From NCBI RefSeq assembly GCF_022953055.1, contig NZ_JALJEJ010000004.1:124001-188000 (forward strand): a stretch of 64,000 nt of DNA, given 5' to 3'. The notes under the pieces are model-generated. The model worked only from the letters and a program-made list of their open reading frames with translations. It did not search any database and had not been told where the DNA came from. This document shows positions 1-64,000 of the stretch, piece by piece; positions within the stretch are counted from its first letter, which is position 1; the number at the start of each line of letters is the position of its first letter. The translations under genes and the position numbers were made by a program. Source of the stretch: Mucilaginibacter straminoryzae. Its GTDB lineage: Bacteria; Bacteroidota; Bacteroidia; Sphingobacteriales; Sphingobacteriaceae.

Positions 1-471
1 CAACTGTCGGTCAACCACACTACGCCTCAATTGCCCGGAAGCAACCATGGTACAGAACAGCGGCGAGTTATCTAAAGCACTTGTTGTACCCATCCGCAGA
101 AAATCGGCAGAGAGTACATAATAATCCAGCTTAATAAAATGACCGATCACCAGCGGCTGGTATTCACGGAGATCTGCTGCCAGAACAGACAGCGCCTCGG
201 AACGGGAAACGCCATTGGTTTTTAGAAACGCCGACGTGATGCCATGAACCTTTGTTGCAGCCGCTGTTATTTCGAAATCATCATCCCGGATATAAAAGTT
301 CTCACGCTTTACCTCCTCACGGTTTTCATTATAAATGATCCATGATACCTGCACCGCACGGGGCCAGTTCCCACTCTCTGACAAGGGCTGATGCCAGTTT
401 AATGGCAACCCGGACGACTCAGAGTCTATAAAAAGGTAATACTTGTTAACTTCAGAATTAAAAGCAGGCAT
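1..471 (-). CDS. DnaQ-like 3'-5' exonuclease (N-terminal 157 residues, cut by window edge)
   Basis: Reading leftward from an ATG at 471 gives an open frame to base 1 with no stop. The first ~20 residues hold the DEDD-family Exo I motif (FIDSESSGLP, Asp and Glu of DxE). A VHGIT segment follows near residue 70, typical of DNA polymerase III epsilon-type proofreading exonucleases, and an Exo II-like stretch (VIGHFIKLDYY, conserved Asp) lies further on. The family removes nucleotides from 3' ends, as a polymerase subunit or free-standing in repair. The C-terminal Exo III region (HxxxxD) lies outside the window, so activity cannot be judged. The usual Thr of the first motif is Ser here, which is common in stand-alone members. 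A role beyond exonuclease is not shown. Confidence 0.8.
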   Translation of the reverse strand, partial: MPAFNSEVNKYYLFIDSESSGLPLNWHQPLSESGNWPRAVQVSWIIYNENREEVKRENFYIRDDDFEITAAATKVHGITSAFLKTNGVSRSEALSVLAADLREYQPLVIGHFIKLDYYVLSADFLRMGTTSALDNSPLFCTMVASGQLRRSVVDRQL

Positions 472-560
472 TAATAGGCCCCATTATGATAAATGGTAAG
501 GGCTAATTTAACGAACTTTAATTATTTAGTAACTATCCAGGGCGATAATCTGTCAACCGC

Positions 561-746
561 TTATTTTATATACACGTATTGCTTTTTTAAACAGTTAGTA
601 CATATATACCTGCGGATCGGGGCATTGGGGAACAGCATCTTGATTAAAAAACCACGGTGGACACGGTGATGAAGCTTATTCTTACATTTTTTACAACAGG
701 TGGCCTGCTCAACTTGTTTGGGCAAAGCAGCACGCAAATCATTCAT
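561..746 (-). CDS. small zinc-ribbon protein
   Basis: A 61-residue protein with two Cys pairs, CKKC near residue 18-21 and CTNC near residue 49-52, separated by a basic HRVHRGFL stretch and a hydrophobic/Arg segment. This layout (CxxC, RRGF, RRYxC, CxxC) resembles small zinc-ribbon proteins seen in many Bacteroidota. No catalytic domain is present, and whether it binds nucleic acid or is a membrane-associated ribbon cannot be told. It lies alone between the exonuclease gene and a weakly coding AT-rich stretch (747-993) in which I see no convincing gene. Confidence 0.6.
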   Translation of the reverse strand: MNDLRAALPKQVEQATCCKKCKNKLHHRVHRGFLIKMLFPNAPIRRYICTNCLKKQYVYIK

Positions 747-993
747 ATAATTTAATTTATTAGGGGCATTAATAATGATAACAGATCAAGAAGGCAGCAG
801 TATTCCGACTAAAAATTCCCCACCAACCAAACGGACATTAATTACTGTTGCTTTATTAGTCAAACTTAAACGAATAAGTTGTAAACTGAGTTACACAATT
901 CGTTTAAATTATCCCGCTAATAAGTTTAAAAATAGCTTGAATTTAATAATTATCTAACTGCGACCGATTTATTTTGCAGGCTCAATAAAAGAA

Positions 994-1755
994 ATGAAAC
1001 TGTTTACCCTACTTGTGTTTTGGGCTACTTTGCTGAATGCGTTGAACACAACCGCTCAGTACTTACCCCATGCACATTCGCATAATGATTACAATCAATC
1101 AAACCCTTTTCACCATGCTTATGACGCAGGATTTGGCGCTATAGAAGCGGATGTGTTCTTCCGCAATGGAACATTACTGGTTGGGCACGACAAAGAAAAA
1201 CTGTCGCCAGGGCGTACGTTAGAGAAATTGTATCTAGAGCCGCTGAAAAAGGAACTTAAAAAAGATACCGCGCGTAGGGTAACGCTTCTGATTGATAATA
1301 AGGAAGATTACAGCACAATTATGCCAGAGCTGATTAAAGAGTTGAAGCCTTTACTTACTTATTTAACAAACCAAGATGAAGAACCACGGTTAAAGATATT
1401 GATCAGCGGTAACAGGCCACCTCCTGCCCTGTTTAAATCCTACCCAGAATATATCCTGTTTGATGAAGACCTGAAACAGAACTACACAACGGAAGAACTG
1501 CCAAAAATTGGGCAGATCAGCCTGCGGTTTTCAGACTACTCGGCCTGGAAAGGCGACGGGGCTCTGCCCGAAAAAGACCGCGAACGGCTTAAAAACGTGA
1601 TCGACCGCGTACATGCGATGGGTAAACCCATTCGTTTTTGGGATGCTCTTGATAATACCGCGGGATGGAAAATGCTGCAAGACCTTGGGGTTGATGTGAT
1701 CGGGACTGATGATATTGACCAATTGCGCGACTTTCTACTGCATGGCAGTAAGTAG
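994..1755 (+). CDS. secreted PLC-like/glycerophosphodiester phosphodiesterase family protein
   Basis: A 253-residue protein with a signal peptide (residues 1-21, ending TTAQ). The mature N-terminus carries HAHSHNDY and then GFGAIEADVFF and LLVGHD, the TIM-barrel phosphodiesterase signature with candidate acid-base His and metal-binding Glu/Asp. This pattern matches the AIM6-like branch of the PI-PLC/GDPD superfamily. The C-terminus (GVDVIGTDDIDQL) is the usual last strand, in which a barrel Asp ends the fold. It probably hydrolyses a phosphodiester in the periplasm; the substrate is unknown. It stands alone upstream of tRNA-Arg. Confidence 0.75.
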   Translation: MKLFTLLVFWATLLNALNTTAQYLPHAHSHNDYNQSNPFHHAYDAGFGAIEADVFFRNGTLLVGHDKEKLSPGRTLEKLYLEPLKKELKKDTARRVTLLIDNKEDYSTIMPELIKELKPLLTYLTNQDEEPRLKILISGNRPPPALFKSYPEYILFDEDLKQNYTTEELPKIGQISLRFSDYSAWKGDGALPEKDRERLKNVIDRVHAMGKPIRFWDALDNTAGWKMLQDLGVDVIGTDDIDQLRDFLLHGSK

Positions 1756-1809
1756 CACTTCGAAATTAAAGTACTTTAAAATCACGCAGATTAGTAACGT
1801 CAAAAATTC

Positions 1810-1817
1810 TATCTTTG
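1810..1817 (+). promoter_or_regulatory. -7 promoter element (TATCTTTG) of tRNA-Arg
   Basis: TATCTTTG is an exact match to the Bacteroidota -7 consensus TAnnTTTG and ends 9 nt before the tRNA. The same octamer precedes tRNA-Cys at 26379. No good -33 TTTG is visible. Confidence 0.65.
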
Positions 1818-1826
1818 CGCTGCATT

Positions 1827-1898
1827 GCTTCCGTAGTTCAATGGATAGAATTTCAGATTCCGGTTCTGAAGATAGGGGTTCGAATCCCTTCGGGAGCA
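1827..1898 (+). tRNA. tRNA-Arg (anticodon CCG)
   Basis: A full cloverleaf can be drawn. The acceptor arm pairs GCTTCCG with CGGGAGC (one G-U). The anticodon stem TCAGA/TCTGA closes a 7-nt loop TTCCGGT, giving anticodon CCG. The T arm has loop TTCGAAT. CCA is not encoded. A Rho-independent terminator follows directly. Confidence 0.93.
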
Positions 1899-1905
1899 CT
1901 TTTTC

Positions 1906-1945
1906 AAAAGCCTTCTAATGAATTTAGAGGGCTTTTTATTTTTCG
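1906..1945 (+). terminator. Rho-independent terminator after tRNA-Arg
   Basis: An 11-bp stem (AAAAGCCTTCT with AGAGGGCTTTT, one G-U) and a 9-nt loop are followed by a T-rich run. It begins 8 nt after the tRNA. Confidence 0.8.
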
Positions 1946-2147
1946 GTTATTTTCTTTGTTAGCCGCTTTTTTCAAACCATTAAGATAGACTAGTAGCAGT
2001 TCTTAAGACTATCAATTTATCCTATCAAGACGTAATAAAATTTAAGATATTTCAAAAAAGAAATGGATAATACTTTATGAAAATGAATTAATAAAAAGTC
2101 AAAAAATTAAGATAACTTTTCCTATAATTGGAATATACTTATCACAT

Positions 2148-2624
2148 ATGACAAAAACCAAATTTTTTCTCTTTTTATCCGTCGTTTTATTTTTTGGTTG
2201 CAAAAAAGATACTAACGTTTCTCAAAATGTTTCGAAAAGTACCGAAAACGATAAAAGCTTAATCTTAGACGCTAAAAACTACTTCGAAAAAGAAATTCTT
2301 TTCAAAAGTAACAACTCAACTTTAACATCTGATAAGTCATTTAAAACTTATAGACAATTGCAGGACAAAATTGCAAACTTTGATAGCGCATTTGTTCAGG
2401 AAAGTATTTCGAAACAAAAATATGTAACTATACCAATAAAATACCCTAATAAGGAATTGTATTGTAAAGCTATCGGAAAAACTTGGAACCTATCATCATT
2501 TACTTATCTGATATTTTATCTTGATAAAAAAAGTAAAAAACACGTTGAGTTAATAACAAAGTTTCCAAGTGATAGTTACCTTGTTGACACAAGTAAGAGT
2601 AAAAAGTTAGAGGCGATATCTTAG
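2148..2624 (+). CDS. lipoprotein, N-terminal part of a probably frameshifted gene
   Basis: A 158-residue product with a lipoprotein signal peptide (hydrophobic core, lipobox FFGC near residue 18), so it should be anchored in a membrane by its lipidated Cys. It ends in TAG at 2622-2624, and the next frame starts on the same G. Adding one A to the run of five at 2601-2605 joins the frames and gives ...KKVRGDILVEDWMGN..., a smooth continuation without the odd C-terminus LEAIS. I infer that this and the following frame are one gene of ~540 residues. Codon use is very AT-rich compared with the surrounding genes. Function is unknown. Confidence 0.65.
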   Translation: MTKTKFFLFLSVVLFFGCKKDTNVSQNVSKSTENDKSLILDAKNYFEKEILFKSNNSTLTSDKSFKTYRQLQDKIANFDSAFVQESISKQKYVTIPIKYPNKELYCKAIGKTWNLSSFTYLIFYLDKKSKKHVELITKFPSDSYLVDTSKSKKLEAIS

Positions 2625-3781
2625 TGGAAGATTGGATGGGTAATTACATTACAGGTTATAAATATTCAAAAGGATCTGTAACACATACAATTGGCCCACC
2701 TGCGCCGGTAAATAACATTAGGACTAATGATCTAAAAAAAGTTAATGACGTAAATTGCATCATTCAAACTTACTATGTATCAGTTACGGTTAATTTTTCT
2801 TCAAAGCCAAAGGAGGTAAACACCACTTATATATCATATGATTACTCAGAGTGGCATTGCTACTTCTCTCCTCCTATGGGTGCAGGAGGGCCAGATGGTG
2901 GTACATTTGTGGGAATAAGCCCCGGTGATTATGCCTTTGTAGGTGGTGGAGGGCCCGGAGGTAGTGCAGGAATTGACTGTACTCCGCAAGACCAAAGTCA
3001 AAAAGGAAAAAAGGTTAATGGATGCCCAGTACCAACTCCTATAACAGTTGAAGTTATTACTACCCCTCTTAGAACAAACTATCCCTGTGCTGATGCTCTT
3101 ATTTTGCAAAATTTAATGCAGCAGCAAGATTATGTCTCGCTTATTACACAATTCCAAACCAGCCAACGCCCTTCTTTGACTTGGCAAAACGGCACATTAC
3201 CTTGGAATCAGTATGATTCTCAGACCGGAAAGTACACATATCAAGAAGGTGCTACGGGAGAGGATCCGCAGTCAGGTATGGGTACATCAATGATAATTAC
3301 TTTAAATACATCATTGTTAGATAATAGTTCTCAACTATTTATCGCGTCAACCATGATTCATGAGTCACTACACGCATATTTACGATATAATATCAACTTA
3401 GCTTACTACAATGCTAATAACGGTTATAATAATTATCCTGATTGGTTTTCGGCTTTAGATGCATTTTATACAATTAAAGGCCTTCCGTCCAATTACGCTG
3501 ATCACTACGAAATGTTGACTGACTATTTTAATAAAGCCGTCGGAATATTATCATCATGGGACCAAAACAGACATACTCAAAAAGAATATGTGATGACTAT
3601 GCTTTACGGACTAGATACGATTGATAGCAGTGGAGTTTCTGCTGATATGAAAGCTATAATTACGCAGGTATTCAACGATATGAAAATTAATAATGGTATC
3701 ACAGATTCAGAATTAAATAAATTTTGGCGAGATAATTTGAATGCTAAAAACAGTGATCGCCTCCCAAAATCCGGTTGTTAA
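2624..3781 (+). CDS. putative zinc metallopeptidase-like protein, C-terminal part of a probably frameshifted gene
   Basis: 385 codons from a GTG that overlaps the stop of the upstream lipoprotein by one base. The product has no signal of its own, which fits its being the downstream half of that lipoprotein. Around residues 85-115 there is a Gly-rich linker (GGGGPGG), and near residue 245 the sequence MIHESLHAYL contains HExxH, the zinc-binding motif of gluzincin or SprT-like peptidases. No clear third ligand can be named. The stretch VEDWMGNYI at its very start looks internal to a domain rather than like an N-terminus. It might act on proteins or glycans at the cell surface, but that is inference. 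Confidence 0.6.
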   Translation: MEDWMGNYITGYKYSKGSVTHTIGPPAPVNNIRTNDLKKVNDVNCIIQTYYVSVTVNFSSKPKEVNTTYISYDYSEWHCYFSPPMGAGGPDGGTFVGISPGDYAFVGGGGPGGSAGIDCTPQDQSQKGKKVNGCPVPTPITVEVITTPLRTNYPCADALILQNLMQQQDYVSLITQFQTSQRPSLTWQNGTLPWNQYDSQTGKYTYQEGATGEDPQSGMGTSMIITLNTSLLDNSSQLFIASTMIHESLHAYLRYNINLAYYNANNGYNNYPDWFSALDAFYTIKGLPSNYADHYEMLTDYFNKAVGILSSWDQNRHTQKEYVMTMLYGLDTIDSSGVSADMKAIITQVFNDMKINNGITDSELNKFWRDNLNAKNSDRLPKSGC

Positions 3782-3796
3782 CTCAAGATAAACGAT

Positions 3797-4258
3797 ATGA
3801 AAAAAACCATAGGTTTTAAACTTATAACTATACACTTACTATTTGTACTGCCGTGCAACGCGGCTCATATTAAATTAAAAAAGGACACTATTTATTACGT
3901 GGTTGATACTAGCAAAATACCATTAAAAGATAGAGTGATTTTAATAGGTGGAAAAGAAGGACAGTACTTTAGTTACCGGTTAATGTGTTCGTGCAACTCA
4001 TGGCATGGCGATTATACATTTACCCGTCATGTATCTAAACCTGGTGAATTAATAAATCCAAATGATACGAGAGTAAAAAATTCAGCAACACTAAGGTCGT
4101 TAATACAAATAGCTACACAGCACAGCGAAAAAAAACCAGCAAATCATGTTTTTTATTTCATAGAGGCCATTAATAATCAATACGTGAAATATCAGGTGTT
4201 TTTAAATGAATTATTGCAAATGAAAATAAATGATTCTGTGAAGATTCAAAGAAAGTAA
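3797..4258 (+). CDS. hypothetical secreted protein
   Basis: A 153-residue protein with an N-terminal hydrophobic signal segment (residues 9-22, ending CNAA). The rest is mixed, with two close Cys (MCSCNSWHG near residue 66) that could form a disulphide or bind metal. It starts 15 nt after the metallopeptidase-like frame and shares its AT-rich composition, so it is probably co-transcribed with it. I do not recognise the family. Confidence 0.55.
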   Translation: MKKTIGFKLITIHLLFVLPCNAAHIKLKKDTIYYVVDTSKIPLKDRVILIGGKEGQYFSYRLMCSCNSWHGDYTFTRHVSKPGELINPNDTRVKNSATLRSLIQIATQHSEKKPANHVFYFIEAINNQYVKYQVFLNELLQMKINDSVKIQRK

Positions 4259-4400
4259 TTCATATTGCCATTTACCAGTTAGTCAGTGGCTGTCTTTCTT
4301 AAATTTCCTTCTATTAGCAATGATCAAACCAACTCTAAAGAAACATACGTTCTTTAATTAATAATTTATTTCCCGGTAATCAAAGACTATCTTTAACCTC

Positions 4401-5195
4401 ATGAGAAGACGTTCATTTGTTAAAGCATCTGTAATGGCTGGTGCGGCTGCTACATTGGGAAAAACAGTAGCAGCAAAAGCTTCGAGAATAAAAAGCGGAG
4501 AACAGCAATACTATGAATTGAGGGTTTACACCTTGAAAGATGACCATCAACAAAAACTGGTAGAGAACTTTTATGAGTCTGCCGCGATACCTGCGTTGAA
4601 TAAACTCGGTATAAAAAACGTAGGGGTTTTTACAGAATTGAAACCTGCCGGACAAACCCGCATCTACGTGATCATACCTTACAAAAGCATTGCACAGGTG
4701 GCCCAAATTGGGGAGCAGTTAAGTAAGGACGCTGCTTTTCAGCAAGCCGGTACAACGTATCTAAATGCCCCCTCAGATAGCCCTGCTTATGAACGTATAG
4801 AAAGCTCGTTGATGAAAGCTTTTGCGCATATGCCTATGATCAGCGTTCCTGAAGCGAAAGCCCGCTTTTTTGAACTACGGCAATATCAAAGCGCATCGGA
4901 AGCAGCGGGCAAAAAAAAGATAGAAATGTTTAACGATAAAGGCGAAATAGACATTTTTAAACGATTAGGTTTTCGCCCGGTATTTTTTGGCGAAACCGTG
5001 ATCGGGCCGCTACGCCCTAACCTCACTTATATGATCACCTTTGATGATATGGATGCGCACGGTCGGTTATGGAAATCTTTCGGCGGCGACCCAGAGTGGA
5101 AAAAGATCAGTTCCGTACCGGAATATGCCGACAAATTGCTGGTGTCTAAAATAACTTCTACATTTATTACACCAACTGCTTTTTCCCAAGTCTGA
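4401..5195 (+). CDS. NIPSNAP family protein with Tat signal
   Basis: A 264-residue protein. The N-terminus MRRRSFVKAS fits the twin-arginine pattern, followed by an Ala/Gly-rich hydrophobic stretch, so export by Tat is likely. From residue 38 the motif YYELRVYTLKD followed by AIPALNKLGI and VGVF marks a NIPSNAP (dimeric alpha-beta barrel) domain; a second half-domain starts around FELRQYQS (~residue 156). The biochemical role of the family in bacteria is not established. A near-consensus -7 element (TATCTTTA, 4388-4395) lies 5 nt before the ATG. The small membrane protein gene 3 nt downstream is probably in the same transcript. Confidence 0.82.
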   Translation: MRRRSFVKASVMAGAAATLGKTVAAKASRIKSGEQQYYELRVYTLKDDHQQKLVENFYESAAIPALNKLGIKNVGVFTELKPAGQTRIYVIIPYKSIAQVAQIGEQLSKDAAFQQAGTTYLNAPSDSPAYERIESSLMKAFAHMPMISVPEAKARFFELRQYQSASEAAGKKKIEMFNDKGEIDIFKRLGFRPVFFGETVIGPLRPNLTYMITFDDMDAHGRLWKSFGGDPEWKKISSVPEYADKLLVSKITSTFITPTAFSQV

Positions 5196-5197
5196 GC

Positions 5198-5320
5198 ATG
5201 ATGAGCGATAATAAATACCCCGAAGAACCGAAAACGCCTCCGTTGCTGAAGTACTTATTGCTGGCAACATTTGCTGTTTTCGCTTACTTCTTTTTTCAGA
5301 TGTTACGATCCTGTAATTAA
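5198..5320 (+). CDS. small single-pass membrane protein (40 aa)
   Basis: ATG at 5198, only 2 nt after the NIPSNAP stop codon, stop at 5318-5320. The product starts with ~17 hydrophilic residues rich in Pro and acidic residues, then has one transmembrane segment (LLKYLLLATFAVFAYFFFQ) and a short MLRSCN tail. The tight spacing to the upstream gene and the terminator directly after it support a real gene. Function unknown. Confidence 0.6.
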   Translation: MMSDNKYPEEPKTPPLLKYLLLATFAVFAYFFFQMLRSCN

Positions 5321-5326
5321 GAAATA

Positions 5327-5363
5327 AAACAGTAAAAGGCCCTTTTGCGATCTTTTACTGTTT
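5327..5363. terminator. bidirectional terminator between converging genes
   Basis: A perfect 12-bp stem (AAACAGTAAAAG with CTTTTACTGTTT) and 13-nt loop lie between the rightward NIPSNAP unit and the leftward AhpD-like gene. A/T tracts on both arms allow termination in both directions. Confidence 0.75.
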
Positions 5364-5392
5364 CTGCATAAAGCAGCATCACCCCATTTCGA

Positions 5393-5836
5393 TTAAGCTT
5401 GTTTAGCCGGCTTCATACCTGTTGATATGGCAATACGGTTCCAACCGTTGATGGTGATAATTGCCATAATTACCTTGGCAAGATAATCTGGCTCCAACAC
5501 GGCTTCCGCCTCTGCATAAACTTCATCCGATACGCCATTAGGGATGAGCGTCACCTGCTCGGTCAGCGCCAGGATAGCACGCTCCTGCTCGTCAAAGAAA
5601 GGGGTTTCCCGCCATGCATTCAATGCGTAAATGCGTTGCTCTGTTTCGCCTTGTTTACGCGCATCGCGGGTGTGCATGTCAATACAAAAAGCACAACCAT
5701 TAATCTGCGAGGCACGTATTTTTATCAGCTCTTTATGGCGCGGAGCTATGCCGCTGCTTTGTACATAGCTTTCCATTTGCAGCATTGCTTTATAACCCGC
5801 TGCTTCTACCTTGTCGATTTTAATTCTGTTGCTCAT
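5393..5836 (-). CDS. carboxymuconolactone decarboxylase/AhpD-like protein
   Basis: 147 residues from the internal ATG (MSNRIKID...), preferred because an 8-residue upstream extension adds nothing conserved. Residues ~40-65 contain HKELIKIRASQINGCAFCIDMHTRDA, here split as the CAFC redox pair followed by His, the AhpD-type active site. Such proteins are all-helical peroxidase or thiol-redox enzymes that reduce hydroperoxides or cope with reactive electrophiles. A Crp/Fnr gene lies immediately upstream in the same direction, and the pair is probably a regulator and its target, though this is inference. Confidence 0.88.
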   Translation of the reverse strand: MSNRIKIDKVEAAGYKAMLQMESYVQSSGIAPRHKELIKIRASQINGCAFCIDMHTRDARKQGETEQRIYALNAWRETPFFDEQERAILALTEQVTLIPNGVSDEVYAEAEAVLEPDYLAKVIMAIITINGWNRIAISTGMKPAKQA

Positions 5837-5905
5837 GATATTTGTTTTTTGTTGAGACAAAGTTGAGCAACAGCAGTCCCCTAAAAAATGAACCAGTTTA
5901 AGAAA

Positions 5906-6478
5906 TTAAACCTTTTTTGCCCGGATACGGCTCATAAACTGCGGCGTAAACCCCAAGTAAGAAGCAAGCATATATTGCGGCACACGCTGCACAAACTCGG
6001 GATTAAGTTTAAGGAAATGGCGGTAACGCTCCTCGTCAGACATGCCGTAAATAAAACCGATGCGCCGTTGCGAAGCTACGTAAGCCCGCTGCATCATGAT
6101 GCGGAAGTAGCGCTCAAGCTTAGGAATTTGGTCAAAGAGGTGTTCTACGTTTTTATCCGGCAATAGCAATACCTCAGTAGGTTCCAATGCCTGAATGTAA
6201 TATCGCGCAGGTTGTTTGTTCAGCAAGCTATCATAGTCGGCTATCCACCAGTTTTCAATGCTAAACTGTACAATCTGCTCGTTCAGGTCATCATTGATCA
6301 GGTACATTCGCGTAACGCCCTTTAGGGTAAAGAAGTTACCGGGACAATGTTTCCCCGCTTCAAGCAAATATGCCTTCTTCTTATACTGCCGTAGTTCAAC
6401 ATATTCGCAAAGCAGTTGCTCCTCATCGTGAGTAAGCTGCACGTATTTCCCGATATGGCTTATTAGCTGCGGATACAT
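5906..6478 (-). CDS. Crp/Fnr family transcriptional regulator
   Basis: 190 residues. The N-terminal ~120 form a cyclic-nucleotide-binding-type jelly roll (FFTLKGVTRMYLIND, IENWWIADYDSLL), and the C-terminus (PQYMLASYLGFTPQFMSRIR) is the winged-helix recognition part. No Cys cluster for an Fe-S cluster is present, so the effector is more likely a small molecule. This Bacteroidota subfamily commonly lacks a strict cAMP pocket. It is encoded 69 bp upstream of the AhpD-like gene on the same strand and may control it. Confidence 0.88.
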   Translation of the reverse strand: MYPQLISHIGKYVQLTHDEEQLLCEYVELRQYKKKAYLLEAGKHCPGNFFTLKGVTRMYLINDDLNEQIVQFSIENWWIADYDSLLNKQPARYYIQALEPTEVLLLPDKNVEHLFDQIPKLERYFRIMMQRAYVASQRRIGFIYGMSDEERYRHFLKLNPEFVQRVPQYMLASYLGFTPQFMSRIRAKKV

Positions 6479-6549
6479 ACCCGAATTTAGGCAATAATTA
6501 GTTGATGATTACTTCCATTTAAGCGATATTGTATCACCGATTAACCACT

Positions 6550-6951
6550 ATGGATAAGAACCTTACTTATACGACCATCGATGAATACATCGATCAATAC
6601 CCGGAAGAGATTCAGAAATTGTTGCAACAGGTAAGAGCAACCATTAAACAAGCTGCACCGGAGGCTGAAGAGGCCATTAGTTACCAGATACCTACTTTTA
6701 AACTTAAGGGCAACCTGGTACATTTTGCCGCTTTCAAAAACCACATCGGCCTTTATCCCGGTGCTTCGGGTGTAAAGCAGTTCGAGGGTCAATTGAAAGA
6801 TTACGAGCTATCTAAAGGTACTATCCGTTTCCCCATAAATAAGCCGCTCCCTCTTGATCTGGTGACGGATATCGTAAAATATCGCGTTCAGCAAAACCTG
6901 GAGAAAGCGGCTTTAAAAAAAGTTTCAAAGAAAGTAAGCAAAAAGGCTTAG
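6550..6951 (+). CDS. DUF1801 (YdhG/Fra-like) protein
   Basis: 133 residues from the ATG at 6550; an earlier ATG at 6529 would add seven unconserved residues. The domain is seen in YIDQYPEEIQKLLQQVR, EAEEAISYQIPTF, FAAFKNHIGLYP and the final KGTIRFPINKPLP block, which together define DUF1801. Members include a Bacillus protein annotated as an iron chaperone, but the function here is not established. The C-terminus is a Lys-rich tail (KKVSKKVSKKA). Single gene, divergent from the Crp/Fnr gene. Confidence 0.85.
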   Translation: MDKNLTYTTIDEYIDQYPEEIQKLLQQVRATIKQAAPEAEEAISYQIPTFKLKGNLVHFAAFKNHIGLYPGASGVKQFEGQLKDYELSKGTIRFPINKPLPLDLVTDIVKYRVQQNLEKAALKKVSKKVSKKA

Positions 6952-6954
6952 CCC

Positions 6955-7698
6955 TTACTTACTGATCGCGTATCCTAAACCAATATTCACAGAAAGGAAT
7001 ACCGCGCTTTGGTTTTTATCTGGCCCGTTATCTAAAGAATGGCCATCTACATGCCAGTCGCTGCGCGCGGCGTTGATATAATAGCCACCTCTTACACCGA
7101 TGGGGATGCTGCGTTGAATAGTAAAACAGTCCACTGATTTTGGCTTCATCTTAATCAGGTAATCGAATCCCATACCCAATTCCACGCCAAAATTACCCTG
7201 GTATAAGTTTTTGCTCGAAGTACTGTTCAGCAGTTCCTGCGAAAAATCATTCACGGCGTTCATTCTTCTATCATCTTGCAAACGCAGCATTGCCGCAGAA
7301 AAATTAACACCCACGAATGGGAAAAACCTTGCTACCGGGCTATTACCAATATCATAACCCGCACGAAGATACGCCTGGTACTGATTTAGCTTTGCCTTTA
7401 AACCATTGTTCTCTGCTGTAGAGGTCGGCGTGAAACCTAAACCATCTTCCATAATAAATTTGTTATGGATATGGTTCATAGAAAGATTCAACCAAACATC
7501 GTTACCGCCTAAAGACGGGATGCCATTACGGTTAAGCACACCGTTCAACTGATCCAGGTTAGTGTTCCTGTAGGTAACCTGTATTTGTGCCGTACCCGCC
7601 GCACTACCCATCCATCCTTTGCCGCTGCTTTGCGCGGCCGCCCGGTCTGCCGAAAATAGGGCAGCACCCATACAAATTGTGTAAAATAGCTTTTTCAT
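6955..7698 (-). CDS. outer-membrane beta-barrel-type hypothetical protein
   Basis: 247 residues from the ATG preceding a good signal peptide (MKKLFYTICMG..., cleavage after AAAQ). The mature part has alternating hydrophobic/polar strands with Gly/Asn/Asp turns (RAGYDIGNSP, FVGVNFSAAM, GMGFDYLI, IGVRGGYYI, LSVNIGLGYAI), as expected for a small barrel in the outer membrane. No specific family is recognised. It converges with the DUF1801 gene with only 3 nt between the stop codons. Confidence 0.65.
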   Translation of the reverse strand: MKKLFYTICMGAALFSADRAAAQSSGKGWMGSAAGTAQIQVTYRNTNLDQLNGVLNRNGIPSLGGNDVWLNLSMNHIHNKFIMEDGLGFTPTSTAENNGLKAKLNQYQAYLRAGYDIGNSPVARFFPFVGVNFSAAMLRLQDDRRMNAVNDFSQELLNSTSSKNLYQGNFGVELGMGFDYLIKMKPKSVDCFTIQRSIPIGVRGGYYINAARSDWHVDGHSLDNGPDKNQSAVFLSVNIGLGYAISK

Positions 7699-7811
7699 AG
7701 TCATCATATCGTTTTTATTATCCTTCAATAAGAATCTTTAGAAAGACCATATAGTAAAGGTTTTGTTCTGATGATATACGACTAAATCACACTCGCAGAT
7801 TTTAAACAAGG

Positions 7812-8666
7812 CTAAGCCAGCTTTAAACGCCAGGTTTTCTGCATTTTAGGCACTTGCCTTAATTTGGCCAATTGCTCCGGGTCTAAGCATGCTAACAAAT
7901 ACGGTAAGGAAGAAATTTGTCCGGGAGCAACTTCAGCTTCTTTGTCGATTGCTAAGCCGCTTTCCAAAAAGAAAGCTTCTGCCTGTTCAAAGCTGTCAAA
8001 TTTATTTTCTTCGATATTATGCTTCTCGAAGAACTGGTTCAGCTTATCACTTTTGCTAATGGCCGCATTAAATTCGGGGGTTTTAACGTAGGCATCGGCT
8101 GTAATCCAATAACCACCCCGCTCTTCTAAGGCTGCACGTATATTACGGCACAATGTTCGCTTTTCCTCCATGTTCAGGTACATCAGCAAACCTTCGTTCA
8201 CAATAGTCAATTTTCCCATCGGGAACTGGTTTACGGCAGCTGCAAATTCTTCCCTGTTTAAAGCATTCAGCGGCAAAAGCTGCAACCTGTCGCTGATAAA
8301 AGTTTCCAGTTGTAGTATCAGATGCTTTTTATGTTCAATCACATTTGGCAAGTCCGTATCAATATAGTTGACACCGGGCGTTTTAACCGCTTCTAAACCT
8401 CGGAAAGAAAAACCAGACGACAGTTCGAGGATATTTTGCGCATCTATCCCTTCCAGCAGGTAATCTATGCTGCGGTAGCGACTTTCGAAGTGATAAACCC
8501 GGCTCCAGAAAAGCGTGTCCTTTTTGGCAAAATCCGGCTCGAAGTTTTCCGGGGCCGCCATTAACTTCGCCGCTTGCAAGGCGTAAGGTATTTGGGTATG
8601 GCCTTTTAAAAACAGCAATGATTTTGCCGAAGGACTAATGGTTGAAAAATCGCGTGGTGTTTCCAT
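7812..8666 (-). CDS. class I SAM-dependent methyltransferase (leucine carboxyl methyltransferase-like)
   Basis: 284 residues. NILELSSGFSFRG (~residue 78) is the glycine-containing SAM-binding loop, VNYIDTDLP (~100) the acidic end of strand beta-2, and TIVNEGLLMYL (~158) the LCM/COG3315 signature. The family O-methylates carboxylates or polyketide-like substrates in the cytoplasm; the substrate here is unknown. It reads in the same direction as the DUF3037 gene, whose stop codon is 9 nt upstream of this start, so the HipA-like/DUF3037 pair and this gene may share a transcript. Confidence 0.8.
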   Translation of the reverse strand: METPRDFSTISPSAKSLLFLKGHTQIPYALQAAKLMAAPENFEPDFAKKDTLFWSRVYHFESRYRSIDYLLEGIDAQNILELSSGFSFRGLEAVKTPGVNYIDTDLPNVIEHKKHLILQLETFISDRLQLLPLNALNREEFAAAVNQFPMGKLTIVNEGLLMYLNMEEKRTLCRNIRAALEERGGYWITADAYVKTPEFNAAISKSDKLNQFFEKHNIEENKFDSFEQAEAFFLESGLAIDKEAEVAPGQISSLPYLLACLDPEQLAKLRQVPKMQKTWRLKLA

Positions 8667-8675
8667 AGGTTTTAA

Positions 8676-9059
8676 CTATAATACTAATTGTGCATAAAGT
8701 TTTTCAAGCGTGGCCTCTGGTTCGATGCACAGACCAGGGTGAACCCGTGAAGCCTGTACAATGGTACTGCGATAGGCTGTCAGCCAGCGAAAGCGTTCTG
8801 CCGGTTCCAGCTGCGCGATGGGCCCGCCGGTTTTACTGCCAATACATATTTGCTCGAAGGCATTCAGGTGCGATTTCAGCTCGTCCAAATCCAGGTCGCA
8901 GCACAAAGCCTGCAAGCGGTTCTCATCAACGTTGCAGCGCAACTGCAAAAACTTGCGTTGCTTACAGTACAAAATCACACCGACGTTTAAAAACTCTTCG
9001 CGCTCTACCCTTGGCACTACGCGAATAACGGCGTACTCAAATAAGTGTCTCTCGGGCAT
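8676..9059 (-). CDS. DUF3037 protein
   Basis: 127 residues. The N-terminus (FEYAVIRVVPRVEREEFLNVGVILYC) and the C-terminal block (FRWLTAYRSTIVQASRVHPGL) are diagnostic of DUF3037. Its start lies 23 nt inside the end of the HipA-like kinase gene, so the two are translationally coupled and in different frames. DUF3037 genes are regularly found next to this branch of HipA-like kinases. Possible roles are a partner or substrate of the kinase; no experimental function is known to me. Confidence 0.85.
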   Translation of the reverse strand: MPERHLFEYAVIRVVPRVEREEFLNVGVILYCKQRKFLQLRCNVDENRLQALCCDLDLDELKSHLNAFEQICIGSKTGGPIAQLEPAERFRWLTAYRSTIVQASRVHPGLCIEPEATLEKLYAQLVL

Positions 9060-9831
9060 CTTGCGCTTGTTTTAAAAATATATCTGACGATTGTAGCCGC
9101 ATTTCCAGGAAGCTGGCGTACACCTCCCTGATCTCGTCCGGTGTCCCCTCGCGCATGGTCAGTAACCAGTCTTCGGGTATTAAACTAACAATAGCGCGGA
9201 TCACCTCCGGCGTTATTTTGCTTTTCAGAAATTCATCTGCCGCGACTAATTCGCTTGCGCTGCGCAACAGTACATGATCTTTAATCTGCACGAAAGGCTT
9301 CACCGCCTGCTCCTGCCAGTTAGTCCACGAGTGGTGGAAGTATAATGATGCGCCATGATCGATCACCCACAATTCTTTATGCCACATCAACATATTGGTG
9401 TTTCGAGGGGTACGATCCACGTTCATCAATAAACCATCCAGCCAAACAATTTTAGAAGCCAGCAGCGGATCAATATCATTCACCACCGGATCGAATGTGA
9501 TCGCCCCGGATAAGTAATGCACTGCAAGGTTCAGCCCCACGCTGGCCTTTAACAAGTCCTGTATTTCCTCGTCTGGTTCGGTACGGCCAAAGGCAGTATC
9601 TAAATTAGCGAAAACAATTTCGGGCATGCGTAAACCTGCTGCCCTTGCCAGTTCACCGCCGATCAGTTCAGCAATTAGCGCCTTTACGCCCTGACCGGCC
9701 CCCCTGAATTTCAGCACATATAAAAAGTCGTCGTCGGCTTCGGCAATCGCAGGCAGCGAGCCACCTTCACGCAGGGGCGTTACATACCTTATTACGTTGA
9801 CCGTACGAAGATCTGGTTTAACAAAATCCAT
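9037..9831 (-). CDS. HipA-like protein kinase (stand-alone type)
   Basis: 264 residues, shorter than HipA (~440) and without the N-terminal HipA_1 domain. YVLKFRGAGQGVKALIAELIGGELA (residues ~40-65, split here in description) gives the ATP-binding Lys and Glu; LLMNVDRTPRNTNML (~136-150) is the catalytic loop; VIDHGASLYF (~157) supplies the metal-binding Asp. The fold is that of HipA/PI3K-like kinases, which phosphorylate proteins such as aminoacyl-tRNA synthetases in HipA. There is no HipB-type antitoxin gene next to it; instead a DUF3037 gene overlaps its 3' end. Classification as a toxin is therefore not supported. Confidence 0.82.
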   Translation of the reverse strand: MDFVKPDLRTVNVIRYVTPLREGGSLPAIAEADDDFLYVLKFRGAGQGVKALIAELIGGELARAAGLRMPEIVFANLDTAFGRTEPDEEIQDLLKASVGLNLAVHYLSGAITFDPVVNDIDPLLASKIVWLDGLLMNVDRTPRNTNMLMWHKELWVIDHGASLYFHHSWTNWQEQAVKPFVQIKDHVLLRSASELVAADEFLKSKITPEVIRAIVSLIPEDWLLTMREGTPDEIREVYASFLEMRLQSSDIFLKQAQDARETLI

Positions 9832-9889
9832 TCAATCTTAAATTTAAGGCAAGTTATAAATTATCTGCCGTTGGCAGAAAAAGCAGGCA

Positions 9890-11077
9890 TCAGACCAGGG
9901 TGAGTTCGAAGGCTTCGTCGGTGCCAAACTCATCTCTCCCCGCTGGTAACGTAAGTATACCCTGCGCCTGGGCGAGCATCACCATATCACCTGAAGTAGA
10001 GGTATCCACAGGCGACGCAATCACGCGACCTTCAGGATAAGAAAGCTGAACCAGGGCATGATAAGCAAGGTTTGGTTTAAAAGTAACAGGACGACCCAAA
10101 AAGGCCTTTAAAGGCTGATGTTCTTTCCCTATGCTTTGATGAAGCCAAGGTTTGAAATACAAATGATAGCAAACAAAGGTGGATACCGGGTTGCCCGGGA
10201 AGCCAAAAACCACCGGTCCGTTTTTAATTTTACCGAAAAGGAATGGTTTACCAGGCCGTTGTGCAATACCATGAAAAATGGTTTCAAAACCTAATCCGTT
10301 CAGCACTTGCGGCAAGTAATCAAACTTGCCTTTTGAAACCGCGCCCGATAGCAGAACAACATTATTCGACGCAATAATTTCCCTTAGCTGATCCTTCATC
10401 GCAGCAGGGTCATCTGTTAAATGATGGCGACTTGCACTTATATTTTCCGCTTGCAGCGTACTCAACAACATATAACTGTTAGACTGCCTGATCTGGTGCG
10501 GTAACGGCGTTTCGTCAATTTCGACCAGTTCGTCGCCGGTAGCACAAACAGCTACCTTTGGAAGGCGCTTCACCTGCACTTTATTTAAACCCGATGCCGC
10601 CAGCAAACCGACCACAGCCGGTGTGATGATTGCTCCCGGCGATAATAATTTTTGCCCGGCTTTGCTATCTGTCCCCTGCAGATGTACGTTTTGTAAAGGC
10701 TTTACTTCCTCTGTAAGCAGTTTTGCGATGCCGTCCTTTATCTCTATCTGTTCATAAGGTATTACAGCGTCACAACCCTTTGGCAGCATTGCACCGGTCA
10801 TCACCTCCAGGCAATTATTGGCATCATGTAATGTTAACTGCGCACTGCCTGCCGCCTGTATGCCTTCAACAGGAAATACGCATTGCCCACTCCCGAATCT
10901 GGAAGAAAGGATGGCCACACCGTCCATGGTGACGCGGTTAAAGGGTGGATAATCACGGTCGGCCAAAACAACCTGCGCCAACACTCGCCCGAGACATTGA
11001 AGCAAGCCGACTTCCTCAATCCCGAAATCTACCGTAGTTGCTGCTATTAATTGCCTGGCTTCTTCTACAGAAATCAT
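9890..11077 (-). CDS. moeA: molybdopterin molybdenumtransferase MoeA
   Basis: 395 residues covering all MoeA domains. PPFNRVTMDGVAI (~40-52) is the conserved substrate-loop motif; KGCDAVIPYEQIE, VCATGDELVEI and VLLSGAVSKGKFDYL form the MogA-like core; FGFPGNPVS is the strongly conserved C-terminal core motif. The enzyme inserts molybdate into adenylated molybdopterin in the cytoplasm. Its ATG overlaps the stop of the MoeB-like gene (ATGA), and it is the last gene of the leftward molybdenum operon. Confidence 0.95.
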   Translation of the reverse strand: MISVEEARQLIAATTVDFGIEEVGLLQCLGRVLAQVVLADRDYPPFNRVTMDGVAILSSRFGSGQCVFPVEGIQAAGSAQLTLHDANNCLEVMTGAMLPKGCDAVIPYEQIEIKDGIAKLLTEEVKPLQNVHLQGTDSKAGQKLLSPGAIITPAVVGLLAASGLNKVQVKRLPKVAVCATGDELVEIDETPLPHQIRQSNSYMLLSTLQAENISASRHHLTDDPAAMKDQLREIIASNNVVLLSGAVSKGKFDYLPQVLNGLGFETIFHGIAQRPGKPFLFGKIKNGPVVFGFPGNPVSTFVCYHLYFKPWLHQSIGKEHQPLKAFLGRPVTFKPNLAYHALVQLSYPEGRVIASPVDTSTSGDMVMLAQAQGILTLPAGRDEFGTDEAFELTLV

Positions 11078-12186
11078 CTTTCAGGCGAGTTTAAGTGCGG
11101 TTCTATGATATATTGGTCGCCAATTTCATCCAGCCAGGCTTCCATGCCGCCTATTACATGATAAATAATTGCAGATGGGTACACTTTCCTGATCATCTTA
11201 ACCGCAGTCGAGCTTCTGCCTCCTATCTCGCAAATGGCGACCATCGGCAAATGAGCTTGCAGATTATCGAGTTGCTGACCTAACGCAGATAGTGGATAAG
11301 ACTGCGCGAATGCCAAACGTTCTTTAGCGAATTCTTTCTGTTCGCGTACATCTAACAGCAAAAAAGGCTTACCTTCTTCCTGCCACTTCAACAATTCGGT
11401 AACCGTCAACTCCCCTCCTGCGGGTTCGCACACGGGTGTATCATATTGTCGCTGCAAAGATTTTATCGCCAGATTTTCTGGTTTGGTTTTTACTTTTAGT
11501 ATGTATTGCTGATTGCTTAGAAAATCGAAGATTTGCACTTGCCCTGCTAATATCCCTTCAAGTCCGCAGATCACTTTAACGGCCTGTAAGGCCTGATAGC
11601 TGCCCACAATAGATGGCGTGATCCCCAACACCCCTGCCGTATTACAATCGGGTATTTCAGTGGCAATAGGCGGATTGGGGTAAAGGCAACGATAAGTACT
11701 ACTACCCTGATAATTAAATACCCCTACATGCCCTTCAAACTGTTGCACCGCACCATAAACGAACGGCTTATTCAGGATAACACAAGTATCATTTATCAGG
11801 TAACGGGTACCGAAATTATCGCTGGCATCAATCACCAGGTCATACCCGACAATAATTTCCAAAGCATTTGAAACGTCTAAGAAGTTGGTGTGGGTATTAA
11901 ATTTTACTTCCGAATTTAGTTTACAGAGTTTATTAACGGCTACGATGGCCTTCAATTGGCCTACTTCGTTTTCTGCGTACAGCACCTGCCTGTGCAAATT
12001 AGTCAGGCTGATCTGGTCACCATCCATGATACCGATAGTCCCTATACCCATTCCTGTCAGATACTGCAAAACCGGCACACCCAAACCACCCGCACCAACT
12101 ACCAATACTTTAGCTTCGCGAAGCTTGTGTTGTGCGGCCTTGCCAAAGCCTGCCAGTTGTTCCTGCCGGATATATCTGTTACTCAT
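11074..12186 (-). CDS. moeB: MoeB/ThiF-type adenylyltransferase with C-terminal rhodanese
   Basis: 370 residues. Residues ~1-240 are an E1-like ThiF domain: VLVVGAGGLGVPVLQYL binds ATP, DASDNFGTRYLIND is the adenylation site, and CNTAGVLG contains the conserved Cys. Residues ~265-360 form a rhodanese domain with active-site loop CEIGGRS. This two-domain layout equals eukaryotic MOCS3/Uba4: it adenylates the C-terminal GlyGly of MoaD and can hand over sulfur itself. Of the usual zinc CxxC pairs only fragments remain. Located between moaA and moeA with 2-nt and 4-nt (overlap) junctions. Confidence 0.93.
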   Translation of the reverse strand: MSNRYIRQEQLAGFGKAAQHKLREAKVLVVGAGGLGVPVLQYLTGMGIGTIGIMDGDQISLTNLHRQVLYAENEVGQLKAIVAVNKLCKLNSEVKFNTHTNFLDVSNALEIIVGYDLVIDASDNFGTRYLINDTCVILNKPFVYGAVQQFEGHVGVFNYQGSSTYRCLYPNPPIATEIPDCNTAGVLGITPSIVGSYQALQAVKVICGLEGILAGQVQIFDFLSNQQYILKVKTKPENLAIKSLQRQYDTPVCEPAGGELTVTELLKWQEEGKPFLLLDVREQKEFAKERLAFAQSYPLSALGQQLDNLQAHLPMVAICEIGGRSSTAVKMIRKVYPSAIIYHVIGGMEAWLDEIGDQYIIEPHLNSPER

Positions 12187-12188
12187 GC

Positions 12189-13181
12189 TTATCCCCCTAA
12201 AACAGACATGGAAGTATGAATAGACATCCGGCCAGCCTCCTCGGCTTCGAAACCATCTCTTTTACGTTTCGCCACGGCATCAAGGATCATCTCCATCAAA
12301 CCGTCCATAGATGTTCCGCTTCGCGTGGCATCCCTTAAATTGGCGGCAGGAGGCCCATATAAACAGGTGCGCAGATCGCCGGTTGCAGAAAGCCTGATAC
12401 GGTTACAAGCGCCGCAAAACGTGCGACTGAATGAGGGTATAATGCCAAAACTTCCGCGATAGCCTTCTACCTGGTAGTTTACCGATGTTGATGACGGCGC
12501 GGCAGGCAAACGATTGATATGAGCGTAAGCTGACGCGATGTAGTTATAAATCTGCTGATGATCCCAGCCCGAATTACCCGCAACCAGACTACCATTAAAA
12601 GGCATTTCTTCCAGGAAGCGGACTGCCAGCGCATGAGCTTTGGTCAGTTCAATAAAAGGGATAATATCCTCAATATTCTTTCCTTCAGCCACCACGCAGT
12701 TCAGCTTAATCTCGAAACCATCGGCAAGTAAATTAAAGATTCCCTCGTAAACTTTTTTAAAGCTATCCCGGCGGGTGATCTGGCGAAAGCGTTCCGCATT
12801 AAGTGAGTCCAGGCTGATATTGATCTTTCGCACGCCGGTATCCTTTAGCACCTGCTGCTGCTTATATGTCAGCGTACCATTGGTGGTAACCGTAATTTCT
12901 TTGAGTGCCGGAATAGCGCTGAGGCGGTAAAGAAAATCATCAATCCCAACGCGGATAAAAGGTTCCCCCCCTGTGATTCTAATCTTATCTACGCCAAGGT
13001 TACAGAACAACGAAGAAAGCGTATAAAGCTCATCAAAAGACAACAATTCCGTTCTCGATGCAAAATTAATCCCCTCTTCGGGCATGCAGTAATAGCACCT
13101 GAAGTTACAGCGGTCTGTAACAGAAAGACGCAGGTAATTTAACTGCCTGCCATACTGATCAACCAATAATTGCTCTTTCAT
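12189..13181 (-). CDS. moaA: GTP 3',8-cyclase MoaA
   Basis: 330 residues, radical SAM. Cys25, Cys29 and Cys32 (CNFRCYYC) bind the first 4Fe-4S cluster; GGEPF is the SAM-binding motif; the C-terminal FCGACNRIRL with a later Cys (LRTCLYG) binds the second cluster that holds GTP. The protein ends in LGG, the conserved GlyGly tail needed for activity in the family. With MoaC it makes cyclic pyranopterin phosphate; no moaC lies in this operon. It overlaps moaE by 4 nt. Confidence 0.96.
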   Translation of the reverse strand: MKEQLLVDQYGRQLNYLRLSVTDRCNFRCYYCMPEEGINFASRTELLSFDELYTLSSLFCNLGVDKIRITGGEPFIRVGIDDFLYRLSAIPALKEITVTTNGTLTYKQQQVLKDTGVRKINISLDSLNAERFRQITRRDSFKKVYEGIFNLLADGFEIKLNCVVAEGKNIEDIIPFIELTKAHALAVRFLEEMPFNGSLVAGNSGWDHQQIYNYIASAYAHINRLPAAPSSTSVNYQVEGYRGSFGIIPSFSRTFCGACNRIRLSATGDLRTCLYGPPAANLRDATRSGTSMDGLMEMILDAVAKRKRDGFEAEEAGRMSIHTSMSVLGG

Positions 13182-13588
13182 GGATGTGCGTTAACCCAAA
13201 CGCTGCTGTCTTCGTAATATTCTTTTTTCCAGATGGGCACTGTCTTCTTCAGTTCGTCAATTAAAAACCGGCAGGCTTCAAAAGAGGCTTCCCGGTGTGC
13301 AGACGATACCCCTGTTATAACCACGGCTTCGCCGGGTTGTTTACTGCCAACTACATGTATAATGGCAACTTTGTATATGGGCCATTGCTGTTTGGCGCGT
13401 TCTGCTATCAGGTTCAGTTCTTTTAAAGCCATGGGTTCGTAAGCTTCAAACTCCAGCTTAATAACTGTTTTTCCCTTACTATGATTACGCACCGTTCCTA
13501 AAAAGGTATTCACGGCACCTGCTTCATCGCTGTAGAGGTATTCGTAAACCTCATTAATGTCGATACAATCCGTCAGTTTTACCAGCAT
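13178..13588 (-). CDS. moaE: molybdopterin synthase catalytic subunit MoaE
   Basis: 136 residues. GAVNTFLGTVRNHSKG (~25-40), LEFEAYEPMA (~47) and the C-terminal VPIWKKEYYEDSSVW with the catalytic Lys pair are classic MoaE motifs. With thiocarboxylated MoaD it adds the dithiolene sulfurs to cyclic pyranopterin phosphate. moaD lies immediately upstream (1 nt apart), as is usual for the synthase pair. Length is normal. Confidence 0.95.
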   Translation of the reverse strand: MLVKLTDCIDINEVYEYLYSDEAGAVNTFLGTVRNHSKGKTVIKLEFEAYEPMALKELNLIAERAKQQWPIYKVAIIHVVGSKQPGEAVVITGVSSAHREASFEACRFLIDELKKTVPIWKKEYYEDSSVWVNAHP

Positions 13589-13589
13589 A

Positions 13590-13829
13590 TCAACCTCCGC
13601 TTACAGGTGGAATCAGCGCAATTTCGCTTTCCGGTGTAAGGTTATCCTCATCTTCGGCATAGGTATTATTAACAGCAACCGCTAACGAGCTTAACTTCCC
13701 AATCGCCGGATATTGTTCAACCAACCACTGCTTTAAACCTTTAACGGTAACAATATTTTGGTCTGCAGGAACATTTAACCTTTGCTGGCCCGTAATATCG
13801 CGCGTAATACCAAAAAGCAATATTTCCAT
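13590..13829 (-). CDS. moaD: molybdopterin synthase sulfur carrier subunit MoaD
   Basis: 79 residues from the ATG giving MEILLFG; a longer reading from 13877 adds 16 hydrophobic residues that do not belong to this beta-grasp family and was not used. The C-terminus PPVSGG ends in the GlyGly that MoeB adenylates and that becomes a thiocarboxylate. Small size and position before moaE are typical. A TAACTTTG promoter-like element lies 12 nt upstream of this ATG, so this half of the operon may also be transcribed separately from the mod genes. Confidence 0.92.
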   Translation of the reverse strand: MEILLFGITRDITGQQRLNVPADQNIVTVKGLKQWLVEQYPAIGKLSSLAVAVNNTYAEDEDNLTPESEIALIPPVSGG

Positions 13830-13841
13830 AACTGATAAAAC

Positions 13842-13849
13842 CAAAGTTA
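13842..13849 (-). promoter_or_regulatory. possible internal promoter (TAACTTTG) before moaD
   Basis: On the minus strand TAACTTTG matches TAnnTTTG and ends 12 nt before the moaD ATG, in the 63-nt gap after modC. It could uncouple cofactor synthesis from molybdate transport. No clear -33 box. Confidence 0.4.
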
Positions 13850-13892
13850 AAAAAATTACGAGACGGAGAACCCGCATCGATGCAATAGGACG

Positions 13893-14732
13893 TTAATATT
13901 GCAATAGATCCGGATTGATCTGAACGGATATGGATTCCCCCAACTGGTAATTTTGATTTTGCTTTTTCAACCGGACAACCTGCTGGTTTACTAATACGAT
14001 TAACCATTGCTCCTCTACACCAATTACCCGCCCGGTTAACTTTAACGTATTCCTATCAGGCGATCCAAATAGCTCTTCGATAGTTCCAAAAGCTGCTACC
14101 CGTCCGTTTGCCAGTTGAATGACTTTCGAGGCCAGGATTGAAATCTCTGAGATGTCATGGCTAACCAAAATCGCCGTAAACTTAAATTCGCGGTGCAGCA
14201 ACAGTAGCTCCTGCTGCAATTGCTGTCTTGCTTCCAGATCGAGTGCCGAGAGTGGTTCATCCATCAGCAGCAGATCGGGTTGCTGCGCAAGGGCACGGGC
14301 CAGCGCCAAACGCTGCTGTTGCCCGCCGGAGAGTTGTAAAGGTTTTACTTTTTTAAAGCCAGACAACTGTGTTATTTCCAGCAAATGCCTGATTAACTTT
14401 TCATCGACTGACTTGCCAGCTGCATAACGCAGATTGCCTTCCACCGTCATGTTAGGGAACAGCGCGTAATCCTGGAAAACAAAGGCCAGCTTTCGCTTTT
14501 GCGGGGGCATATCTATACCTGCAGACGTATCCAACCAGGTTTCATCGCCGCTTGTAATCAGGCCTTCATCCGGCTTCATTAACCCGGCAATCATCTTCAG
14601 CAGAGAAGTTTTGCCTGCACCGGATTTCCCGGACAAGGCTGTTATCTTCCCCTTGGGCAGGTTGATATCGACCTGTAATTCAGTTGCCTGGTCTGCTAAT
14701 TGAAGTTTTTTTTGAATTCTTATCCCGATCAT
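13893..14732 (-). CDS. modC: molybdate ABC transporter ATP-binding protein ModC
   Basis: 279 residues. Walker A GKSGAGKTSLLK (~35-46), Q-loop FQDYALFP, signature LSGGQQQRLALARAL (~128) and Walker B LLLMDEPLSALD are all intact; the last ~60 residues look like a TOBE domain (GRVIGVEEQWLIV), usual in molybdate and sulfate importers. It powers import through ModB. Overlaps modB by 4 nt. Confidence 0.92.
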   Translation of the reverse strand: MIGIRIQKKLQLADQATELQVDINLPKGKITALSGKSGAGKTSLLKMIAGLMKPDEGLITSGDETWLDTSAGIDMPPQKRKLAFVFQDYALFPNMTVEGNLRYAAGKSVDEKLIRHLLEITQLSGFKKVKPLQLSGGQQQRLALARALAQQPDLLLMDEPLSALDLEARQQLQQELLLLHREFKFTAILVSHDISEISILASKVIQLANGRVAAFGTIEELFGSPDRNTLKLTGRVIGVEEQWLIVLVNQQVVRLKKQNQNYQLGESISVQINPDLLQY

Positions 14733-15409
14733 ATCGCCAGCCTGCCGCGGCCCACACGCCTGTTCATTAAGTAAACAAGCAGCAATATGGTAAAAGATAT
14801 GACAAGTAGTATACCCGAATAAGTATGCGCGGCAGAAAAGTTAAGCGCTTCCGTTTCGTTATAGATGGCAATAGAAGCAACCTTGGTCACTTTAGGTATA
14901 CTGCCACCGATCATCAGCACCAGGCCAAATTCACCCAGCGTATGCGCAAAAGTCAGTACGATACCGGTAAGCAAGGCCGACTGTATATTAGGAAGCTGAA
15001 CCTTAAAGAAGGTGACCAGTTTTGAATGCCCCATGGTCCATGAAGCTTCTTTTAGGCTTTTAGGTAAATTTTGTAATCCGCCCTGTATGGGGTGGATCAT
15101 AAACGGCAGGCTATAAATAACCGAGCCCACCACCAGCCCGGGAAAGGTAAATACCAGGCGAAGATTAAAATATTGCTGCAAAAAGCTACCCAGCCAACCC
15201 GTCGGGCTTAATATTAACAGCAGGTAAAAACCTAGCACGGAAGGCGGCAGCACCAACGGCAAACCGATCAGCGCTTCTGCAAAGGGCTTTAAACGCGATT
15301 TACTTTTTGCCAAAAGGGCCGCAACGGGTATCCCCAGCACCAACAAACAAAGTGTAGTGATGAACGCCAGTTTAAACGTAAGCCACAATGGCTGCAAGTC
15401 TATGCCCAT
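14729..15409 (-). CDS. modB: molybdate ABC transporter permease ModB
   Basis: 226 residues with five to six membrane segments. The cytoplasmic EAA-type loop (EASWTMGHSKLVTFFKVQLPN, here named by its ends ~residues 140-160) contacts ModC. LPLVLPPSVLGFYLL and HTLGEFGLVLMIGG are typical of ModB/CysT permeases. It lies directly between modA (no gap) and modC (4-nt overlap). Confidence 0.93.
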   Translation of the reverse strand: MGIDLQPLWLTFKLAFITTLCLLVLGIPVAALLAKSKSRLKPFAEALIGLPLVLPPSVLGFYLLLILSPTGWLGSFLQQYFNLRLVFTFPGLVVGSVIYSLPFMIHPIQGGLQNLPKSLKEASWTMGHSKLVTFFKVQLPNIQSALLTGIVLTFAHTLGEFGLVLMIGGSIPKVTKVASIAIYNETEALNFSAAHTYSGILLVISFTILLLVYLMNRRVGRGRLAI

Positions 15410-16153
15410 TTATTTGTACCCGTAAAGTTTGAAAATTTGCTTAGCCGAAGAGCTGACGAGAAAATTATAAAACTTATAGGAATTATTCAAATTTTTTTGA
15501 TCTAATTGCTTAATTATCAGCATGCCTTGCGCTATCGGCAGATAAAACCTTTGGGGAACCGCAATCCATTTGCCGCGAACCTGCAACGAAGGATCAAGCA
15601 CGATGGACTTTGCCGTAAATGCAGCATCAACTGCCCCGGTAAGCAGGTACTGGTTTACCTGGGCGATACTTTCGCCGTATACGAACTTATCTTTCAGCGT
15701 GGCTTCAAGCCGAAGCGCTTTTATTGCTTGCATAGCCGCCTCGCCATAAGGTGCCAGCGCCGGGTTACCAATAGCTATCTTTTGAAATGCTTTTTGCTGA
15801 AGATCGGCCACCTGTTTTAACGGTACATCTTGATGCAAAGTCCATATAACCAGTTGACCGTAGCCATAAATCCGTGGCTTCTCCAAACCGAAACCTTTAC
15901 TGTACAGTTCTTCCGGGTACTTCATATCAGCCGAAAGAAAAACATCGAATGGCGCGCCTTGCTCAATCTGGGTGGTGAGCTTGCCTGAAGAACTGACGAT
16001 CAATTCAGCCTCGATACCGGTTTGCTTTTTAAATGCTTCAGCAATTTTTTGAGCCACGAATTGTGCGTTAGCCGCAACAGCTACCCGCACTTTCTGCGCC
16101 TGAACGAACGTCGAGAAAACAAGCAGGCCAACTGCTAATAAAAACCTTTTCAT
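15410..16153 (-). CDS. modA: molybdate-binding periplasmic protein ModA
   Basis: 247 residues from the ATG giving MKRFLLAVGLL, a signal peptide cleaved after VQAQ; a longer reading from 16204 would put 17 charged residues in front of the signal. VRVAVAANAQFVAQKIAEAF, IVSSSGKLTTQI (oxyanion-binding Ser) and GAPFDVFLSAD are the usual ModA motifs in order. It captures molybdate (or tungstate) in the periplasm for ModBC. Two nt separate it from the upstream molybdopterin-binding protein. Confidence 0.93.
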   Translation of the reverse strand: MKRFLLAVGLLVFSTFVQAQKVRVAVAANAQFVAQKIAEAFKKQTGIEAELIVSSSGKLTTQIEQGAPFDVFLSADMKYPEELYSKGFGLEKPRIYGYGQLVIWTLHQDVPLKQVADLQQKAFQKIAIGNPALAPYGEAAMQAIKALRLEATLKDKFVYGESIAQVNQYLLTGAVDAAFTAKSIVLDPSLQVRGKWIAVPQRFYLPIAQGMLIIKQLDQKNLNNSYKFYNFLVSSSAKQIFKLYGYK

Positions 16154-16155
16154 CG

Positions 16156-16635
16156 TTACTCTTTTGCGGTAAGAACAGAAATAGCTGTTACCTGCCTTAC
16201 CCACCGGCCATATTTCTTTTCCCCAGGGATGATGACCTGGTAAGGTGCAGCGTTGGCGGCCAGCGGTTTTCCGTCTTCTTTGTTTGCCAGTATGATCACC
16301 TTATCGGTAAACTGTTCGTTGATCTCCGGCAATGCAATAACGGCCTGGTAGTTGTCCGCAGCTTTTACCAGTATGTATTTTGCCAACATTTTGCCGCTGA
16401 GTTTATTGTCGGGGATTGCATTTGCTTCGCTTAAAATATCCGCCAGCTTAACTCCGGTATATTCATGCTCTTTGCCATCATGGCCTACCGCCTTAACCGA
16501 CACCTGCTTAAGCCGCTGATAAAAAGCAGTGGTAAGCGTATAGGGTTTGCCAACGTCGCCGCTGATATTAACGGTTTGCGCCGACGCGGACATCATAGTA
16601 ACAACCATAATAGCTGCAAAAAGTATCTTGATCAT
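16156..16635 (-). CDS. secreted molybdopterin-oxidoreductase-like domain protein (first gene of the operon)
   Basis: 159 residues with a signal peptide (to SASA/Q). The mature part (VKAVGHDGKEHEYTGVKLADILSEA, and LPEINEQFTDKVIILANKEDGKPL, and RWVRQVTAISV) resembles the beta-rich oxidoreductase molybdopterin-binding (SUOX-type) fold, but at ~140 residues it lacks the Cys-bearing core of real sulfite oxidases. It may bind cofactor or molybdate, or be a structural relative without cofactor. As first gene of the mod/moa unit, 2 nt before modA, it is probably used in molybdenum metabolism in the periplasm. Confidence 0.75.
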   Translation of the reverse strand: MIKILFAAIMVVTMMSASAQTVNISGDVGKPYTLTTAFYQRLKQVSVKAVGHDGKEHEYTGVKLADILSEANAIPDNKLSGKMLAKYILVKAADNYQAVIALPEINEQFTDKVIILANKEDGKPLAANAAPYQVIIPGEKKYGRWVRQVTAISVLTAKE

Positions 16636-16742
16636 ATTGCTTTTACATAGTTTGAGGGGCTAAAATAAAGTTAAAACGCATACACTATTATGCTGATTTT
16701 GTAATATTCCTGACACTGATTTACACGATTTGAAAAAATTAC

Positions 16743-16775
16743 TTGACCCTCACCTACGGTCATGGTTTAGCTTTG
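16743..16775 (+). promoter_or_regulatory. MerR-type operator within promoter of the TipAS regulator gene
   Basis: A TTG at 16743 and TAGCTTTG at 16768-16775 form a Bacteroidota promoter with a long 22-nt spacer. The spacer (16746-16766) is an imperfect dyad with half-sites ACCnTnACC and GGTnAnGGT around a 3-nt centre. A dyad filling an over-long spacer is how MerR proteins act, by twisting the DNA, so autoregulation is likely. The -7 element ends 4 nt before the ATG. Confidence 0.65.
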
Positions 16776-16779
16776 TATC

Positions 16780-17565
16780 ATGATAAAGGATAATCAGCAG
16801 TTATATACCGTTCAACAACTTTCGGCAATGGCCAGGATCAGTGTAAGAACACTGCACGTATATGATCAGAAAGGTTTATTGAAACCTTTAACGCGAACAT
16901 CGTCCGGATATAGGGTATATGGCGATAAAGAACTTTTGCGGTTACAGCAGATCTTACTTTACAAAGCCATGGATCTGCCATTAGAAAAAATCGGCACCAT
17001 ACTTCAAAGCCCCGACTTTGAAACGATCAGCGCGTTAGAAGCACACCAACATTATCTGGAGGCAGAAGTTGACCGGCTTAAAGCTGCACTAAGAACCATA
17101 AAAACAACCATTGAACATTTAAAAAAAGGAGACACCATGGAACCAGAATCACTTTACAAAGGCCTATCAAAAGAAGAAGCAAAGGCCATTAGAAATGAGG
17201 CCGCGGAAAAATACGGCGAGGAAAATATAGCATATGCCGAGCAGTCGTTGATGAAATTGAGTAAAGCAGATTTGCAGGGATTAAAGGACGAACAACAGCA
17301 AATCATGAACGCGCTTTTTGAATTAATGAGCGAAGCACCCGAATGCCCGGCTGTTCAGTTCGAAATTGCAAGGCATTATCAGAACATCCGCAGATTTTGG
17401 GGAACGGAGAACTTCGCCGATAAACAGGCAGACGCTTATGAAGGCTTAGGAAAATTGTACGTTGCGGACGAGCGCTTCTACCAGAATAAATACGAAAACG
17501 GCGAACAGTTCGTACTGTTCTTACAAAAGGCTATTAGCTATTATACCAATACCAAGCTACGGTAG
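16780..17565 (+). CDS. MerR family regulator with TipAS ligand-binding domain
   Basis: 261 residues. Residues 9-78 are the MerR winged helix (YTVQQLSAMARISVRTLHVYD, KPLTRTSSGYRVYGD), then a coiled dimerisation helix, then from ~130 a TipAS domain (KGLSKEEAKAIRNEAAEKYGEE, and ALFELMSEAPECPAVQFEIARHY, and FADKQADAYEGLGKLY given by ends). TipAS domains trap peptide antibiotics or other amphipathic compounds and switch transcription. No transporter gene lies next to it, so besides its own promoter the targets are unknown. It is divergent from the molybdenum operon. Confidence 0.9.
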   Translation: MIKDNQQLYTVQQLSAMARISVRTLHVYDQKGLLKPLTRTSSGYRVYGDKELLRLQQILLYKAMDLPLEKIGTILQSPDFETISALEAHQHYLEAEVDRLKAALRTIKTTIEHLKKGDTMEPESLYKGLSKEEAKAIRNEAAEKYGEENIAYAEQSLMKLSKADLQGLKDEQQQIMNALFELMSEAPECPAVQFEIARHYQNIRRFWGTENFADKQADAYEGLGKLYVADERFYQNKYENGEQFVLFLQKAISYYTNTKLR

Positions 17566-17566
17566 T

Positions 17567-19606
17567 TTATTTTTCAAATATGCTTTTAGCCTTGGCCAAC
17601 GTTATCTCCAGATCTATCCCCTTACCTAAAACTCCGTTAAACAAATCGCCTTCGTCCCTAACGCGGTCAACGGCATTATGTATATTAAACCGGCTCATCT
17701 TCAGGCCGGGTTTTACCTCATCCCAATGTACAGGCATGGAAACGGTGGCACCCGGTTTAGGCCGCAGCGAATACGGGCAGGCCAGGGTAGCACCCGGGCG
17801 GTTTTGCAGAAAATCCAGATACATTTTGCCGTGCCGGTTGGCGATCATACGCTCGACGCTGGTGAAATCCGGTATTTGTTTGTGCACGATATTCACCAGC
17901 AGCCGGCCAAATAGCTGCGATTGGTCGTAGGTATACTTAGCTGCCAGGGGGATGTAAATATGCATGCCTGTTGATCCGGATGTTTTGCAGTACGAAGGCA
18001 CACCAATTGCATCAAGCACCTTTTTTACTTCCAGCGCCGCCTGAATTACCTGTTCGAAGGTATTTTGGTCGGGGTCAAGGTCGATCACACAATAATCCGG
18101 GTTATCTGGTGAATCGACACGACTAAACCAGGGATTCATTTCGATAGCCCCTAACGAAGCCATATAGAGCAAACTATATTCATCTGTAGCAACTAAAAAC
18201 TCTTTATGTTCGCCATCGCTGGTGGTATAAGGGAAAGTTTTGATCCAGTCGGGTGCTTTATCCTTCACATTCTTCTGGTAGAAATGCATGCCATGAATGC
18301 CATTCGGGAAGCGGTTCAAAGACTGCGGGCGATCTTTCAGGTAAGGAAGAATGTAGGGCGCTATCTGATAATAATAATTCAGCATATCCCGTTTCGTCAC
18401 CCCATCCTCCGGCCAGTATAATTTGTTCAGGTTGTTAAACTTCAAATCGTGCCCGTTGATGTTTCGCATTTGTGATTGCTCCTTGGGGTTCAACAAGGTT
18501 TTGCGTGTTTTCGCTTTAGGGGCTTCCAGCATCTTCTCCTTAGCAAACGGGTGTTCTTCGTCAACCAGGTTGTCGGTATGGCCGGGCATCTCCAGGGTGA
18601 CCTCCCTGGCATTTTTATCTTCACGCAGCCCCTGGAAAGAAGCGTGGCGCATAATATTATCGGGCGTCATCTGACGAAAGGCTACCTCTCCCACCATTTC
18701 AGGTCGCACCCATGTAACCGTAGCCTTTGGCGGGTTAGGCCGGAAACGCGATGGCTTATTAAAATCGGGCACCACCGGAAAAGGGCATTCATCGGTAACC
18801 AGCGGCTGCAGCTTTTCTACAATTTCTTTCTGCAACTTATCGCTAAAACCAGTCCCTACGGGGCCTATATATTGAAATTCTTCGCCATGAAAAACGCCCA
18901 TTAACAACGCGTTGAACTTCTTCGGGCTGCCTTCGTTATGGGTGTATCCGCCAATCACCGCTTCCTGGCGTTTCTGCGTCTTAATCTTCAGCCAGTCTTT
19001 AGAGCGCACATCCGGCTGATAAAAACTGTTGGCTTTTTTAGCAATAATACCTTCCAGACCCAATTTATCAGCTGCGGCAAAAAACTCTTTACCCCCAGCC
19101 TTAAATACCTGGCTGAGGCGAATACGGTCGTCTCCTTTAGGTAATACAGTTTCCAGTAATTCCCGGCGTTCCAGGTAAGTGAGTGAAGTCAGTTCGTGTC
19201 CCTTGTAATAAAGCAGATCGAACACATAGTAGATCAATTCACCATCGGCTTCACTTCGCCAGCCCTGCAAACCGCTGAAATCCGAAATACCCTTATTGTT
19301 AACTACAATAATTTCCCCATCTACCATCATGTCGTCCGGCCATTTTTGCAGGGCCTGGTAAATGGGATAAAATTTTTCGTTGAAAGATTTACTGTTTCTG
19401 GACTGGATTTCTACCTGCCCGCCGTTCACAAAACAGAGTGCGCGGTAACCGTCCCACTTCACCTCATACACCCAATCAGGGTCGTCAAACGGCTGATCTA
19501 CCAGCGTTGCCAGCATGGGCTTTAGCCCGGCAGGAAAAACCGCCTCTGGTGCTTCTTTTAACAGATTATCAATATCAGCTGATGCTTTGTTTTTCCGGGC
19601 GGCCAT
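17567..19606 (-). CDS. ligD: ATP-dependent DNA ligase LigD (ligase + polymerase domains)
   Basis: 679 residues. Residues ~20-330 form the ligase: VKWDGYR contains the nucleotidyl Lys50, and EGIIAKK and DWLKIK are later motifs with the OB fold after them. Residues ~380-665 form the primase-like polymerase domain with DLDPD catalytic Asp pair and SGSTGMHIYIPL. The 3'-phosphoesterase domain present in many LigD proteins is absent, and the order is ligase then polymerase. LigD seals and fills double-strand breaks with Ku in non-homologous end joining; no ku gene is in the window. It ends 1 nt from the MerR gene, converging. Confidence 0.93.
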   Translation of the reverse strand: MAARKNKASADIDNLLKEAPEAVFPAGLKPMLATLVDQPFDDPDWVYEVKWDGYRALCFVNGGQVEIQSRNSKSFNEKFYPIYQALQKWPDDMMVDGEIIVVNNKGISDFSGLQGWRSEADGELIYYVFDLLYYKGHELTSLTYLERRELLETVLPKGDDRIRLSQVFKAGGKEFFAAADKLGLEGIIAKKANSFYQPDVRSKDWLKIKTQKRQEAVIGGYTHNEGSPKKFNALLMGVFHGEEFQYIGPVGTGFSDKLQKEIVEKLQPLVTDECPFPVVPDFNKPSRFRPNPPKATVTWVRPEMVGEVAFRQMTPDNIMRHASFQGLREDKNAREVTLEMPGHTDNLVDEEHPFAKEKMLEAPKAKTRKTLLNPKEQSQMRNINGHDLKFNNLNKLYWPEDGVTKRDMLNYYYQIAPYILPYLKDRPQSLNRFPNGIHGMHFYQKNVKDKAPDWIKTFPYTTSDGEHKEFLVATDEYSLLYMASLGAIEMNPWFSRVDSPDNPDYCVIDLDPDQNTFEQVIQAALEVKKVLDAIGVPSYCKTSGSTGMHIYIPLAAKYTYDQSQLFGRLLVNIVHKQIPDFTSVERMIANRHGKMYLDFLQNRPGATLACPYSLRPKPGATVSMPVHWDEVKPGLKMSRFNIHNAVDRVRDEGDLFNGVLGKGIDLEITLAKAKSIFEK

Positions 19607-19706
19607 GGTTCATCCTCTTTTCAGGATAACAGCCAAACATTCTTCAGGGTTTTAAGCACCCGAATGGAAAGAAAAATTGCCCCGAATAAAATACGCAGAG
19701 AAGTCT

Positions 19707-20081
19707 TTACGCCGTTTTCAGCAGCAGGTTAGATACGCGTTGCTGCAGCATGTCCATATCAAAGGGCTTGGCAAGGAAATCATCGGCACCGGCCTCAAAT
19801 GCTTTCTCTTCCACATTATGCCCGGCCGACATGATCAGTACCGGGATATGCTGCGTGCGTACCTGCCGCTTCAATTGCCGACACACCATCAGCCCGTTAT
19901 GCCCGCCCATGGCAATATCCAGTATCACCAGATCTGGCTTTGCCTTTACGGACTCGATAACAGAGGTACCATCGAAAACCTGCAAAACCTCGTAACCTGC
20001 AAAATCAAGTATGGCGGCCATAGAATCTACTATCGCTACGTCATCGTCTGCTATCAATATCGTTTTGTGTCCGGACTGCAT
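19707..20081 (-). CDS. single-domain response regulator
   Basis: 124 residues from the ATG giving MQSGHKTILIADDD; a further in-frame ATG at 20096 adds five residues. The protein is only a receiver domain: acidic pair in IADDD, phospho-acceptor Asp in LVILDIAMGG (~residue 54), Ser/Thr in LIMSAG and Lys in LAKPFD. No output domain, so it signals by protein contact. No histidine kinase gene is adjacent; the partner is unknown. Located between ligD and a 320-nt gap. Confidence 0.9.
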   Translation of the reverse strand: MQSGHKTILIADDDVAIVDSMAAILDFAGYEVLQVFDGTSVIESVKAKPDLVILDIAMGGHNGLMVCRQLKRQVRTQHIPVLIMSAGHNVEEKAFEAGADDFLAKPFDMDMLQQRVSNLLLKTA

Positions 20082-20096
20082 AACTCTCAGAAGCAA

Positions 20097-20404
20097 ATGT
20101 TAAACCATGTACTAATTAAACGGAATAAAAAATGGTGTTATTATCTCAAAAAACACATTTTATTCTGTTTTAACACTTTTAGCAATATACTTAATTTTCG
20201 CCAAAGTTTATCCCGGATGCTTAAATTTTCATTTACCGACAATCATACTTGAAAGTCTATTAGCGAGAACAGTAGCAAAAATGATCGAAAATTCCTGTAG
20301 CCCTGTATAATGGAACTAATATTAGCTGATTTATAATATAATGTACGAAAAACACATAGTCTGCAAAAATCCTTAACTTGTACACGAATTTTTGATACAG
20401 AAGA
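20097..20404. other. 308-nt intergenic region
   Basis: AT-rich region between the leftward response regulator and the rightward helicase. I see no gene, hairpin or repeat that I would defend; it should contain the two divergent promoters. Confidence 0.5.
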
Positions 20405-21619
20405 GTGACTTTTAAGGATTTTAATTTTAACGAACAGCTAACAGAAGGGATTATGAGCATGGGGTATAATACCCCTACCGCCATTCAGGCGCAAGCTATT
20501 CCTGTTATATTGCAAGGTAAGGATATTATTGCCTGCGCACAGACGGGTACAGGAAAAACCGCATCTTACCTGCTGCCGGTGCTTAACAGCATCAGTCATA
20601 GCGATAAAGACCAGATCAGTGCGCTGATCCTTGGCCCTACACGGGAACTGGTTCAGCAGATAGACCAGCAGGTAGAGGGCCTCGCCTATTTTACCGACGT
20701 CAGTTCGCTTGCCGTTTTTGGCGGTGGCGATGGCATTGCCTATGAACAGCAAAGAAAAGGCATTTTAAATAAGGTTGATATTGTAATAGCAACGCCGGGA
20801 AGATTGATCTCTTTTTTGAGTTCGGGCGCACTAAAGCTCGACCACCTTACCCATTTTGTACTGGACGAAGCCGACCGTATGCTGGATATGGGTTTCTTCA
20901 GCGACATTATGAAGATTATTACCTATCTGCCAAAAGAACGGCAGACGTTAATGTTCTCTGCCACCATGCCGCCTAAGATCCGTACGCTGGCTCGTTCTAT
21001 CCTGAAAGACCCGGAGCAGATCAACATTGCGATATCCAAACCTGCAGAAGGCATTAATCAGCAGGTTTACCGCGTGCATGACGAGCAGAAGAACCACTTG
21101 ATGCAAATTATTCTTAAAAGCGGGTTTAACAGCTCTATCGTATTTGCGTCAACCAAAGAGAAGGTAAAATCATTAGCAAAGGCGCTGAAATCGGCCGGGG
21201 TGAAAGTGGAAGCTTTTCACTCAGATATCGAACAGACCGAGCGCGAGCAGATCCTGCTTGACTTCAAAAACCGCAAGCTACCCGTGATTATCGGCACCGA
21301 TGCCCTTTCACGCGGTATCGATGTGGAAGGCATAGACCTGGTGGTGAATTATGATGTACCCGCAGACCCGGAAGATTACATTCACCGCATTGGCCGTACA
21401 GCCCGTGCTGCTACAACCGGTACGGCGATTACCCTGGTGAATGACCGCGATTTACGCAAGCTGGCCAACATCCAGAAGTTGATTGATAAACAAATACCGG
21501 AAAGCACCCTCCCTGCCGAACTTGGCGAAGGGCCTAAAACCAAACCGAAGTTTAACAAACGGCGCCGCGGGGGAAGAAAGCCAAAGCAAAAATCGGCTGG
21601 TAAAAACAACGCTTCATAA
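20405..21619 (+). CDS. DEAD-box RNA helicase (RhlE-like)
   Basis: 404 residues from a GTG; no in-frame ATG precedes it. Motifs in order: Q motif (PTAIQAQAIPV), motif I AQTGTGKT, Ia PTRELVQQ, II DEAD (VLDEADRMLDMGF), III SAT, IV-VI including YIHRIGRTARA. The C-terminal ~30 residues are very basic (RRRGGRKPKQKSAG), an RNA-anchoring tail. Such helicases remodel structured RNA in ribosome assembly and cold adaptation. Single-gene unit. Confidence 0.93.
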   Translation: MTFKDFNFNEQLTEGIMSMGYNTPTAIQAQAIPVILQGKDIIACAQTGTGKTASYLLPVLNSISHSDKDQISALILGPTRELVQQIDQQVEGLAYFTDVSSLAVFGGGDGIAYEQQRKGILNKVDIVIATPGRLISFLSSGALKLDHLTHFVLDEADRMLDMGFFSDIMKIITYLPKERQTLMFSATMPPKIRTLARSILKDPEQINIAISKPAEGINQQVYRVHDEQKNHLMQIILKSGFNSSIVFASTKEKVKSLAKALKSAGVKVEAFHSDIEQTEREQILLDFKNRKLPVIIGTDALSRGIDVEGIDLVVNYDVPADPEDYIHRIGRTARAATTGTAITLVNDRDLRKLANIQKLIDKQIPESTLPAELGEGPKTKPKFNKRRRGGRKPKQKSAGKNNAS

Positions 21620-21669
21620 TCGCAAAACTATCTTAGCGTGTTTTTGTAGTTCCCTTAAACAAACTGTTT

Positions 21670-22122
21670 ATGGCAACTAACCACGAAATAAATGTTGAAG
21701 GTTTAAACCACCTGGTAACGATAGCCAACGATGGCGAAAAAGGCTACAACACTGCAGCAGAACAAGCGCACAACCCCATACTAAAAGCAGCGTTTCTACG
21801 TATGGCTGTAGAGCGTGCCGAATTTGCGGTAGAATTAAAAGGATTAGTACGTCTTAACGGCGGCGACCCTGATACCGGCGGTGGACCAGTTGGCGCACTG
21901 CACCGGGCATGGATAGATATTAAAACTGCGCTAAGCAGCGATGATGATAAGGCAATCCTGAACGAATGCATCACCGGGGATAAAGCGGCAGTAAACGCTT
22001 ATGAAACCGAGCTGAAGGATACTTACCTTCCGGTCGAACATCGTGCTGTCTTAGAACGTCAGTTAAAAATAATAAAAGACGCACTGTTCACCGTAGAAAG
22101 TGAATTGCGCCAACTGGAATAG
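21670..22122 (+). CDS. PA2169 family four-helix-bundle protein (DUF2383)
   Basis: 150 residues, fully helical, with ANDGEKGYNTAAEQAHNP, FLRMAVERAEFAVELK, LVRLNGGDPDTGGGPVGALHR and LERQLKIIKDALFTVESEL matching the family. It has a ferritin-like four-helix fold and is often linked to stress, though no enzymatic role is established. Followed by a strong terminator, so probably monocistronic. Not related to the S23-type bundle at 59861. Confidence 0.88.
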   Translation: MATNHEINVEGLNHLVTIANDGEKGYNTAAEQAHNPILKAAFLRMAVERAEFAVELKGLVRLNGGDPDTGGGPVGALHRAWIDIKTALSSDDDKAILNECITGDKAAVNAYETELKDTYLPVEHRAVLERQLKIIKDALFTVESELRQLE

Positions 22123-22131
22123 CTAAATTTG

Positions 22132-22167
22132 TAAGCCGCAGGTGAAGATTAGTTTATCTGCGGCTTA
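22132..22167. terminator. terminator hairpin after the PA2169-type gene
   Basis: A perfect 10-bp stem (TAAGCCGCAG with CTGCGGCTTA) with 16-nt loop lies 9 nt after the stop codon. The T-run is weak (TTAACCTTTTT). Confidence 0.7.
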
Positions 22168-22184
22168 TTAACCTTTTTCAACCG

Positions 22185-22673
22185 ATGTCATCCCCAAAAA
22201 ATAAAATTCAGATCCTTCCGCTTGTACTTAACCTGCTGATCCCTTTAGCCATTGGTTTTGTGGCGTCTTTGTACACCCGGCCAGAAATACCCGGGTGGTA
22301 CCGCCAGCTTCATAAACCTTCATTTACGCCGCCGTCCTGGCTATTCGCCCCGGTATGGACATCGTTATACATTCTAATGGGTATTGCGGCCTATATGGTA
22401 TGGAAGAACCGTAACAACCCTGCGTTTAAAAAGGCAGCCTGGGTATACATTGCCCAACTGGTGTTTAATTTTTCATGGTCGATCATCTTCTTTGGTAATC
22501 ACGAAATTTTAGGCGCCCTGACGATCATCGTCACCTTATGGGTATTGATCTTACTAAACATCATTACGTTCGCTAAAATCAGTAAAACTGCGGCCTGGCT
22601 TTTAGTACCCTACCTGCTTTGGGTAAGCTATGCTACCGCCCTTAACACGGCTATTTATTTGCTGAACAAGTAG
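22185..22673 (+). CDS. tspO: TspO/MBR family protein
   Basis: 162 residues with five predicted transmembrane helices. The conserved loop WYRQLHKPSFTPPSWLFAPVWTSLY, here given by its parts, is the TspO signature, and WSIIFFGNHE and PYLLWVSYATALN follow. TspO proteins bind porphyrins and cholesterol-like molecules in the membrane and take part in stress responses. It lies 18 nt after a terminator and is probably its own unit. Confidence 0.93.
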   Translation: MSSPKNKIQILPLVLNLLIPLAIGFVASLYTRPEIPGWYRQLHKPSFTPPSWLFAPVWTSLYILMGIAAYMVWKNRNNPAFKKAAWVYIAQLVFNFSWSIIFFGNHEILGALTIIVTLWVLILLNIITFAKISKTAAWLLVPYLLWVSYATALNTAIYLLNK

Positions 22674-22714
22674 GGCAATTTTTACTTAATTTAACGGCAG
22701 CTTTTAAAGTACTT

Positions 22715-23251
22715 ATGAGACTAAAACATACTCTTGTCTTTTTCTTATTATTTGCCGTAAAATTCAGCTATGCGGATAAGATAACGCTTAATCAATTTAT
22801 GGCAAAATCGAATCCGTTTGCGGTTGATGAGATTGCCGTAGTAGCGATTGACACGGCTAAGAACATCGACGAAACCGTGAACGGCAGTTTCATATTTACG
22901 GTGAATGGATTTGAAGATACGCTCCATTTCGACAAGGGTACTGCCTTTTATCATCACAAGATCCAGAAATCGAGCTTCTTATACGTAAAACACGTCGATG
23001 AGGATAACGGCTCGCGCGGGATGTTATATTACGTTTACAAACACGGGCACGATCTTACCCTGATCCATATTAGTTGGATGCTTTTGGTGATTATCCCGTT
23101 AGCGCTGATCTTCCTTGGCTACCTGTTCAAACGTTTTATCATTATTGCCGCTATCGCCCTTATTGTGTTCCTGTTTTTCAACTATAAGAACGGGCTAAGC
23201 ATCCCAACTTTCTTTGAGAGCATTTTTGACGGCTTAAGGCATATGTTCTAA
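22715..23251 (+). CDS. hypothetical membrane protein
   Basis: 178 residues: signal peptide (1-20, ending FSYA), a ~95-residue soluble part with alternating beta-type pattern, then two membrane segments (~residues 121-138 and 142-156) and a short C-terminal tail. The family is not recognised. Its stop overlaps the end of the converging TamL gene by 4 nt. The extracytoplasmic domain before a C-terminal membrane anchor suggests an envelope role only. Confidence 0.6.
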   Translation: MRLKHTLVFFLLFAVKFSYADKITLNQFMAKSNPFAVDEIAVVAIDTAKNIDETVNGSFIFTVNGFEDTLHFDKGTAFYHHKIQKSSFLYVKHVDEDNGSRGMLYYVYKHGHDLTLIHISWMLLVIIPLALIFLGYLFKRFIIIAAIALIVFLFFNYKNGLSIPTFFESIFDGLRHMF

Positions 23252-25614
23252 AACGGCAGACCTATCCCAAAGTTCAGCTGCATAAAGTGATAGCCTTCAC
23301 CATTCTTGTCAGAATAATCTGCTTTGAATTTGCCGGTATGGAACAGGTTGTTAAAGTGCTTGACGAATACCCATTGGTCTGAACCCTCAAACTGCGGATC
23401 TTTGAATTTAAAGGCCGCATCAAATCTGAAGATAAAGAACGTAAGGTCAAACCGGAAGCCTGTACCTATACCGATGGCCGAAGATTTAAGGATACGGTTG
23501 AACTTGAATTCGCCACCCGGGTTTTGTGCACGTCCGATAGAATCCGGCAAACGCCATACGTTACCAAAATCTGCAAAGAAAGCACCCTTCAGTTTCGTTC
23601 CGAAAAAGTTATTTGCAAGGGTGTAGCGATATTCTGTATTACCGACGATCTTGATCTCGCCGTACTGATCCAGGTATTTGAAACGTGCGCGACTAAGCCC
23701 GTCAGTACCGTAATAATCTGCCCGGTTAAACTGGCCCGGGCCGAGCGTACGCGGCAACCAGGCGCGAATATCATTAGCTCCACCGGTATAGAAGTTCTTT
23801 TCAAACACCAGTTGGTTGCTGTTACCGTACGGAATGCCAATACCCGGGTTCAGCCTGAAAACGATTTGCCGCTCGCCGCCGAGGTGACGGTACCATCTTA
23901 CGTCTGTCTCGAACTTACTGTACTGTGCATAGGTATAACCTAAAAACTTGCGCTGCCCCTCACCATCCCGCGGAGTATTCAGCAAATTAGTTAGTAAACC
24001 GAGTGTGTTACCGCCAACGTCTATAAATCCGCGGAAATAAATAAAGTTTTCCAGGCTATTCAGCTTGTTGGCATTCTGCTGGTAAGTATACTGGCTACCC
24101 ACCGTATAAACGGTACGGCCGATGAGGTAGATGTATGAATAACGCCCTTGTTTAATCAGGGTATCCCGTGCGGCCGGATCTATACTTCCCCGCGAAAATT
24201 CGATATTGATAGGTGTTAAGCTATGCAGCTTCCGGGTAGTCTCGGCCCAATCGTAAGTTAACGAATTGATGAAGCTTTGTCGCTTTACCAGGTCTTTCTG
24301 GTAGAACAACTGGTAGTTGGAAGAAAACGTGGTGTGCGGCACGCCATACTTACCTAATATCGGCAGATCAAACGGGGAAATAATACGCGGATAGATCAGG
24401 TTACCTCCAATCTTGAAATCCTGGTTCTGGATTGCGTTTGAACTACCGGAATTACGTCCATTGTCAAACAAAACGCTCCAGTTGGTTTTTATCTCCAGCA
24501 CTTCGGCCTTACCAAACAGGTTACGATGCGTGAAGGTGTTACCCAGGTTATACCCGTATCTGCCGCCATTGAACAGGAACTCACCCTCCACCCTATCCGA
24601 CATCCGTTTAAGCGGGATCATTTCAATCCGGGTATTCAGCTTGTGCGTACTATCGGGCAACTTCTCGTAGCTCGGGTTGGGCACGTTCCGAAACACATTT
24701 AGTTCTGATAACCGTGAAGTGGTTAAATTCTGTTTATCGGCATCGTAAAGCTCGCCTTTCTTTTGAAAAATGTAAGTAGTGATACCCCTGGGTTTAAACC
24801 GTTTAGAGAAATCAACAAACCTGAACTGCGAATCAACCTGCACCGTGTCCGCCTTACCCGTGGCGCGCCCGTTACTGTTGTTAATCACGATTAAGGTATT
24901 GTTAATGGTATAAACTGGATGGGCCGACTTACCGTCTGGGTTATCGATTAGCATTTTCACGTCTACCACACTTTTATTAAAAGTAGAATCGTAATTAAAA
25001 GTGATGTACTGACGATAAAAATCATAGTAACCGTTACGTTTCATGATCTGGTAGAACTCGTCGCGGTCATAAGCCAGGCTGTCGGTATCAAAACGCCCGC
25101 CGGGTTGAATGTGCGAAAAAGTGATGCGGTTTTGTCGGTATAAAGCCCTTACCCGTGGATCCGTAATACTATCCTGGAACTTGCGGACTTTAAACAGCGG
25201 CCCTTCATTTGCCATAAAGTACAGATGCGCCCGCTTCTTTTTCACGGTGATAGAATCCGTCACCTTGGCTTTCAGATACCCTTTGTTGTGCAGGAATTTT
25301 TCTATCTGTGTCCTTGAAAATTCAACCAGGCCGCTATCTAAAATGGATGGCGCTTCGCCAATATCCTTCTTCCCATTACGGCTAAAAGTAAGGTAGAACT
25401 GCAAGTTAAGCCAATTGTTAGGCTGCTGGGCTTTATCTACATAAAGGTAAGAGGCTTCGTTAAATTCTTTATCTACACCGGTAATGGTCACCTTACGAAC
25501 CAGCGCCTGGTCATCCTTAAGCTTGCGGGTAAGGCTACAGGCCGAAAGCAAAAACAAAAGTAAAATGGTTAATATTGTAAGGCGGTAACCGGCCGGCTGT
25601 ATATATGCTTTCAA
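23248..25614 (-). CDS. tamL: BamA/TamA-like outer-membrane assembly lipoprotein (TamL)
   Basis: 788 residues from a TTG; no ATG is available upstream before a stop. The N-terminus is a lipoprotein signal (LLLFLLSAC), which separates TamL from TamA. POTRA-like domains follow (~35-350: KVTITGVDKEF, KFLHNKGYLKAKV), then a 16-strand Omp85 barrel (~380-788) with the family's conserved motif region GGANDIRAW and FADFGNVW. Such proteins insert outer-membrane proteins together with TamB; tamB is not in the window. The start overlaps, head to head by 10 nt, the start of the TrmH-type gene. Confidence 0.88.
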   Translation of the reverse strand: MKAYIQPAGYRLTILTILLLFLLSACSLTRKLKDDQALVRKVTITGVDKEFNEASYLYVDKAQQPNNWLNLQFYLTFSRNGKKDIGEAPSILDSGLVEFSRTQIEKFLHNKGYLKAKVTDSITVKKKRAHLYFMANEGPLFKVRKFQDSITDPRVRALYRQNRITFSHIQPGGRFDTDSLAYDRDEFYQIMKRNGYYDFYRQYITFNYDSTFNKSVVDVKMLIDNPDGKSAHPVYTINNTLIVINNSNGRATGKADTVQVDSQFRFVDFSKRFKPRGITTYIFQKKGELYDADKQNLTTSRLSELNVFRNVPNPSYEKLPDSTHKLNTRIEMIPLKRMSDRVEGEFLFNGGRYGYNLGNTFTHRNLFGKAEVLEIKTNWSVLFDNGRNSGSSNAIQNQDFKIGGNLIYPRIISPFDLPILGKYGVPHTTFSSNYQLFYQKDLVKRQSFINSLTYDWAETTRKLHSLTPINIEFSRGSIDPAARDTLIKQGRYSYIYLIGRTVYTVGSQYTYQQNANKLNSLENFIYFRGFIDVGGNTLGLLTNLLNTPRDGEGQRKFLGYTYAQYSKFETDVRWYRHLGGERQIVFRLNPGIGIPYGNSNQLVFEKNFYTGGANDIRAWLPRTLGPGQFNRADYYGTDGLSRARFKYLDQYGEIKIVGNTEYRYTLANNFFGTKLKGAFFADFGNVWRLPDSIGRAQNPGGEFKFNRILKSSAIGIGTGFRFDLTFFIFRFDAAFKFKDPQFEGSDQWVFVKHFNNLFHTGKFKADYSDKNGEGYHFMQLNFGIGLPF

Positions 25615-26354
25615 AATCTCAGATCAGTTTAGTTTCTTCCTTACAACATAAAAAATTTCGTCGGCAACATCATCTGTTCATTGCAGAAGGGCTAAAATCA
25701 GTTGTTGAATTTACACAATCTGGCTATGATACAGAAGCGATTTACTACACGCCGCAGTTTGCCCCAAAATTGCTGAATTTATCCAAGAAAATAAACACCC
25801 AGGAAATCTCAGAAGCAGAACTTAAGCGCATAACTGCATTAAAAACACCGTCCGGCGTTCTGGCGCTTATTCGCATACCTGCAACGCAGGACATTAATTA
25901 CAATTTGTTGCGAAATAAGTTTTCTATTGTACTTGATGGCGTGCAGGACCCCGGCAATATGGGTACCATCATCCGTACGGCCGACTGGTTTGGCATACAG
26001 CACATCATTTGCTCTGAAGATACCGTTGATGTTTATAACCCAAAGGTGGTACAAGCCACCATGGGTTCGCTATCGCGAGTAAATATCCACTATACTGATT
26101 TGAACAAGCTATTACCAGCTTTAAAGCTGCCTGTTTTTGGCGCCTTATTAGATGGGACAAACATTTATCAGACCTCATTTGGTACCGAAGGATTAGTGCT
26201 GATGGGCAATGAGGGGAATGGTATCAGACCGGAAATTTTACCGCTGATCAGCACTTCAGTAACTATTCCGCAGGCCGGAAAGGCCGAATCATTGAACGTG
26301 GCGATAGCAACCGCTATATTTTGTTCAGAAATTTCCAGAAATACATTGAAATAA
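25605..26354 (+). CDS. TrmH/SpoU-type RNA 2'-O-methyltransferase
   Basis: 249 residues. N-terminal substrate-binding part LSKSQISLVSSLQHKKFR and FIAEGLKSV, then the SPOUT domain with motif 1 VLDGVQDPGNMGTIIRTADWFG, given in pieces, motif 2 LMGNEGNGI and motif 3 IPQAGKAESLNVAIATAI. It methylates a ribose in rRNA or tRNA; the exact site is not determinable. Its ATG lies inside the 5' end of the divergent tamL gene, so its promoter must lie within tamL coding sequence. Confidence 0.92.
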   Translation: MLSKSQISLVSSLQHKKFRRQHHLFIAEGLKSVVEFTQSGYDTEAIYYTPQFAPKLLNLSKKINTQEISEAELKRITALKTPSGVLALIRIPATQDINYNLLRNKFSIVLDGVQDPGNMGTIIRTADWFGIQHIICSEDTVDVYNPKVVQATMGSLSRVNIHYTDLNKLLPALKLPVFGALLDGTNIYQTSFGTEGLVLMGNEGNGIRPEILPLISTSVTIPQAGKAESLNVAIATAIFCSEISRNTLK

Positions 26355-26378
26355 TATTGTCTGCGAATAAATAATTAA

Positions 26379-26386
26379 TATCTTTG
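26379..26386 (+). promoter_or_regulatory. -7 promoter element (TATCTTTG) of tRNA-Cys
   Basis: Exact TAnnTTTG match, with a TTG at 26357-26359 (19-nt spacer). It ends 13 nt before the tRNA and is identical to the element before tRNA-Arg. Confidence 0.7.
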
Positions 26387-26399
26387 CAGTCCTTAAAAT

Positions 26400-26473
26400 G
26401 GTCGGATGGCCGAGTGGCTAGGCAGAGGTCTGCAAAACCTCGTACAGCGGTTCGAATCCGCTTCCGACCTCCA
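26400..26473 (+). tRNA. tRNA-Cys (anticodon GCA)
   Basis: Acceptor GGTCGGA pairs perfectly with TCCGACC; anticodon stem GAGGT/ACCTC closes loop CTGCAAA, giving GCA. The T loop is TTCGAAT. Discriminator T is followed by an encoded CCA (26471-26473), in contrast to tRNA-Arg. A 57-residue protein gene follows 38 nt later, probably on the same transcript. Confidence 0.95.
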
Positions 26474-26511
26474 ATAAAGGGATTATAAAGGATTTAGAAA
26501 TTTTTAATACC

Positions 26512-26685
26512 ATGGGTGTTACACGTTTAAAAAGAAAAGACAGAAGAAATAAAACTGTATCTCGCTTAGAGGTTCAATTTCTTAAAAATGCGACTAACTT
26601 AGAGTTAGGCGACCGTTCTGCTGAACCTAAGAAAAGCCAGATTGCTAAAAACAACGAGGTTTTAGCTCAGCTTGCAGGTAAATAA
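26512..26685 (+). CDS. small conserved basic protein (57 aa)
   Basis: ATG at 26512, TAA at 26683-26685. The product begins MGVTRLKRKDRRN and continues with LEVQFLKNATN, LELGDRSAEP and SQIAKNNEVLAQL. I recognise this as a short protein conserved in Bacteroidota, often close to tRNA genes, without known function. The basic N-terminus suggests RNA or ribosome contact. A terminator follows 22 nt after the stop. Confidence 0.8.
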   Translation: MGVTRLKRKDRRNKTVSRLEVQFLKNATNLELGDRSAEPKKSQIAKNNEVLAQLAGK

Positions 26686-26706
26686 TTTTACCTTAAAAGA
26701 TATTTC

Positions 26707-26743
26707 AAAATCCTGTTGATGTAAAAATCAGCAGGATTTTTTT
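26707..26743 (+). terminator. Rho-independent terminator
   Basis: A 14-bp stem (AAAATCCTGTTGAT with ATCAGCAGGATTTT, one G-T) with a 6-nt loop, then seven T in total. It ends the tRNA-Cys/57-residue-protein unit. Confidence 0.85.
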
Positions 26744-26794
26744 ATGTCTTTTTTTATCTCGTTTGAATTTGCGAAAGAACCTCTCCTGAATCCT

Positions 26795-26802
26795 CTCCAA
26801 AG
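26795..26802. repeat. left target-site duplication of the IS element (CTCCAAAG)
   Basis: CTCCAAAG directly precedes the left inverted repeat and is repeated at 27752-27759. Eight bp is the duplication length of the IS1595 family. Confidence 0.85.
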
Positions 26803-27751
26803 AGTAATAGCCCATAAAAAGACATAAAAAATATGTATATTTATGGAAATGAACATCATAGAAACGATCAATCGTTTTCCGGATCAGTCAAGCTGCATAG
26901 CTTATCTGGAAGGATTAAGATGGCAAAACGAGCCGGAGTGCCCTTATTGCAAGAGTAAACGAAGTAGTAAGCGACACGAAACTTATCGTCATCAATGCCA
27001 TGGCTGTAACCGAAGCTATAGCGTTTTGGTGGGAACGATTTTTGAAAGTACTAAACTGCCGCTTACCCAGTGGTTTTTAGCCATATCACTGATCTTAAAT
27101 GCGAAAAAAGGCTTATCTGCACGGCAGTTGAGTCGCGATCTGGGTGTTAATCGTAAAACAGGCTGGTATTTACAGATGCGTATTCGTAAGGCGATGCAAG
27201 AAGGCGAAGATGTTAGTCTGTTTAAAGGGATTGTTGAGATTGATGAAACATACATAGGAGGCAAGAAAGCAAACCATTCAAAGAAAAAACGTCAGGCCAG
27301 GCGTGATAATAAATTGCAAATCACAGGTTACCAGGATAAACAGCCAGTGATCGGCTTATTAGAGCGGGATGGTAGAATAAGGCTTCAGGTAGTCGATAAA
27401 GCGCATGGTGTAACGATCAAACCGATTATTGAAAAAACGGTCAGTAAGGACGCCACCATTGTTACTGATGGCTTTGGCGGCTATGCCGGTCTAAGCAAAA
27501 TCTTCCGGGAGCATCAGGTGTTAAATAAGGACAAGGAACAATACGCAAGGGGTAAATACCATACCAATACCATTGAGGGCTTTTGGACATTACTTAAGCG
27601 TGGTATTTATGGTCAATACCATAAAATATCAGCCCGCTATCTACAGTCCTATCTTGATGAATTCACTTTTAAATACAATCATCGTGACAACAGGCTCATT
27701 TTTGATGTGCTAATCAATAAAATCGCCGCTGTCACTTAATGGGCTATTACT
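26803..27751 (+). mobile_element. complete IS1595-family (ISXO2-like) insertion sequence, 949 bp
   Basis: Bounded by perfect 13-bp terminal inverted repeats (AGTAATAGCCCAT at 26803-26815 and its complement at 27739-27751) and by an 8-bp direct repeat CTCCAAAG. It holds a single intact transposase gene whose stop overlaps the right repeat by one base. Removing the element and one duplication restores TCCTCTCCAAAGGAGAGGA, a palindrome, so it inserted into the loop of a repeat-type hairpin. The intact ends and gene suggest recent insertion. No passenger genes. Confidence 0.9.
26843..27739 (+). CDS. IS1595-family transposase
   Basis: 298 residues. N-terminal zinc ribbon CPYCKSKR with a second pair CHGC (~residues 33-56), then a helix-turn-helix (SARQLSRDLGVNRKTGWYLQ), then the ISXO2-like catalytic domain: EIDETYIGG (first Asp, ~residue 133), IVTDGFGGY (second acidic, ~210), and HTNTIEGFW (Asn/Glu of the DDN/E triad). 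It cuts and joins the terminal repeats. A second in-frame ATG lies two codons on. Complete, no frameshift. Confidence 0.94.
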   Translation: MEMNIIETINRFPDQSSCIAYLEGLRWQNEPECPYCKSKRSSKRHETYRHQCHGCNRSYSVLVGTIFESTKLPLTQWFLAISLILNAKKGLSARQLSRDLGVNRKTGWYLQMRIRKAMQEGEDVSLFKGIVEIDETYIGGKKANHSKKKRQARRDNKLQITGYQDKQPVIGLLERDGRIRLQVVDKAHGVTIKPIIEKTVSKDATIVTDGFGGYAGLSKIFREHQVLNKDKEQYARGKYHTNTIEGFWTLLKRGIYGQYHKISARYLQSYLDEFTFKYNHRDNRLIFDVLINKIAAVT

Positions 27752-27759
27752 CTCCAAAG
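27752..27759. repeat. right target-site duplication of the IS element (CTCCAAAG)
   Basis: Identical to 26795-26802; lies directly outside the right inverted repeat, followed by GAGAGGACTTT, the other half of the interrupted palindrome. Confidence 0.85.
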
Positions 27760-27791
27760 GAGAGGACTTTGAAAGCAGAGCAGAAAGCTCA

Positions 27792-28841
27792 TTAATTAGA
27801 CGGGTTCAATAGCTTCTTATTAATCCGGCTGATCAACGCCGGGCCTTCGTAGATAAACCCGGTGTATAACTGGATGAGCGATGCACCTGCATTTAGTTTC
27901 TCCAGCGCATCTTCGGCAGAATGAATCCCCCCTGCGCCAATGATCGGAAAAGCGCGGCCCGACTTCTCTGCCAGGTACCTGATCACTTCTGTAGAACGTT
28001 TTGTTAAAGGTTTACCACTCAACCCGCCCGCTTCTTTAGTGATCTTTTCCGGCGATACCAGCCCTGCTCTGCTGATGGTAGTATTGGTAGCGATAACACC
28101 GGCTATTTTAGTCTCTGCAACAATGTCAATAATATCATCCAGTTGCTCATCGGTCAGATCCGGCGCAATCTTCAACAGTACAGGCCTGCTGATACCATTT
28201 TTATGGTTTCTTTCCTGTAGGGCGCTAAGAATCTCCGTCAGCGGTTTCTTATCCTGCAAAGCCCGTAATCCAGGCGTATTAGGGGAACTCACATTCACTA
28301 CGAAATAATCAACCACATCAAACAGCCTGTCGAAGCATTTGATATAATCGCTAACTGCATCTTCATTCGCCGTATTCTTGTTCTTGCCGATGTTTCCGCC
28401 AATCAACAGCCCCTGTTGCGATTTGGGCTGATTTTTACGATAAGCCTCGATCCGTGCTGCCGCCATATCCACACCCTTATTATTAAAGCCCATGCGGTTG
28501 ATCAACGCTTCATCCGCAGGTAAACGGAACATCCGCGGCTGATCATTACCCGGCTGCGGCAATGGCGTAACGGTACCAATTTCAACAAAACCGAATCCGA
28601 GGTTAGCCATCTCGCTGATGTACTCTGCATTTTTATCAAACCCTGCTGCCAACCCGACGGGATTTTTAAACTTCAATCCAAATACTTCCCTCTCTAACCG
28701 GGCATCTTCTACCTTCCACAACGCGCGACTAAGACCTGCCCCACCAGGGAACCGGTTAAACCGTTTCAGATTTTTTGTTACGAAGTGGTGAACCTGTTCC
28801 GGGTCGAACTGAAATAGTATAGGTTTTAGCAGTGAATACAT
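27792..28841 (-). CDS. pyrD: dihydroorotate dehydrogenase (quinone), class 2
   Basis: 349 residues. The N-terminal helix region (residues 1-35) is the quinone/membrane entry of class 2 enzymes. [26 protein letters not shown]-type PRMFRLP and MGFNNKG are FMN-barrel motifs; [11 protein letters not shown] carries the catalytic Ser. It oxidises dihydroorotate to orotate in pyrimidine synthesis at the inner membrane. The -7 element TACCTTTG ends 4 nt before the ATG. It ends 32 nt from the IS target duplication, so the IS did not hit it. Confidence 0.95.
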
Positions 28842-28845
28842 GCTG

Positions 28846-28853
28846 CAAAGGTA
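28846..28853 (-). promoter_or_regulatory. pyrD -7 element (TACCTTTG), start codon at predicted +1
   Basis: Minus-strand TACCTTTG, 4 nt before the pyrD ATG at 28841. The same spacing occurs at merR (16768-16780). Predicts a leaderless transcript. Confidence 0.6.
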
Positions 28854-29046
28854 GGATTTTCCGAAAGTACTTTAATGGGTACTATAAGACGTATCAGCAT
28901 TTCCCTACGTCTGATTTGTAAGGCGATAATGTTGCTTCCAAAGCTCCGAAAACTTATGTACAAACTTCCTTTTATGGTATTGACAATCTATTTAGTTCGA
29001 CAAAAATGAATTTTCCATTGGAAGTTAACTTTAGAAAGAGCATCTA

Positions 29047-29481
29047 TTACGGCTTCTTTGCAGGATCGAATCCATATCTCCATTTATTCAATTGTCCGTT
29101 AGAGCTTGCCAGCCCAACACAATCCATTAACTCCTCGAAATAATGACAAACCTTATCTTCGTCCTCCGAATCAAGTTGCAGACGGTACCTATCAAATCGT
29201 TTTAATCCGGCTCCGATGTTTCGCTCGTACTGTTCCTCTGTTGGACGATTAGAAGCTGTTTTGAGAAAGTCCTTAGCTGCTTGGTTTATAATTAAAGTAA
29301 GTTCTGATTTAATTTTAGGATTGGATAGTCCGTTAAACGCCGTTCCTGCCTCTCCTTCAAATTTAGGTTTCTTAATAAAGGCTGTAAGCTTCTGTTTAGC
29401 TTCCGCACCACCTTTCATAGAGGTTTGAAAAAAGGCAACGCTTGTAAATACGGATAGCAATAAGGTTAGTATGGACTTCAT
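29047..29481 (-). CDS. DUF4844 protein
   Basis: 144 residues from the ATG giving MKSILTLLLSVFTSVAFFQ, a signal or anchor segment. The C-terminal part (YFEELMDCVGLASSNGQLNKWRYGF, named by its core EELMDxVGL and YGFDP) matches DUF4844, a Bacteroidota family without known function. The same frame stays open upstream to 29739 (86 more codons, including another hydrophobic stretch and SCWMNTDGYY), so a longer product is possible. I favour the short form because it begins with an export-like segment. Confidence 0.6.
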   Translation of the reverse strand: MKSILTLLLSVFTSVAFFQTSMKGGAEAKQKLTAFIKKPKFEGEAGTAFNGLSNPKIKSELTLIINQAAKDFLKTASNRPTEEQYERNIGAGLKRFDRYRLQLDSEDEDKVCHYFEELMDCVGLASSNGQLNKWRYGFDPAKKP

Positions 29482-29906
29482 AATGGAGTTAAAAATAATA
29501 ACTAAAGGAATAGCAACACCATTAATCACCACAAAAGAAATAAACTCATTGAACATTGCAAGAGGGATATACTCGAAGCTACATTGAGCCACTTCCTTGG
29601 CCCTAAGCACCTTGTAATATCCGTCTGTATTCATCCAACAAGAAAGTTTCATGTTAGAACGCTCCAATCGAAGAAATAGCTGGAGTGATAGGGCAATAAA
29701 CCCTTTTTGGTTAAGACGCCAGTTCTTCTCCTTATTCATTCCAAAGTTCGAGTTGTTTGTTCAGGAACAAATAACTTAAATTCGTACCCGTTACAGATTT
29801 GAATGGTATAGAAGGTTTTTTAGGTGTTTTCATCATGCTTTTTCTTGATGCAAATGCCACTTATTTTACCACCAAATCGAAAAAACGGCTTTTAAACACT
29901 TAGAAA

Positions 29907-30311
29907 ATGAACTATTGGTTAGTTAAATCAGAACCTTTTAAATACAGCTGGGAAAAGTTTAATCAGGATGGGCGCACCTTTTGGGACGGTGTGCGCAATT
30001 TTCAGGCGCGCAATAACCTGCGCGCCATGCAGGAGGGCGACCTGGTGTTGTTCTACCATAGTAACGAGGGTAAAGAGATTGTCGGGATAGCTAAAGTAGT
30101 AAAAGAAGCCTACCAGGACCCAACAACCGAAGATCCGAACTGGGTAGTGGTAGATTTGTCGCCAGTAGAAAGCCTGAAAAAACCTGTCACACTGGAGCAG
30201 ATTAAAGCTGATGAACAGTTGAAAGATATCGGCCTGGTGCGCCAGGGAAGGTTATCCGTAATGGGTCTAAAGCGTGAAGAGTTCGATCGTATTATTGAAC
30301 TGGGGAGTTAA
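29907..30311 (+). CDS. EVE domain protein
   Basis: 134 residues. YWLVKSEP at the N-terminus, FWDGVRNFQARNNLRAM and GDLVLFYHSN are the standard EVE motifs, related to PUA and YTH domains that bind modified bases in RNA or DNA. The protein is a single EVE domain as in human THYN1. Its natural ligand is unknown. Stand-alone gene. Confidence 0.93.
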   Translation: MNYWLVKSEPFKYSWEKFNQDGRTFWDGVRNFQARNNLRAMQEGDLVLFYHSNEGKEIVGIAKVVKEAYQDPTTEDPNWVVVDLSPVESLKKPVTLEQIKADEQLKDIGLVRQGRLSVMGLKREEFDRIIELGS

Positions 30312-30391
30312 CATTCACTTTTTATTTCGTAAGCAGTAAAACCCTGGTGAGTACACTATGACTTCTGCCCGCGATTAGTTAGCTTTACTAA

Positions 30392-30559
30392 ATGAACAAG
30401 AAAGGTTTTATCATAGGTATAGGTGTTGGTGTGGCGATAGGTGTTGCCCTTAAGAACTTTGCCGTAGGTACTGGCATCGGAGCTGCATTGGCGTTACTTT
30501 TTAGCGGCGAACTTCAAAAATGCTTTGGACGACGCGCTACAAAAGACGATAAATTATAA
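30392..30559 (+). CDS. small membrane protein with glycine zipper (55 aa)
   Basis: ATG 30392, TAA 30557-30559. MNKKGFIIGIGVGVAIGVAL is a hydrophobic segment with GxGxGxxxG spacing; a second one, VGTGIGAALALLF, follows, and the tail is charged (GRRATKDDKL). Resembles small glycine-zipper inner-membrane proteins; function unknown. Lies alone between the EVE and CBM9-like genes. Confidence 0.6.
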   Translation: MNKKGFIIGIGVGVAIGVALKNFAVGTGIGAALALLFSGELQKCFGRRATKDDKL

Positions 30560-30668
30560 GCCTTCAGGAATTTCTGTTGACGCTTTTGATTCAACGGTAA
30601 TCCTGCCTTAAGCCTAATTTCTCAATGTGTAAAGCACATGCTTTTCCATTCATCGCCTATAAGTATTC

Positions 30669-31793
30669 ATGAATAATTACCCTAACCAAAAACTGGTTAA
30701 ACTTCTTTTTTCTACCGTCCTCCTGCTTTCTTTTCAAGGCGCTTTCGCGCAGGATCTGTTCAAGGGATTTGAAGAGCTATTTACTTCGCCTTTAAATTAT
30801 ATGGTAGGTTACACCAGCCTTGCACCGAAAATTGATGGTGATATCAATGACGCCGTTTGGCAAAAGGCATCCTGGACGGCAGAATTTCAAGACATTGAAG
30901 GCAATACGCAGCCCAAGCCGTCATATCCCACTAGGGTAAAAATGCTTTGGGACGATCACTACCTCTATATTGCTGCAGAGCTGAAAGACCCGCAGGTATG
31001 GGCTTCCATCAAACAACATGACGCTATAGTTTATTGGGATAATGATTTTGAAGTCTTCATCGACCCGGCGAATACCAGCCATCGATACTTCGAGATTGAA
31101 ATCAATCCGCTTAATACCATTTTCGACCTGTTTCTGAACAAGCCCTACCGTAATGGCGGCACTCCCTTAATCAGTTGGGATACGCCCGGATTGCGTTCGG
31201 CGGTACAAATTCAGGGCACGTTGAATAAGTCGAACGATACTGACCGCGGATGGACGGTAGAGATGGCCATTCCATTTAAAGCGTTAGGTATCGGTGATAA
31301 CGAACGCAACGGGGTGACCGAAGGCACCTTGTGGCGCATCAATTTTTCGCGCGTAGAGTGGGATACCAAAGTGGTAAACGGCAAATATGTCAAGGTAATA
31401 GACAGCACTAAAAGCCACCCCGAGCATAATTGGGTATGGTCGCCGCAAGCGGTCATTAACATGCACTTTCCCGAAAGATGGGGCTACCTGCAGTTTACCA
31501 AACAACAAACCCCACCTGCTTTTCAATTACCTTATGAAGAAGAGCAACGCAAGTACCTGTGGCTGCTTTATTACAAGCAAAAACAATATCAAGAGGCTCA
31601 TCACCGATATGCGACTACCTTGGCGGAACTGAATTTCCCTGAGACGATTAACGTGGGTAGCAGCGACAATAAAGTCAACCTTGAGGCTACGCCGAACCTG
31701 TTCATGGCAACGATTTCAACGATAGGTGCAGCAACGGTTGTCGCGATCAATCAGGAAGGCTTAATCCAGAAAATCGGATCATCGAAAAGATAA
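30669..31793 (+). CDS. secreted CBM9-like protein
   Basis: 374 residues with a signal peptide (to AFAQ). From ~residue 50, IDGDINDAVWQKASW, VKMLWDDHYLYIAAEL, NDFEVFIDP and YFEIEINPLNTIFDLFLN are the family 9 carbohydrate-binding (DOMON-related) beta sandwich. The C-terminal ~80 residues are not assigned. Homologues sit in the periplasm or on the cell surface and may bind sugars; no glycoside hydrolase gene is adjacent. The aldo/keto reductase gene follows after 43 nt. Confidence 0.85.
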   Translation: MNNYPNQKLVKLLFSTVLLLSFQGAFAQDLFKGFEELFTSPLNYMVGYTSLAPKIDGDINDAVWQKASWTAEFQDIEGNTQPKPSYPTRVKMLWDDHYLYIAAELKDPQVWASIKQHDAIVYWDNDFEVFIDPANTSHRYFEIEINPLNTIFDLFLNKPYRNGGTPLISWDTPGLRSAVQIQGTLNKSNDTDRGWTVEMAIPFKALGIGDNERNGVTEGTLWRINFSRVEWDTKVVNGKYVKVIDSTKSHPEHNWVWSPQAVINMHFPERWGYLQFTKQQTPPAFQLPYEEEQRKYLWLLYYKQKQYQEAHHRYATTLAELNFPETINVGSSDNKVNLEATPNLFMATISTIGAATVVAINQEGLIQKIGSSKR

Positions 31794-31836
31794 GTTTTAT
31801 TAAAACTATTTATATTAAAGGTTTCTTATTTAAAGC

Positions 31837-32820
31837 GTGAATTACAGACAGTTTAAAGAAGTTAAAATAGCCGAAGTCGGGCTGGGCACCTGGCAACTCG
31901 GCAGCGCCGACTGGGGCAATGTGAATGAGCATGAAGCACACCAGATCTTACAGGCTTATGTAGATGCGGGCGGTAATTTTATTGATACGGCCGATGTTTA
32001 CGGCATGGGTGTGAGCGAACGCACGATCGGCAGCTTTTTAAAAACTACCGATAAGGAAATCTTTGTGGCAACAAAATTGGGCCGCAGAGGCGACGATGGG
32101 AACGGCTGGCCGCAAAACTTCACCTACGATGCCATGAAACGCCAAGCGGAGGATTCCTTAAAGAACCTCGACCTGTCCCAGTTATTTCTGGAACAGCTGC
32201 ACTGTATCCCGACAGAAGAAATGCGGGCTGGTAAGGTGTTCGATCACCTGCGTAAGCTGCAGCAAGAGGGTTTGATCCGTTATTTCGGTGCGAGTGTGGA
32301 AACCAGCGAAGAGGCTTTGATCTGCCTCGAGCAGGAAGGTTTGGCGTCGCTTCAGATCATCTTCAACATGTTCCGTCAGCACGTGGCGGATGAAATTTTT
32401 GCCAAAGCCAAAGAAAAGGGTGTCGCGCTGATTGTCCGTGTTCCGCTGGCTAGTGGATTGTTAACGGGTAAATTTAATGAAAGCACGTCTTTCGCCCCTA
32501 CCGATCACCGCAACTTCAACGCCAACGGAGATGCCTTTAATGCAGGGGAAACATTTTCGGGTATAGAGTTTAACGAGGGTATCCAACTCGCGGCGCGAAT
32601 AAACCGTATGCTGCCAGACCACCGTATGGCGCAATGGGCGATACGCTGGATATTGGATCACCCCGAGGTAACTACCGTTATCCCGGGCGCTAGCAAGGTA
32701 ACGCAGGTTCATAACAACGTACAGGCTTCTGCCATGCCGCCGTTATCGCTGCATATCCATAATAAGTTACGAACGTTTTACAACGAAGAGATTAAACAGA
32801 AAATCCGCGGGCATTTTTAG
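31837..32820 (+). CDS. aldo/keto reductase
   Basis: 327 residues from GTG. GLGTWQLG at the start, GGNFIDTADVYGMGVSE with the catalytic Asp/Tyr, and VATKLGRRG with the Lys are present; the catalytic His region reads LEQLHCIPTEE. QWAIRWILDHPEVTTVIPGAS near the end binds NADPH. It reduces aldehydes or ketones in the cytoplasm; the substrate is unknown. Convergent with the macro-domain gene (17 nt). Confidence 0.9.
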   Translation: MNYRQFKEVKIAEVGLGTWQLGSADWGNVNEHEAHQILQAYVDAGGNFIDTADVYGMGVSERTIGSFLKTTDKEIFVATKLGRRGDDGNGWPQNFTYDAMKRQAEDSLKNLDLSQLFLEQLHCIPTEEMRAGKVFDHLRKLQQEGLIRYFGASVETSEEALICLEQEGLASLQIIFNMFRQHVADEIFAKAKEKGVALIVRVPLASGLLTGKFNESTSFAPTDHRNFNANGDAFNAGETFSGIEFNEGIQLAARINRMLPDHRMAQWAIRWILDHPEVTTVIPGASKVTQVHNNVQASAMPPLSLHIHNKLRTFYNEEIKQKIRGHF

Positions 32821-32837
32821 GTGGATATCAGCAGCAG

Positions 32838-33362
32838 CTACACCAGAAGCTTTTCGTAGATGGAAAAGTTTTCATCATCATAACAGATGAAGATTACCTG
32901 CTGCAGAAGCTGCTGCTGTTCAAGATAGTTTTTCACGGTAGTAACAGCTATTTCGGCGGCCTCCGGCTTCGGAAAGCCATAAATACCGGTACTGATATTT
33001 GGAAATGCAATAGTACTGATCCTATTCCGGAATGCTAATTGCACACTGTTTAAATAACAAGACGCCAACAGTTCAGGCTCGTTTCGGTTCCCTCCGTTCC
33101 ATACCGGGCCAACGGTATGGATCACATTCTTTGCCGGCAACCTACCGCCACTTGTAATTACGGCTTCACCCGTTTTGCAGCCTCCCTGCCTTGCTACAAT
33201 GGCACGGCATTCTTCCAGAATCTGCGGACCGCCTGCCCGGTGGATGGCACCATCTACTCCTCCCCCGCCCATCAGACTGCTGTTAGCGGCATTAACGATT
33301 GCGTCTACCTCCAGTTTGGTAATATCACCCTTTAAAAGCCTGATGGCGCCTGCAGTTTTCAT
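32838..33362 (-). CDS. macro domain protein (O-acetyl-ADP-ribose deacetylase-like)
   Basis: 174 residues from the ATG giving [20 protein letters not shown]; a longer reading from 33425 overlaps the upstream gene and is not used. [24 protein letters not shown] (given by its parts IVNAANSS and [10 protein letters not shown]) and [12 protein letters not shown] are the ADP-ribose-binding loops; the catalytic Asn and Asp of the YmdB/MacroD type are present. It removes acetyl groups from O-acetyl-ADP-ribose or ADP-ribose from proteins. Downstream of a thioesterase gene, 46 nt apart. Confidence 0.92.
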
Positions 33363-33408
33363 AGCTATTTGTATTGATCCAATACGGGATACGCAATAAG
33401 CCTGCCGC

Positions 33409-33927
33409 TTATTCTCTGTCCACAAAGAACGCTTTCAGTTCCGTGGCATCGTCAGGCTGCATACGGCCGGCCAATATCAAGCGTAATTGGCGGCGACGTA
33501 AAGCACCATCATACAATTGCTTTTCGTGCTCGGTTTCAGGGTGAAGTTCTGGTACCGGTACAGTCACATTATTTTGGTCTAAAGCCACAAAGGTATAGTA
33601 GGCTTCGTTACTCTTAATTTTGGTATTGGAGGGGATATTTTGCGCCCAAACATCCAGCCGCACCTCTACAGAGGTGTTAAAAGCACGGGTTACCACGGCT
33701 TCAATCATCACGGCATCGCCCAGTTTTATGGGTTGCTTAAATGAAACGTTATCTACCGAAGCTGTCACCACCATACGGTTACAATGCTTTTGTGCAGACA
33801 TTGCCGCAGCAATATCCATCCAGTAAAGCAGGCGACCGCCCATTAAATTACCCAGGGTATTGGTATCGTTCGGCAGAACCAATTCGTTCATCACAGTATA
33901 GCTTCCGGCAGGTGTTTTATTTGTCAT
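33409..33927 (-). CDS. acyl-CoA thioesterase (hotdog fold, YciA-like)
   Basis: 172 residues. [23 protein letters not shown] contains the catalytic Asn/Asp and the hotdog helix (given by its halves NDTNTLGN and GGRLLYWMD); [14 protein letters not shown] follows. The ~55-residue tail is charged. It hydrolyses acyl-CoA to CoA and acid in the cytoplasm. A TATCTTTG element ends 7 nt before the ATG. Confidence 0.9.
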
Positions 33928-33934
33928 ACTCGGG

Positions 33935-33942
33935 CAAAGATA
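33935..33942 (-). promoter_or_regulatory. -7 element (TATCTTTG) of the thioesterase gene
   Basis: Exact TAnnTTTG on the minus strand, 7 nt before the ATG; predicted 5' leader only ~3 nt. Confidence 0.55.
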
Positions 33943-34063
33943 ATTATTAATACCACGGGTTGTGGAGGGTAGATTTCATCCTTTTGTATCCGCTTCAAAA
34001 AAATTTAAATTTTCAGGGTGATATTTAACCGTTTTTTGGTACATCTGTATAAAAGCACTGTTT

Positions 34064-34600
34064 ATGAGAGCGATTGCTTTAACAACGATAAAAGAACGTG
34101 AAGCCTTTTTTATGGCGCTCTATAAAAAGGTGTTTCCGGTAGTAGCCAGATACGTTAGCAGGCGCGGCGGAAACGAAGACGACGCGGCAGATATTTTCCA
34201 GGACAGCGTAGTGATCTACTATGAAAAAGTGGTATCAGGCGATATGGACTGTAAAGACGAACAAGCCTACCTGATGGGTATCTGCAAGAACCTGTGGTTA
34301 AAAAGGTTTAATAACGGAAAGAATTTGCCGTTTAACGAGCAGTTTGACGATTTAATTGCTGAAGACAAGCCGGTACAACCCGCGGTCGAAAAACTGATGC
34401 ACTACCTGGAAAATGCCGGCCAGAAGTGTATGAACCTGCTTCGGGCATTCTATTATGACCAGTTGCCTTTGAAAGACATTGCAGCGTTATTGGGGTACTC
34501 GGGCGAACGTTCCGCAACAGTGCAGAAGTACAAGTGCCTGGAGAAAGTAAGAGCAACCGTTAAACAAAAAGCATTGCAGTATGAGGACTTTGTTGAATGA
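34064..34600 (+). CDS. sigma-70 family (ECF-like) RNA polymerase sigma factor
   Basis: 178 residues. Region 2 around residues 20-90 (VARYVSRRGGNEDDAADIFQDSVVIYYEK, named by NEDDAADIFQD; QAYLMGICKNLWLKRF) and region 4 from ~125 (KCMNLLRAFYYDQLPLKDIAALLGYS, named by LKDIAALLGYS) are clear; region 3 is absent as in ECF factors. Its 3' end overlaps the start of an 89-residue protein by 20 nt, which suggests coupled translation and a regulatory partner. Confidence 0.88.
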   Translation: MRAIALTTIKEREAFFMALYKKVFPVVARYVSRRGGNEDDAADIFQDSVVIYYEKVVSGDMDCKDEQAYLMGICKNLWLKRFNNGKNLPFNEQFDDLIAEDKPVQPAVEKLMHYLENAGQKCMNLLRAFYYDQLPLKDIAALLGYSGERSATVQKYKCLEKVRATVKQKALQYEDFVE

Positions 34601-34850
34601 GGTAGCCGAGATAGAAAACTATCTTCACCACAAAAACCAGCCGCAAGACCGTTTACTTTTTGAAGCGAAATTGCTTTTAAACGAAACGCTGCGCGAGAAC
34701 ACAGATGCACAGCAACATACTTATTCCATTATAAAACAATACGGTCGGCAGCAGTTAAAGGCCGAACTGAAAGCCGTTCATCAAAAGCTGTTCAGCGAAC
34801 CGCAACACCGGTCATTTGCGCAGATGATCAAACAGCTGTTTCGCCGCTAA
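34581..34850 (+). CDS. small helical protein coupled to the sigma factor (possible anti-sigma partner)
   Basis: 89 residues. The start overlaps the sigma gene by 20 nt in another frame. The sequence (LLNEVAEIENYLHHKNQP, LLFEAKLLLNETLRE, KAELKAVHQKLF) is helical and charged, without a membrane segment or zinc ligands. The N-terminal EIENYL...LLFEAKLLL pattern resembles the zinc-less anti-sigma-like N-termini found downstream of Bacteroidota sigma factors. Function inferred from position only. Confidence 0.6.
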   Translation: MRTLLNEVAEIENYLHHKNQPQDRLLFEAKLLLNETLRENTDAQQHTYSIIKQYGRQQLKAELKAVHQKLFSEPQHRSFAQMIKQLFRR

Positions 34851-34894
34851 ACAAGCGTAATCCACTTATTTCTTACTTAAAAACTCATCTTGTT

Positions 34895-35590
34895 ATGCAA
34901 ATTAACAAACAGGAATTCTATGCCTATGCGGTAAAGCATCGCCGTATTAACAGCACCCATGTCGAAAAGTTTATCGGCACTATAGAAGCGGCCATTCAAC
35001 CCCGTGCCATGACACCCTACATCACCGAAGAGCGACAGTTAAACGTAGCGCAGATGGATGTATTCTCGCGCCTGATGATGGACCGTATTGTCTTTCTGGG
35101 CAGTGCGGTCGATGATAACGTAGCAAATATTATCCAGGCGCAACTGCTCTTTCTGCAATCTGTGGATAGCAAAAAAGATATCCAGATGTATATTAATTCG
35201 CCCGGCGGATCTGTATACGCAGGGCTCGGTATCCATGACACCATGCAATTCATCGGCCCCGATGTAGCGACGATTTGCACAGGTGTAGCCCTCAGCTTTG
35301 GCGCCGTACTGCTTTGCGCAGGTGCGGCAGGTAAGCGGGCTGCACTCCCACATTCGCGGATTATGTTCCATCAACCCCACGGCGGGGCACAGGGGCAGGC
35401 CTCTGATATGGAAATCCAGATCCGCGAGTACCTGAAACTAAAGCAGGAACTGAATGAGATTATCGCCAGGCACTGTGGGCAGGACTACGAGAAGGTTCGT
35501 GAAATAACCGACCGTGACTACTGGCTAACCGCTAAAGAAGCAAAGGTATTTGGCGCGATAGACGAGGTTTTGGGAGGACCTAATGATTAA
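34895..35590 (+). CDS. clpP: ClpP-family serine protease
   Basis: 231 residues. The catalytic triad is complete at Ser134 (GVALSFGAVLL), His159 (IMFHQP) and Asp208 (TDRDYWLT); Ser-His and His-Asp spacings (25 and 49) equal those of E. coli ClpP. SPGGSVYAGLGIHD lines the substrate channel. The N-terminal ~45 residues do not match the usual axial loops. No clpX or other AAA+ partner is adjacent; it follows the sigma factor pair by 44 nt. It may be a second ClpP paralogue with special partners, but a second copy would have to be shown in the genome. Confidence 0.88.
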   Translation: MQINKQEFYAYAVKHRRINSTHVEKFIGTIEAAIQPRAMTPYITEERQLNVAQMDVFSRLMMDRIVFLGSAVDDNVANIIQAQLLFLQSVDSKKDIQMYINSPGGSVYAGLGIHDTMQFIGPDVATICTGVALSFGAVLLCAGAAGKRAALPHSRIMFHQPHGGAQGQASDMEIQIREYLKLKQELNEIIARHCGQDYEKVREITDRDYWLTAKEAKVFGAIDEVLGGPND

Positions 35591-35643
35591 ATGAGCGAAT
35601 GGGAGAAGAAGTGAATGACAGAATAATGAAAAGTTAGATATCA

Positions 35644-35711
35644 CTCCCTCGGGAGGGTCAGGGAGGGGTTTATTTCTTCAACCCCTTCCTCCTCCTTCCC
35701 AATGGGAAGGA
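35644..35711. repeat. compound palindromic (REP-like) sequence between converging genes
   Basis: Left arm CTCCCTCGGGAGGG followed by TCAGGGAGGGGTT; right arm AACCCCTTCCTCC followed by TTCCCAATGGGAAGG. Each arm is itself a palindrome and the two arms are roughly complementary. It lies between the stop codons of clpP and the T9SS plug gene, so it may end both transcripts. The palindrome hit by the IS element at 26795 is of the same C/G-rich kind. Confidence 0.6.
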
Positions 35712-35733
35712 ATCGCACTAACCCAAGCCCTAT

Positions 35734-37044
35734 TTACCTTCCCACTGTGCTGATCTGCCTGAAACCGATCAGCTCTTCCCAACGTGCGCCAGGCGGACGG
35801 TAGTAAACCAATATTTGGTACGTATTCTGGGTTTCGAAATGATTACCTTCTGTTGTAGAAATATCCGGCTGATGGTTACTGTTCAGCATCACGTATTCGT
35901 AATCGTAAACGCCTTGCTTAAATAATGCGTTATAGTAGTATCGTCCGCGGGTAGCATCGTACTCCATTTTGCTTTGGGCATCGGTGCGGTAATTGTTGAA
36001 TTTACCAACCAGGTACACCTCCTGATCAGCAGAAGAACCGGAAGCTGCCAGATTAAAATAAACCCGTGCATAATCGGCATCCGTTTTAGGGTCGCGGCCT
36101 TCCTGGTTAAGGATGAAAAAGCCGCCATCATTATCATACTGGAACAGGTAATTATCCTGCCCGCGCTTTTGGTCTGTCAGCAGTAAAACGGTGTTGGCGG
36201 TATCGCGAAAGATACGGCCTATCTGCTCGGAGTTAAGCCGGAGCGAACGGATATCGAAATGCCGGAATTCGTTACCGCCAGGGAAATCATTAATCGCGAT
36301 GTCGTTATATACCAGCGAAGACCCGCGAATAAAAGTGGGCCGGGTATTCATTTGCCCCAACTCATACCGCCCATTTTGCATCACCAACACTCGGATATCA
36401 CTATAAGGATTCTGTACCGCCATACCCGCAAAATCTACCTGGAAGTTTACCTTCTGGTTAGTTTGCCGTAGGGCCACATTGGCCGATGGTACTACTTCTG
36501 CCTGGATACTTGCCCGCGAACTGACCACGTAAAAATGTTGTGTTAGCACTATTTTATTCGGGTCGCCATCCTCGTAAACTTTTAGCACATAATTACCCGG
36601 AAGCTTTGGCGCAATGTTCCTGTTGGGTAGCGTCAGTTCGTAATGGATGTACTTCTTCAGCGTAGTTACAGAGTAGCGGTAATCCATGATCCGGTCTTCC
36701 GTAAAACTTTGCAGGTATTCTGTTGGCGATATGCGCGACGAATTCCACGCGGCATCACAATGCTCGATGGTATAGCTAAAGTTCCGGCTATTGGTGCTCA
36801 GATCATCAAAGCTAAGCAAGAGTTGTTCCGCGCTATTCAGCGTAATTACCGGTAAAGAATTTTCTTTTGCCGCATTGTAAAACTGAACGGTTTTTATTTG
36901 CGGCTGAAAAGTTTGATCGGTATAGGGTTGGGCTGTAGAGGAAAGAGAAATTAATCCCAACATCGTCATTGCGAGGAACGAAGCAATCTTAATTCTTTTT
37001 GAAAGAAAGGTATTATTGGTGATTGCTTCTTCGCATTTGCTCAT
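35734..37044 (-). CDS. type IX secretion system plug domain protein (DUF5103)
   Basis: 436 residues from the ATG at 37044. From ~residue 40 (YTDQTFQPQIKTVQFYN, NSAEQLLLSFDDLSTN, YTIEHCDAAWNSS, and later YLVGKFNNY and YEYVMLNSN) it matches DUF5103, the plug that closes the SprA translocon of type IX secretion. The signal peptide core (RIKIASFLAMTMLGLISLSS) is partly encoded by a copy of the 91-bp repeat covering 36964-37054; a downstream start at 36969 leaves a signal that is too short, so I keep 37044. Located in the periplasm or outer membrane. No other T9SS genes nearby. Confidence 0.85.
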   Translation of the reverse strand: MSKCEEAITNNTFLSKRIKIASFLAMTMLGLISLSSTAQPYTDQTFQPQIKTVQFYNAAKENSLPVITLNSAEQLLLSFDDLSTNSRNFSYTIEHCDAAWNSSRISPTEYLQSFTEDRIMDYRYSVTTLKKYIHYELTLPNRNIAPKLPGNYVLKVYEDGDPNKIVLTQHFYVVSSRASIQAEVVPSANVALRQTNQKVNFQVDFAGMAVQNPYSDIRVLVMQNGRYELGQMNTRPTFIRGSSLVYNDIAINDFPGGNEFRHFDIRSLRLNSEQIGRIFRDTANTVLLLTDQKRGQDNYLFQYDNDGGFFILNQEGRDPKTDADYARVYFNLAASGSSADQEVYLVGKFNNYRTDAQSKMEYDATRGRYYYNALFKQGVYDYEYVMLNSNHQPDISTTEGNHFETQNTYQILVYYRPPGARWEELIGFRQISTVGR

Positions 37045-37430
37045 CGCAATGACGGTTTAAATGTGTTTAACTAAATATTGTCATTGCAAGACCTTTAAAA
37101 GGCCGTGGCAATCTGGTCGATTGTGATTATCCGTTGAGATTGCTTCGTCGTTCCTTCTCGCAATGACATTTCTACTTTAATTTCTTTTGTTCTTTATTTT
37201 AAAACAGCTGTCATTGCGAGACCTTGAAAAGGTCGTGGCAATCTGGGCCAATTGTGATTATTCGTTGAGATTGCTTCGTCGTTCCTTCTCGCAATGACAT
37301 TTCTACTTTAATTTCTTTTGTTCTTTATTTTAAAACAGCTGTCATTGCGAGACCTTGAAAAGGTCGTGGCAATCTGGGCCGATTGTACTTATCTGTTAAG
37401 ATTGCTTCGTCGTTCCTCCTCGCAATGACA
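36964..37430. repeat. four copies of a 90-91 bp palindromic element
   Basis: Copies at 36964-37054, 37079-37168, 37209-37299 and 37340-37430. Each begins TGTCATTGCGAG (first copy CGTCATTGCGAG) and ends in the complement CTCGCAATGACA or a close variant, with a second inner pairing between GGCAATCT and AGATTGC. Copies 2-4 repeat with periods of 130-131 bp including a nearly identical 40-bp linker, so they arose by tandem duplication. Copy 1 overlaps the 5' end of the T9SS plug gene. Similar ATTGCGAG...GAAGCAATCT repeats are common in Bacteroidota. Confidence 0.85.
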
Positions 37431-37441
37431 TCAAAGCAAAG

Positions 37442-39358
37442 CTACGCTTCCAGTTCCATAATCTGCTCGGCCAGTGTCTCCCACTGCTGCTGTAGTAGTT
37501 TTAGCTGATTCTGCTTTTGCTGATACCCGCTGTTGGTATCCGCAAGCTTTGCCTGATCATTAAATACGGCAGGATCTGCCAGCTTTTCTTCATACTGCTT
37601 CACTTCCTTTTCGAGGGCAGCGATTTGGTCTTCCATTTTTTGCAGATCGCTGTTCAGTTTTTTCAGCTGCTTGCTTTTGTCTTCAGAGGGTTGTTGCTGC
37701 TTAGGCGCTTCTTTCTTTTCTTCCTTCTTTGGCGCAGATGCAGCGGCTTTAGGCTGAACTTTCCTTTTAGCCATCCATTCTTCGTACTCTACATACGTAC
37801 CCGGATATTCCTTGATCTTCTGGTCTTCAATAAACCATATCTTATTGGCAATATTTGCCAGAAAGTGACGGTCGTGCGATACGGCAATCACCGTTCCTTC
37901 ATACTGCTGTAGGGCCTGGATCAGGATATTTACCGATTGCATATCCAGGTGGTTGGTAGGCTCATCCAGAATCAGGAAGTTAGCGTCAGCAGTCAATGCC
38001 TTAGCCAATGCCACACGCGACTTCTCGCCACCGGATAACACCCTGATCTTTTTGAACACATCATCGCCTGTAAACAGGAAGCTACCCAAAATTGAACGCA
38101 ATTCAGTTTCGGTATGTCGTGGCGCAAAAGCCTGCAACTCTGCCAGGATTTCGTTATCCAGATGCAGCGATTCCAACTGGTGCTGCGCAAAGAAGGTTTT
38201 GGTTACGTTATAACCAGTATCCGCTTTACCGGTAAACTCGTGGTCTGTCCCTGCAATAATTCTCAATAAGGTTGACTTACCACGTCCGTTCGCACCGATC
38301 AGCGCAATTTTGTCGCCTTTTTCAATTACAGCATCTGAGTGGCTTAAGATCTGAAGATTAGGGTAGCTTTTACTCAGATCTTCAATGTTTACTACATTTC
38401 GACCGGATTGCTTGCTGAACTTGAAAGTGAAGTTTACCGTTGGGTTATCATCATCCACATCATCCACACGGTCCATCTTTTCCAGCATCTTGATGCGCGA
38501 CTGCGCCATTTTAGCTTTAGAAGCCTTCGCCCGGAAACGTTCGATCAGTCTTTCTTCCTGCTTGATTTTGGCCTGCTGGTTTTTATACTCCCCGCGCTGG
38601 ATTTCTTCACGCAGGGCTTTCTCTTCCAGGTAGAAGGTATAGTTACCAGCGTAAACAGTTAACTTCCCTTTGCGAGATTCCACCGTGCGGTTAATTACCT
38701 TGTCGAGGAACCAGCGGTCGTGTGATACGATGACGATGGCACCTTCAAAGTTACGCAGGTATTCTTCCAGCCACTGGATCGATGGTAAGTCTAAGTGGTT
38801 GGTAGGCTCATCGAGCAGCAGGATGTCCGGTGCCTGTAACAGAATTTTAGCCAGCATTACACGCATACGCCATCCACCAGAAAAGGTGCTGAGCTTACGA
38901 TGTGTATCTTCTTCGGTAAAACCCAGACCTGCTAAAATCTCATGCGCTTTGTATTCGATATTATAACCATCGAGCGATTCAAACTCGTGCTGTTTATCGC
39001 TCAGTTTATTCAGTAAATCTTCGCTATAGTCGGTTTCCAGCTTTTTTAGCAGGTTTTCAATCTCGGTATGCAGCTGGTTTTGGCGTTCGAATGCTTCCAT
39101 TGCCACATGCAGGATAGATTTTTCTGAAGCATAAGACAGCAGATCCTGATTTAAATAACCAATGGTCAGGTCTTTAGACTTTGAAATAGAACCAGAGGTG
39201 GGCGTATAGTCACCAACGATCAACTTCAGTAAGGTAGTTTTACCGGTACCGTTAGCACCGATCAGGCCTATTTTTTCCCCGGGTTTAATATGCCAGTTGG
39301 CTTCGTCATAAAGAGCTCTCGCACCAATCTCGAACGTAAGGTTATTTATAGCAATCAT
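37442..39358 (-). CDS. ABC-F family ATPase (Uup/EttA-like)
   Basis: 638 residues, two ABC domains without membrane parts. Walker A motifs GANGTGKTTLLK (~36) and GANGRGKSTLLR (~355), signatures FSGGWRMR and LSGGEKSR, Walker B ILLLDEPTNHLD and FLILDEPTNHLD. The linker between domains is long and charged, and the last ~95 residues are a Lys/Glu/Gln-rich spacer and coiled coil, as in Uup. ABC-F proteins act at the ribosomal E site or on DNA transactions. The upstream -7 element TATCTTTG ends 7 nt before the ATG, and an ATGTAA start-stop lies in between. Confidence 0.93.
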   Translation of the reverse strand: MIAINNLTFEIGARALYDEANWHIKPGEKIGLIGANGTGKTTLLKLIVGDYTPTSGSISKSKDLTIGYLNQDLLSYASEKSILHVAMEAFERQNQLHTEIENLLKKLETDYSEDLLNKLSDKQHEFESLDGYNIEYKAHEILAGLGFTEEDTHRKLSTFSGGWRMRVMLAKILLQAPDILLLDEPTNHLDLPSIQWLEEYLRNFEGAIVIVSHDRWFLDKVINRTVESRKGKLTVYAGNYTFYLEEKALREEIQRGEYKNQQAKIKQEERLIERFRAKASKAKMAQSRIKMLEKMDRVDDVDDDNPTVNFTFKFSKQSGRNVVNIEDLSKSYPNLQILSHSDAVIEKGDKIALIGANGRGKSTLLRIIAGTDHEFTGKADTGYNVTKTFFAQHQLESLHLDNEILAELQAFAPRHTETELRSILGSFLFTGDDVFKKIRVLSGGEKSRVALAKALTADANFLILDEPTNHLDMQSVNILIQALQQYEGTVIAVSHDRHFLANIANKIWFIEDQKIKEYPGTYVEYEEWMAKRKVQPKAAASAPKKEEKKEAPKQQQPSEDKSKQLKKLNSDLQKMEDQIAALEKEVKQYEEKLADPAVFNDQAKLADTNSGYQQKQNQLKLLQQQWETLAEQIMELEA

Positions 39359-39365
39359 TTACATA

Positions 39366-39373
39366 CAAAGATA
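39366..39373 (-). promoter_or_regulatory. -7 element (TATCTTTG) of the ABC-F gene
   Basis: Minus-strand TATCTTTG, 7 nt before the ATG. A TTG suitable as -33 box (20-nt spacer) is provided by the adjacent heptamer array. Confidence 0.6.
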
Positions 39374-39386
39374 CCCTTTTGAGCGT

Positions 39387-39557
39387 CAAGAGGCAAGAGA
39401 CAGGAATCAAGAAACAAGAGACAAGATTTACATAGAGTTAATGGCAACTAAAAAAGCCAGTAAGCAAATTTCTCGCTCCCTGGCTCTCTATTTTCTAACG
39501 CGATAAAATAAGACAAAGGAAACAAGGTCCTGCTTCTTGTCTCTAATATCTTGCTTC
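39387..39557. repeat. inverted pair of heptamer arrays without a gene between
   Basis: Left array 39387-39428: CAAGAGG, CAAGAGA, CAGGAAT, CAAGAAA, CAAGAGA, CAAGATT. Right array 39530-39557: CTGCTTC, TTGTCTC, TAATATC, TTGCTTC, which is the complement-strand form of the same unit (RRNCAAG). About 100 bp lie between, with a further weak run of the kind near 39470-39495 but no open frame of note. The right array ends 6 nt from the stop codon of the GDSL hydrolase gene. Confidence 0.75.
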
Positions 39558-39563
39558 TAAAAA

Positions 39564-40325
39564 CTAACCCTTAATTGTTTCCAGCCAGGCGTGGCCCATC
39601 AGGTTAGCACCTGCCACGCTTGGGTGTACGCCGTCTGTAGTCCAGTAACTGCCGGGGGCCAGTTCAAGAGCCTTATTAAAGATAGATTGATAAGGAATAA
39701 ACACGGCATTATATTGTTGTGCAATTTCCTTTGCTGCTACCCGGTATTCGTCAAAAGTGGGGTACCATTTATCGTCAACGGCTTTTACGTCTTTTAACGC
39801 GAACGGTTCGCCAATAATCAGTTTAACGTCCGGCAGCGCTTGTTTGGTTCTGTCAAGCAAGGCCGCATAATCTTTTCGATAAGTATCTATGGTGCCTTTG
39901 TAGCCGCCGGTTAAGGTATGCCAGAAATCATTAACACCAATTAAAATACTCAGCACGTTTGGCTTCAGCGCCAGGCAGTCGTCATTCCAGCGATCTGCCA
40001 ACTGGTAAACCTTGTTCCCGCTGATGCCTTTGTTATAAACCTGTAAGGCTTTAGTCGGATATTTGTAAAGCAACCCACCGCCTACTACAGCAGCATAACC
40101 ATTACCTAAAGCGCCGGAACTGTTAGGCACTGTCTGCTTTTTGTCGCGGCCCCAATCGGTAATAGAATCTCCCTGCAGCAGGATCACATCCTTTTCGTTC
40201 AGTTCTACCTTCTTTTTCAGGCTGCTTTCTGCAAAAGCAGAGGTAATAATGGCAGGCACGGTAACTGCCGCTAAGCCCGCAGTAACAGCTTTGGTAAGGA
40301 AATCGCGGCGACTATCCAGTTTCAT
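39564..40325 (-). CDS. secreted SGNH/GDSL hydrolase with Tat signal
   Basis: 253 residues from the ATG giving MKLDSRRDFLTKA, a twin-arginine signal followed by an Ala-rich core; a longer reading from 40403 is not used. ILLQGDSITDWG holds the nucleophile Ser (block I), ISGNKVYQL a Gly for block II, IGVNDFWH the Asn of block III, and DGVHPSVAG the Asp/His of block V. Such enzymes deacylate sugars or lipids outside the cytoplasm; substrate unknown. Monocistronic between a heptamer array and lepB. Confidence 0.9.
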   Translation of the reverse strand: MKLDSRRDFLTKAVTAGLAAVTVPAIITSAFAESSLKKKVELNEKDVILLQGDSITDWGRDKKQTVPNSSGALGNGYAAVVGGGLLYKYPTKALQVYNKGISGNKVYQLADRWNDDCLALKPNVLSILIGVNDFWHTLTGGYKGTIDTYRKDYAALLDRTKQALPDVKLIIGEPFALKDVKAVDDKWYPTFDEYRVAAKEIAQQYNAVFIPYQSIFNKALELAPGSYWTTDGVHPSVAGANLMGHAWLETIKG

Positions 40326-40537
40326 GATAATTGTAGATTTAACATGGTTTTTAAGAGCGTCTAATATAAATATTGTTTGTGAACACGTAGGCGCTAAAAG
40401 CAAAAAGTGAATAATCTCGCCTTATTGTTACAGCCTCCCTTGTTCATACTACATACCCTGATGCTAAAACTTTCATTTACTGTAACAAAGCAGCTTTCGC
40501 ACACTCTAATTTTTAAACCTAATAAACAACCGGACTG

Positions 40538-41632
40538 ATGAAATGGAACTTTTTTAAGAAGCAGACAGTAGTTAGCAAGCCTAAAAAGAGTAAAGCACGT
40601 GAATGGGCCGATGCCCTTTTATTCGCCGTGGTGGCCTCTTCTATCATTCGCGGATTATTATTTTCTGCGTATGCTATTCCCTCCGGCTCTATGGAAAGTT
40701 CGCTGCTTACCGGCGATTACCTGTTTGTTAGCAAACTTAACTACGGCCCCAGGATGCCTATTACGCCAATAGCTATTCCTTTTACCGAGTCAACCGTTTT
40801 CAACAACAGCATAAAAACTTATTGGGACAAGCTGCAGCTCCCCTACTACCGTTTACCGGGCCTTTCAGAAGTAAAACGGGGCGATGTAGTGGTATTCAAC
40901 TACCCGCCAGATACGGCTAAACCGGTTGATATGCGCGTGCATTATATTAAGCGTTGCCAGGCCTTGCCCGGCGACGTGCTCACCATTGTCAACTCCCAGG
41001 TATATGCCAACGGCGTTGCCGTTAAAAATGCGCCAAAAGCACAAACCTCTTACCTGGTGGTAACCGACGGCCGACCGCTTAATCCCGAATTATTGCAGCA
41101 ACTGCACGTAGAAATATTTCGCCAGCCAACAGAAGATAGTTACGAGATGATCATCCCTAATGAGTCCTTACAGGCGGTGAAAAAGATATCTAACGTTAAA
41201 TCGATGGAAGCCGTGGTGGAACCAAAAGGCTTGTATGATCCGGGAATATTCCCACACCAGGCGCTTTACAAATGGAACCAGGATAACTTCGGTCCGCTTA
41301 CTGTTCCTAAAAAAGGCTGGAAAATCCGCCTGACGGATTCTACCGCTACGCTTTACGCAACTACCATCAGCGCGTACGAACATCATCATATTACAAAGAA
41401 AGGAAGCCAATATTTTGTAGACCAAAAACCGGCTACAGATTATACTTTCTCGCAAAACTATTACTGGATGATGGGCGATAACCGCCATAATTCAGAAGAC
41501 TCCCGCGTATGGGGTTTTGTGCCCGAAGATCACATCGTAGGTAAAGCGATGATCACCTGGATGAGTATCGATAGCACAGGAAGCTTCCTCGATAAAATTC
41601 GCTGGAACCGCATATTAAGGCCGATACATTAA
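40538..41632 (+). CDS. lepB: signal peptidase I
   Basis: 364 residues, long for the family because of an insertion in the periplasmic domain typical of Bacteroidota. A membrane anchor lies at ~26-44; AIPSGSMESSLL gives the catalytic Ser, VHYIKRCQALPGD the general-base Lys, and MMGDNRHNSEDSR is box E. It cleaves signal peptides of exported proteins at the inner membrane. A 63-residue protein gene follows 54 nt downstream behind a hairpin. Confidence 0.95.
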   Translation: MKWNFFKKQTVVSKPKKSKAREWADALLFAVVASSIIRGLLFSAYAIPSGSMESSLLTGDYLFVSKLNYGPRMPITPIAIPFTESTVFNNSIKTYWDKLQLPYYRLPGLSEVKRGDVVVFNYPPDTAKPVDMRVHYIKRCQALPGDVLTIVNSQVYANGVAVKNAPKAQTSYLVVTDGRPLNPELLQQLHVEIFRQPTEDSYEMIIPNESLQAVKKISNVKSMEAVVEPKGLYDPGIFPHQALYKWNQDNFGPLTVPKKGWKIRLTDSTATLYATTISAYEHHHITKKGSQYFVDQKPATDYTFSQNYYWMMGDNRHNSEDSRVWGFVPEDHIVGKAMITWMSIDSTGSFLDKIRWNRILRPIH

Positions 41633-41642
41633 TTGGCATAAA

Positions 41643-41696
41643 CATTCTTCATCTTCTTGGTGTTACAGCTAAATAAACCCGAGAAGATGAAGAACG
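41643..41696 (+). promoter_or_regulatory. RNA hairpin covering the start codon of the 63-residue protein
   Basis: Arms 41643-41660 and 41679-41696 pair over 18 positions with one mismatch and one G-U; the loop is 18 nt. The ATG at 41687 lies in the middle of the right arm. Without a T-run it is a poor terminator, and a role in hiding the start codon is possible. Confidence 0.5.
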
Positions 41697-41878
41697 GCTT
41701 ATTTGAATATGGCGATGCGGTAATTATAACCGCTACAGATGAAAAGGGAATTGTGAACGCACAACAGTTTAACGACGATGATGCGGTAGAAGTAAAACTG
41801 CAATCTGGCGTGATACAGCAGTTTAATACAGACGATCTGGAGTTCGACCTGGATTATCAGCCCGATACCGGCGAATGA
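41687..41878 (+). CDS. small hypothetical acidic protein (63 aa)
   Basis: Starts at the ATG giving MKNGLFEYGDAVII; TTG and GTG starts up to 30 nt upstream would extend it. The sequence is beta-rich and acidic (TDEKGIVNAQQF, DDDAVEVKLQSG, QQFNTDDLEFDLDY), resembling a small SH3-like or YodC/Hfq-sized beta-barrel fold, but no family is recognised. It lies in the transcription unit of lepB and ends exactly where the converging holA ends (stops adjacent). Confidence 0.6.
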   Translation: MKNGLFEYGDAVIITATDEKGIVNAQQFNDDDAVEVKLQSGVIQQFNTDDLEFDLDYQPDTGE

Positions 41879-42901
41879 TCAGTGCAGAATCTTGAAAAGC
41901 AGCTCTTTCATTAGCTCGCCATGCGTAGCAGCTGAATCGAGACCTTTTGTTTTCAGATCGTACTCACGCAGTAAACTGATCACCTGCATGCTTTTCCCGT
42001 AATCGTAGCTGCGGGCGGCTTGTTCATAATCCTTTACAAAGTACGGGCTAACACCCAACTCGCGCGCCACATTCTGCTGCGAGCGGTCTTTAAGATAGTG
42101 CCACTGTAAAATTTTACTGAAGTAGCTGTACAGGTTGGCCAGTATCACTACAATGGGGTTTGATTTTGGATTAGCCTCGAAGTAATTGATGATCTGGTTT
42201 GCCTTCACCACGTCTTTACGTGCAAGCGCCGCTTGCAACTCAAAAACGTTGTACTCTTTGCTGATGCCGATATTATCCTGAATCTGCTTAAGGGTGATCT
42301 CCTGCCCTTCTGCAATGTTCAGCATCAGTTTATCCAGTTCGTTGGCAATTTTAGAAAGATCGTTCCCCAGATACTCGGCAAGCATATTTGCGGCCTGCGA
42401 ACTTATCTTGTATTTCTTATCAACCACGTAACCTTCTATCCAGCCGGGAATCTTATTATCATACAACGTTGCCGATTCAAAGATCAGTCCCGTCTTTTCA
42501 ATCGCTTTATAAGCCTTCTTACGTTTATCGAATTTGCCGTACTTGTAGCAGAAAACAAGGATGGTACTTGGCAGTGGGCTTTCCAGATAGCTCTGTAAAG
42601 GATTAATGCTTTTCTTATCGTCATCATCCTTACCCCATTTCAAATCCTGCGCTTCCTTAACCAATACCACCTGGTAGTCGGCCATCATGGGGTAGCGTTT
42701 GGCCGCGTTCAGCACCGTCATCATCTCGGTATCCTTACCATACAGCACCGTTTGGTTAAAGCCCTTTTCATGTTCGGGCAGCAGCTGGTGCTCTATGTAA
42801 TCGCTTACCACGTCAATGAAATACGGCTCCTCGCCGTGTAACAGGTAAACGGGCTTATATTTACGGTTTTTAAGATCTTTAAGGATATCTGCAGCAGTCA
42901 T
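41879..42901 (-). CDS. holA: DNA polymerase III subunit delta
   Basis: 340 residues from the ATG giving MTAADILKDLKNRKYKPVYLL; a reading from 42964 adds 21 unsupported residues. VYLLHGEEPYFID (~18-30) is the HolA signature for the clamp-loader delta subunit, followed by degenerate AAA+ features and the helical collar domain from ~210 (YNVFELQAALARKDVVKA). It opens the beta clamp as part of the clamp loader. Divergent from the HsdR_N-like gene. Confidence 0.92.
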   Translation of the reverse strand: MTAADILKDLKNRKYKPVYLLHGEEPYFIDVVSDYIEHQLLPEHEKGFNQTVLYGKDTEMMTVLNAAKRYPMMADYQVVLVKEAQDLKWGKDDDDKKSINPLQSYLESPLPSTILVFCYKYGKFDKRKKAYKAIEKTGLIFESATLYDNKIPGWIEGYVVDKKYKISSQAANMLAEYLGNDLSKIANELDKLMLNIAEGQEITLKQIQDNIGISKEYNVFELQAALARKDVVKANQIINYFEANPKSNPIVVILANLYSYFSKILQWHYLKDRSQQNVARELGVSPYFVKDYEQAARSYDYGKSMQVISLLREYDLKTKGLDSAATHGELMKELLFKILH

Positions 42902-42990
42902 ACCAATCTGGTGCAAATTACAAATAATGCAGGTAGGTTGTGCAGCTTTCCTAAATTTTAACATCCCCGTCCGGGTGCTGGTTTTTAGCT

Positions 42991-42998
42991 TAACTTTG
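42991..42998 (+). promoter_or_regulatory. -7 element (TAACTTTG) of the HsdR_N-like gene
   Basis: Exact TAnnTTTG, 5 nt before the GTG start codon at 43004. Confidence 0.55.
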
Positions 42999-43003
42999 CC
43001 TTC

Positions 43004-43456
43004 GTGAGCGTATTGCAGCCCCTTAATTTACCACCCTATCCTTTTAAAATAAGGGATGACGGAAGCCGTCTGCTGCTGTTTGACGAGATCAGGAAGAAAG
43101 AACTGGTTTTAACACCAGAAGAATGGGTACGTCAACATTTCGTACAGTACCTGATCAATCAAAAAGGCTACCCCAAAACGCTGATCAAATTAGAAGGCGG
43201 ATTGAAACTGAACGGACTGGCCAAACGGTCGGACATTGTGGTTTACAATTCGCTTGGTGAGAAAATTCTACTGGTAGAATGCAAAGCCCCTGGGGTGAAG
43301 ATAGACCAGCAGGTTTTCGACCAGGCGGCAAGATATAACATGGTACACCGGTTGCCGCTGCTTGCCGTAACCAATGGCCTCAGTCATTATTATTGCCGGA
43401 TTGATTTTAGTGAAGAACGCTATGCTTTTTTGCCCGAACTGCCCGCTTACCGGTAA
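43004..43456 (+). CDS. HsdR N-terminal-like PD-(D/E)xK nuclease domain protein
   Basis: 150 residues from GTG. The domain (LTPEEWVRQHFVQYLI, RSDIVVYN, ILLVECKAPGV) is the type I restriction HsdR N-terminal nuclease fold with catalytic Asp and the ExK pair. There are no helicase, HsdM or HsdS parts, and the neighbours are housekeeping genes, so it is probably a stand-alone nuclease-like protein and not part of a restriction system. It is widespread as a single gene next to holA-like genes in the phylum as far as I recall. It converges with the histidine kinase gene without a gap. Confidence 0.88.
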   Translation: MSVLQPLNLPPYPFKIRDDGSRLLLFDEIRKKELVLTPEEWVRQHFVQYLINQKGYPKTLIKLEGGLKLNGLAKRSDIVVYNSLGEKILLVECKAPGVKIDQQVFDQAARYNMVHRLPLLAVTNGLSHYYCRIDFSEERYAFLPELPAYR

Positions 43457-45298
43457 TTAGGCTACGGTGGTTAGTTCCAGCATCTTATCGCGCAGGTCTT
43501 CCGGCTTAAATGGTTTAGAGATATAATCATTCATACCCGCGCTAAAAATCTGTTCGCGGATGTCTACCAGCGCAGATGCGGTAAGCGCGACTATTGGCAC
43601 GTTAGATTTGCGGCTGTCCGGCAGCTTCCTTATTTCTTTTGAAGCATCAAAGCCATTCATTACCGGCATTTGAAGGTCCATCAGTATAATATCGAAATTA
43701 CCATATTGCACCAGTTCAACTGCCCGTGCACCGTTCTCTGCAAACGTAGGCGTAATATCCCACTTAGAAAGCAGCTTCTTCATCAGCATCACGTTCACCG
43801 GGTTATCCTCTGCAATAAGCACCTTAATTTCACTTAACACACCTGCTGACTGTTCTGCCGTAGGTACAGGAGCGGGTTCCACCTGCTGCTTTGCTTGTAT
43901 TTGCTGTACCACCGGCTTTTTAACCTCCTGATCTGTGGGCACCGGGAATTGCATATTGAATGAGAATTCAGACCCCACGTTCACCTTGGTATCCACATAC
44001 ATATTTACGCCCTGCAGTTCCAGCAATTGTTTTACAATAGCCAGTCCTAAACCGGTGCCGCCATACTGCCGGGTAATGGTCATGGATTCCTGCGCAAAAG
44101 GCTGGAAGATGTTCGCCAGGTTTTCTTTCTTAATACCAATACCGGTATCCTTAATCGAAAAACTAATGGTGATGGTATTGTGACGATCTTCTATACAGGC
44201 TGCCTTCACCCAAATGTTACCCTTATCGGTAAACTTAATGGCATTGCTCACCAGGTTAAAGATTACCTGCGTTAACCGCGTAGGGTCACCAATGATGGTC
44301 CTATGTTTTAGCGATTCGTCTATCTGCAAATGAAAATTCAAGCCTTTCTCATTTGCTTTGATATTCTGGCTTCCGCAGATGTTGTGCAGCAATTCGGCCA
44401 GGTTAAAACGGATATTCTCGAACTCTAACTTACCCGACTCGATCTTGTTAAAGTCGAGCACGTCATTCACAATAGCCAACAAGTTGCTGGCAGAAAACTT
44501 CAATATTTCCAGGTTCTCTTTCTGATCATGGCGTGGGTTGTTCATCATCAGCAAGTTGGACATACCAATCACTGCGTTCAGCGGGGTACGAATCTCGTGC
44601 GACATGGTCGACAGGAATTCAGACTTCGCCTGCGATGATTTCTCTGCTTTATTGATCGCACTTTCCATCTGCGCGTTCAATTGCGATTGCTTCTCGCTGG
44701 TTTGCTTCAGCTGCCTGATGTTCTTTAAAAAAGCGCCGTAAAAATGGCTGTGGATGAAAATGATCAGGATGAAATTGGCCAATACGGCAATGATGGTCAC
44801 AGAATCATCTACCTTTTCTGGCTTGAAGTTGATGATGTAACCGCTGTGGTATTCCAGCACCATAAAGGCCAGCACCGGGATGATATTTACCAGTGAGTAA
44901 AACAAGCCGAAACTTTGGCCCAACATGTAAAAGCTAAACAGTACGATGATCAGGATGAGCTGTAGGGTAACCAGGTTTACGGTCTGCAACACCACGTACA
45001 CATTTGCCAGGTTAGCAACGGTGATCAGGATGAGCAGTACATGCGCAATACGCCGCCAATCTGCACGCCAGGTTAAGTATTTAAAAAGGGCTAACAGGAT
45101 AAGTGAAGCCCCCTGTGCCATATATAAAGAAAGATTGCTTCCCTGTGCACCGAAAGTAATCATCAACGCAATTACCGCAATAAAAGCCAGCCATAAGCCA
45201 TAATAAAGCAGGCGAATACGGGCAACGTCGAGAATCGAATGATCCTTGCGTATGATCTGCTTTAACGATAAATTTAAAAAACCTGGTTTATGCGACAT
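43457..45298 (-). CDS. hybrid sensor histidine kinase/response regulator
   Basis: 613 residues. Six membrane helices (~30-205) without a periplasmic domain, a coiled coil, HisKA with FLSTMSHEIRTPLN (phospho-His ~235), HATPase with NLVSNAIKF, DTGIGI and GGTGLGLAI, a Gln/Pro linker and a C-terminal receiver (VLIAEDNPVNVML, phospho-Asp in IILMDLQMP). Signal likely sensed in or near the membrane. No DNA-binding domain, so the phosphate should pass to another protein. No obvious partner beside it. Confidence 0.93.
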   Translation of the reverse strand: MSHKPGFLNLSLKQIIRKDHSILDVARIRLLYYGLWLAFIAVIALMITFGAQGSNLSLYMAQGASLILLALFKYLTWRADWRRIAHVLLILITVANLANVYVVLQTVNLVTLQLILIIVLFSFYMLGQSFGLFYSLVNIIPVLAFMVLEYHSGYIINFKPEKVDDSVTIIAVLANFILIIFIHSHFYGAFLKNIRQLKQTSEKQSQLNAQMESAINKAEKSSQAKSEFLSTMSHEIRTPLNAVIGMSNLLMMNNPRHDQKENLEILKFSASNLLAIVNDVLDFNKIESGKLEFENIRFNLAELLHNICGSQNIKANEKGLNFHLQIDESLKHRTIIGDPTRLTQVIFNLVSNAIKFTDKGNIWVKAACIEDRHNTITISFSIKDTGIGIKKENLANIFQPFAQESMTITRQYGGTGLGLAIVKQLLELQGVNMYVDTKVNVGSEFSFNMQFPVPTDQEVKKPVVQQIQAKQQVEPAPVPTAEQSAGVLSEIKVLIAEDNPVNVMLMKKLLSKWDITPTFAENGARAVELVQYGNFDIILMDLQMPVMNGFDASKEIRKLPDSRKSNVPIVALTASALVDIREQIFSAGMNDYISKPFKPEDLRDKMLELTTVA

Positions 45299-45390
45299 AT
45301 TGGCCGATGCAAAAGGGAGCTAACCTTAAAAATAGCGGAATAATGTTACGATAACAAGGTCCACTATTTTTAAGCATTAACTATTTGCAA

Positions 45391-48060
45391 TTAGCCTGCC
45401 AAAACGTTCAGATTTTCTTCGATGGCTTTTATTTTGGCTTCTGCATCGGCGCGTTTGCGCTGCTCATTCTCTACAATCTCTGGTTTGGCATTCTGCACAA
45501 AACGCTCGTTGCTTAACTTGGCGTTTACAGATTTAAGGAAGCCATGCAGGTATTCCAGTTCTTTTTGCAAACGTTCACGTTCGGCATCTACATCTATATT
45601 TTCGTTCAGCGGCACGTAGAACTCGTCTGTAAGTACCATAAAGCCTGCCGCCCCGGCAACCTGTTCTGACACCATGCTTACCTCGCTGATGTTTCCGAGC
45701 TTGCAGATCATTTCTTTATAAGCCGGATAGTCGACAACCGAATTATGACGGATATTTAATTCCAGCGCATCTTTCGGAGAGATCTGTTTGGTGTTCCTGA
45801 TATTTCTGATACCCGAGATTACCTGCTTAATTGCTTCAACCTCTTGTAAAACCTGTGGATTAATTTCTACAAAAACGGGCATTTTCGCCACAATACAACA
45901 GTCCATTTCCGCACGGGTTCCGAAGATCTCGTCGTGCCATAGCTCCTCGGTAAGGAAAGGCATAAATGGATGCAACAGCTTTAAAATATCTTCAAAAAAG
46001 GATACGGTAGCTTTATACGTTTGCTGATCGATGGGCTGCTGGTAACCCGGCTTCACCATCTCCAGGTACCATGCGCAAAAATCGTCCCATACAAGTTTAT
46101 AAGTGGCCATCAGCGCTTCTGATAGGCGGTACTGGCCGAAGTTATCGTTAATTTCCTGCAGTGCTTCGCTGAACCGGCTGCTAAACCAGTTCACCGCTTT
46201 ATCATTTACAAAAGGAAGGCTTTCATCTACAGACCATCCCTTTACCAGCCTGAACGCGTTCCACACTTTGTTAGCGAAGTTACGGCCCTGTTCGCAATAG
46301 CTTTCGTCGAACATCAGGTCGTTACCTGCCGGTGAAGAAAGTAGGATACCTACACGAACGCCGTCTGCACCATACTTTTCTATCAGTCCAAGCGGGTCGG
46401 GCGAGTTGCCTAAAGATTTAGACATTTTACGGCCCAACTTATCCCGTACAATACCGGTCAGGTACACGTTTGTAAAAGGTTTCTTTCCGCGGAATTCGTG
46501 CCCGGCCATAATCATCCGGGCCACCCAGAAGAATAAAATCTCCGGCGCGGTTACCAGGTCATTTGTCGGATAGTAATAGTTGATGTCTGCACCGTCCGGG
46601 TTTTTAAAGCCATCAAATACAGATATTGGCCACAACCATGAAGAGAACCAGGTATCTACCACGTCTTCTTCCTGGCTGATGGATTGATAAGCAATACCTG
46701 CTTTCTCAAATTCGGTTTTCGCCTCTGCTTCGGTTTTGGCTACCACCCATTGGCCTTTCTCGTTATACCAGGCCGGTATGCGCTGCCCCCACCATAGCTG
46801 GCGGCTGATACACCAGTCCTGAACGTTTTCCATCCAGTGGCGATAGGTATTCACAAACTTATCGGGGATCAGTTTTACCTCGCCATCTAACACATAACCC
46901 AGCGCTGGCTTAGCCATTTCGCCCATTTTACAAAACCACTGCATAGAAAGTCGCGGCTCGATAACAGCGTCAGTACGTTCAGAAAAACCGATCTGCGATT
47001 TATAATCTTCTACTTTCTCCAGCGAACCGGCTTCTTCCAGCAATACGGCTATTTTCTTACGCGCCGCAAAGCGGTCTTCGCCTACCAGTATCTGCGCCTT
47101 CTCATTCAGGGTACCGTCATCATTCAGGATATCGATCACTTCCAGGTGATGTTTCTGGCCGAGCTGATAATCGTTCAGATCGTGCGCCGGTGTAACTTTC
47201 AAACAACCGGTACCAAATTCCATCTCTACGTATTCGTCTTCAATGATCGGTATTTCGCGGTTGATCAGCGGGATCATCGCTTTCCTACCTTTCAAATGCG
47301 TATAACGCGGATCGTTCGGGTTGATACAAATAGCCGAGTCCGCCATGATCGTTTCCGGACGGGTGGTGGCGATGATGAGGTAGTTGCGAGTTACAAGTTG
47401 CGAGTTGTCAGTATTTTCATCACTGGTAGCTGGCAACTGGTCACCCGCAATCTCATACCTTATATAATAAAGTTTCTGATTTACCTCTTTGCGGATTACT
47501 TCTTCGTCAGAAACCGCAGTTTTCCCCTGCGGGTCCCAGTTTACCATCCGCACACCACGGTAGATCCATCCTTTTTTATACAGGTGGATAAAGGTATCAA
47601 TTACCGCTTCAGACAGATCATCCTCCATGGTAAAGCGGGTACGGTCCCAATCGCAGGAAGCACCCAGTTTTTTCAGCTGATCAAGGATGATACCGCCATA
47701 CTTCTCTTTCCACTCCCAGGCATACTTCAAGAATTCTTCTCGGGTAAGGTCTTTCTTGCTGATACCTTGCTCTTTCAGCATCGCCACTACTTTAGCTTCG
47801 GTCGCGATACTGGCATGGTCTGTACCTGGTACCCAGCACGCATTTTTCCCCTGCATACGGGCACGGCGGATCAGTACATCCTGTATGGTATTATTTAACA
47901 TATGTCCCATGTGCAGCACCCCGGTGACGTTTGGCGGCGGGATGACGATGGTGTAAGGCTCGCGTTCGTCCGGTACAGAACGGAAAAATTTATGCGTTAA
48001 CCAGTAACTATACCACTTGTCTTCTGCTTCTTTGGGTTGATATGTTTTTGAAATACTCAT
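45391..48060 (-). CDS. valS: valyl-tRNA synthetase with a 21-residue repeat-derived insertion
   Basis: 889 residues from the ATG giving MSISKTYQPKEAEDKWY. HIGH-type motif HMGHML (~50), editing domain (~165-390), KMSKS at ~545, anticodon-binding domain and C-terminal coiled coil are all present. It charges tRNA-Val. At the entry of the editing domain, between IRYEIAG and YLIIATTRPET, the protein has an extra stretch (DQLPATSDENTDNSQLVTRN) encoded by nine consecutive 7-bp units at 47379-47441. The length, 63 nt, keeps the frame. The -7 element TATTTTTG ends 6 nt before the ATG. Confidence 0.95.
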   Translation of the reverse strand: MSISKTYQPKEAEDKWYSYWLTHKFFRSVPDEREPYTIVIPPPNVTGVLHMGHMLNNTIQDVLIRRARMQGKNACWVPGTDHASIATEAKVVAMLKEQGISKKDLTREEFLKYAWEWKEKYGGIILDQLKKLGASCDWDRTRFTMEDDLSEAVIDTFIHLYKKGWIYRGVRMVNWDPQGKTAVSDEEVIRKEVNQKLYYIRYEIAGDQLPATSDENTDNSQLVTRNYLIIATTRPETIMADSAICINPNDPRYTHLKGRKAMIPLINREIPIIEDEYVEMEFGTGCLKVTPAHDLNDYQLGQKHHLEVIDILNDDGTLNEKAQILVGEDRFAARKKIAVLLEEAGSLEKVEDYKSQIGFSERTDAVIEPRLSMQWFCKMGEMAKPALGYVLDGEVKLIPDKFVNTYRHWMENVQDWCISRQLWWGQRIPAWYNEKGQWVVAKTEAEAKTEFEKAGIAYQSISQEEDVVDTWFSSWLWPISVFDGFKNPDGADINYYYPTNDLVTAPEILFFWVARMIMAGHEFRGKKPFTNVYLTGIVRDKLGRKMSKSLGNSPDPLGLIEKYGADGVRVGILLSSPAGNDLMFDESYCEQGRNFANKVWNAFRLVKGWSVDESLPFVNDKAVNWFSSRFSEALQEINDNFGQYRLSEALMATYKLVWDDFCAWYLEMVKPGYQQPIDQQTYKATVSFFEDILKLLHPFMPFLTEELWHDEIFGTRAEMDCCIVAKMPVFVEINPQVLQEVEAIKQVISGIRNIRNTKQISPKDALELNIRHNSVVDYPAYKEMICKLGNISEVSMVSEQVAGAAGFMVLTDEFYVPLNENIDVDAERERLQKELEYLHGFLKSVNAKLSNERFVQNAKPEIVENEQRKRADAEAKIKAIEENLNVLAG
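47379..47441 (-). repeat. heptamer array inside valS (nine units, in frame)
   Basis: On the coding strand the units read ACCAGTT, GCCAGCT, ACCAGTG, ATGAAAA, TACTGAC, AACTCGC, AACTTGT, AACTCGC, AACTACC. The first three and the last four are two related groups. 9 x 7 = 63 nt = 21 codons. This is the only one of the six arrays that lies in coding sequence. Confidence 0.7.
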
Positions 48061-48066
48061 AAGCTG

Positions 48067-48074
48067 CAAAAATA
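48067..48074 (-). promoter_or_regulatory. -7 element (TATTTTTG) of valS
   Basis: Minus-strand TATTTTTG fits TAnnTTTG and ends 6 nt before the valS ATG. Confidence 0.55.
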
Positions 48075-48090
48075 AGGTTTTGTACCGAGA

Positions 48091-48226
48091 GTCCATAGAT
48101 GATAGACCGTGGACGATGGATAAAAGACTAAAGACGACTATGGACCATAGACGATGGACAATAGATCATCGACTACAACCTATCTACTATAGATTATGTA
48201 TAACAAACGATGGACTATGGTCTATT
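48091..48226. repeat. long heptamer array (GACNATR), about 19 units
   Basis: In 7-bp register: GTCCATA, GATGATA, GACCGTG, GACGATG, GATAAAA, GACTAAA, (GAC), GACTATG, GACCATA, GACGATG, GACAATA, GATCATC, GACTACA, then weaker units, and AACGATG, GACTATG, GTCTATT at the end. It lies in the 352-nt gap between the divergent valS and M13 peptidase genes; the rest of that gap (48227-48412) shows nothing else definite. Confidence 0.75.
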
Positions 48227-48412
48227 AGCCAATCCCAAGTCCCACAAAATTTTTACACTTGTTTTATTCCTCTTTTAATATTTAAAAATGCGTTTAGAAG
48301 CCTTAACGAAATATTTTTCGGGCCTTGCTACAATTCGCGTCCCTCGCCACAGACTTTTCTCTTGCACAGCACCTTAATATTTTATTAACTTCAAATTTTC
48401 TTTAAATAATTC

Positions 48413-50470
48413 ATGAAATCGAAATTAACTTACTTGATGCTTGCAGGCGCATTTTGCATGTCTGCAAACGCATTCGCATCGGGCGATGGGACAAACCCGA
48501 AACCAAATCCGCCACAGAAATTTATTGATCCGGCCAACATGGATCCATCTGTAAAACCGGGCGACGACTTTTTTGAATACGCTAACGGCGGCTGGTTAAA
48601 AAACAATACTATCCCCGCCAAAGAAACCCGCTGGGGCAGCTTCAGCATCCTGGCAGAGGAAAACAACAAAAAGCTAAGAACTATTCTGAAAGAAGTTAGC
48701 GCGCAGAAAGGCCTTCCTAAAGGCAGCGTAAAGCAGCGCGTAGCAGACTTGTATGCCAGCGGCATGGACACCGTAACCATTGAAAAAAGAGGTTATGAGC
48801 CTATTAAGGGTGATTTAGCACGTGTAGATAAAATTAAGGATCTGAACGGCGTTGTTAATGAACTGGTTTATCAGCGCGTAAATGGTGTGGGCAGCCCGCT
48901 GTTCCGTTTTGGTGTCGGACAAGATTCCAAACATCCTGATAAATATATCACCAGCATGGGCCAGGGTGGCACCAGCCTTCCAGACCGTGATTATTACCTG
49001 GTAGATAATGCCCGTAACAAAAAGGTATTAGATGCTTATAAAACTTACCTGACTACCCTTTTCTCTTTAACCGGTACAGACCAGGCTACTGCAGAAAAAA
49101 ATGCAGCTACAATTATCCGCATCGAAACCGAATTGGCTAAACTGCAAATGAGCCGCGTAGCCATGCGCGACCCTAATAAAACTTATAACAAGTTCTCTGT
49201 TGCAGACTTCAGCAAAACTACCCCGCACCTGAACTGGGTAACCTTGTTGCCTGAATTAAAGATCAAAGGCCAGGACAGCATCCTGGTGGCACAGCCAGAT
49301 TTTATGAAGAGTGCTGATGCCATGCTGGCAAGCGTTCCGGTTGAAGACTGGAAAGTTTACCTGAAAGGCTATGTGCTGCGCGGTTCCGCTACAGAACTAA
49401 GCTCGCCGTTCAGCAAAGCTGCATTTAACTTCAGCAGTGTATTGAGTGGACAGAAAGTTCAGGCCCCGCGCGAAGAGCGTATGGCACAGATGGTAAATGG
49501 TTCTTTAGGTGAACTGCTGGGCCAGCTTTATGTAGAGAAATACTTTACCCCTGCTGCAAAGCAATATATGGTTAACCTGGTGAACAACCTGAAAGGCGTG
49601 TTAGGCGGCCGCATCCAGCGTTTAGACTGGATGACACCAGAGACCAAGGCGCGTGCGCTTAAAAAGCTGAACGCTTTTACCGTTAAAATAGGCTACCCTG
49701 ACAAATGGGAAGCTTATAACGGCGTTACCATTGCCCGTAATGATTATTATGGCAACCTGGAGCGTATTTCTATCTGGGGTTATAATGAAATGGTGAGCCA
49801 CCTGGGCAAACCGGTAGATAAAACCCGCTGGGGTATGACACCGCCGACCGTTAACGCTTACTACAGCCCTGTTAATAACGAGATTGTGTTCCCTGCCGGT
49901 ATCCTTCAATTCCCTTTCTTTGACTTTAATGCTGATGATGCGATCAATTACGGTGGTATCGGTGCGGTAATCGGCCACGAAATGACCCATGGTTTTGACG
50001 ATCAGGGCCGTCAGTTTGATGCCGACGGCAGCCTGCGCGACTGGTGGAAGAAAGAAGATGCCGACAAGTTTAAAACCCGTGCGGATGCGGTAGTAGATCA
50101 GTACAATCATTACACCGTCCTGGACACCATGCACGTAAACGGCCGTTTAACTTTGGGCGAAAACCTGGCCGACCTTGGCGGTCTGAATATCGCTTACGAA
50201 GCCTTCAAGAAAACAAAAGAAGGACAATCTGGTGCAAAAATCGATGGATTTACGCCAGATCAACGATTCTTCTTATCTTGGGCTCAGGTTTGGAGAAGTT
50301 TACAGCGTCCGGAATCGGCTGCTTCACGTATCTTAACAGATCCGCACTCTCCGGAACAATATCGTACCAACGCACCTTTAACTAATATTGATGCATGGTA
50401 CCAGGCATTTGACGTTAAACCAGGCGATAAAATGTACAAGAAGCCTGAAGACCGTATTAAGGTTTGGTAA
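48413..50470 (+). CDS. M13 family (neprilysin-like) zinc metallopeptidase
   Basis: 685 residues with a signal peptide (to AFAS). The N-terminal M13 domain starts at DFFEYANGGWLKNN; NAYYSPVNNEIVFPAGILQ, the zinc site HEMTH at ~522-526, and ENLADLGGL with the third ligand Glu follow. The C-terminal CxxW of neprilysins is missing, as usual in bacterial forms. It degrades oligopeptides in the periplasm. Followed by a terminator. Confidence 0.94.
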   Translation: MKSKLTYLMLAGAFCMSANAFASGDGTNPKPNPPQKFIDPANMDPSVKPGDDFFEYANGGWLKNNTIPAKETRWGSFSILAEENNKKLRTILKEVSAQKGLPKGSVKQRVADLYASGMDTVTIEKRGYEPIKGDLARVDKIKDLNGVVNELVYQRVNGVGSPLFRFGVGQDSKHPDKYITSMGQGGTSLPDRDYYLVDNARNKKVLDAYKTYLTTLFSLTGTDQATAEKNAATIIRIETELAKLQMSRVAMRDPNKTYNKFSVADFSKTTPHLNWVTLLPELKIKGQDSILVAQPDFMKSADAMLASVPVEDWKVYLKGYVLRGSATELSSPFSKAAFNFSSVLSGQKVQAPREERMAQMVNGSLGELLGQLYVEKYFTPAAKQYMVNLVNNLKGVLGGRIQRLDWMTPETKARALKKLNAFTVKIGYPDKWEAYNGVTIARNDYYGNLERISIWGYNEMVSHLGKPVDKTRWGMTPPTVNAYYSPVNNEIVFPAGILQFPFFDFNADDAINYGGIGAVIGHEMTHGFDDQGRQFDADGSLRDWWKKEDADKFKTRADAVVDQYNHYTVLDTMHVNGRLTLGENLADLGGLNIAYEAFKKTKEGQSGAKIDGFTPDQRFFLSWAQVWRSLQRPESAASRILTDPHSPEQYRTNAPLTNIDAWYQAFDVKPGDKMYKKPEDRIKVW

Positions 50471-50501
50471 AAAATACCGGGTCTTAATTTTTAAATCCCA
50501 G

Positions 50502-50534
50502 AAGCCTCCGACAAAGTTCGGGGGCTTTGTTGTT
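50502..50534 (+). terminator. Rho-independent terminator of the M13 peptidase gene
   Basis: A 10-bp stem (AAGCCTCCGA with TCGGGGGCTT, one G-T) and 6-nt loop, then TTGTTGTTT, 31 nt after the stop codon. Confidence 0.8.
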
Positions 50535-50562
50535 TAAACCGGACGGCCCAAGCGTTAGAAAG

Positions 50563-50664
50563 CTACTTGGCAAGCGTAACTACGCTCAAAGCCAGTATGG
50601 CAAACAACAGGGACACAGTAACGAAGGCCCCAAACCATAAGAATAATTTCAGAGACGTTTTCAT
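50563..50664 (-). CDS. possible small membrane protein (33 aa)
   Basis: ATG at 50664, TAG at 50563-50565. MKTSLKLFLWFGAF is followed by an unbroken hydrophobic segment ending VVTLAK: one transmembrane helix with positive ends. Too short for statistics, and a longer frame overlaps it; supported only by its composition and good start. Otherwise the stretch 50535-50808 is empty. Confidence 0.4.
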   Translation of the reverse strand: MKTSLKLFLWFGAFVTVSLLFAILALSVVTLAK

Positions 50665-50808
50665 ATGGTAAACATACAGCAAGTAATCTGTTGGCTACCC
50701 CGTTAAAACACCCACTTTTGACAAGATAATACACAAGTAACGCCAGAGGTAGCATTTACAAATCGACAATCGCTCCTTTTTAGTCAGCCTATCAATTTAT
50801 GGAAAGCC

Positions 50809-51513
50809 TTAATTAAGTGCATAGCTTAACCCCAATCTAAAAAGTTGACTGTATGCTCCACCCTCTATTGAAGTTACACTACTCTTGTTCAAATTTGTTA
50901 AGCCGCGTGCATAGCTAAAATCCAGCCCCACCCGCTTGTAGGTGAGGGCCAGTGCGGGCTTTACACGCCAATCTGTGAAACGCCCCCTGCTGGCTGTTTG
51001 GTTTATGGGCGCACCCGTTGTACCCGCTTTAAACGTTTCTGTACTTTGCACTGCAAAAGCAGCCTCGGCGCCAACAGTAAGTTCAACGGCTAATTGGTTA
51101 AATTCAAAATGCCTGCCCAGGTATGGGTTTAGGTTAAAGTAATCATTGTTAAAATAATCACTGCCGCGCGAAGGAGAAACAGGGTCAGGTATGATTACAT
51201 TCGTATTCTCGCTCTTGATTTTATCGTAACCTATTTTTAAGCCGGTTACTACATCTGCACTGTTATGTCCCTGCAACTGCATAAAGAACCCGTAGCTGGC
51301 AGTTGTTTTGACACTAAAGGGGTTTGCTACAAAATAGGCTTGATCCCCGGATTTTACAGTGCGCACGGTACTGTTTGCTGCAGCGGAGCCCAAATGATTG
51401 AACAACACACCGGAAACGCCGACAGAAAACTGGGCATAAGCAAAAGTATTAAACAGAAAACAAAGAGAAAAAGCACAGGCAATGCGGAACAAGATAGATG
51501 GTATAGGTTTCAT
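50809..51513 (-). CDS. outer-membrane beta-barrel-type hypothetical protein
   Basis: 234 residues, signal peptide ending AYAQ, then repeated amphipathic strands (FSVGVSGVLF, SYGFFMQLQG, TGLKIGYDK, LAVELTVGAEAAF, KPALALTYKRVGLDFSYARG, LFRLGLSYALN) compatible with a small barrel. It lies downstream of the sigma factor/barrel pair on the same strand (22 nt) and may be in their transcript. No family name can be given. Confidence 0.65.
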   Translation of the reverse strand: MKPIPSILFRIACAFSLCFLFNTFAYAQFSVGVSGVLFNHLGSAAANSTVRTVKSGDQAYFVANPFSVKTTASYGFFMQLQGHNSADVVTGLKIGYDKIKSENTNVIIPDPVSPSRGSDYFNNDYFNLNPYLGRHFEFNQLAVELTVGAEAAFAVQSTETFKAGTTGAPINQTASRGRFTDWRVKPALALTYKRVGLDFSYARGLTNLNKSSVTSIEGGAYSQLFRLGLSYALN

Positions 51514-51535
51514 TATATTACTGGTAGCAAAAATA

Positions 51536-53044
51536 CTATTTAGAAGCAGATTTAAAGTTAAGTTTTAGATTTATTCCGCCTGCACCGAACCGGATGTCCT
51601 GCGATCCTAATCCACCAAGGGGATATTTCAAAAACGGTTCGACGATGAGCCGGTTATATTTACCAAGCGGATAGCCCACGCCAAAAGATAGGTTCAGTGT
51701 CCGGGCAAAGTCAAAGGTGTTAAAATGTTGTTTCGTAGTGCTCTCCTGCTGCGTAGTGCTCAAACTATTGAAACCGCTTCCAACAGTAACAAAGCTGGCG
51801 TAGCTATTCGGGTAATCAAGCGTAGACCGGTAGGTCTCATTGATGTACGTTCCGGAACTAATACCCGCCATAACGTAGGTATCTGACTTTTGAGGGTTAA
51901 ACTGGTATTTAAAGTTGATAGGAATATCCAGGCCAACTAAAACAGCACTCGCATTTTTCACCGATGGCGAAACTGCAGGCGCTGCCAGGAAACTTGCCGG
52001 GCTGGCAGCATAACTTGCGCTGACTGCCGCCGCCGCGGCTTTCTGATTCACCGCATTAGGAACACTAGCCGCGTTATCAAACCGTAAACTGTTCTGTGCG
52101 ATAGCCAGGCCGGTAGACAGTTTCAGGTTATTGGTAATGCTGAAATCGGAAGTTAATCCACCACCCAGGTTAACATCGTTACTGCTGCTGCCTTTTGCAT
52201 AGTTAAAGTAAGTAGCTGCATAAACAGCAATAGATATTTTCTTTTTTGCAGGATGATCTTCTGTTTGTTTGCGCGCCCTGGCCGCATCCTCACGTGCCTT
52301 ATCATCAGCTATCATTTTCAACATGGCCGCGGCTGTATTACCAGCCGGTTGAGCGCTGGCGGCAACACTTGTTTTCACAATATTGTTGTCACCTGCAAAA
52401 GCCGTTTGCCCTGAATCTGCCACAGACTTTTCGCCAGCAGCAACAACAGTCTTCAACACGCCAGCACTATTTGCAGTGGATTGAGGTGCAAGCCCAACAA
52501 TTTTTTGCCCCTCTGTAACTACATCAACCTTACTTCCAGCGAACTTTTCATCAGGGGCATAGGCTTGTATTGATGACTGCTGCTTATTAGGGCCCTCAGC
52601 AAACAATACATTGCTTCCCGATTTTGATACTGTAGCATATTTCCCATCCATGTAATTTGAACCTGCCTGCGAAGGATAAGTTTTTCCCGTATTGGTGATT
52701 TTTGATTTCTCTTGATCTGCCGTACTATCCTCAGCCGAAGCAGAGTTTTTCTTCCCGTTGTCCGCCAGGTTAACCTCACTATCCGGCTGCGGTGTAATTG
52801 CGGGTTTACTTTTATGCTGAACTACATTTTGCACTTCCTGCTGCGGGTATAAAAACCACAAACCGATTGCCACCAGGAAAAGCGCGGCCACGCCATACCA
52901 CCACAGCGGGATGATCCGACGCTTCTTTTCTTCGGGAAAACGCTGCCGCAACAGTTCCCACCCGGCATCAGCAGAAGCATCCTCGTAATTATCGAATACT
53001 TCGCGGATCCGGTCCCTGAGTTCGTTATCCAGGTTATCCTCCAT
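51536..53044 (-). CDS. membrane-anchored protein with C-terminal barrel domain, partner of the sigma factor
   Basis: 502 residues. Residues 1-44 are charged and cytoplasmic (LDNELRDRIREVFDNYEDASADAGWELL given by ends), 46-64 a transmembrane helix (WWYGVAALFLVAIGLWFLY), 65-255 a low-complexity Ala/Ser/Gln/Lys region, and from ~265 a PorT-like barrel (ISIAVYAATYFNYA, FSITNNLKLSTGLAI, LDIPINFKYQFNP, LNLSFGVGYPLGKY, FGAGGINLKLNF). It overlaps the sigma gene by 11 nt. Such a gene pair suggests that the N-terminus is an anti-sigma segment and the barrel a sensor. Confidence 0.65.
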   Translation of the reverse strand: MEDNLDNELRDRIREVFDNYEDASADAGWELLRQRFPEEKKRRIIPLWWYGVAALFLVAIGLWFLYPQQEVQNVVQHKSKPAITPQPDSEVNLADNGKKNSASAEDSTADQEKSKITNTGKTYPSQAGSNYMDGKYATVSKSGSNVLFAEGPNKQQSSIQAYAPDEKFAGSKVDVVTEGQKIVGLAPQSTANSAGVLKTVVAAGEKSVADSGQTAFAGDNNIVKTSVAASAQPAGNTAAAMLKMIADDKAREDAARARKQTEDHPAKKKISIAVYAATYFNYAKGSSSNDVNLGGGLTSDFSITNNLKLSTGLAIAQNSLRFDNAASVPNAVNQKAAAAAVSASYAASPASFLAAPAVSPSVKNASAVLVGLDIPINFKYQFNPQKSDTYVMAGISSGTYINETYRSTLDYPNSYASFVTVGSGFNSLSTTQQESTTKQHFNTFDFARTLNLSFGVGYPLGKYNRLIVEPFLKYPLGGLGSQDIRFGAGGINLKLNFKSASK

Positions 53045-53591
53045 ATTCTTTTGCTTCTGTATTGATCAAATTCCTTAATTTTTCTTTTGCCCGGCTCAAA
53101 TACACCCGCGACGAACTTGCCGGGATATCCAGCATTTCGGCTATCTCATCATGGCTGTAACCATCTATCTCATACAGGTTAAAAATCGTCCGTTGAATGG
53201 CAGGCAGCAGCTCCATCATCTTCAGAATATCATTCACATTCAATCGCCCCAGGGGCTGATTGCTTCCCGGTAAGTGCATGGTGTGGTCTAACTCCAGGTT
53301 CAACTGGTGTTTCATATCCTTGCGCCGCCTGTCAATGGCTGTATTCACTACAATTGTTCTTAACCAAGCCTTAAATACCTTACCGGTGTCGTAGGTATTT
53401 ATGGCATTAAACACTTTTATAAAAGCATCATTAACCGCTTCCAAAGCATCGTCCCTGTTAAAGCTATACCGCAAACTGATACCCATGGCGTAGCCATAGA
53501 ACTGCTTATAAAGCAATTCCTGATGCTTCAGGCTACCTTTTTTACATTGACTGATCAGTACTTCCTCAGCCATGCCACGGTTATTTTGCAT
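53034..53591 (-). CDS. ECF RNA polymerase sigma factor
   Basis: 185 residues. Region 2 (LLYKQFYGYAMGISLRYSFNRDDALEAVNDAFIKVF, recognisable by RDDALEAVNDAF) and region 4 (LLPAIQRTIFNLYEIDGYSHDEIAEMLDI, recognisable by YSHDEIAEML) are complete; VYLSRAKEKL ends the recognition helix. It directs transcription of a small regulon, probably controlled by the overlapping membrane-anchored barrel gene. Confidence 0.93.
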   Translation of the reverse strand: MQNNRGMAEEVLISQCKKGSLKHQELLYKQFYGYAMGISLRYSFNRDDALEAVNDAFIKVFNAINTYDTGKVFKAWLRTIVVNTAIDRRRKDMKHQLNLELDHTMHLPGSNQPLGRLNVNDILKMMELLPAIQRTIFNLYEIDGYSHDEIAEMLDIPASSSRVYLSRAKEKLRNLINTEAKEYGG

Positions 53592-53702
53592 TAATCAGAT
53601 TGTTGGCTCCGGCTGATGTTTAGCTCCTAATAAAAGCCATTACGATAAAGCGCCGGGGAACGCTACAGTGACAGGTTATTTTTTTCTAAATATACAATTA
53701 AG

Positions 53703-53732
53703 CCAAAAAGCCTGTACATCAAATGCACAGGC
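53703..53732 (-). terminator. terminator of the small lipoprotein gene
   Basis: On the minus strand GCCTGTGCATTTGATGTACAGGC (6 bp plus 3 bp after one mismatch; 53710-53732) is followed by TTTTTGG. It lies 24 nt after the stop codon of the lipoprotein gene. Confidence 0.65.
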
Positions 53733-53756
53733 GAATTTGGTTGCGAGTAACTTTAA

Positions 53757-54194
53757 TTAATTCTTTTTCAGCTCGTAAACATAAGCCATGGTATCGGCAA
53801 ATGTAGTGTAGAACTGTAGCTGGGTACCGTTATACGCATACGGATAGTAACCATTTAAATGGATCTTGCTGCCCGGCGCAACGCCTGTTTTAGGCACGGT
53901 AGCATCGCTGAATAAAATATACGTACCGTTAAGGGCAAAATCGCCATAGCTTCCTGCATGCAGGGTAGTGGTATCGCCTGTCACTTTATAGCCCGTGGCA
54001 GTGCTCATATCAATGGTTATATTGATTTTTTTTGTAGTATCATAAGCGCCTGAGGTGACGTTTCTTTTTAACACTTTAAACTTGCCGGCAAAAGTTCCGG
54101 TGGGTACCGGTACCGGGGTAGAATCTGAACTGCTTTTCATACAGCTGCCTAAAGCCATAATAGCAAAAGGTAATAAGTAGATTAATTTACGCAT
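53757..54194 (-). CDS. small hypothetical lipoprotein
   Basis: 145 residues with lipobox LGSC (Cys ~18), then a Ser/Pro/Val-rich linker and a beta-rich domain (FAGKFKVLKRN, INITIDMSTATGYKVTGDTT, FALNGTYILFSD). The small beta-sandwich pattern is common among surface lipoproteins of this phylum. No function is known. Own terminator downstream. Confidence 0.65.
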   Translation of the reverse strand: MRKLIYLLPFAIMALGSCMKSSSDSTPVPVPTGTFAGKFKVLKRNVTSGAYDTTKKINITIDMSTATGYKVTGDTTTLHAGSYGDFALNGTYILFSDATVPKTGVAPGSKIHLNGYYPYAYNGTQLQFYTTFADTMAYVYELKKN

Positions 54195-54269
54195 ACACTA
54201 TTCTTCGTTATCTAATTTATCTACGTTACGCGGTAAGTTTGCGTTACGCTACAACTGACTTAAAAAATT

Positions 54270-55073
54270 CTATAATTTCTTCGCCTCGTTCCAATACACA
54301 TCCATTTCTGATAGTGTCATATCATGCAACTGGCGATCATTTTCGCGCGCCTTATCTTCCAGATAAGTGAAGCGTTTAATAAACTTGCGATTGGTTTTCT
54401 CCAGCGCATCTTCCGGATTGATGTTAATAAACCTGGCATAATTGATCAGCGAAAACAGCAGGTCGCCGAATTCACTTTCTGCTTTCTCCTGGTCTATCGA
54501 TTCGCCATCGGCAACATTAAACTCATCGCGGAATTCTTTGATCTCTTCTTCTACCTTTTCCCAAACCTGCTCTTTGTTTTCCCAGTCGAAACCTACCCCG
54601 CGGGCCTTCTCCTGGATACGGGAAGCTTTCACCAAAGCAGGCAATGAAGCAGGTACGCCACCCAATACAGAGCGGTTACCTTCTTTCAGCTTGATCTGCT
54701 CCCAGTTACGTTTCACATCTTGCTCATCATTCACCTCCGTATCGCTATAAATATGCGGGTGCCGGTTGATCAGCTTATCACAAATGCCGTTTAGCACGCT
54801 TGTAATATTAAACTCGTTAGTTTCCGAGCCGATTTTGGCATAAAAAACCAGGTGCAGCATAATATCGCCAAGTTCCTTGCGGATCTCATCCATATCGCCA
54901 CTCAAAATGGCGTCAGAAAGTTCATAGGTTTCTTCGATGGTGAGGTGACGCAGGCTTTCCATCGTCTGCTTTTTATCCCACGGACAATTAGCGCGAAGAT
55001 CATTCATGATGGTCAGCAGCCGTTCAAAAGCGCCTGCTGGGGTGTGCGATGTAACCGGAGGTGTTAAAGCCAT
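54270..55073 (-). CDS. mazG: nucleoside triphosphate pyrophosphohydrolase MazG
   Basis: 267 residues with two MazG domains. NCPWDKKQTMESLRHLTIEETYEL and EIRKELGDIMLHLVFYA (given by their cores, ~33-80) hold the EExxE...ExxD metal ligands; the second copy lies around EEIKEFRDEF and ESEFGDLLFSLINYARF. It hydrolyses non-canonical and other NTPs to NMP and PPi. Lies upstream of the small lipoprotein gene, 75 nt. Confidence 0.94.
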   Translation of the reverse strand: MALTPPVTSHTPAGAFERLLTIMNDLRANCPWDKKQTMESLRHLTIEETYELSDAILSGDMDEIRKELGDIMLHLVFYAKIGSETNEFNITSVLNGICDKLINRHPHIYSDTEVNDEQDVKRNWEQIKLKEGNRSVLGGVPASLPALVKASRIQEKARGVGFDWENKEQVWEKVEEEIKEFRDEFNVADGESIDQEKAESEFGDLLFSLINYARFININPEDALEKTNRKFIKRFTYLEDKARENDRQLHDMTLSEMDVYWNEAKKL

Positions 55074-55161
55074 AGGTAAAAATTTACTGCAAAAATAGGA
55101 TTTATTATCCCATTGCTGGTGCAGCCTCCTATTAATACGAAAACCTATGGCAAAAATTGTA

Positions 55162-55848
55162 TCAGCGCTTAATTGCGCGCAGCATTTCGCGCTTACCCGG
55201 CGCTCCCGGCACCTTTTCCACCTTGAAATCCAGCGCTTTAAGCGTACGTTTCAGGTTGCCGGTAATGGCATAGGTTACAAATACACCGCCCGGTTTCATA
55301 AACTTAACAGTATGACTAATAGCCTCTTCGTTCCACATCTCTGGCTGGTGAATAGCTGCGAACGCATCAAAATATACCACGTCGAACTTTCGTGAAGTTT
55401 CAAAATCAGTCAGTAGCCGGGTATCGATGTTCAGCTCCACGTTTGGATATAACTGCGTAGTTCCCTGCAAAGCCTGTCGATAGGACTGGTTAAAGGCTTG
55501 CCACGTCTCTGCGGAAACATACGCATCATAACCCGTTCCTGCAATCATTTCAGCTAATAGCGGGTAGGCTTCTATACCCGTATAATTCAATTGAAGGTTA
55601 TTGGCAGTACAATAATCCGCAGTGAGCAGAAAATTTAGCCCCGTACCAAAGCCAACCTCCAGTATACTTACTTCCGGTACTGTCTTGTCCTGCAAAAAAT
55701 ATTTCAACCCGGCATCCAGAAAAACGTGTTTACTTTCCTGCAATGCGCCATGCTTGGAATGATAGTGCTCCCCAACCTGCGGGTTAAAGATGGTTTTAGA
55801 ACCATCTGCCGTGGTAACGATAGTCAATTCGGGCTGCTGCACTTCCAT
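55162..55848 (-). CDS. mnmD: tRNA (mnm5s2U34)-methyltransferase MnmD
   Basis: 228 residues. VSILEVGFGTGLNFLLTAD (~62-80) binds SAM; FDVVYFDAFAAIHQPEMWNEEAI (given by YFDAFA, PEMW) is the MnmC1/MnmD signature; GGVFVTYAITGNLKRTLKALDF follows. It is the methyltransferase half only, without the FAD oxidase half of MnmC. It completes the mnm5s2U modification in the wobble base of some tRNAs. Six nt downstream of the MBL-rhodanese gene. Confidence 0.9.
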   Translation of the reverse strand: MEVQQPELTIVTTADGSKTIFNPQVGEHYHSKHGALQESKHVFLDAGLKYFLQDKTVPEVSILEVGFGTGLNFLLTADYCTANNLQLNYTGIEAYPLLAEMIAGTGYDAYVSAETWQAFNQSYRQALQGTTQLYPNVELNIDTRLLTDFETSRKFDVVYFDAFAAIHQPEMWNEEAISHTVKFMKPGGVFVTYAITGNLKRTLKALDFKVEKVPGAPGKREMLRAIKR

Positions 55849-55854
55849 TTCTTT

Positions 55855-57198
55855 TTAACCTTTTGCAGCGTAGTTTACGATTGCATCACTGAGGTCGTAA
55901 ACGGGCACTGCGGTAATTTCGGCGGCAATGATACTGCTGGCCGCTGCGGAACGATAACCTGCTGCGCAATGCACTACGATAGGTTTATCAGTAGGTATCT
56001 CGCCAACGCGTTCCCTCAGCTCGGGTAATGGAATAGTTAGGGCCTGATCGAAAATCCTGGCGTGGTTAATCTCATTCCAGTTACGTACGTCAACAATGGT
56101 ATAATTTTGCTGGTGTTGCTTAAAATCTTCTTCGTTAAAGCCAGCCGAGGTAGCTGTTGCCGTTGCCGGGGTTAGCAATGCGCCTTTGATATTCTTTTCG
56201 TAACCAATTTTAGCCGCCTTGTTAATAGCTTCCTCTAACTGGTGTTCGGTCGATCCGATTAAATAAAACGTTTCATTGGGCGACAAAACCGCGCCTAACC
56301 AGGTTTCTATCTTGCCGTTCAGTTGTATATTGAACGAACCGGGAACATGCCCTTTCTTAAACTCGCCTTCGGGGCGTACATCCACTAAGATAATGCCTTC
56401 TTCTAACGCAGCATCGAGGTTTAAACGGGGAATTTCCGCTATACTTTCTTTAAAACCCGGTGCTCCCTGTTTGTTCAATTCTACGTCGTAACCAAAATAT
56501 TTGGGCATAAAAGGCTGATCGGTGGTCAGCATCTGTACAAACTTCAACTCGTCCATCAGTTGCAGGGCGTAATTCTCACGCAACTCCTTACCGATAGTAC
56601 TTTGTAAATCCGGGCTCATGCTTTTGCCACAGAGCGAACCGGGGCCGTGGGCAGGATAAACGATCACATCCTCGGGCAAGGTCATTAATTTTTCCCTGGT
56701 AGAATGGTACATCTGCCTCGCCAGTTCTTCTTTCTTTGCAGTGATATTCCCCACGTTTTCGCGAAGATCCGGGCGACCGACATCCCCTGCAAATAAGGTA
56801 TCACCGGTGAATATTGCGGTACGTTTACCTGTTTCGTCTTCCACCAAAATACAGATAGAGTCTGGCGAGTGGCCAGGTGTATTAATGGCAATCAGCTTGA
56901 TGTCATTCAACTTAATTTCATCCCCTTCGTCAAAAGTCTGATGCGGATAGGCTGCGCCTGCCAGTTTGCTGATATAAATGGTAGCGCCTGTCTGCTCATG
57001 AATTTCCAGGTGCGAACTCACAAAATCTGCATGCGGGTGGGTTTCAATTACTCCCACAATATCCGCTTCGTGAAGCGAAGCAAAATCGTAATACGGCTGC
57101 GGGTCGCGGGCAGGGTCGATCACAATCATTTTACCTGCGCGGAGCACTGCGTAAGAAGCATGTGCCAAACCCTTATCATAGAACTGGTTGATTAACAT
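55855..57198 (-). CDS. MBL-fold hydrolase with two rhodanese domains
   Basis: 447 residues. Residues 1-250 are a metallo-beta-lactamase fold of the persulfide-dioxygenase group (His54, His56, Asp58 in THPHADF, H63; FTGDTLFAGDVGRPD; YPAHGPGS). Rhodanese 1 (~265-350) has no active-site Cys (FYLIGS), rhodanese 2 (~365-445) has CAAGYRS. Such proteins oxidise or transfer sulfane sulfur, protecting from sulfide. Probably co-transcribed with mnmD, whose pathway uses thiolated tRNA. A TATCTTTG element ends 5 nt before the ATG. Confidence 0.9.
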   Translation of the reverse strand: MLINQFYDKGLAHASYAVLRAGKMIVIDPARDPQPYYDFASLHEADIVGVIETHPHADFVSSHLEIHEQTGATIYISKLAGAAYPHQTFDEGDEIKLNDIKLIAINTPGHSPDSICILVEDETGKRTAIFTGDTLFAGDVGRPDLRENVGNITAKKEELARQMYHSTREKLMTLPEDVIVYPAHGPGSLCGKSMSPDLQSTIGKELRENYALQLMDELKFVQMLTTDQPFMPKYFGYDVELNKQGAPGFKESIAEIPRLNLDAALEEGIILVDVRPEGEFKKGHVPGSFNIQLNGKIETWLGAVLSPNETFYLIGSTEHQLEEAINKAAKIGYEKNIKGALLTPATATATSAGFNEEDFKQHQQNYTIVDVRNWNEINHARIFDQALTIPLPELRERVGEIPTDKPIVVHCAAGYRSAAASSIIAAEITAVPVYDLSDAIVNYAAKG

Positions 57199-57203
57199 TG
57201 CCG

Positions 57204-57211
57204 CAAAGATA
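57204..57211 (-). promoter_or_regulatory. -7 element (TATCTTTG) of the MBL-rhodanese gene
   Basis: Minus-strand exact TAnnTTTG match, 5 nt before the ATG at 57198; predicted nearly leaderless mRNA. Confidence 0.6.
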
Positions 57212-57261
57212 ATTCTATTACGCGAATGTTAGAAAGCCCCTGGCTTCACCGGCTTGTCACT

Positions 57262-58482
57262 TTATTTAAAACGGATGGCCTTTACCGGCGCTATACGTGT
57301 AACCAGCAGGGACGGGATAATCAGCACCAATAGACAGATGAACAAAGTACCCGCGTTCAACAATACTACGTCCGTAACGGTAAACTGCACCGGTACAAAG
57401 CGCATGTAGTATGATGCTGCATCCAGCGTTAAGAAGTGGGTTTTCTGCTGAAATAGACCGATGCCTACTCCCAACAAATTACCAAGCAGCAGGCCAACGC
57501 CAATCAGGTAAGCGGCATTATAAAGGAATATTTTTTGGATAGCCCAGCTTTTTGCCCCAAGGGCTTTCAACATACCTATCATTGAGGTACGTTCCAGGAT
57601 CATGATGAGCAATGCAGAGATCATGTTGATCAAAGCGACAGCGATCATCAGCACCAGTAAAACCTGCGTATTGACATCTAACAAGTCGAGCCAGCCAAAT
57701 ATAGTTGGGTAGGTTTCGTATATGTCGTAAGAGCGCAGATATGGCGGCAGCAGGTCGTTAAGCTTGTTCGAAGTAAACCTTAATGTTTCAAAATCTTTCA
57801 CCCAGATCTCGTACCCACCGATCTGATCCGGCTTCCAGTTGTTCAACCTGCGAATTACGGAAAGATCGGCCACTACAAAGGTTTTATCTACCTCGTCTAA
57901 CCCGGTATTAAATATGCCAGCGATGGTAAATTTACGCTTGCGCAATGGTTCCTGCACAAAATACATAATGAAGTCGTCGCCGGCCTTCAGCTTCAGCCTG
58001 TCGGCCGTGTAACGCGAGATCAGCACCTGTTTAGAGGCGGTAACCGAATCCTTAAAATCAATCACCTTACCCTGCTCCAGGGCCGATTTAAAGAACGCCC
58101 AGTTATAGGTTTTGTCCACCCCCTTCAATACCACGCCTTCAATTTCATCGTTCGCACGGATAATCCCTGCTTTAGTAGCGAAGGGCATTACCTCGGCTAC
58201 ATTTTTTTCTTTTGCCGCCCGTGCTGCAAAATGGCTGCTATCTGCAAAAGGCGAGTTCTCGTACGAGTTATTGTTATCAAACTTTACCACCTGTACATCG
58301 CCGGAAAAGCCCCTTACCTTCTCGCGGATCTGCTGCTTAAAGCCTTTTACTATCGCTACAGAAAGGATCATGACACAGAGGCTGAGCATAATACCGATAA
58401 TGGCGATCCGTACAATAAGCTTGGAAAAGGTCCGCTTGGATTGAAAAGTAATTCTGGCTGCTATGAATGACGAAAAACTCAA
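57262..58482 (-). CDS. ABC transporter permease of the LolC/LolE-FtsX type
   Basis: 406 residues from a TTG (no ATG before the next stop). One membrane helix at ~24-48, a large periplasmic domain (~50-265), then three helices near the C-terminus (~270-300, 318-345, 375-398), the FtsX/MacB layout; LVTRIAPVKAIRFK is the conserved last motif. It probably extracts lipoproteins from the inner membrane with a LolD-type ATPase, which is not adjacent. Divergent from namZ with a short gap. Confidence 0.85.
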   Translation of the reverse strand: MSFSSFIAARITFQSKRTFSKLIVRIAIIGIMLSLCVMILSVAIVKGFKQQIREKVRGFSGDVQVVKFDNNNSYENSPFADSSHFAARAAKEKNVAEVMPFATKAGIIRANDEIEGVVLKGVDKTYNWAFFKSALEQGKVIDFKDSVTASKQVLISRYTADRLKLKAGDDFIMYFVQEPLRKRKFTIAGIFNTGLDEVDKTFVVADLSVIRRLNNWKPDQIGGYEIWVKDFETLRFTSNKLNDLLPPYLRSYDIYETYPTIFGWLDLLDVNTQVLLVLMIAVALINMISALLIMILERTSMIGMLKALGAKSWAIQKIFLYNAAYLIGVGLLLGNLLGVGIGLFQQKTHFLTLDAASYYMRFVPVQFTVTDVVLLNAGTLFICLLVLIIPSLLVTRIAPVKAIRFK

Positions 58483-58570
58483 TTGAAGGTTGTTTTTTGT
58501 ACTTTCGCAAATATGCGGTTTTGCTGTTAAATACAGCGCAGGCCAAAATTGTTTCTATCGATACGCCTTT

Positions 58571-59821
58571 ATGAAAAATACGTTCTTCGCCACACTCGTG
58601 CTGTGCCTTGCCTTCGGCGTTACAAAAGCCAATTATGCAACAGAAGGTGATGTTTTTAAACAAAAACCGACGTCAGCAAAAAAAGTTATCCGTCAAAAAA
58701 CTACTGTGCCCATAATCACAGGTGCGGACCAAACCGATCTGTATATAGATTATCTGAAAGGCAAAAACGTGGGCATGGTGGTGAACCAGACTTCAGTAAT
58801 CGGTAAAAGCCTGACACCCAGCCCCGACAGTTTACTGAAGCGTGGCGTGTTGATTAAAAAGATCTTCGGCCCTGAACATGGGTTTCGCGGCAATGCGGCC
58901 AATGGTGCAAGGGTAGCCGACGAAATTGATGCAAAAACAGGCGTCCCGGTAGTTTCGCTGTATGGCAAGCATTACAAACCTACGGATGAAGACCTGAAAG
59001 GATTAGATATCATTGTTTTCGACATCCAGGACGTAGGCACCCGCTTTTACACCTACATCTCTACCCTGCATTATGTAATGGAAGCCTGCGCAGAACACAA
59101 CGTAGAGTTGATGATCCTTGATCGGCCGAACCCTAACGGCTACCTGGTGGATGGCCCGGTAATGACGGATACTACTTATAAGTCTTTCGTAGGGATGCAC
59201 CCCATCCCGGCAGCCCATGGCATGACGATAGGTGAATATGCCCAAATGATCAACGGCGAAGGGTGGTTGAAGAACAAGGTTAAATGCCAGCTTAAGGTGA
59301 TTAAATTAGCCAACTACAAGCATAACATGGCCTACCAACTACCGGTTTGGCCATCACCAAATCTGAACAGCCAACTGTCGATCTTGCTGTATCCCAGCAT
59401 CTGTTTGTTTGAAGGGACTACGCTAAGCTTAGGACGCGGAACGCAATTCCCGTTCACTGTGGTGGGACATCCATCACTCAAAGGCAAATACACTTTCTCG
59501 TTTACGCCGATCAGCATTCCGGGCGTGAGCGATAACCCACCGCTAAAAGGGCAGACCTGCTACGGGATAGACCTGCGAAATTTTGATGCAAAAAAGTTAG
59601 TAGAAAGTAAAAAATTAAATTTGGCGTGGTTGATCGAATTATACAAAGCTTTCCCGGATAAAAGTCATTTCTTTAATGCGTATATTAACAAACTGTGGGG
59701 CTCAGAGGAGCTAAGGAAGCAAGTTGAAGCCGGGAAAACCGAGAGCGAGATCAGGCAGAGCTGGGAACCGGCGCTGAGCCGCTTCAAAGAAATGCGGAAG
59801 AAGTATCTTTTGTATCAATAG
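58571..59821 (+). CDS. exo-beta-N-acetylmuramidase NamZ-like (DUF1343)
   Basis: 416 residues from the ATG giving MKNTFFATLVLCLAFG (signal peptide); an upstream start at 58490 is not used. KNVGMVVNQTSVIG, IFGPEHGFRGNAANGA, VFDIQDVGTRFYTYISTL, LDRPNPNG and LSLGRGTQFPFTVVG are DUF1343 motifs in order. NamZ enzymes remove terminal N-acetylmuramic acid from cell wall fragments in the periplasm, so it should serve peptidoglycan recycling. Its stop codon's last base is the first base of the left heptamer array. Confidence 0.92.
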   Translation: MKNTFFATLVLCLAFGVTKANYATEGDVFKQKPTSAKKVIRQKTTVPIITGADQTDLYIDYLKGKNVGMVVNQTSVIGKSLTPSPDSLLKRGVLIKKIFGPEHGFRGNAANGARVADEIDAKTGVPVVSLYGKHYKPTDEDLKGLDIIVFDIQDVGTRFYTYISTLHYVMEACAEHNVELMILDRPNPNGYLVDGPVMTDTTYKSFVGMHPIPAAHGMTIGEYAQMINGEGWLKNKVKCQLKVIKLANYKHNMAYQLPVWPSPNLNSQLSILLYPSICLFEGTTLSLGRGTQFPFTVVGHPSLKGKYTFSFTPISIPGVSDNPPLKGQTCYGIDLRNFDAKKLVESKKLNLAWLIELYKAFPDKSHFFNAYINKLWGSEELRKQVEAGKTESEIRQSWEPALSRFKEMRKKYLLYQ

Positions 59822-60243
59822 TTAATAGTTCATGGAAGGTAGTTCATAGCAATTAAACAAATGGCATTCAGATTTGAGGATTTACACGTATGGAAAAAGG
59901 CCTTGGAGTTGGATAGCCGAATTAATCTACTTACAAAGACTTTCCCCAATGATGAGCTATTTGTGTTAACAGCACAAATTAAACGAGCTACAGATTCCGT
60001 TGTATTGAATATAGCGGAGGGTTCAACAGGCCAAACAAAAAAGGTATTTAAAGTATTCTTGTCATACGCTTTAAGATCAGCTATTGAAGTGGTAAGCTGC
60101 TTGTTTATCGCGCGAGAAAGAGGATTTATAGACAGTCGAAATTTTAAGGAATTATATAATGATTACGAGGAACTGGTAAAAATGCTTACAGCATTAAGAA
60201 AATCATTTTGATTGCTATGAACCATGAACGATTAACCATGAAC
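59821..60243. mobile_element. candidate element: S23-type gene inside inverted heptamer arrays
   Basis: Left array 59821-59848: GTTAATA, GTTCATG, GAAGGTA, GTTCATA, then GCAAT. Right array 60216-60243: TATGAAC, CATGAAC, GATTAAC, CATGAAC, preceded by ATTGC. The innermost 12 bp (GTTCATAGCAAT at 59842-59853, complement at 60211-60222) are a perfect inverted repeat, 7 nt before the ATG and starting on the last base of the stop codon. No direct target repeat is seen. Transcribed, the arms could form a stem with the gene in the loop, as in intervening sequences of 23S rRNA. Confidence 0.6.
59861..60211 (+). CDS. S23-type four-helix-bundle protein
   Basis: 116 residues, no signal. FRFEDLHVWKKALEL, FPNDELFVLTAQIKRATDSVVLNIAEGS and FLSYALRSAIEVVSCL are the hallmarks of the four helix bundle family (TIGR02436) first known from proteins encoded in 23S rRNA intervening sequences; it is related in fold to Avd of diversity-generating retroelements. 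The family forms pentameric, positively charged bundles that may bind nucleic acid; its role is unsettled. Here it lies between namZ and fmt and is closely framed by inverted 7-bp arrays. No reverse transcriptase or integrase is in the window. Confidence 0.9.
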   Translation: MAFRFEDLHVWKKALELDSRINLLTKTFPNDELFVLTAQIKRATDSVVLNIAEGSTGQTKKVFKVFLSYALRSAIEVVSCLFIARERGFIDSRNFKELYNDYEELVKMLTALRKSF

Positions 60244-60260
60244 ATCTTACTTATTACAAT

Positions 60261-61178
60261 ATGAGAATTGTTTTTATGGGTACGCCCGAATTTGCCGTTG
60301 CTTCACTGGAGGCCTTGCTGGATGCCGGCTGCGATATTGTTGGAGTGGTAACCGCGCCGGATAAACCGGCGGGCCGCGGTCAGCAGCTTTCGGAGTCGGC
60401 CGTGAAAAAATTTGCCGTAGCCAATCATCTCAAAGTACTTCAGCCCGAAAAACTGAAAGACCCGCAATTTTTAGAAGAGCTAAAAGCGCTCAGAGCAGAT
60501 CTCCAGGTGGTTGTGGCCTTCCGGATGCTGCCCGAAGCAGTTTGGAATATGCCGCCGCGCGGAACCATCAACCTGCATGCTTCTTTACTGCCGCAATACC
60601 GGGGTGCTGCACCTATCAACTGGGCCATTATCAATGGCGAAAAGGAAACCGGCGTCACTACCTTCTTTTTAAAACACGAGATAGATACCGGTAACATCCT
60701 GTTTACAGAGAAGATCACCCTGTTTGACGACTTTGATGCAGGCATTCTCCACGACAAGCTGATGAATAAAGGCGCGGGCCTGCTGGTAAAAACAGTAAAG
60801 GCTGTAGAAAGTGGCCGCTACACCGAACAACCGCAGGAGCATGTTGCCGAAGGTGTTCAACTGAAACATGCCCCTAAAATATTTAAAGACGATTGCCGTG
60901 TCGACTGGAATAAGCCGGTTGAGCAAGTGCATAACCTGGTGCGCGGTTTAAGCCCTTACCCTACCGCCTTTACTGAATTTAATGGCAAAACGCTAAAGAT
61001 CTTTAAAGCCGAGAAAGAACTCGCCCAACCATCCGAAGCACCAGGCAGCTTTGCCAGCGACGGCAAAACGTATTTGAAAGTTGCCTGTACCGATGGCTAC
61101 CTGAAGTTGTTAGACGTGCAATTGGAAGGTAAAAAACGTATGGGAGTCGAAGAGTTCTTACGCGGTGTAAGGCTGTAG
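60261..61178 (+). CDS. fmt: methionyl-tRNA formyltransferase
   Basis: 305 residues. MRIVFMGTPEFAVASLEALL at the start (given in two parts: MGTPEFAV, SLEALL), LHASLLPQYRGAAPINWAII containing the conserved Asn-His-type active region, GVTTFFLKHEIDTGNIL with the catalytic Asp; the C-terminal OB fold starts at ~205. It formylates initiator Met-tRNA from 10-formyl-THF. It lies 17 nt after the right heptamer array; a further array starts 3 nt after its stop. Confidence 0.96.
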   Translation: MRIVFMGTPEFAVASLEALLDAGCDIVGVVTAPDKPAGRGQQLSESAVKKFAVANHLKVLQPEKLKDPQFLEELKALRADLQVVVAFRMLPEAVWNMPPRGTINLHASLLPQYRGAAPINWAIINGEKETGVTTFFLKHEIDTGNILFTEKITLFDDFDAGILHDKLMNKGAGLLVKTVKAVESGRYTEQPQEHVAEGVQLKHAPKIFKDDCRVDWNKPVEQVHNLVRGLSPYPTAFTEFNGKTLKIFKAEKELAQPSEAPGSFASDGKTYLKVACTDGYLKLLDVQLEGKKRMGVEEFLRGVRL

Positions 61179-61181
61179 ATT

Positions 61182-61216
61182 ACAGAAGCAAGAAACCAGA
61201 GACAAGAAGCGAGACC
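61182..61216 (+). repeat. heptamer array after fmt
   Basis: Units ACAGAAG, CAAGAAA, CCAGAGA, CAAGAAG, CGAGACC, directly after the fmt stop codon. Same unit (CAAGARN) as the array at 39387. No inverted partner found nearby; a T-run follows. Confidence 0.7.
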
Positions 61217-61258
61217 TTTTTTAATTCTGAAAGAAGTGAAAAAGTTATGTCGTTTCTG

Positions 61259-61873
61259 TCATCGCGAACTCCGAAAGGAGTGTGGCGATCTCGGTTTAGA
61301 TAAGAAGAGATTGCCACGCTTCGCTCGCAAGGACAAATCCCTTATTTGGGCACACCCTGCGCTCATGCTTCGACAAGCATGACAAAGGCGGAATAAATCT
61401 ATCACATCTGTCACCCTGAGCTTGTCGAAGGGTCTGTAGGCTTTTCAAAAAACGCCAGGTTGCGCCGCTCTCTGCGAAGAGAATAATAATGGGTTGTCAT
61501 CGCGATCCATCGATTGAAGGAGTGGCGATCTCCTTCCTAAATCTATATTGAGATTGCCACGCTTCGCTCGCAAGGACAAATCCCTTATTTGGGCACACCT
61601 TGCGCTCATGCTTCGACAAGCATGACAAAGGCGGAAGAAATCTATCACACCTGTCACCCTGAGCTTGTCGAAGGGTCTGTAGACTTTTCAAAAAACGCCA
61701 GGTTGCGCCGCTTTCTGCGAAGAGAATAATAATGAGTTGTCATCGCGATCCGTCGATTGACGGAGTGGCGATCTCCTTCGTAAATCTATATTGAGATTGC
61801 CACGCTTCGCTTGCAAGGACGAATTCCTTATTTGGGAACATCCTACGCTCTTGCTTCGATATCCTCAGCATGA
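61259..61873. repeat. tandem repeat, 2.5 copies of ~240 bp
   Basis: Copies start at 61259, 61497 and 61740 with TCATCGCG (periods 238 and 243); the third is partial and diverges after ~100 bp. Each copy holds several short inverted repeats (GCGATCTC/GAGATTGC around CACGCTTCGCTCGC, and CATGCTTCGACAAGCATGACA and CCCTGAGCTTGTCGAAGGG, each written in full length here below 21 bases). The block contains no convincing gene; frames inside it are repeat translations. Confidence 0.85.
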
Positions 61874-61958
61874 CATCCTCATTATCTTTCTGGGCTAAGC
61901 GAAGCAAACTTAAACAGATAACGGAGAGTGTTGGTAACTGTTACCCATCTCCCCGACT

Positions 61959-62030
61959 GTGGCGAACGTGGCAGACGTGGTGAATGCGGCGAATGTGACT
62001 GAGGTGGCGAATGCGGCAGACCTGGCTAAC
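61959..62030. repeat. 9-bp minisatellite, eight units
   Basis: Units GTGGCGAAC, GTGGCAGAC, GTGGTGAAT, GCGGCGAAT, GTGACTGAG, GTGGCGAAT, GCGGCAGAC, CTGGCTAAC, followed by a hairpin (TGGCTTTTGCCA). It lies in the 3' flank of the ceramidase-like gene. It is open in frame on both strands, which explains long spurious frames here. Confidence 0.8.
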
Positions 62031-62052
62031 TGGCTTTTGCCAGCCACCGATC

Positions 62053-62745
62053 TCACGCCGCGATATTTGGGCGATAAGTGTCCATCCTTACGGTAGTAGT
62101 TTCGTTTAAGCGGTAGATGAACAGGAAAATAACAGCTGTAGCAATTACACCGAAAGTATGCCACAAAAAGTGCGTGCCCATCGGTAGCGGTGCCCATTGG
62201 TCTGCCACACGGAAGAACAGCGCTACCATAAAAGCCAGCAACGCAAAGATGACTAATGAAAGGTTCCGCCCGCGGATCTTTACCAACAGCATGCTTAACG
62301 GCAATAAGATCATCAGCACCATTACGCCATAACTTAAACTGGTCAATATCTGCGGATCGGCATTCGCTAAAAGTACTCTCAACCCGCCTTCCGCAGCCAC
62401 AAATACAATCAGAGCCGCGATACCATAAGCCCAGTTGCCCAATACCCGCATCCAGAAATAAACGCTGGCCATCAGGCATAAGAGCGCGATCGGGAGCCAG
62501 TCCATCATGATAAAAACCGGCCATCTGCGTAGCCCATGATAGATGGTGCCACCGATACATCCTACCAGCAGCAGCCATGCGGCTATACTTAAAAATTGAT
62601 GTTGCCTGCTGAAACCTTTCAATTTAATAATCCAGTAAAGTGCCGGTATCAGAAATAAAGCAGAAGTGACCATGTTCCAGGGTTCGGGGAACAGGTGCGC
62701 CAGGTTAGTCTCGGTGTAGATCAGTCCGTGGTCAGGGGGCAGCAT
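62053..62745 (-). CDS. ceramidase-like (CREST superfamily) integral membrane protein
   Basis: 230 residues with seven predicted transmembrane helices. PEPWNMVTSALFLIPALYW at the first helix, YHGLRRWPVFIMMDWLPI (His...Asp) and THFLWHTFGVI (two His) match the zinc-binding pattern of alkaline ceramidases and other CREST hydrolases. It may hydrolyse a sphingolipid amide; Bacteroidota make sphingolipids, but no sphingolipid synthesis gene is here. The overlapping frame 61910-62578 on the same strand is not coding. Confidence 0.75.
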   Translation of the reverse strand: MLPPDHGLIYTETNLAHLFPEPWNMVTSALFLIPALYWIIKLKGFSRQHQFLSIAAWLLLVGCIGGTIYHGLRRWPVFIMMDWLPIALLCLMASVYFWMRVLGNWAYGIAALIVFVAAEGGLRVLLANADPQILTSLSYGVMVLMILLPLSMLLVKIRGRNLSLVIFALLAFMVALFFRVADQWAPLPMGTHFLWHTFGVIATAVIFLFIYRLNETTTVRMDTYRPNIAA

Positions 62746-62757
62746 AATCAGTGATTC

Positions 62758-62824
62758 GTTTATTTGTTCATTCGTTCATTAGTCATTGATTCTAATTTAC
62801 AAGTGAACCAGTGAACAAATGAAC
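62758..62824. repeat. inverted pair of 7/8-bp arrays without a gene
   Basis: Left: GTTTATTT, GTTCATTC, GTTCATTA, GTCATTG (62758-62788). Right: AAGTGAAC, CAGTGAAC, AAATGAAC (62801-62824), the complement form of the same GTTCATTN unit. Only 12 bp between. The right array ends on the last base of the class IV aminotransferase stop codon. The unit GTTCAT is the one that frames the S23-type gene. Confidence 0.75.
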
Positions 62825-63660
62825 TATAGCTTATTCAGCTCTTCCGTCAACGCACGACTGAGGTTATTGAAATACCGTTTTACACCATAACCCATTACCC
62901 ACTGTATCCCCCTGGCGGCATTGGTTAAGAAAACCTCGTCGGCTTCGTACAAAATGTGCGGATTTATCTGCGCTTCGGTAACCGGTATGTCCTGCTTCAG
63001 TGCCAGATCAATCACCACTTTACGCATAATTCCGTCCACACACCCTTCACTTAACGCGGGCGTATAAAGATGGTTTTGATACCACACAAAAATATTCGAA
63101 CTAATGGCCTCGCACAAAAAACCGTTCTGGTTCAGCAGAAATGCGTCGTCCAGTTTATTTTGTTCCTTATATATCCCCGCCATTACGTAGGTGAGCGAAT
63201 TGCAGGTTTTAAAATTTGAAAGATAATTTAGCGGCTTCGGCACTTCAGTAAAAATATCCATGATCAGCCCCTTGTTATTCATCTCATAATGCCAGTTTTC
63301 GGTGGGCTGAATTTCCATGCAATAGCCCATCTTATTCTGCGTGGGCGCATATAAGCCTTCGGCATCGCGGTAGACCGTCAGGCGGATACGGCCATTCCTA
63401 ATCTTATTGCGAGTAGCGAGGTCTGCCGATTTTTCTTTCAAAAACCAATCGTCCAGTTGCGAATATCCTTCAATCTTCAGCCCCTTCATTCCGTTCTGCA
63501 AACGTTCGGCATGAAGGTCGGGAAATTTCAACTGGCCCTTCACCAGCCGCATACTTTCAAAAAGGCCATCGCCGTATTTAAAAGCACGGTTACCGGTGGT
63601 CAGCACCGGTGCATCCGCAGGCAGATATTGGCCGTTATAATTGATAAAAAGGGGATTCAT
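62824..63660 (-). CDS. class IV aminotransferase (branched-chain aminotransferase/aminodeoxychorismate lyase type)
   Basis: 278 residues. FKYGDGLFESMRLVKGQL (~27-44), RIRLTVYRDAEG, FKTCNSLTYVMAGIYKEQNKLDDAFLLN (the PLP Lys lies in this region), and SEGCVDGIMRKVVIDLA are family motifs. The exact reaction, transamination of branched-chain amino acids, D-amino acids or lysis of aminodeoxychorismate to PABA, cannot be decided from sequence. 18 nt downstream of the RluA-type gene. Confidence 0.88.
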   Translation of the reverse strand: MNPLFINYNGQYLPADAPVLTTGNRAFKYGDGLFESMRLVKGQLKFPDLHAERLQNGMKGLKIEGYSQLDDWFLKEKSADLATRNKIRNGRIRLTVYRDAEGLYAPTQNKMGYCMEIQPTENWHYEMNNKGLIMDIFTEVPKPLNYLSNFKTCNSLTYVMAGIYKEQNKLDDAFLLNQNGFLCEAISSNIFVWYQNHLYTPALSEGCVDGIMRKVVIDLALKQDIPVTEAQINPHILYEADEVFLTNAARGIQWVMGYGVKRYFNNLSRALTEELNKL

Positions 63661-63678
63661 AGATAAAGGCTAAACGAT

Positions 63679-64000
63679 CTATGAGGCATTTTGATCTGCC
63701 GTAGCAGCAATATATTTTCGCCACTTGTTTAAAACCCCTTCAAAGTCTTGTGGCAGAGGGGCTTCAAAGTGCAGCTTTTTTTTCGTTGCAGGGTGAACAA
63801 AGCCCAGCGTTTGCGCATGCAGCGCTTGCCGCGGCATTAATTCGAAACAATTCTCTACAAACTGCTTGTACTTGCCAAATACGGTACCTTTTAAAATACG
63901 GTCGCCGCCGTAAGCTGCATCGCTAAACAACGGGTGACCAATGTGCTTCAAGTGCGCGCGGATCTGGTGTGTACGGCCGGTTTCCAGTTGGCACTCAATC
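63679..64000 (-). CDS. RluA family pseudouridine synthase (C-terminal part, cut by window edge)
   Basis: The frame is open from the stop at 63679 to the window end, about 106 residues. LETGRTHQIRAHLKHIGHPLFSDAAYGG, given by its parts GRTHQIRAHL and HPLFSDAAYGG, is the C-terminal RluA signature, and RQALHAQTLGFVHPAT follows. The catalytic HRLDxxTSG motif lies outside. It converts uridines in rRNA or tRNA to pseudouridine. The start given as TTG near 63951 in a short reading is only an internal Leu. Confidence 0.93.
   Translation of the reverse strand, partial: IECQLETGRTHQIRAHLKHIGHPLFSDAAYGGDRILKGTVFGKYKQFVENCFELMPRQALHAQTLGFVHPATKKKLHFEAPLPQDFEGVLNKWRKYIAATADQNAS

Follow-up and report, generated by a model that had tools for sequence, protein, structure and literature searches.

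Inverted arrays of short tandem units frame S23-type genes between protein genes of Bacteroidota and probably belong to a mobile element related to 23S rRNA intervening sequences

The intervening sequences (IVSs) of 23S rRNA genes in Coxiella, Leptospira, Salmonella, and other bacteria consist of an S23 (PF05635) open reading frame between complementary arms and are sporadic in distribution. Their origin and mobility have been an open question for more than 25 years (PMC4990558). In the Coxiella IVS, heptameric GACAGAT repeats lie in the 5' arm, RNase III cuts within that stem, excising the IVS without religation, and the S23 open reading frame was judged to be decaying (PMC4990558). Heptamers have also been described between genes. 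One report describes unexplained intergenic heptamers, GGGAATC in Xanthomonas, with a count of 70 inverted pairs for a single genome, and GGGGAYT in Nostoc, and suggests slippage as the source of heptamers (PMC4692102). TAACTGA heptamers lie between genes of Beggiatoaceae, cyanobacteria, and Bacteroidetes (PMC4679880), and the SPADE survey, which offers no clear hint of what they do, ranks heptamers first in abundance among the tandem repeats that separate genes in prokaryotes (PMC6344855). The passages searched in these three papers make no link to S23 genes, and our search, which covered mostly literature outside subscription journals, found no paper connecting S23 proteins with heptamers that lie between genes, outside rRNA.

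The element described here lies in a window of 64,000 nucleotides of Mucilaginibacter straminoryzae, the whole stretch of DNA that was analysed, to which all coordinates refer. Its sole gene encodes an S23-type four-helix-bundle protein of 116 amino acids (59861 to 60211, plus strand), with full-length profile matches to PF05635 (E = 3e-33, 114.7 bits, cut-off 33.8) and TIGR02436 (E = 6e-30, 103.7 bits, cut-off 24). This gene is the putative autonomous part of the element, and no transposase gene lies inside. The left arm (59821 to 59853, plus strand) is the 7-bp array GTTAATA GTTCATG GAAGGTA GTTCATA GCAAT, and the right arm (60211 to 60243, minus strand) carries the same unit inverted, ATTGC TATGAAC CATGAAC GATTAAC CATGAAC. 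The two share a perfect 12-bp inverted repeat, whose left copy, GTTCATAGCAAT, forms the inner end of the left arm (59842 to 59853, plus strand) and whose right copy, the reverse complement of GTTCATAGCAAT, occupies 60211 to 60222 (minus strand). A sequence-only reading of the window had reported heptamer arrays in opposite orientation with a common perfect 12-bp inverted repeat, one array starting at the final base of the namZ stop codon and the other at the final base of the stop codon that ends the S23 gene itself. This description proved correct to the base, the namZ stop (TAG) ending at 59821 and the S23 stop (TGA) at 60211. Only 26 perfect 12-bp inverted pairs spaced 13 to 450 bp occur in the 64 kb, mostly as overlapping matches in one other repeat cluster, so the arms exceed chance; the decisive evidence is their replication at other S23 loci.

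As in 23S rRNA IVSs, complementary terminal arms enclose the S23 open reading frame. The locus (L037) had no Rfam LSU match, and the element lies outside 23S rRNA genes, between namZ (PF07075/PF20732) and fmt (TIGR00460). The likeness to IVSs pointed out from the window alone holds in substance: besides the heptamers published for Coxiella, an Azospirillum S23 gene (L338) that Rfam places inside a 23S rRNA gene has arms that are 7-bp arrays. The present elements differ in that they lie between protein genes, occur as many divergent copies per genome, and are accompanied by gene-less array copies. Unlike the Coxiella reading frame, the S23 genes here are under strong purifying selection (median dN/dS 0.08 in 47 pairs).

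All seven PF05635 genes of this genome are flanked by inverted arrays, each copy with its own unit: AGTCCGTA (8 bp), AGTTGCG, CAAGAAA, GTTCATN, GTCATTG, GGTTAAT, and ATTCGAA. Arms of this kind were found in most of 166 S23 relatives, which were sampled mostly as best matches, so that certain subfamilies are over-represented. A strict test, requiring an array on each side of the gene and an inverted match of at least 9 bp, was passed by 78 of the 166 S23 genes, as opposed to 2 of 658 non-S23 genes in S23-carrying genomes and 0 of 886 in S23-less genomes; the arrays are thus far from equally common beside unrelated genes. Among 36 loci of the bacterial family, the share of flanks with a 7-bp self-match of at least 15/21 was 61% upstream and 56% downstream, versus 5% among control segments, and only periods of 7, 8, and their doubles were enriched. 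For 80 named Bacteroidota loci, a 7-bp period was seen in 50% of upstream and 62.5% of downstream flanks versus 2.6% of controls. Run in this way against control segments and other genes, the comparison of flanks for 7-bp autocorrelation and inverted orientation that the sequence-only reading had proposed places the periodicity far above background. Its 7-bp unit applies to the window element but fails as a general rule, as 8-bp and 6-bp versions exist. A single consensus unit for all elements was likewise rejected, since adjacent copies in one operon already differ.

The same architecture extends beyond Bacteroidota chromosomes. Seven-bp inverted arms surround S23 genes on plasmids of Nostoc, Pseudanabaena, Anabaena, Stanieria, and Geminocystis, and likewise S23 genes on metagenomic viral contigs. 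On plasmids of two different cyanobacteria (L331, L333), an S23 element with 7-bp arrays is inserted in a CRISPR-Cas locus, where it separates cas6 from cas4. The published heptamers are alike in consisting of 7-bp tandem units between genes, which in Xanthomonas often form nearby inverted pairs (PMC4692102), and the cyanobacterial S23 genes bear G-rich arms of the same kind. We predict that the published intergenic heptamer arrays are S23 elements.

Read inward, the unit is usually AG followed by 5 nt, and AG is its most conserved dinucleotide. The period was equal in both arms in 72 of 73 copies with two detected arms, and the median number of units per arm was 5, a count biased by a detection floor of about 4 units. 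Whole-flank RNA duplex energies discriminated poorly as a measure of the arms, and local arm matching was used instead. The two arms of one copy matched with a score of SW 18, versus 9 for swapped arms and 9 in direct orientation; swapping arms between copies of one site gave 11. When the left arm of one copy was compared with the right arm of another, the unit similarity of pairs from different sites rose steadily from 8.8 (below 40% S23 identity) to 17.8 (70 to 80%), and same-site pairs, at 19.0, stood little above the latter value. Unit length (6, 7, or 8) tracks S23 clade, with 4 changes on the S23 tree versus a mean of 12.5 and a minimum of 10 in 500 shuffles. Period 8 belongs to one S23 clade dispersed over several sites, and period 6 to a clade of about 36% identity in the metH-metF gap, where sister species have 7-bp elements. 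The window unit, GTTCATG/GTTCATA, is found again in a different genus, where it accompanies a related S23 at aguB-aguA (L261a). At the level of sequence, then, gene and arms behave as a single entity. The repeat unit, whose drift leaves the two arms of each copy matched, is tied to the lineage of the protein instead of to the site, in support of the earlier suggestion that protein and arrays form a single element.

Several loci show further arrangements. Two to three S23 elements with different units lie within a few kilobases at five loci (L259, L263, L267, L268, L269), several of them in one operon (e.g., of arg genes). Three S23 copies have an in-frame stop and still have their arrays (L022, L029, L030), and four loci have seemingly lost the right arm (L223, L226, L239, L245). 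At one metH-metF locus (L274), the 3' part of the S23 gene and the right arm are duplicated in tandem downstream. The right arm at aguB-aguA (L001 and L300) shares the reading frame of the downstream gene, and its translation could give the product of that gene an N-terminal extension (SYDLTDLRTHGLTDL).

Gene-less arrays with similar units had been noticed elsewhere in the window and are real. One inverted pair of the CAAGAAA/CAAGAGA type spans 39386 to 39556 (left arm about 39386 to 39427, right arm about 39528 to 39556; no strand assigned, as for the two that follow); among resident S23 units, that of L003 comes closest to it, though 17% of foreign sets give as good a match in this single-array test. 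A second pair, with an 8-bp unit, fills the gap between two genes (62751 to 62827, arms 62751 to 62784 and 62796 to 62827) and matches the arms of the resident S23 element L005. A third array (48093 to 48218) has GACNATR/AGTCCAT-type 7-bp units that by eye resemble the unit of sister-species aguB-aguA S23 elements. In the two genomes tested, 10 of 13 gene-less arrays here and 27 of 28 in G042 were closer to resident than to foreign S23 arms. Three S23-carrying genomes contained 47 intergenic 7- or 8-bp arrays in 864 kb, and six S23-less genomes contained 4 in 1200 kb. Genome-wide, inverted AG/CT heptamer pairs ranged from 16 to 319 in 11 S23-carrying genomes and from 1 to 12 in nine S23-less genomes, so the ranges are disjoint; a few inverted array pairs are present in S23-less genomes as well. 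The gene-less arrays are best read as non-autonomous relatives of resident S23 elements, which agrees with the earlier proposal of remnants or non-autonomous copies, given that their units match resident S23 arms and that they are abundant only in S23-carrying genomes.

Slippage offers a simpler origin, in which heptamer arrays are ordinary microsatellites, template switching within palindromes produces the inverted arms, and the S23 genes simply ride along. Between close relatives the arms do gain and lose whole units, and slippage has already been put forward for heptamers (PMC4692102). However, enrichment is confined to periods 6 to 8, mainly 7, and to S23-carrying genomes, units at unrelated sites vary in length and sequence in step with their S23 protein, and strict inverted arrays surround S23 genes and almost no others. 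We therefore regard slippage as a very improbable account of the whole.

The sites themselves speak for movement. Of 30 congeneric genomes that all preserve the namZ-fmt junction, this genome alone has S23 there; aligning the junction across relatives, as had been suggested, yielded S23-empty sites in 29 congeners. One of the 30 (L040) has at this place a gene-less inverted array pair with a unit other than that of the window. In congeners the metH-metF gap is either empty or holds S23 genes from different clades, whose units measure 7 or 6 bp, and S23 elements at metH-metF and aguB-aguA occur in about a third of 30 congeners. Genomes carry from 0 to 16 S23 copies. The occupied gaps are short and within operons, and often one gap is reused across many genera: fadB-fadA (40 loci), thiolase-acyl-CoA dehydrogenase (22), sucB-lpd (9), metH-metF (7), and argC-argD (6), the gene names being our reading of the flanking proteins. 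S23 is partly congruent with the neighbouring gene (rho 0.32; 0.83 at sucB-lpd), and since S23 genes are so often fixed at one operon site across genera, as at fadB-fadA, movement must be slow. No target-site duplication was evident at metH-metF or namZ-fmt between the relatives compared, which are too distant for this purpose and include no strain-level empty/full pair. Taken together, the sequence comparisons support an element that is mobile on an evolutionary time scale, with insertions polymorphic between species.

Among described mobile elements, miniature inverted-repeat elements (MITEs) and their autonomous partners are similar in that array-only copies share their ends with a gene-bearing resident element. 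They differ in that the ends here are tandem arrays instead of a fixed terminal repeat, in the absence of a transposase, and in that target-site duplication was not seen among the distant relatives compared. REP/RAYT (Y1) systems also have palindromic intergenic units, and Y1_Tnp (IS200/RAYT-type) co-occurs with S23 (17 of 21 S23-carrying versus 1 of 16 S23-less genomes). At 36978 to 37431 and 61307 to 61859, the window contains palindromic repeats of REP-like type with a period of 131 bp (TGTCATTGCGAG...CTCGCAATGACA) as well as a tandem repeat of 243 bp, and in many congeners without S23, similar REP-like palindromes fill the metH-metF gap. In contrast to REP/RAYT systems, the ends here are arrays, the inner gene is S23, and several array-rich genomes lack Y1_Tnp. 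A Y1/RAYT transposase was rejected as a required partner, being absent from the array-rich G042 and from the S23-carrying G046, G015, and G035; the correlation perhaps reflects shared permissiveness. Avd of diversity-generating retroelements belongs to the same four-helix-bundle superfamily as S23 and has the same pentameric fold. Reverse transcriptase, considered as a required partner by analogy with Avd, was also rejected: RVT_1 matches occurred in 9 of 21 S23-carrying and 8 of 12 S23-less genomes, and a profile search gave none in the present genome (G000), which in this respect is unlike a diversity-generating retroelement. No obligatory partner of S23 emerged from the RVT_1 and Y1_Tnp comparisons.

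The sequence-only reading had left open whether the element is mobile or serves RNA processing. In the latter case, the arms would owe their persistence to the stem that they form in the transcript. Cleavage of this stem by RNase III, or its binding by S23, would set the S23 mRNA free and uncouple the genes of the operon, and mobility would be incidental. The setting and the predicted fold lend themselves to this. S23 is codirectional with both neighbours at 129 of 137 loci, versus 54% of background gene triples, and elements lie between codirectional operon genes that, besides fadB-fadA and sucB-lpd, include carA-carB and nuoC-nuoD. The window RNA is predicted to fold arm to arm (-102.7 kcal/mol, z -3.2), and the stem that RNase III cuts in Coxiella contains heptamers (PMC4990558). 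The arm mismatches, however, show no excess of G-U (130 versus 178 of the A-C type; 1162 versus 1225 in the swapped control), so selection for a stem in the sense RNA is not supported. The S23 genes of three cyanobacterial plasmid loci (L330, L332, L336) are antisense to both neighbours, against the codirectional rule of Bacteroidota, gene-less arrays are found between convergent and divergent genes too, and the orientation bias may merely reflect a need of S23 for a host promoter. Thus, RNA processing as the reason for the arms appears unlikely, if clearly more credible than slippage. Maintenance of the match at the DNA level fits the sequences at least as well, and given that the mismatches do not lean toward G-U, we prefer DNA-level matching in a mobile element, with RNA processing as a possible consequence. 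Of the two possibilities first entertained, then, mobility is the better supported.

The properties of the protein raise another possibility. S23-type proteins fold as a pentameric ring, and the solved relatives 2gsc (XCC0516) and 2rld each contain five chains per entry. TRAP is a ring protein that reads AG-containing triplets at regular spacing. By analogy, S23 could be a regulator and the dispersed arrays its operators or attenuators, an idea consistent with the ring, the conserved AG, the median of five units, the match of gene-less arrays to the resident S23, and the purifying selection on S23. Conserved operators would not be expected to be as sporadic at orthologous sites as these arrays (one S23 and one gene-less array in 30 at namZ-fmt), nor would several S23 paralogues with different units be expected side by side in one operon, and the unit count suffers from the detection floor. 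We judge a regulon of this kind to be improbable. The correspondence between a pentamer and five units per arm is itself only suggestive, given the detection floor near 4 units.

We therefore consider a mobile, IVS-type element, in which the S23 protein acts on its own array and gene-less copies are non-autonomous, to be the probable explanation, with appreciable room for doubt. The ends of such an element would be the inverted arrays of about five 6- to 8-bp units, with S23 as the only gene. Judging from the coevolution of unit and protein, the S23 ring may recognise its own array, perhaps with one protomer per unit, and this recognition would allow the element and its gene-less copies to be copied or inserted. 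We know of no catalytic site or motif in S23, and for this reason the enzymes for copying or insertion are presumed to be those of the host or to be provided in trans. Insertions would persist mainly where they are harmless, in the stop-start gaps of operons or in a break-tolerant loop of 23S rRNA. Transcripts of the arms are predicted to form a long hairpin open to cleavage by RNase III, as others have shown for the Coxiella IVS (PMC4990558).

IVSs, and heptamers in one of them, were already known; what is new is the link of S23 proteins to intergenic heptamer arrays and to array-only copies. S23 gene, arrays, and array-only copies are statistically tied, and the protein lineage predicts the repeat unit. 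It is tempting, if still tentative, to assume that much of the heptamer content between bacterial genes, including the cyanobacterial, Xanthomonas GGGAATC, TAACTGA, and Bacteroidota repeats, may represent one superfamily of mobile elements that end in tandem arrays, which pentameric S23 proteins would read in a lineage-specific manner. Members that landed in rRNA might then be the classical 23S rRNA IVSs, and the way in which arms are copied and kept matched would be unlike known transposition. This would offer a first explanation for the 7-bp repeats dispersed between the genes of many bacteria, and two old puzzles, the intergenic heptamers and the origin of S23-bearing IVSs, would merge into one testable system.
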